Shown piece after piece: positions 1 to 8,173 of a DNA stretch of 8,173 nucleotides (its first letter is position 1; every line of letters starts with the position of its first letter). The DNA is from Bifidobacterium breve (lineage in GTDB: Bacteria; Actinomycetota; Actinomycetes; Mycobacteriales; Mycobacteriaceae), in assembly GCA_943331415.1 (NCBI GenBank), contig CALQLM010000027.1, positions 1-8,173 on the forward strand, read 5' to 3'. The notes under the pieces were generated by a model, which worked only from the letters and a program-made list of their open reading frames with translations, had not been told where the DNA came from and made no database searches. The position numbers and the translations under genes are program-made.

Positions 1-1934
1 ACTATCTCTTCTTCGCTGGGGCCCCTTTCTTCGTTGGAGTCCCGTTCTTCGTTGGGGTCCCCGGCGCTCTCCGGGGGCAGCAGCCCGACCCGACGTAATT
101 CCGCCATCCAGCCGGCCTGCTCGGCCTTATCGGCGGCCAGTTCGTCGGCCTCGGACCGGGTGAGCAACCCCAGCGCATGGCGCAGCCGCACATGCTCGCC
201 GGCCAGATACCCGGGCGTGGGCGGCAGGTCGTGGGTGGTCACCGACGACAGGCACAGATCCCGCCAATGTTCCGCCTGCAGCGGTCCTCGGGTGAAGGCG
301 TCGATTTCGAACCACAGGATCGAGGTGCCCAACACGCCGCGCTCACGCAGATAGTGCCGCACCCACGGCTCGACGGTGCCGAGGTCCTCACCCACCACCA
401 CCGCGCCGGCCCGGTGTGCCTCCAGCGCCACGATTCCGATCATTGCGTCGTGGTTGTAGCGCACATAGGTGCCCTCGGTGGGCGCAACACCCTGCGGGAT
501 CCACCACAGCCGGAACAATCCGATGATGTGATCAATCCGCACCCCGCCGGCATGGCGCAGAATTGCGGAGATGAGCGCCCGAAACGGTTGGTAGCCAAGC
601 TCTTCGAGCCGATCAGGTCGCCACGGTGGTTGCGACCAGTCCTGGCCGAGTTGGTTGAACTCATCGGGCGGGGCGCCCGCATTCACCCCGAGCGCCAGCA
701 CATCCTGCAGCGACCAGGCGTCGGCGCCGGAGGGATGCACACCGACGGCAAGATCATGCATGATGCCCAGCGGCATCCCGGTGCGCAGCGCTTGTGACTG
801 CGCCGACGCCAGCTGATCGTCGAGTTGCCATTGCAGCCACCGATGAAAGTCGACGGCGTCGCGGTGGCGGCCGGCGAATTCGGCGACCTCCGGGTTGGCC
901 GGGTGGCGCAGACCCTTCGGCCAGGCCCGCCAGTCGGTGCCGTACTTCTCGGCGAGCACACACCAGGTGGCGAAGTCATCGAGTGCGGTGCCCTCACGGG
1001 ATGTGAAGGCCGCGAAGGCCTGCTCGCGTCCGGCCGACCGTGGCACGTCGAACACCAGCCTGAGCGCTTCCCGCTTGGCGGCCCAGGCTGCGTCGCGATC
1101 GATGGTCTCGGCTTCACGGGCTTGTGCGGCGCAGGCCTGCTGGAGTGTGCGCACGCTGTCGCGGTCGGGCAGGGCAGCGAATTCCGCAATGGCCTCAACC
1201 CGTAGATACAGCGGGCTGACGAAGCGCCGCGAGGTGGGCAGGTAGGGGGAGGGCTCCATGGGCGCGGTGGGCGCGGCCGCGTGCAGGGGATTGACCAGCA
1301 CGTAGCCGGCCTGGTGCGCCGAACCCGCCCACACCGCGAGATCGGTCAGGTCGCCGATACCCCAGGATCCCGCTGAGGTGACGCTGTACAGCTGGGTGGC
1401 CAGACCCCACACCCGGCGGGCACCCATCCGGGCCGGTAATCCCAGCCACGCCGGTGTGATGATCAGCGGTGCGTCGGCCTCGAAATCCCCGGATCGCAGG
1501 TGCACCCGGTGATAGCCCAGCGGCAGATCGGCCGGCACCACGAAACTCGCTTCGCCCACCAACCGATCGTCGAGGGGGAATGGCGGGGTGAAATTGTCCA
1601 CCTGCCGGATGTCGCTGCGGACGGTGCCGTCCTCGAGCCGGACCCACACCTGCGCCGGGTCACCGTGGGTGACGTGCACCCAGAAGTTGGTCTCGGCACC
1701 GGAGCGGCTTACGATCGTCGGCGGCAGACCGCGGGACCAGTAGCGCCGATTCTGCTCGGAAAGAACTGCAACACAATCTTTTTCAGTATCGGCTTTCACC
1801 CCGAGGGCGGCCAGGACGGCGATCACCGTCGCGGGGTCAACCGCCTTCAGATGGCCCACCCAGTCGTAGTACTCGGTCGCCACACCCAACCGACGGGCGA
1901 TCTCGGCCAGCGACGCACTGATCATGGCTGTCAT
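1..1934 (-). CDS. malQ: 4-alpha-glucanotransferase (amylomaltase, GH77), 3' end outside window
   Basis: Cytoplasmic enzyme that moves alpha-1,4-glucan segments between maltodextrins, feeding glycogen and maltose/trehalose metabolism. The frame read down from ATG 1934 stays open to base 1 (644 codons seen). It has a mycobacterial-type N-terminal extension of about 150 residues (QVDNFTPPF, ADLPLGYHR), then the GH77 barrel with MEPSPYLPTS at about residues 226-235. The catalytic set is intact: nucleophile D468 in VRIDH, acid/base E516 in VVGEDLG, and D569 in TTHDLPP. By comparison with the remembered ~724-residue M. tuberculosis protein, roughly the last 75-80 residues are missing. ATG 1934 is preferred over ATG 1925 because it matches that protein's N-terminus (MTELAPSLVELARR against MTAMISASLAEIARR). 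No strong ribosome binding site is seen; it starts 20 bases after the upstream SMR stop, so coupled translation is likely. A three-copy hexapeptide repeat lies near residues 625-642. Confidence 0.95.
   Translation of the reverse strand, partial: MTAMISASLAEIARRLGVATEYYDWVGHLKAVDPATVIAVLAALGVKADTEKDCVAVLSEQNRRYWSRGLPPTIVSRSGAETNFWVHVTHGDPAQVWVRLEDGTVRSDIRQVDNFTPPFPLDDRLVGEASFVVPADLPLGYHRVHLRSGDFEADAPLIITPAWLGLPARMGARRVWGLATQLYSVTSAGSWGIGDLTDLAVWAGSAHQAGYVLVNPLHAAAPTAPMEPSPYLPTSRRFVSPLYLRVEAIAEFAALPDRDSVRTLQQACAAQAREAETIDRDAAWAAKREALRLVFDVPRSAGREQAFAAFTSREGTALDDFATWCVLAEKYGTDWRAWPKGLRHPANPEVAEFAGRHRDAVDFHRWLQWQLDDQLASAQSQALRTGMPLGIMHDLAVGVHPSGADAWSLQDVLALGVNAGAPPDEFNQLGQDWSQPPWRPDRLEELGYQPFRALISAILRHAGGVRIDHIIGLFRLWWIPQGVAPTEGTYVRYNHDAMIGIVALEAHRAGAVVVGEDLGTVEPWVRHYLRERGVLGTSILWFEIDAFTRGPLQAEHWRDLCLSSVTTHDLPPTPGYLAGEHVRLRHALGLLTRSEADELAADKAEQAGWMAELRRVGLLPPESAGDPNEERDSNEERGPSEEEI
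9..62 (-). repeat. Three tandem 18-bp units inside malQ
   Basis: Three adjacent 18-bp units at 9-26, 27-44 and 45-62 share the core TTCTTCG(C/T)TGG(A/G)G(C/T)CCC on the plus strand. They are exactly in the malQ frame and encode GDPNEE, RDSNEE and RGPSEE, an acidic spacer. The spacer sits where mycobacterial MalQ has a short poorly conserved stretch just before the C-terminal helices. Because the unit is a multiple of three, gain or loss of copies keeps the frame. It may vary in copy number between strains. Confidence 0.85.
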
Positions 1935-1954
1935 CTTGCTTGTTATCCCCGCAC

Positions 1955-2281
1955 TCAGCGCAGCGAACCCGACAAGTCGATGGTCAACACGCCGCACATG
2001 ATCAGCACGATGCCGGCCATCATCAGCGGGGTCAGACGTTCGGAGAACAAAAACCGACCGGCCACCGCCACCAGTGCCACACCGCACGCCGTCCACATGC
2101 CGTAGGCGACCCCGACCGGCATCCCCAGCCGCAAGGTCAGCCACAGCAGGGCGAACGAGATCAGATAGGCGATCACCACCGGGGCGATCCACGCCCGGTT
2201 GCGGAATCCGTCGGAGGCCCGCAGCGACAGGGTTGCGCACACTTCAACCAGGATCGCGCCCACCAACGTCAGCCACATCAT
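1955..2281 (-). CDS. SMR-family efflux protein, second subunit of a pair
   Basis: A 108-residue protein with four predicted membrane helices, the usual SMR size. It has the conserved membrane glutamate in helix 1 (E13, in LVEVCATLSLRAS) and the SMR signature GMPVGVAYGMW at residues 53-63, with Y60 and W63. SMR proteins exchange protons for cationic drugs or small cations as dimers. Its ATG overlaps the stop of the upstream SMR gene (ATGA on the minus strand, 2281-2278), indicating translational coupling and probably a heterodimer. Arginines lie mainly in loops 1 and 3 (R21, R27, R29, R82; R76 near the end of helix 3), opposite to its partner, so an N-out orientation is predicted. A second ATG follows directly (MMWL), so the start may be one codon later. 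The substrate cannot be read from the sequence. Confidence 0.9.
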   Translation of the reverse strand: MMWLTLVGAILVEVCATLSLRASDGFRNRAWIAPVVIAYLISFALLWLTLRLGMPVGVAYGMWTACGVALVAVAGRFLFSERLTPLMMAGIVLIMCGVLTIDLSGSLR

Positions 2282-2622
2282 GGGCCGGTCTCCTCTGCGG
2301 CAGCGGGGTGGGAGCCGAACTCCACCATCAGCACCCCGGCGATGATGAGCGCGATGCCGATAACGATCGGAGTGGTGAAGGGGTCATTGAAGATCACCGC
2401 GGCGATCGCGGCGATCAGTGCGGTGCCCATCGCGCCCCAGATGCCATAGGCCACCCCGACCGGCATCCCGGCCCGCAGCACCTTGGTGAGCATCGCGAAC
2501 GCGGTTACATATCCGACCGCCACCAGCACCAGCCACGCCGGGTGATCCTGGGACGCCCGCATGGCCAGCGTGCCGGTGACCTCGGCGATGATCGCGGCGC
2601 ACAAGAAAGCCCATTTGCCCAT
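2278..2622 (-). CDS. SMR-family efflux protein, first subunit of a pair
   Basis: A 114-residue, four-helix SMR protein. Helix 1 carries the proton/substrate-binding E14 in AEVTGT, close to the EmrE motif AEVIGT. The GMPVGVAYGIW signature is at residues 52-62 with Y59 and W62. There is no Trp three residues after the glutamate, which argues for the Qac/EmrE drug-exporting type rather than the Gdx guanidinium exporters. ATG 2622 was chosen over longer in-frame starts because AAAGG (2636-2632) lies 9 bases upstream and E14 then falls at the family position. Positive residues cluster at the N-terminus and loop 2 (K3, K47, R50; only R22 in loop 1), predicting N-in, the reverse of its partner. The C-terminus has a short polar tail (HPAAAEETGP). 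It is first in a probable operon SMR-SMR-malQ. Confidence 0.92.
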   Translation of the reverse strand: MGKWAFLCAAIIAEVTGTLAMRASQDHPAWLVLVAVGYVTAFAMLTKVLRAGMPVGVAYGIWGAMGTALIAAIAAVIFNDPFTTPIVIGIALIIAGVLMVEFGSHPAAAEETGP

Positions 2623-2701
2623 GGTCTGGCACCTTTCGCGTCGCCTCAGCAGGATAGCGTCCGGTACTCGGCCGTTTAGACTGACCGCTGGGAGGTGCCG
2701 G
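2623..2701. promoter_or_regulatory. Divergent intergenic promoter region
   Basis: Seventy-nine bases separate the start codons of the minus-strand SMR-malQ unit and the plus-strand erg3-like gene, so both promoters must lie here or extend into the genes. Candidate -10 boxes of the mycobacterial TAnnnT form are TATCCT on the minus strand (2656-2651) and TAGACT on the plus strand (2677-2682). Neither has a good -35 (TTGnnn) at 16-19 bases. Ribosome binding sites are AAAGG (minus, 2636-2632) and GGAGG (plus, 2691-2695). There is no room for a guanidine riboswitch. The -10 assignments are pattern matches only. Confidence 0.4.
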
Positions 2702-3631
2702 ATGGACCGAATCGCGGACATGCTGTCAGTGCTGCCGCCGCCGATGCGCGATCCGGTGCTGTTCGCCGTCCCGTTCTTCATTCTGCTGCTAATCATCGAA
2801 TGGGCCGCCGCTCGCAAACTCGGCGGCAGTGACGCGCCCGGTTCCTATCTCGGCCGCGACGCGCGCGCCTCGATCTCGATGGGCCTGGTGTCGGTCGCCA
2901 CTCTTGCGTTCTGGAAGTTCCTGGGACTGCTCGGCTATGCAGCGCTGTACGCCTATGTCGCGCCGTGGCACCTGTCGCCGCGGCAGTGGTACACGTGGGT
3001 GATCGCCATCGTCGGCGTCGATGTCTTGTTCTACGCCTACCACCGCATCGCGCATCGGGTGCGGCTGATCTGGGCAACCCATCAGGCCCACCACTCCAGC
3101 CGCTACTTCAACTTCGCGACCGCGCTGCGCCAGAAGTGGAACAACAGTGGCGAACTCGTGATGTGGATTCCGCTGCCGCTATTGGGCGTTCCGCCGTGGA
3201 TGGTGTTCACCAGTTTCTCGATCAGCCTGATCTACCAGTTCTGGATTCACACCGAGCACATCGGCAGGCTGCCGCGTCCAATCGAGTTCGTCTTCAACAC
3301 ACCCTCGCACCACCGGGTGCACCACGGTATGGACCAGCTCTACCTCGACCGCAACTACGGGGGCATCCTCATCATCTGGGATCGCCTGTTCGGCACCTTC
3401 CAACCCGAGATCTTTCGGCCCCGCTACGGGCTGACCAAGCCGGTGAACACTTTCAACATCTGGACCCTGGAGACCCGCGAGTACGTGGCGATCGCCCGTG
3501 ACGTCCGGGCGGCGGCGTCCTGGCGCGACAGGCTGGGCTATATCTTCGGACCACCCGGCTGGGAGCCCGCCGGACGTGGCACCATTTCAGCATGCGCATC
3601 GTTTTCGACAATGCCGTCGACCAGGGACTGA
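2702..3631 (+). CDS. erg3: Membrane sterol desaturase / fatty acid hydroxylase superfamily (Erg3-like)
   Basis: A 309-residue integral membrane di-iron oxygenase of the sterol desaturase superfamily, related to C-5 sterol desaturase; the mycobacterial substrate is not established. Hydrophobic segments lie around residues 18-37, 58-88 and 98-113, with another near 155-182. The iron-binding histidine clusters are complete: H114-x3-H118, H127-x2-H130-H131 and H203-H204-x2-H207-H208, with an additional H183. The sequence resembles remembered M. tuberculosis Rv1814 (erg3) through VIAIVGVD, RLIWATHQAHHSS, FNTPSHHRVHHGMD and YIFGPPGWEP. ATG 2702 has GGAGG at 2691-2695, 6 bases upstream, and replaces a longer in-frame start at 2561 that would run into the SMR gene. 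The last ~13 residues overlap the next gene in another frame and look non-conserved. It is divergent from the SMR-malQ unit. Confidence 0.9.
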   Translation: MDRIADMLSVLPPPMRDPVLFAVPFFILLLIIEWAAARKLGGSDAPGSYLGRDARASISMGLVSVATLAFWKFLGLLGYAALYAYVAPWHLSPRQWYTWVIAIVGVDVLFYAYHRIAHRVRLIWATHQAHHSSRYFNFATALRQKWNNSGELVMWIPLPLLGVPPWMVFTSFSISLIYQFWIHTEHIGRLPRPIEFVFNTPSHHRVHHGMDQLYLDRNYGGILIIWDRLFGTFQPEIFRPRYGLTKPVNTFNIWTLETREYVAIARDVRAAASWRDRLGYIFGPPGWEPAGRGTISACASFSTMPSTRD

Positions 3632-4998
3632 TCGCACGCGCTCTCGCCCCGGCAGTCTTCGGGTCGATGTGGCTTGACATACCCCGCCCGGACTATCCCA
3701 GCCTGCCCGGTTCGACCACCTGCGACCTGCTCGTGGTCGGTGGCGGCTACACCGGACTGTGGTCGGCACTGCACGCCGCCGAACGTGATCCCGGCGCGAA
3801 GATCGTGCTGATCGAGGCCGAACGGATCGGGTGGGCGGCATCGGGACGCAACGGCGGCTTCGTCGACGCCAGCCTCACCCACGGCGCCGAGAACGGGAAG
3901 TCGCGCTGGCCCGAGGAGTTCGACCAACTGCAACGCCTCGGCATGGCGAACCTCGACGGTATGGCTGCCGATATCGAGACAAACGACATGAAGGTCGACT
4001 GGCAGCGCACCGGCATGCTGGCCGTCGCCACCGAAGCCCATCAGGTGCCCTGGTTGCGGGAGGCGGCCGCCGAGGGCGAGGGCCGGTTCCTCGACGAGGC
4101 GGCGGTGCGGGCCGAGGTGAATTCACCGACCTATCGGGCCGGATTGTTCTCGCCGGACACCTGCGCGATCGTCGACCCCGCCCGATTGGTGTTCGAACTG
4201 GCCCGGGTCTGCGCCGACAAGGGTGTGCACATTCACGAGCACACCGAAGCCAAGGCGCTGAAGACCGAATCCGGCGCAGTTGCCGTCACCACCGCGGCCG
4301 GAACCATCACCGCCAAACGAGTGGTCCTGGCCACCAATGTGTTCCCGAGCCTGCTGCGCCGCAACCGGTGGCACACCGTGCCGGTGTATGACCACGTGCT
4401 CGGCACCGAACCGCTGACCGGCGAACAACTGGACCGGATCGGCTGGCGGTCCCGCCAGGGCATCAGCGACTGCGGCAATCAGTTCCACTACTACCGGCTC
4501 TCGGCCGATAACCGGATCCTGTGGGGCGGCTACGACGCCATGTACCACTGGGGCAGGCGGGTCGATGCCCGCTTCGAGGACCGGCCGGACTCCTTCCGCA
4601 AGATTGCGGCGCATTTCTTCCTGACCTTCCCGCAGCTGACCGACGTCCGGTTCAGCCACCGCTGGGCCGGCCCGATCGACACCAGCACCCGGTTCTGCGC
4701 GCACTGGGGACTGGCCGGTCGGGGGCGGATCGCCTATGTCAACGGATTCACCGGCCTGGGCGTCGGGGCCTCCCGCTTCGCCGCCGACGTCTGCCTGGAC
4801 CTGCTGGACGGCCGCCCCACCGAGCGCACCGAACTGGAAATGGTGCGCAAGCGGCCCCTGCCGTTCCCGCCGGAGCCGATCGCCAGCATGGGCATCCAGG
4901 TGACCCGGCGTTCTTTGGATCGGGCCGATCACAATGCCGGCCGCCGCAACCTTCTGCTGCGCACCCTGGACCGTCTGGGTCTGGGTTTCGATTCTTAA
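3592..4998 (+). CDS. FAD-dependent oxidoreductase, DadA/glycine oxidase (DAO) family
   Basis: A 468-residue soluble flavoenzyme. The Rossmann FAD-binding motif GGGYTG is at residues 50-55 after strand DLLVV, with E75 (VLIEAE) expected to bind the ribose. It is followed by the family signature GWAASGRNGG (80-89) and a C-terminal FAD contact region GRIAYVNGFTGLGVGASR. Relatives (DadA, PuuB, glycine/sarcosine oxidases) oxidise amines or amino acids; the substrate here is unknown. ATG 3592 gives a 40-base overlap with erg3. The N-terminal stretch ending in MWLDIPRPDYP resembles that of other actinobacterial members, so this start is plausible, but ATG 3667 would remove the overlap and has not been excluded. 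No strong ribosome binding site is seen, suggesting coupling to erg3. From memory, M. tuberculosis has no such gene between erg3 and Rv1815, so this looks like a lineage-specific insertion or a loss elsewhere. Confidence 0.88.
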   Translation: MRIVFDNAVDQGLIARALAPAVFGSMWLDIPRPDYPSLPGSTTCDLLVVGGGYTGLWSALHAAERDPGAKIVLIEAERIGWAASGRNGGFVDASLTHGAENGKSRWPEEFDQLQRLGMANLDGMAADIETNDMKVDWQRTGMLAVATEAHQVPWLREAAAEGEGRFLDEAAVRAEVNSPTYRAGLFSPDTCAIVDPARLVFELARVCADKGVHIHEHTEAKALKTESGAVAVTTAAGTITAKRVVLATNVFPSLLRRNRWHTVPVYDHVLGTEPLTGEQLDRIGWRSRQGISDCGNQFHYYRLSADNRILWGGYDAMYHWGRRVDARFEDRPDSFRKIAAHFFLTFPQLTDVRFSHRWAGPIDTSTRFCAHWGLAGRGRIAYVNGFTGLGVGASRFAADVCLDLLDGRPTERTELEMVRKRPLPFPPEPIASMGIQVTRRSLDRADHNAGRRNLLLRTLDRLGLGFDS

Positions 4999-5058
4999 GC
5001 CGGGTGTTTGCCACTGTCCACCGGCAGTCTGGATTTCTCCAGTAGGCTCGGCCACGGT

Positions 5059-5078
5059 CCGCCCGTGTAAGAGGGCGG
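5059..5078 (+). promoter_or_regulatory. GC hairpin directly before the lectin ribosome binding site
   Basis: CCGCCC (5059-5064) and GGGCGG (5073-5078) form a perfect 6-bp stem with an 8-base loop, followed by TTT and then the ribosome binding site at 5082-5090. It could be a small attenuator or terminator for the upstream oxidoreductase gene, a leader structure that affects lectin translation, or an operator. A TAGGCT box (5043-5048) upstream could be a -10 but lacks a matching -35. Confidence 0.35.
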
Positions 5079-5081
5079 TTT

Positions 5082-5090
5082 AGAGGAGGA
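5082..5090 (+). promoter_or_regulatory. Strong ribosome binding site of the lectin gene
   Basis: AGAGGAGGA is close to a perfect anti-16S match and ends 8 bases before the GTG at 5099. It is the best ribosome binding site in the window and decides the GTG start; a high translation rate is inferred. Confidence 0.8.
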
Positions 5091-5098
5091 AAATACTC

Positions 5099-5647
5099 GT
5101 GGGAGACACACTCACCGCAGGACAAAAGCTGGGTAAGGGCGATTCGCTCACATCCGGCAACGGGGCATACACCTTGACGCTGCAGGACGACGGAAACCTC
5201 GTCCTCGCGGTGCGCGGGGAGGCCGTCTGGGCCACCGGCACCAATGGCGAGGGCGCTGATCGCGCCGAGGTCCAAAGCGATGGCAATTTCGTGCTCTACG
5301 CCGGTGACAAGCCGGTCTGGCACACCGACACCAAGGGCAAGAAGAACGTCAAGCTGGTACTTCAGGATGATCGCAATCTGGTGCTGTATGCCGCCGATGG
5401 CGCTGCCTGGAACTCGCGCACCGAGACTGACGCCCCGCCGCCCCCGGTCGTGGTCGAAGAAGAGGTCGTCGAGATCGCGCCGGTGGCCGTCGAGGTGCGC
5501 ACGCACACTGTGGTCTCGGGCGACACACTGTTCAATATCGCCAAGCAGTACCTCGGCGACGGCAATCGCTACCCGGAACTGGCTGCCGCCAACGGGATCG
5601 CCAACCCCGATCACATCGAGATCGGGCAGGTCATTAACATCCCCTGA
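5099..5647 (+). CDS. Bulb-type mannose-binding lectin with C-terminal LysM domain
   Basis: A 182-residue two-domain protein starting with GTG. Residues ~1-107 form a beta-prism II (B-lectin) domain with three QxDxNxVxY-type sugar sites: QDDGNLVLA (29-37, final Tyr replaced by Ala), QSDGNFVLY (59-67) and QDDRNLVLY (89-97), each followed by a W (44, 74, 104). Residues ~108-133 are a Pro/Glu/Val linker. Residues ~134-182 are a LysM domain (HTVVSGDTLFNIAKQYLGDG ... IEIGQVINIP), which usually binds peptidoglycan or chitin-type glycans. A LysM lectin of this architecture is known from M. smegmatis. No signal peptide or membrane segment is visible (N-terminus MGDTLTAGQKLGKG), so the export route or a cytoplasmic site is open. 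It lies 100 bases after the oxidoreductase gene, with its own strong ribosome binding site. Confidence 0.92.
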   Translation: MGDTLTAGQKLGKGDSLTSGNGAYTLTLQDDGNLVLAVRGEAVWATGTNGEGADRAEVQSDGNFVLYAGDKPVWHTDTKGKKNVKLVLQDDRNLVLYAADGAAWNSRTETDAPPPPVVVEEEVVEIAPVAVEVRTHTVVSGDTLFNIAKQYLGDGNRYPELAAANGIANPDHIEIGQVINIP

Positions 5648-5778
5648 CCTGCACCTTATGGTCTAGTACGCCAAGCGGCGCGGACCCGCAATAAATAGTC
5701 GGTAACGATCGGGCGGGAACCCCGATACACAGTCGACACATTGTTGCGACCGCGCCGTTTGCGCGTCCGAGACCGATC

Positions 5779-5784
5779 GAGGTG
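5779..5784 (+). promoter_or_regulatory. Ribosome binding site that selects a TTG start
   Basis: GAGGTG sits 4 bases before TTG 5789. This short but workable spacing supports TTG 5789 over another in-frame TTG at 5741, which has no such site and would put an arginine-rich stretch before the signal peptide. Confidence 0.5.
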
Positions 5785-5788
5785 TATT

Positions 5789-6496
5789 TTGACCCGCTTC
5801 CTGCGATACATCCTCGTCGCCGCGGCGGCGGTGGCGGCTTTTGCCGCTGCGGTCACCCCGGCCGCCTCGGCCGAGAACGTCGTCACGGTGTTCCCCGGGA
5901 TGGAGATTCGTCAGCAATCCACCATGTGCACGCTGGGCTTTGTCGATCCGGTGGCGCGAATCGCCTTCTCGGCCGGCCACTGCCGCGGAAACGGCCCGGT
6001 CACCGACCGCAACGGGCGCTATATCGGTGTCGTCACCACCTCGCGTGATAACACCCCCGACGGCTCGGTGGTGCGGGTCGACCAGGTGATTTCCGATTAC
6101 GAGACCATCACCCTGGCGCCCAACGTGGCCATCAGCAACGTTCTTCCGGGCGGCCAGGCCCTGGTGGCTGACGCCGCCGCGCCGCTGGCGGTCGGCCAGC
6201 AGGTCTGCCACTTCGGCATTGTCACCGGCGAAAGCTGCGGCATCATCGAGCGGGTCAACAACGGCTGGTTCACCATGACCAACGGCGTGGTCAGCCAGAA
6301 GGGCGACTCCGGCGGTCCGGTCTACACCCTGACCGGCAACGGCCAGGCGGTCATGATCGGTCTGTTCAACAGCACCTGGGGGAACCTGCCGGCCGCGGTG
6401 TCCTGGCACGCGATCGGCCAGCAGCTGCGCGAGGACATCGGCGCGGTCAACGTTGCCGTCAACAGTGTCGTCAACGCCGCCGCCCCCGCCAACTGA
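5789..6496 (+). CDS. Secreted trypsin-like serine protease (S1/streptogrisin fold), Rv1815-like
   Basis: A 235-residue exported protein. From TTG 5789 the N-terminus is a typical Sec signal peptide: MTRFLRY, a hydrophobic Ala/Val core, and ASA at 26-28 as the likely cleavage site before ENVV. The mature chain shows a chymotrypsin-fold catalytic set: H64 in FSAGHC, D103 in ISDYETI (comparable to the DY motif of streptogrisins; D98 is the alternative) and S174 in KGDSGGP. Four cysteines fit two disulfides, C47-C65 around the catalytic His and C140-C150 (VCHFGIVTGESCG), as in streptogrisins. It closely resembles remembered M. tuberculosis Rv1815 (VFPGMEIRQ, VNNGWFTM). Only about 35 residues lie between the signal peptide and the catalytic His, so the usual pro-region is absent. 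The C-terminal tail has three VN steps (AVNVAVNSVVN). Substrate unknown. The 141 bases before it hold no clear promoter or terminator. Confidence 0.9.
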   Translation: MTRFLRYILVAAAAVAAFAAAVTPAASAENVVTVFPGMEIRQQSTMCTLGFVDPVARIAFSAGHCRGNGPVTDRNGRYIGVVTTSRDNTPDGSVVRVDQVISDYETITLAPNVAISNVLPGGQALVADAAAPLAVGQQVCHFGIVTGESCGIIERVNNGWFTMTNGVVSQKGDSGGPVYTLTGNGQAVMIGLFNSTWGNLPAAVSWHAIGQQLREDIGAVNVAVNSVVNAAAPAN

Positions 6497-6502
6497 GTCG
6501 AA

Positions 6503-6518
6503 CTAGAACACGTTCTAG
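6503..6518. promoter_or_regulatory. Perfect 16-bp palindrome matching the KstR operator
   Basis: CTAGAAC-AC-GTTCTAG is a perfect 7-bp inverted repeat around a 2-base centre. The inner 14 bases (6504-6517) fit the published KstR pattern TnnAACnnGTTnnA at every fixed position. KstR is the TetR-family repressor of mycobacterial cholesterol catabolism genes, released by a cholesterol-derived CoA ester. The site is 33 bases before the start of a KstD-like flavoprotein gene and 6 bases after the protease stop, so it most likely controls the flavoprotein. A different TetR regulator with a similar site cannot be excluded. Confidence 0.8.
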
Positions 6519-6538
6519 CCACGTCGCCGCCCCGGCGA

Positions 6539-6544
6539 TATCCT
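6539..6544 (+). promoter_or_regulatory. Candidate -10 box for a leaderless flavoprotein transcript
   Basis: TATCCT fits the mycobacterial TAnnnT -10 form and ends 7 bases before ATG 6552, so transcription would begin at or next to the start codon. No ribosome binding site precedes this ATG, which agrees with a leaderless mRNA, a common form in mycobacteria. A good -35 is not evident; the KstR-like palindrome occupies the area just upstream, well placed for repression. Confidence 0.5.
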
Positions 6545-6551
6545 CATCGGA

Positions 6552-8015
6552 ATGAGCGGACTCGAGATTCCAGAAACCGTCGACGCCGGGTCGGTGACCG
6601 AATGGTCCGATGACGTCGACGTGGTGGTGATCGGTTTCGGTATCGGCGGCGGCTGCGCGGCGGTCACCGCGGCCGCGGCCGGCGCGCATGTCCTGGTTCT
6701 GGAACGGGCCGCCGTCGCCGGCGGGACCACCGCCATGGCAGGTGGGCACTTCTATCTCGGCGGCGGCACCGCGGTGCAGCAGGCCACCGGTCATGCCGAC
6801 AGCGCCGAAGAGATGTACAAGTACCTCGTCGCGATGTCACGGGAACCCGAGCACGACAAGATCCGGGCCTACTGCGAGGACAGCGTCGAGCATTTCAACT
6901 GGCTCGAGGATCTCGGGATCGCCTTTGAGCGCACCTACTACCCGGAGAAGGCGGTCATCCAGCCCAATACCGAGGGCCTGATGTACACCGGTAACGAGAA
7001 GGTGTGGCCGTACAAGAACATGGCCGTGCCTGCCCCGCGCGGTCACAAGGTGCCGGTGCCCGGCGATACCCAGGGCGCAGCCATGGTGATCGACCTGCTG
7101 GTGAAGCGGGCCGCCGAACTCGGCGTCGAGATCCGCTATGAGACCGGCGCGACGAACCTGGTGACCGAGAACGGCGATGTGGTCGGGGTGTCATGGAAGC
7201 GTTTCGGTGACACTGGCGCGATCCGGGCCAAATCCGTGGTGATCGCCGCGGGCGGGTTTGTGATGAACCCGGAGATGGTCGCCAAATACACGCCCGAACT
7301 CGCCGAGAAACCCTTCGTTCTGGGCAACACCTACGACGATGGACTGGGCATCCGTCTTGGTGTCTCTGTCGGCGGTGCCACAAAACATATGGACCAGTCC
7401 TTCATCACCGCACCGGTCTATCCGCCGGCGGTCCTGCTGACCGGATTGATCGTCAACAAACTCGGCAAGCGATTCGTGGCCGAGGACTCCTACCATTCCC
7501 GCACGTCGGGTTTCGTGATGGACCAACCCGATCATGCCGCGTTCCTGATCGTCGACGAGGACCACCTGCAGCGTCCGGAATTCCCGTTGATCAAGTTCAT
7601 CGACGGCTATGAGACGGTCGCGGAGATGGAGACCGCGCTGGGAATCCCGGCGGGCAACCTGGCTGCCACTCTGGAGAGCTACAACAAACATGCCGCGATC
7701 GGCGAGGACCCGGATTTCCACAAACAGCCGGAATACCTTGCGCCACAGGACAACGGACCGTGGGCCGCATTCGATCTGTCGCTGGGTAAGGCGATGTATT
7801 CGGGTTTCACCGTCGGGGGATTGGCCACCGACGTGGACGGCGAGGTGTTACGCGAGGACGGCAGCGTCATTGGCGGCCTGTATGCCGCCGGCACCTGTGC
7901 ATCCAATATCGCCCAGGACGGCAAGGGCTACTCCAGCGGTACACAACTCGGCGAAGGCTCGTTCTTCGGCCGCCGGGCAGGCGCGCACGCGGCAGCGAGC
8001 GCGCAGAAGCTTTAG
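6552..8015 (+). CDS. FAD-binding 3-ketosteroid dehydrogenase/fumarate reductase-like flavoprotein (Rv1817-like)
   Basis: A 487-residue flavoprotein of the family that includes 3-ketosteroid delta1- and delta4-dehydrogenases and fumarate reductase flavoprotein subunits. The FAD Rossmann motif is GFGIGGG (28-34) after DVVVI, with E51 as the ribose-binding acid, followed by AGGTTAMAGG (56-65). A second FAD region, KSVVIAAGGFVMNPEM, lies in mid-protein, and the C-terminal GKGYSSGTQLGEGSFFGRRAG closes the FAD site. The length equals and the sequence closely follows remembered M. tuberculosis Rv1817. The KstR-type operator upstream points to a role in steroid degradation; the exact reaction is not known and a Delta-dehydrogenase or reductase activity is inference. 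ATG 6552 matches the Rv1817 N-terminus (MSGL) and has no ribosome binding site. Its TAG stop lies inside the terminator-like hairpin. Confidence 0.92.
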   Translation: MSGLEIPETVDAGSVTEWSDDVDVVVIGFGIGGGCAAVTAAAAGAHVLVLERAAVAGGTTAMAGGHFYLGGGTAVQQATGHADSAEEMYKYLVAMSREPEHDKIRAYCEDSVEHFNWLEDLGIAFERTYYPEKAVIQPNTEGLMYTGNEKVWPYKNMAVPAPRGHKVPVPGDTQGAAMVIDLLVKRAAELGVEIRYETGATNLVTENGDVVGVSWKRFGDTGAIRAKSVVIAAGGFVMNPEMVAKYTPELAEKPFVLGNTYDDGLGIRLGVSVGGATKHMDQSFITAPVYPPAVLLTGLIVNKLGKRFVAEDSYHSRTSGFVMDQPDHAAFLIVDEDHLQRPEFPLIKFIDGYETVAEMETALGIPAGNLAATLESYNKHAAIGEDPDFHKQPEYLAPQDNGPWAAFDLSLGKAMYSGFTVGGLATDVDGEVLREDGSVIGGLYAAGTCASNIAQDGKGYSSGTQLGEGSFFGRRAGAHAAASAQKL

Positions 8016-8034
8016 CGCACGCGGCAGCGAGCGC
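7983..8034 (+). repeat. Pair of 20-bp direct repeats across the flavoprotein stop codon
   Basis: The same 20 bases, GCGCACGCGG then CAGCGAGCGC, occur at 7983-8002 and 8015-8034, 32 bases apart. The first copy codes for the end of the flavoprotein (AHAAAS); the second starts with the last base of the TAG stop and is non-coding. The second copy supplies the loop and part of both arms of the hairpin at 8009-8040. This looks like a local duplication of the gene's 3' end or part of a dispersed repeat. Confidence 0.85.
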
Positions 8035-8040
8035 TAAAGC
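8009..8040. terminator. Hairpin between convergent genes, probable bidirectional terminator
   Basis: GCTTTAGCGC (8009-8018) and GCGCTAAAGC (8031-8040) are perfect 10-bp inverted repeats with a 12-base loop. The plus-strand flavoprotein stop (8013-8015) is inside the left arm, and the minus-strand ABC transporter stop (8046-8044) is 3 bases past the right arm. No T-tract follows on the plus strand; many mycobacterial terminators lack one. The hairpin fills almost the entire gap between the two genes. Confidence 0.75.
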
Positions 8041-8043
8041 AAG

Positions 8044-8173
8044 CTAGGCCTCGGCCACGCGATCGAGTTCCCACCCGCCCCCGCCGAGCAGGCGGAGATG
8101 ATGTCCGTGGTGCTGTTTGACCGTGCCGCGGTGGGTGACCGACACCATGATGGTGTCCGGTAGTCGGGTGTGC
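8044..8173 (-). CDS. ABC transporter ATP-binding C-terminus (Rv1819c/BacA-like), partial
   Basis: The last 42 codons of a minus-strand gene whose 5' part lies beyond base 8173, ending in TAG at 8046-8044. The peptide contains TIMVSVTHRGTVKQHH, in which the His of SVTHR fits the ABC ATPase switch (H-loop) histidine after a beta strand, and ends LLGGGGWELDRVAEA. This pattern suits the C-terminus of SbmA/BacA-like exporters with a fused ATPase. Position also fits: in M. tuberculosis Rv1819c (bacA), an ABC importer for hydrophilic compounds such as vitamin B12 and antimicrobial peptides, follows Rv1817 and PE_PGRS33 on the opposite strand. The assignment rests on a short fragment plus gene order. 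Confidence 0.7.
   Translation of the reverse strand, partial: HTRLPDTIMVSVTHRGTVKQHHGHHLRLLGGGGWELDRVAEA

What the first reader, a model, noticed from the sequence alone, without database searches (positions are those of the whole stretch)
6503..6552. KstR-type operator in front of an Rv1817-like flavoprotein
A perfect palindrome meeting every fixed base of TnnAACnnGTTnnA lies 33 bp before the flavoprotein ATG. This places a poorly characterised KstD-like enzyme in the cholesterol regulon of this species. In M. tuberculosis, from memory, a TetR gene (Rv1816) sits between the protease and the flavoprotein; here it is absent and only the operator-like site remains, so control may have moved from a local regulator to global KstR.
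Basis: partly seen in the sequence, partly recalled or inferred. Interest (0 to 1): 0.8.

Follow-up and report, generated by a model that had tools for sequence, protein, structure and literature searches.

The report
Cholesterol-regulon operator before steroid-type flavoenzyme
Just before the start of a flavoenzyme gene that resembles a steroid dehydrogenase, this mycobacterium carries the same kind of DNA switch that sits beside its recognisable sterol-breakdown genes, so the gene is likely repressed by KstR and predicted to be switched on together with cholesterol breakdown.

Summary
In detail: CTAGAACACGTTCTAG lies at 6503-6518, 34 nt before the flavoprotein ATG. With a matrix built from 47 published KstR sites it scores 28.5 bits, 4th of 18 motif matches in its own draft genome; the seven other strong ones lie beside kstR, hsaA, kshA, kstD and three further enzyme genes. 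The flavoprotein's closest solved relative is 3-ketosteroid-delta4-(5alpha)-dehydrogenase, not delta1-KstD, although other mycobacteria hold a closer paralogue of that enzyme.

'Control moved from a local TetR to KstR' is not supported. In 17 of 45 relatives with the TetR and VOC genes the same strong operator already precedes a VOC-flavoprotein operon, downstream of TetR. A different palindrome precedes the TetR gene. In four operator-bearing genomes rated 100% complete no such TetR was found. The window's lineage appears to have lost TetR and VOC and kept the operator-promoter module with its 21-nt spacing. The other 28 TetR-VOC relatives (named species recalled as slow growers among them) have only a weak site; the 11 Mycolicibacter loci have none. 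M. smegmatis MSMEG_3658, in the 2007 KstR regulon, is probably this operon. Binding and induction are untested. Verdict: a sound new member of a known regulon.

The parts
6503..6518 (+). KstR-type operator CTAGAACACGTTCTAG (14-bp core 6504-6517)
   Evidence: Exact pattern match; 28.5 bits with a matrix from 47 published KstR sites, published leave-one-out median 25.2; strong site in 34 of 79 orthologous loci
6539..6544 (+). Predicted -10 box TATCCT, 21 nt after the operator core and 7 nt before the ATG; points to a likely leaderless transcript
   Evidence: Same 21-nt spacing in 29 of the 31 loci aligned (L017: 9; L001: no box found), and in 14 of 14 genomes matching the module pattern, although 8-30 nt were allowed. 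The generic sigma-70 scan found no promoter, so this box rests on conservation
6552..8015 (+). Flavoprotein gene, Rv1817-type (NCBIfam PRK07121.1-1), likely 3-oxo-5alpha-steroid delta4-dehydrogenase-like
   Evidence: NCBIfam NF005508 940 bits, cut-off 537; best solved relative 4at0, 356 bits; Y314, Y460 and S462 in 80 of 80 aligned rows
5741..6496 (+). Upstream gene: Rv1815-family serine proteinase (true start not settled); its stop lies 7 nt before the operator core
   Evidence: NCBIfam NF051463 295 bits, cut-off 175; conserved neighbour

Best explanation
The inverted repeat at 6504-6517 matches the published KstR operator and likely lets the repressor KstR hold the flavoprotein gene (6552-8015) off until sterol breakdown begins. 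Shown: the site, its rank among the sterol-gene sites of the same genome, its conservation, and a fixed spacing to a -10-like box TATCCT (6539-6544) that lies 7 nt before the ATG. Inferred: transcription starts at or next to the ATG (leaderless), the operator covers the -35 region, and bound KstR blocks RNA polymerase; a sterol-derived inducer releases it (inducer recalled, not tested). The module is likely ancestral to the locus: in relatives it precedes a two-gene operon, VOC (glyoxalase-like) gene plus flavoprotein, downstream of a TetR gene that has a different palindrome before it. In the window's lineage TetR and VOC appear to have been lost, and the same operator-promoter module now directly precedes the flavoprotein. 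The enzyme is predicted to dehydrogenate a 3-ketosteroid, most likely at delta4 of 5alpha-reduced steroids.
For: Matrix from the 47 sites of Kendall 2007, Table 3 (PMC1995591): window site 28.5 bits; 13 of 47 published sites score higher by leave-one-out. Own draft genome: its 18 exact motif matches split into 8 at 22.5 bits or more and 10 at 7.8 or less; the 7 strong ones besides the window lie beside kstR and an acyl-CoA dehydrogenase gene, hsaA (a piece at a contig end), kshA, kstD and a hydratase gene, an acyl-CoA dehydrogenase and an SDR gene, an LLM oxidoreductase and a cyclase gene. The kstR operator of this genome has the same 14 bases on the other strand. A strong site is in 17 of 45 TetR+VOC+ loci and 16 of 21 TetR-/VOC- loci. 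In 28 other same-genus genomes the flavoprotein is in 28 and a strong site in 15; in four of these 15 (G125, G173, G193, G232) no such TetR was found at E<=1e-30. A KstR orthologue of at least 85% identity is in 19 of 22 genomes whose locus lacks TetR (in two of them in two pieces). Kendall 2007 lists MSMEG_3658 among four added KstR motifs and says it overlaps or lies in a coding region; MSMEG_3655/3656 are bacA (Rv1819c) orthologues, and an ORF that I read as an ABC ATPase follows the flavoprotein in M. litorale; the TetR stop codon forms the first three bases of the operator in 13 of 15 loci checked.
Against: No binding or expression data for this species. Five of 21 TetR-/VOC- loci have no strong site: L007, L014, L033 and L044 none, L010 weak. 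The other 28 of 45 TetR+VOC+ loci have only 9.5-16.3 bits, under every published site (leave-one-out minimum 17.1), and all 11 Mycolicibacter loci have none, so KstR control is not universal. A KstR orthologue was not found in three of 22 searched genomes, two of which keep the site (G018, G019; drafts). A score is not binding: one published site of 22.2 bits (Rv0223c) was EMSA-negative. The own-genome ranking scored the exact-pattern matches only, in a 63% complete draft. The MSMEG_3658 identification is by position only; I saw neither Table 4 nor the M. smegmatis sequence. PMC5270728 (passages) counts only kstD1 among six M. smegmatis kstD genes as KstR-controlled; whether that list includes the Rv1817 type was not checked. 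For the enzyme: at least six of the 120 listed homologues are named succinate dehydrogenase or fumarate reductase by a source, against three named 3-oxo-5alpha-steroid 4-dehydrogenase.
Confidence: 0.85

Rival explanations
1. The palindrome is the orphaned operator of the lost Rv1816-type TetR, left without a partner or taken over by KstR only after the loss.
For: TetR lies directly upstream of the operator in many relatives, and TetR genes often control neighbours.
Against: A different conserved palindrome, GAGAGCnnTGCTCT, precedes the TetR gene (27 of 29 loci examined, at most 1 mismatch). Operator and TetR vary independently: 8 of 15 operator-bearing genus genomes lack a TetR within 1.3 kb upstream and in 4 none was found, while 8 TetR-bearing genomes have only the weak site. 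The operator is the KstR consensus and matches sites beside sterol genes.
Confidence: 0.06
2. Another TetR-type regulator with a KstR-like motif, rather than KstR, reads the site.
For: TetR regulators with related palindromes are common (recalled), and the motif alone cannot name the protein.
Against: Same motif class as the site beside kstR itself and six other strong sites of this genome, most beside sterol-type genes; KstR orthologue present in most genomes that keep the site.
Confidence: 0.06
3. The site is a non-functional relic, or binds KstR without effect on the flavoprotein.
For: Five of 21 TetR-/VOC- loci have no strong site.
Against: Operator columns 99-100% identical against 54-60% upstream and 67-84% downstream; fixed 21-nt spacing to the -10-like box in 14 of 14 genomes with the module.
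Confidence: 0.04

Closest known systems
KstR (Rv3574) regulon of M. smegmatis and M. tuberculosis, Kendall 2007, PMC1995591
   Same: 14-bp operator TnnAACnnGTTnnA close to the start of a lipid or steroid redox gene; the same genome has the kstR, hsaA, kshA and kstD sites.
   Different: This gene is not named in the text seen; the likely M. smegmatis counterpart, MSMEG_3658, is listed but would sit in a VOC-flavoprotein operon. The held text of that paper does not contain Rv1817 (it was not among the papers found).
3-ketosteroid-delta4-(5alpha)-dehydrogenase of Rhodococcus jostii RHA1 (ro05698, PDB 4at0)
   Same: Best solved relative, 356 bits over residues 12-483; Tyr, Tyr and Ser conserved at the positions recalled as catalytic. 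PMC6593523 (passage) calls Rv1817 and ro05698 confirmed delta4(5alpha)-KSTDs.
   Different: A paralogue in a related genome is much closer to 4at0 (775 bits), so the window enzyme is a sister subfamily, not its orthologue.
KstD, 3-ketosteroid-delta1-dehydrogenase
   Same: FAD_binding_2 protein with KstD models among its weaker matches; own-genome kstD also has a KstR-type site.
   Different: 149 bits against a curated cut-off of 788 for the PRK07843 model.
Rv1815-TetR(Rv1816)-Rv1817 locus
   Same: Rv1815-family proteinase and flavoprotein neighbours.
   Different: TetR and the VOC gene, found together upstream of the flavoprotein in 45 of the 80 loci, are gone here.

Membership tests
KstR operator/regulon | TnnAACnnGTTnnA with flanks like the published sites | tested here: met
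   Exact; 28.5 bits against a published leave-one-out median of 25.2
KstR operator/regulon | Ranks with sterol-gene sites of the same genome | tested here: met
   4th of 18 exact-pattern matches; gap between 22.5 and 7.8 bits
KstR operator/regulon | kstR gene present in the genome | tested here: met
   NF033703 334.8 bits, cut-off 280
KstR operator/regulon | Site conserved before orthologues | tested here: inconclusive
   Strong in 34 of 79 named loci and 15 of 28 other same-genus genomes; weak in 29 and 9, none in 16 and 4
KstR operator/regulon | KstR binding and derepression or cholesterol induction | not testable with these tools
   Needs gel shift, ChIP or expression data
Rv1816-type TetR operator | Carries the palindrome found before the TetR gene | tested here: not met
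   GAGAGCnnTGCTCTC has no match in the window with 0-1 mismatches; that this palindrome is the TetR's own site is inferred from position
3-ketosteroid-delta4-(5alpha)-dehydrogenase | Full-length similarity to 4at0 and its Tyr/Tyr/Ser positions | tested here: met
   356 bits; Y314, Y460, S462 in 80 of 80 rows; the catalytic role of these residues is recalled
3-ketosteroid-delta4-(5alpha)-dehydrogenase | Orthologue of ro05698 | tested here: not met
   A closer paralogue (775 bits) exists in a related genome
3-ketosteroid-delta4-(5alpha)-dehydrogenase | Enzyme activity on 3-keto-5alpha-steroids | not testable with these tools
   No assay
KstD (delta1) | Passes a KstD equivalog cut-off | tested here: not met
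   149.4 of 788 bits for PRK07843; 175.5 of 789 for PRK12844

The most novel reading that the evidence does not exclude
The Rv1817-type enzyme is an overlooked KstR-controlled branch of sterol ring breakdown for 5alpha-reduced steroids, working with a VOC partner in many fast-growing mycobacteria. Its operator eroded in the slow-growing lineage and vanished in Mycolicibacter, so the same conserved enzyme has been cut loose from cholesterol control in the branch that contains the pathogens.
Probability: 0.4. Interest if true: 0.6.

Novelty: new member of a known kind. Interest (0 to 1): 0.42.

Why it matters
It would place a conserved but little-studied flavoenzyme (found in 28 of 28 other same-genus genomes) in the sterol regulon of a large mycobacterial group, and it corrects the evolutionary story: the KstR-type operator is shared with relatives that keep TetR, and what seems to have changed is the loss of TetR and VOC in one lineage and of the strong operator in others. 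It also gives a testable reason why KstR surveys in slow-growing species would miss a gene whose relatives carry the site.

Tried and rejected
Rejected: orphaned TetR operator (different palindrome before TetR; independent presence). Rejected: delta1-KstD identity. Rejected: chance match. One search scanned only 500 bp upstream and at first made TetR-bearing species look operator-less; one search widened this and searches showed the VOC gene. My first guess that TetR itself overlaps the flavoprotein start was wrong: it is the VOC gene, and the 'TetR?' column printed is a marker for the VOC end. One search scored minus-strand loci in the wrong orientation; one search replaces it. The generic promoter scan found nothing. 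One paper search for 3-ketosteroid with 4AT0 found none, and the structure paper (PMC3438930) is not held, so the catalytic residues are recalled. M. tuberculosis and M. smegmatis sequences were not examined by name; no locus so named was among the 80. No fold was predicted.

Dropped rows: L038 has no upstream sequence; L048, L025 and L078 have short upstream sequence; L080 was left out of the tree and of the residue count; one search aligned 31 loci and left out L024, L041, L047 and L078 of those with a strong site; searches examined 29 of the 45 TetR-bearing loci upstream of TetR, and the stop codon in 15 of 17; L065 was not held and not searched. In one search only the best 100 of 118 (G125) and of 112 (G232) candidates were scored; G173 and G193 were scored in full.

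Full report
The site. TAGAACACGTTCTA lies at 6504-6517 on the + strand and is the only exact TNNAACNNGTTNNA in the window (0.03 expected; 5 of 200 shuffles have one). The inverted repeat extends to 16 bases, 6503-6518. The spacer AC is not self-complementary. Thirty-four bases separate it from the ATG at 6552. The upstream Rv1815-family proteinase ends at 6496.

Is it a KstR site? I built a symmetrised 18-bp matrix from the 47 sites in Table 3 of Kendall 2007 (PMC1995591; passages and sections 10, 12 and 13 seen). The window site scores 28.5 bits; 13 of the 47 published sites score higher by leave-one-out, whose median is 25.2 and minimum 17.1. The window lies in a draft assembly of 1.89 Mb, 63% complete, with 18 exact pattern matches. 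I fetched all of them. Eight score 22.5-31.9 and ten 7.8 or less. The seven strong ones besides the window lie beside kstR (NF033703 over cut-off) and a large acyl-CoA dehydrogenase gene (fadE34 by position, recalled), hsaA (a piece at a contig end), kshA (PF19298), kstD (PRK07843 over cut-off) with a hydratase gene of the hsaE kind, an acyl-CoA dehydrogenase with an SDR gene, an LLM oxidoreductase and a cyclase gene. Over 704,651 bases of the 80 ortholog loci, 51 stretches reach 12 bits; apart from one (L015, 13.2 bits), all lie upstream of the flavoprotein or its operon, two of them (L016, L018) being second sites beside the main one. The matrix was not run over whole genomes.

What is downstream? 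The flavoprotein passes NCBIfam PRK07121.1-1 (940 bits, cut-off 537) and fails the KstD models. Its best solved relative is 3-ketosteroid-delta4-(5alpha)-dehydrogenase 4at0 (356 bits); delta1-KstD chains reach about 131 bits. Y314, Y460 and S462 align with the residues I recall as catalytic in 4at0 and are invariant in 80 of 80 rows; the two paralogues looked at have them too. A caution: one of these paralogues scores 775 bits with 4at0, so the window enzyme is a sister subfamily. One paper (PMC6593523, passages only) states that Rv1817 and ro05698 are confirmed delta4(5alpha)-KSTDs and cites a paper that is not held. Among the 120 listed homologues three are named 3-oxo-5alpha-steroid 4-dehydrogenase by a source and at least six succinate dehydrogenase or fumarate reductase.

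Gene order in relatives. Of 80 named ortholog loci (the best 80 of 276 relatives), 79 have upstream sequence. Classes: TetR+VOC+ 45, of which 17 with a strong site and 28 with a weak one (9.5-16.3 bits); TetR-VOC+ with strong site 1; TetR-VOC+ with no site 11, plus one with short upstream sequence (L048); TetR-VOC- 21, of which 16 strong, 1 weak, 4 none. In the 17 the operator lies downstream of TetR and directly before a VOC gene (163-aa Glyoxalase_4 protein in L021) that ends at or just before the flavoprotein start. In 13 of 15 of them checked, TetR's TAG stop is the first three bases of the operator. The weak-site class includes named species I recall as slow growers (M. shimoidei, M. celatum, M. 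scrofulaceum, M. gastri and others); all 11 of the no-site class are named Mycolicibacter.

A second sample. The pattern operator-N{8,30}-GATAKYCTC is in 14 of 301 family genomes drawn evenly by the tool: 14 of 29 in the window's genus including its own, and 0 of 272 in other genera; all 14 matches have the same length although the gap could vary. The flavoprotein is in 28 of 28 of the other genus genomes. Fifteen of the 28 have a strong site (7 with TetR within 1.3 kb upstream, 8 without), 9 a weak one and 4 none. TetR is found anywhere in 20 of 28; of the 8 operator-bearing genomes without adjacent TetR, four have TetR about 1 kb beyond the operator and in four (G125, G173, G193, G232) none was found at E<=1e-30, with candidates partly unscored in G125 and G232.

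Who reads the operator? A different palindrome, GAGAGCnnTGCTCT, lies 55-88 bp before the TetR match in 27 of 29 loci examined. It is absent from the window (one match with 2 mismatches far away, at 981) and from 20 of 21 TetR-less loci including the window, at 1 mismatch or less. In the 22 genomes behind TetR-less loci that were searched, TetR is absent from 21 (the exception, G026, belongs to L078, whose upstream sequence is short), VOC from 22, and a KstR orthologue of at least 85% identity is found in 19 (in G011 and G015 in two pieces); G019 has only a 49% relative, G013 and G018 none. Most of these are drafts, so absences are provisional. So the operator mostly stays when TetR goes, and KstR is the known regulator still there to read it.

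Evolution. On a quick flavoprotein tree (SH-aLRT only) the TetR-/VOC- rows including the window form one group of 21 rows (support 94; it includes L038 of unknown state), with L041 elsewhere: at least two changes for that state, three for TetR absence and five for the operator (states set by hand). Change counts cannot tell gain from loss; loss is my inference from the wide spread of TetR and VOC.

How it would work. The box TATCCT (6539-6544) sits 21 nt after the operator core and 7 nt before the ATG; the 21-nt spacing is kept in 29 of 31 aligned loci. A start at or beside the ATG would make a leaderless mRNA and put the operator over the -35 region. The generic sigma-70 scan found no promoter, so this rests on conservation.

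Already known? Kendall 2007 names MSMEG_3658 among four added regulon motifs, and among those that overlap or lie inside coding regions. MSMEG_3655 and 3656 are bacA (Rv1819c) orthologues (PMC11218476, passage; PMC8088520, passages, for 3655), and an ORF that I read as an ABC ATPase follows the flavoprotein in M. litorale. By position MSMEG_3658 is therefore probably the VOC gene or the flavoprotein. Table 4 itself was not in the text held. Full-text searches for KstR with Rv1817, Rv1817, MSMEG_3658 and ro05698 listed no paper whose title, abstract or passages seen discuss KstR control of this gene; many journals are not in that library.

Rv1816 in M. tuberculosis is described as binding mmpL loci and kasA and responding to palmitic acid (PMC6463170, passages), and as having been linked to fatty-acid metabolism (PMC10843139, passage), which fits a role apart from the flavoprotein.

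Noticed in passing
28 of the loci L031-L080, about 570-720 nt upstream of the flavoprotein: The weak-site TetR+VOC+ class keeps a lopsided element TAGAACnnGTTCA near the end of TetR that scores under all published KstR sites, yet all 28 have a 9.5-16.3-bit match; its reader is unclear.
   Followed up: partly
L021 about 2670-2750 and 28 other loci, upstream of TetR: The Rv1816-type TetR is preceded by a conserved palindrome GAGAGCnnTGCTCT and a second similar stretch (CAAGAGCAGTGATCTC) next to it; in L021 a divergent F420H2-quinone-reductase-type gene begins nearby, so this TetR probably controls itself and perhaps that gene.
   Followed up: partly
L016 3432-3449 and L018 3432-3449: A second, weaker KstR-like site lies 31 nt upstream of the main operator.
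   Followed up: no
L001, L004: Two records titled Bifidobacterium breve carry this mycobacterial locus at 90-92% protein identity; the titles look mislabelled.
   Followed up: no
window 8009-8040: A 14-bp inverted repeat (93% complementary, 4-nt loop) spans the flavoprotein stop codon, overlapping an exact 20-bp direct repeat (7983-8002, 8015-8034); it has no T run.
   Followed up: no
window 1955-2622: Two adjacent small multidrug resistance (SMR) family genes on the - strand, overlapping by a few bases, suggesting a heteromeric pump pair.
   Followed up: no
window 5099-5647: A protein with a lectin-like (B_lectin, below cut-off) part and a C-terminal LysM domain, present at this locus in many relatives.
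   Followed up: no
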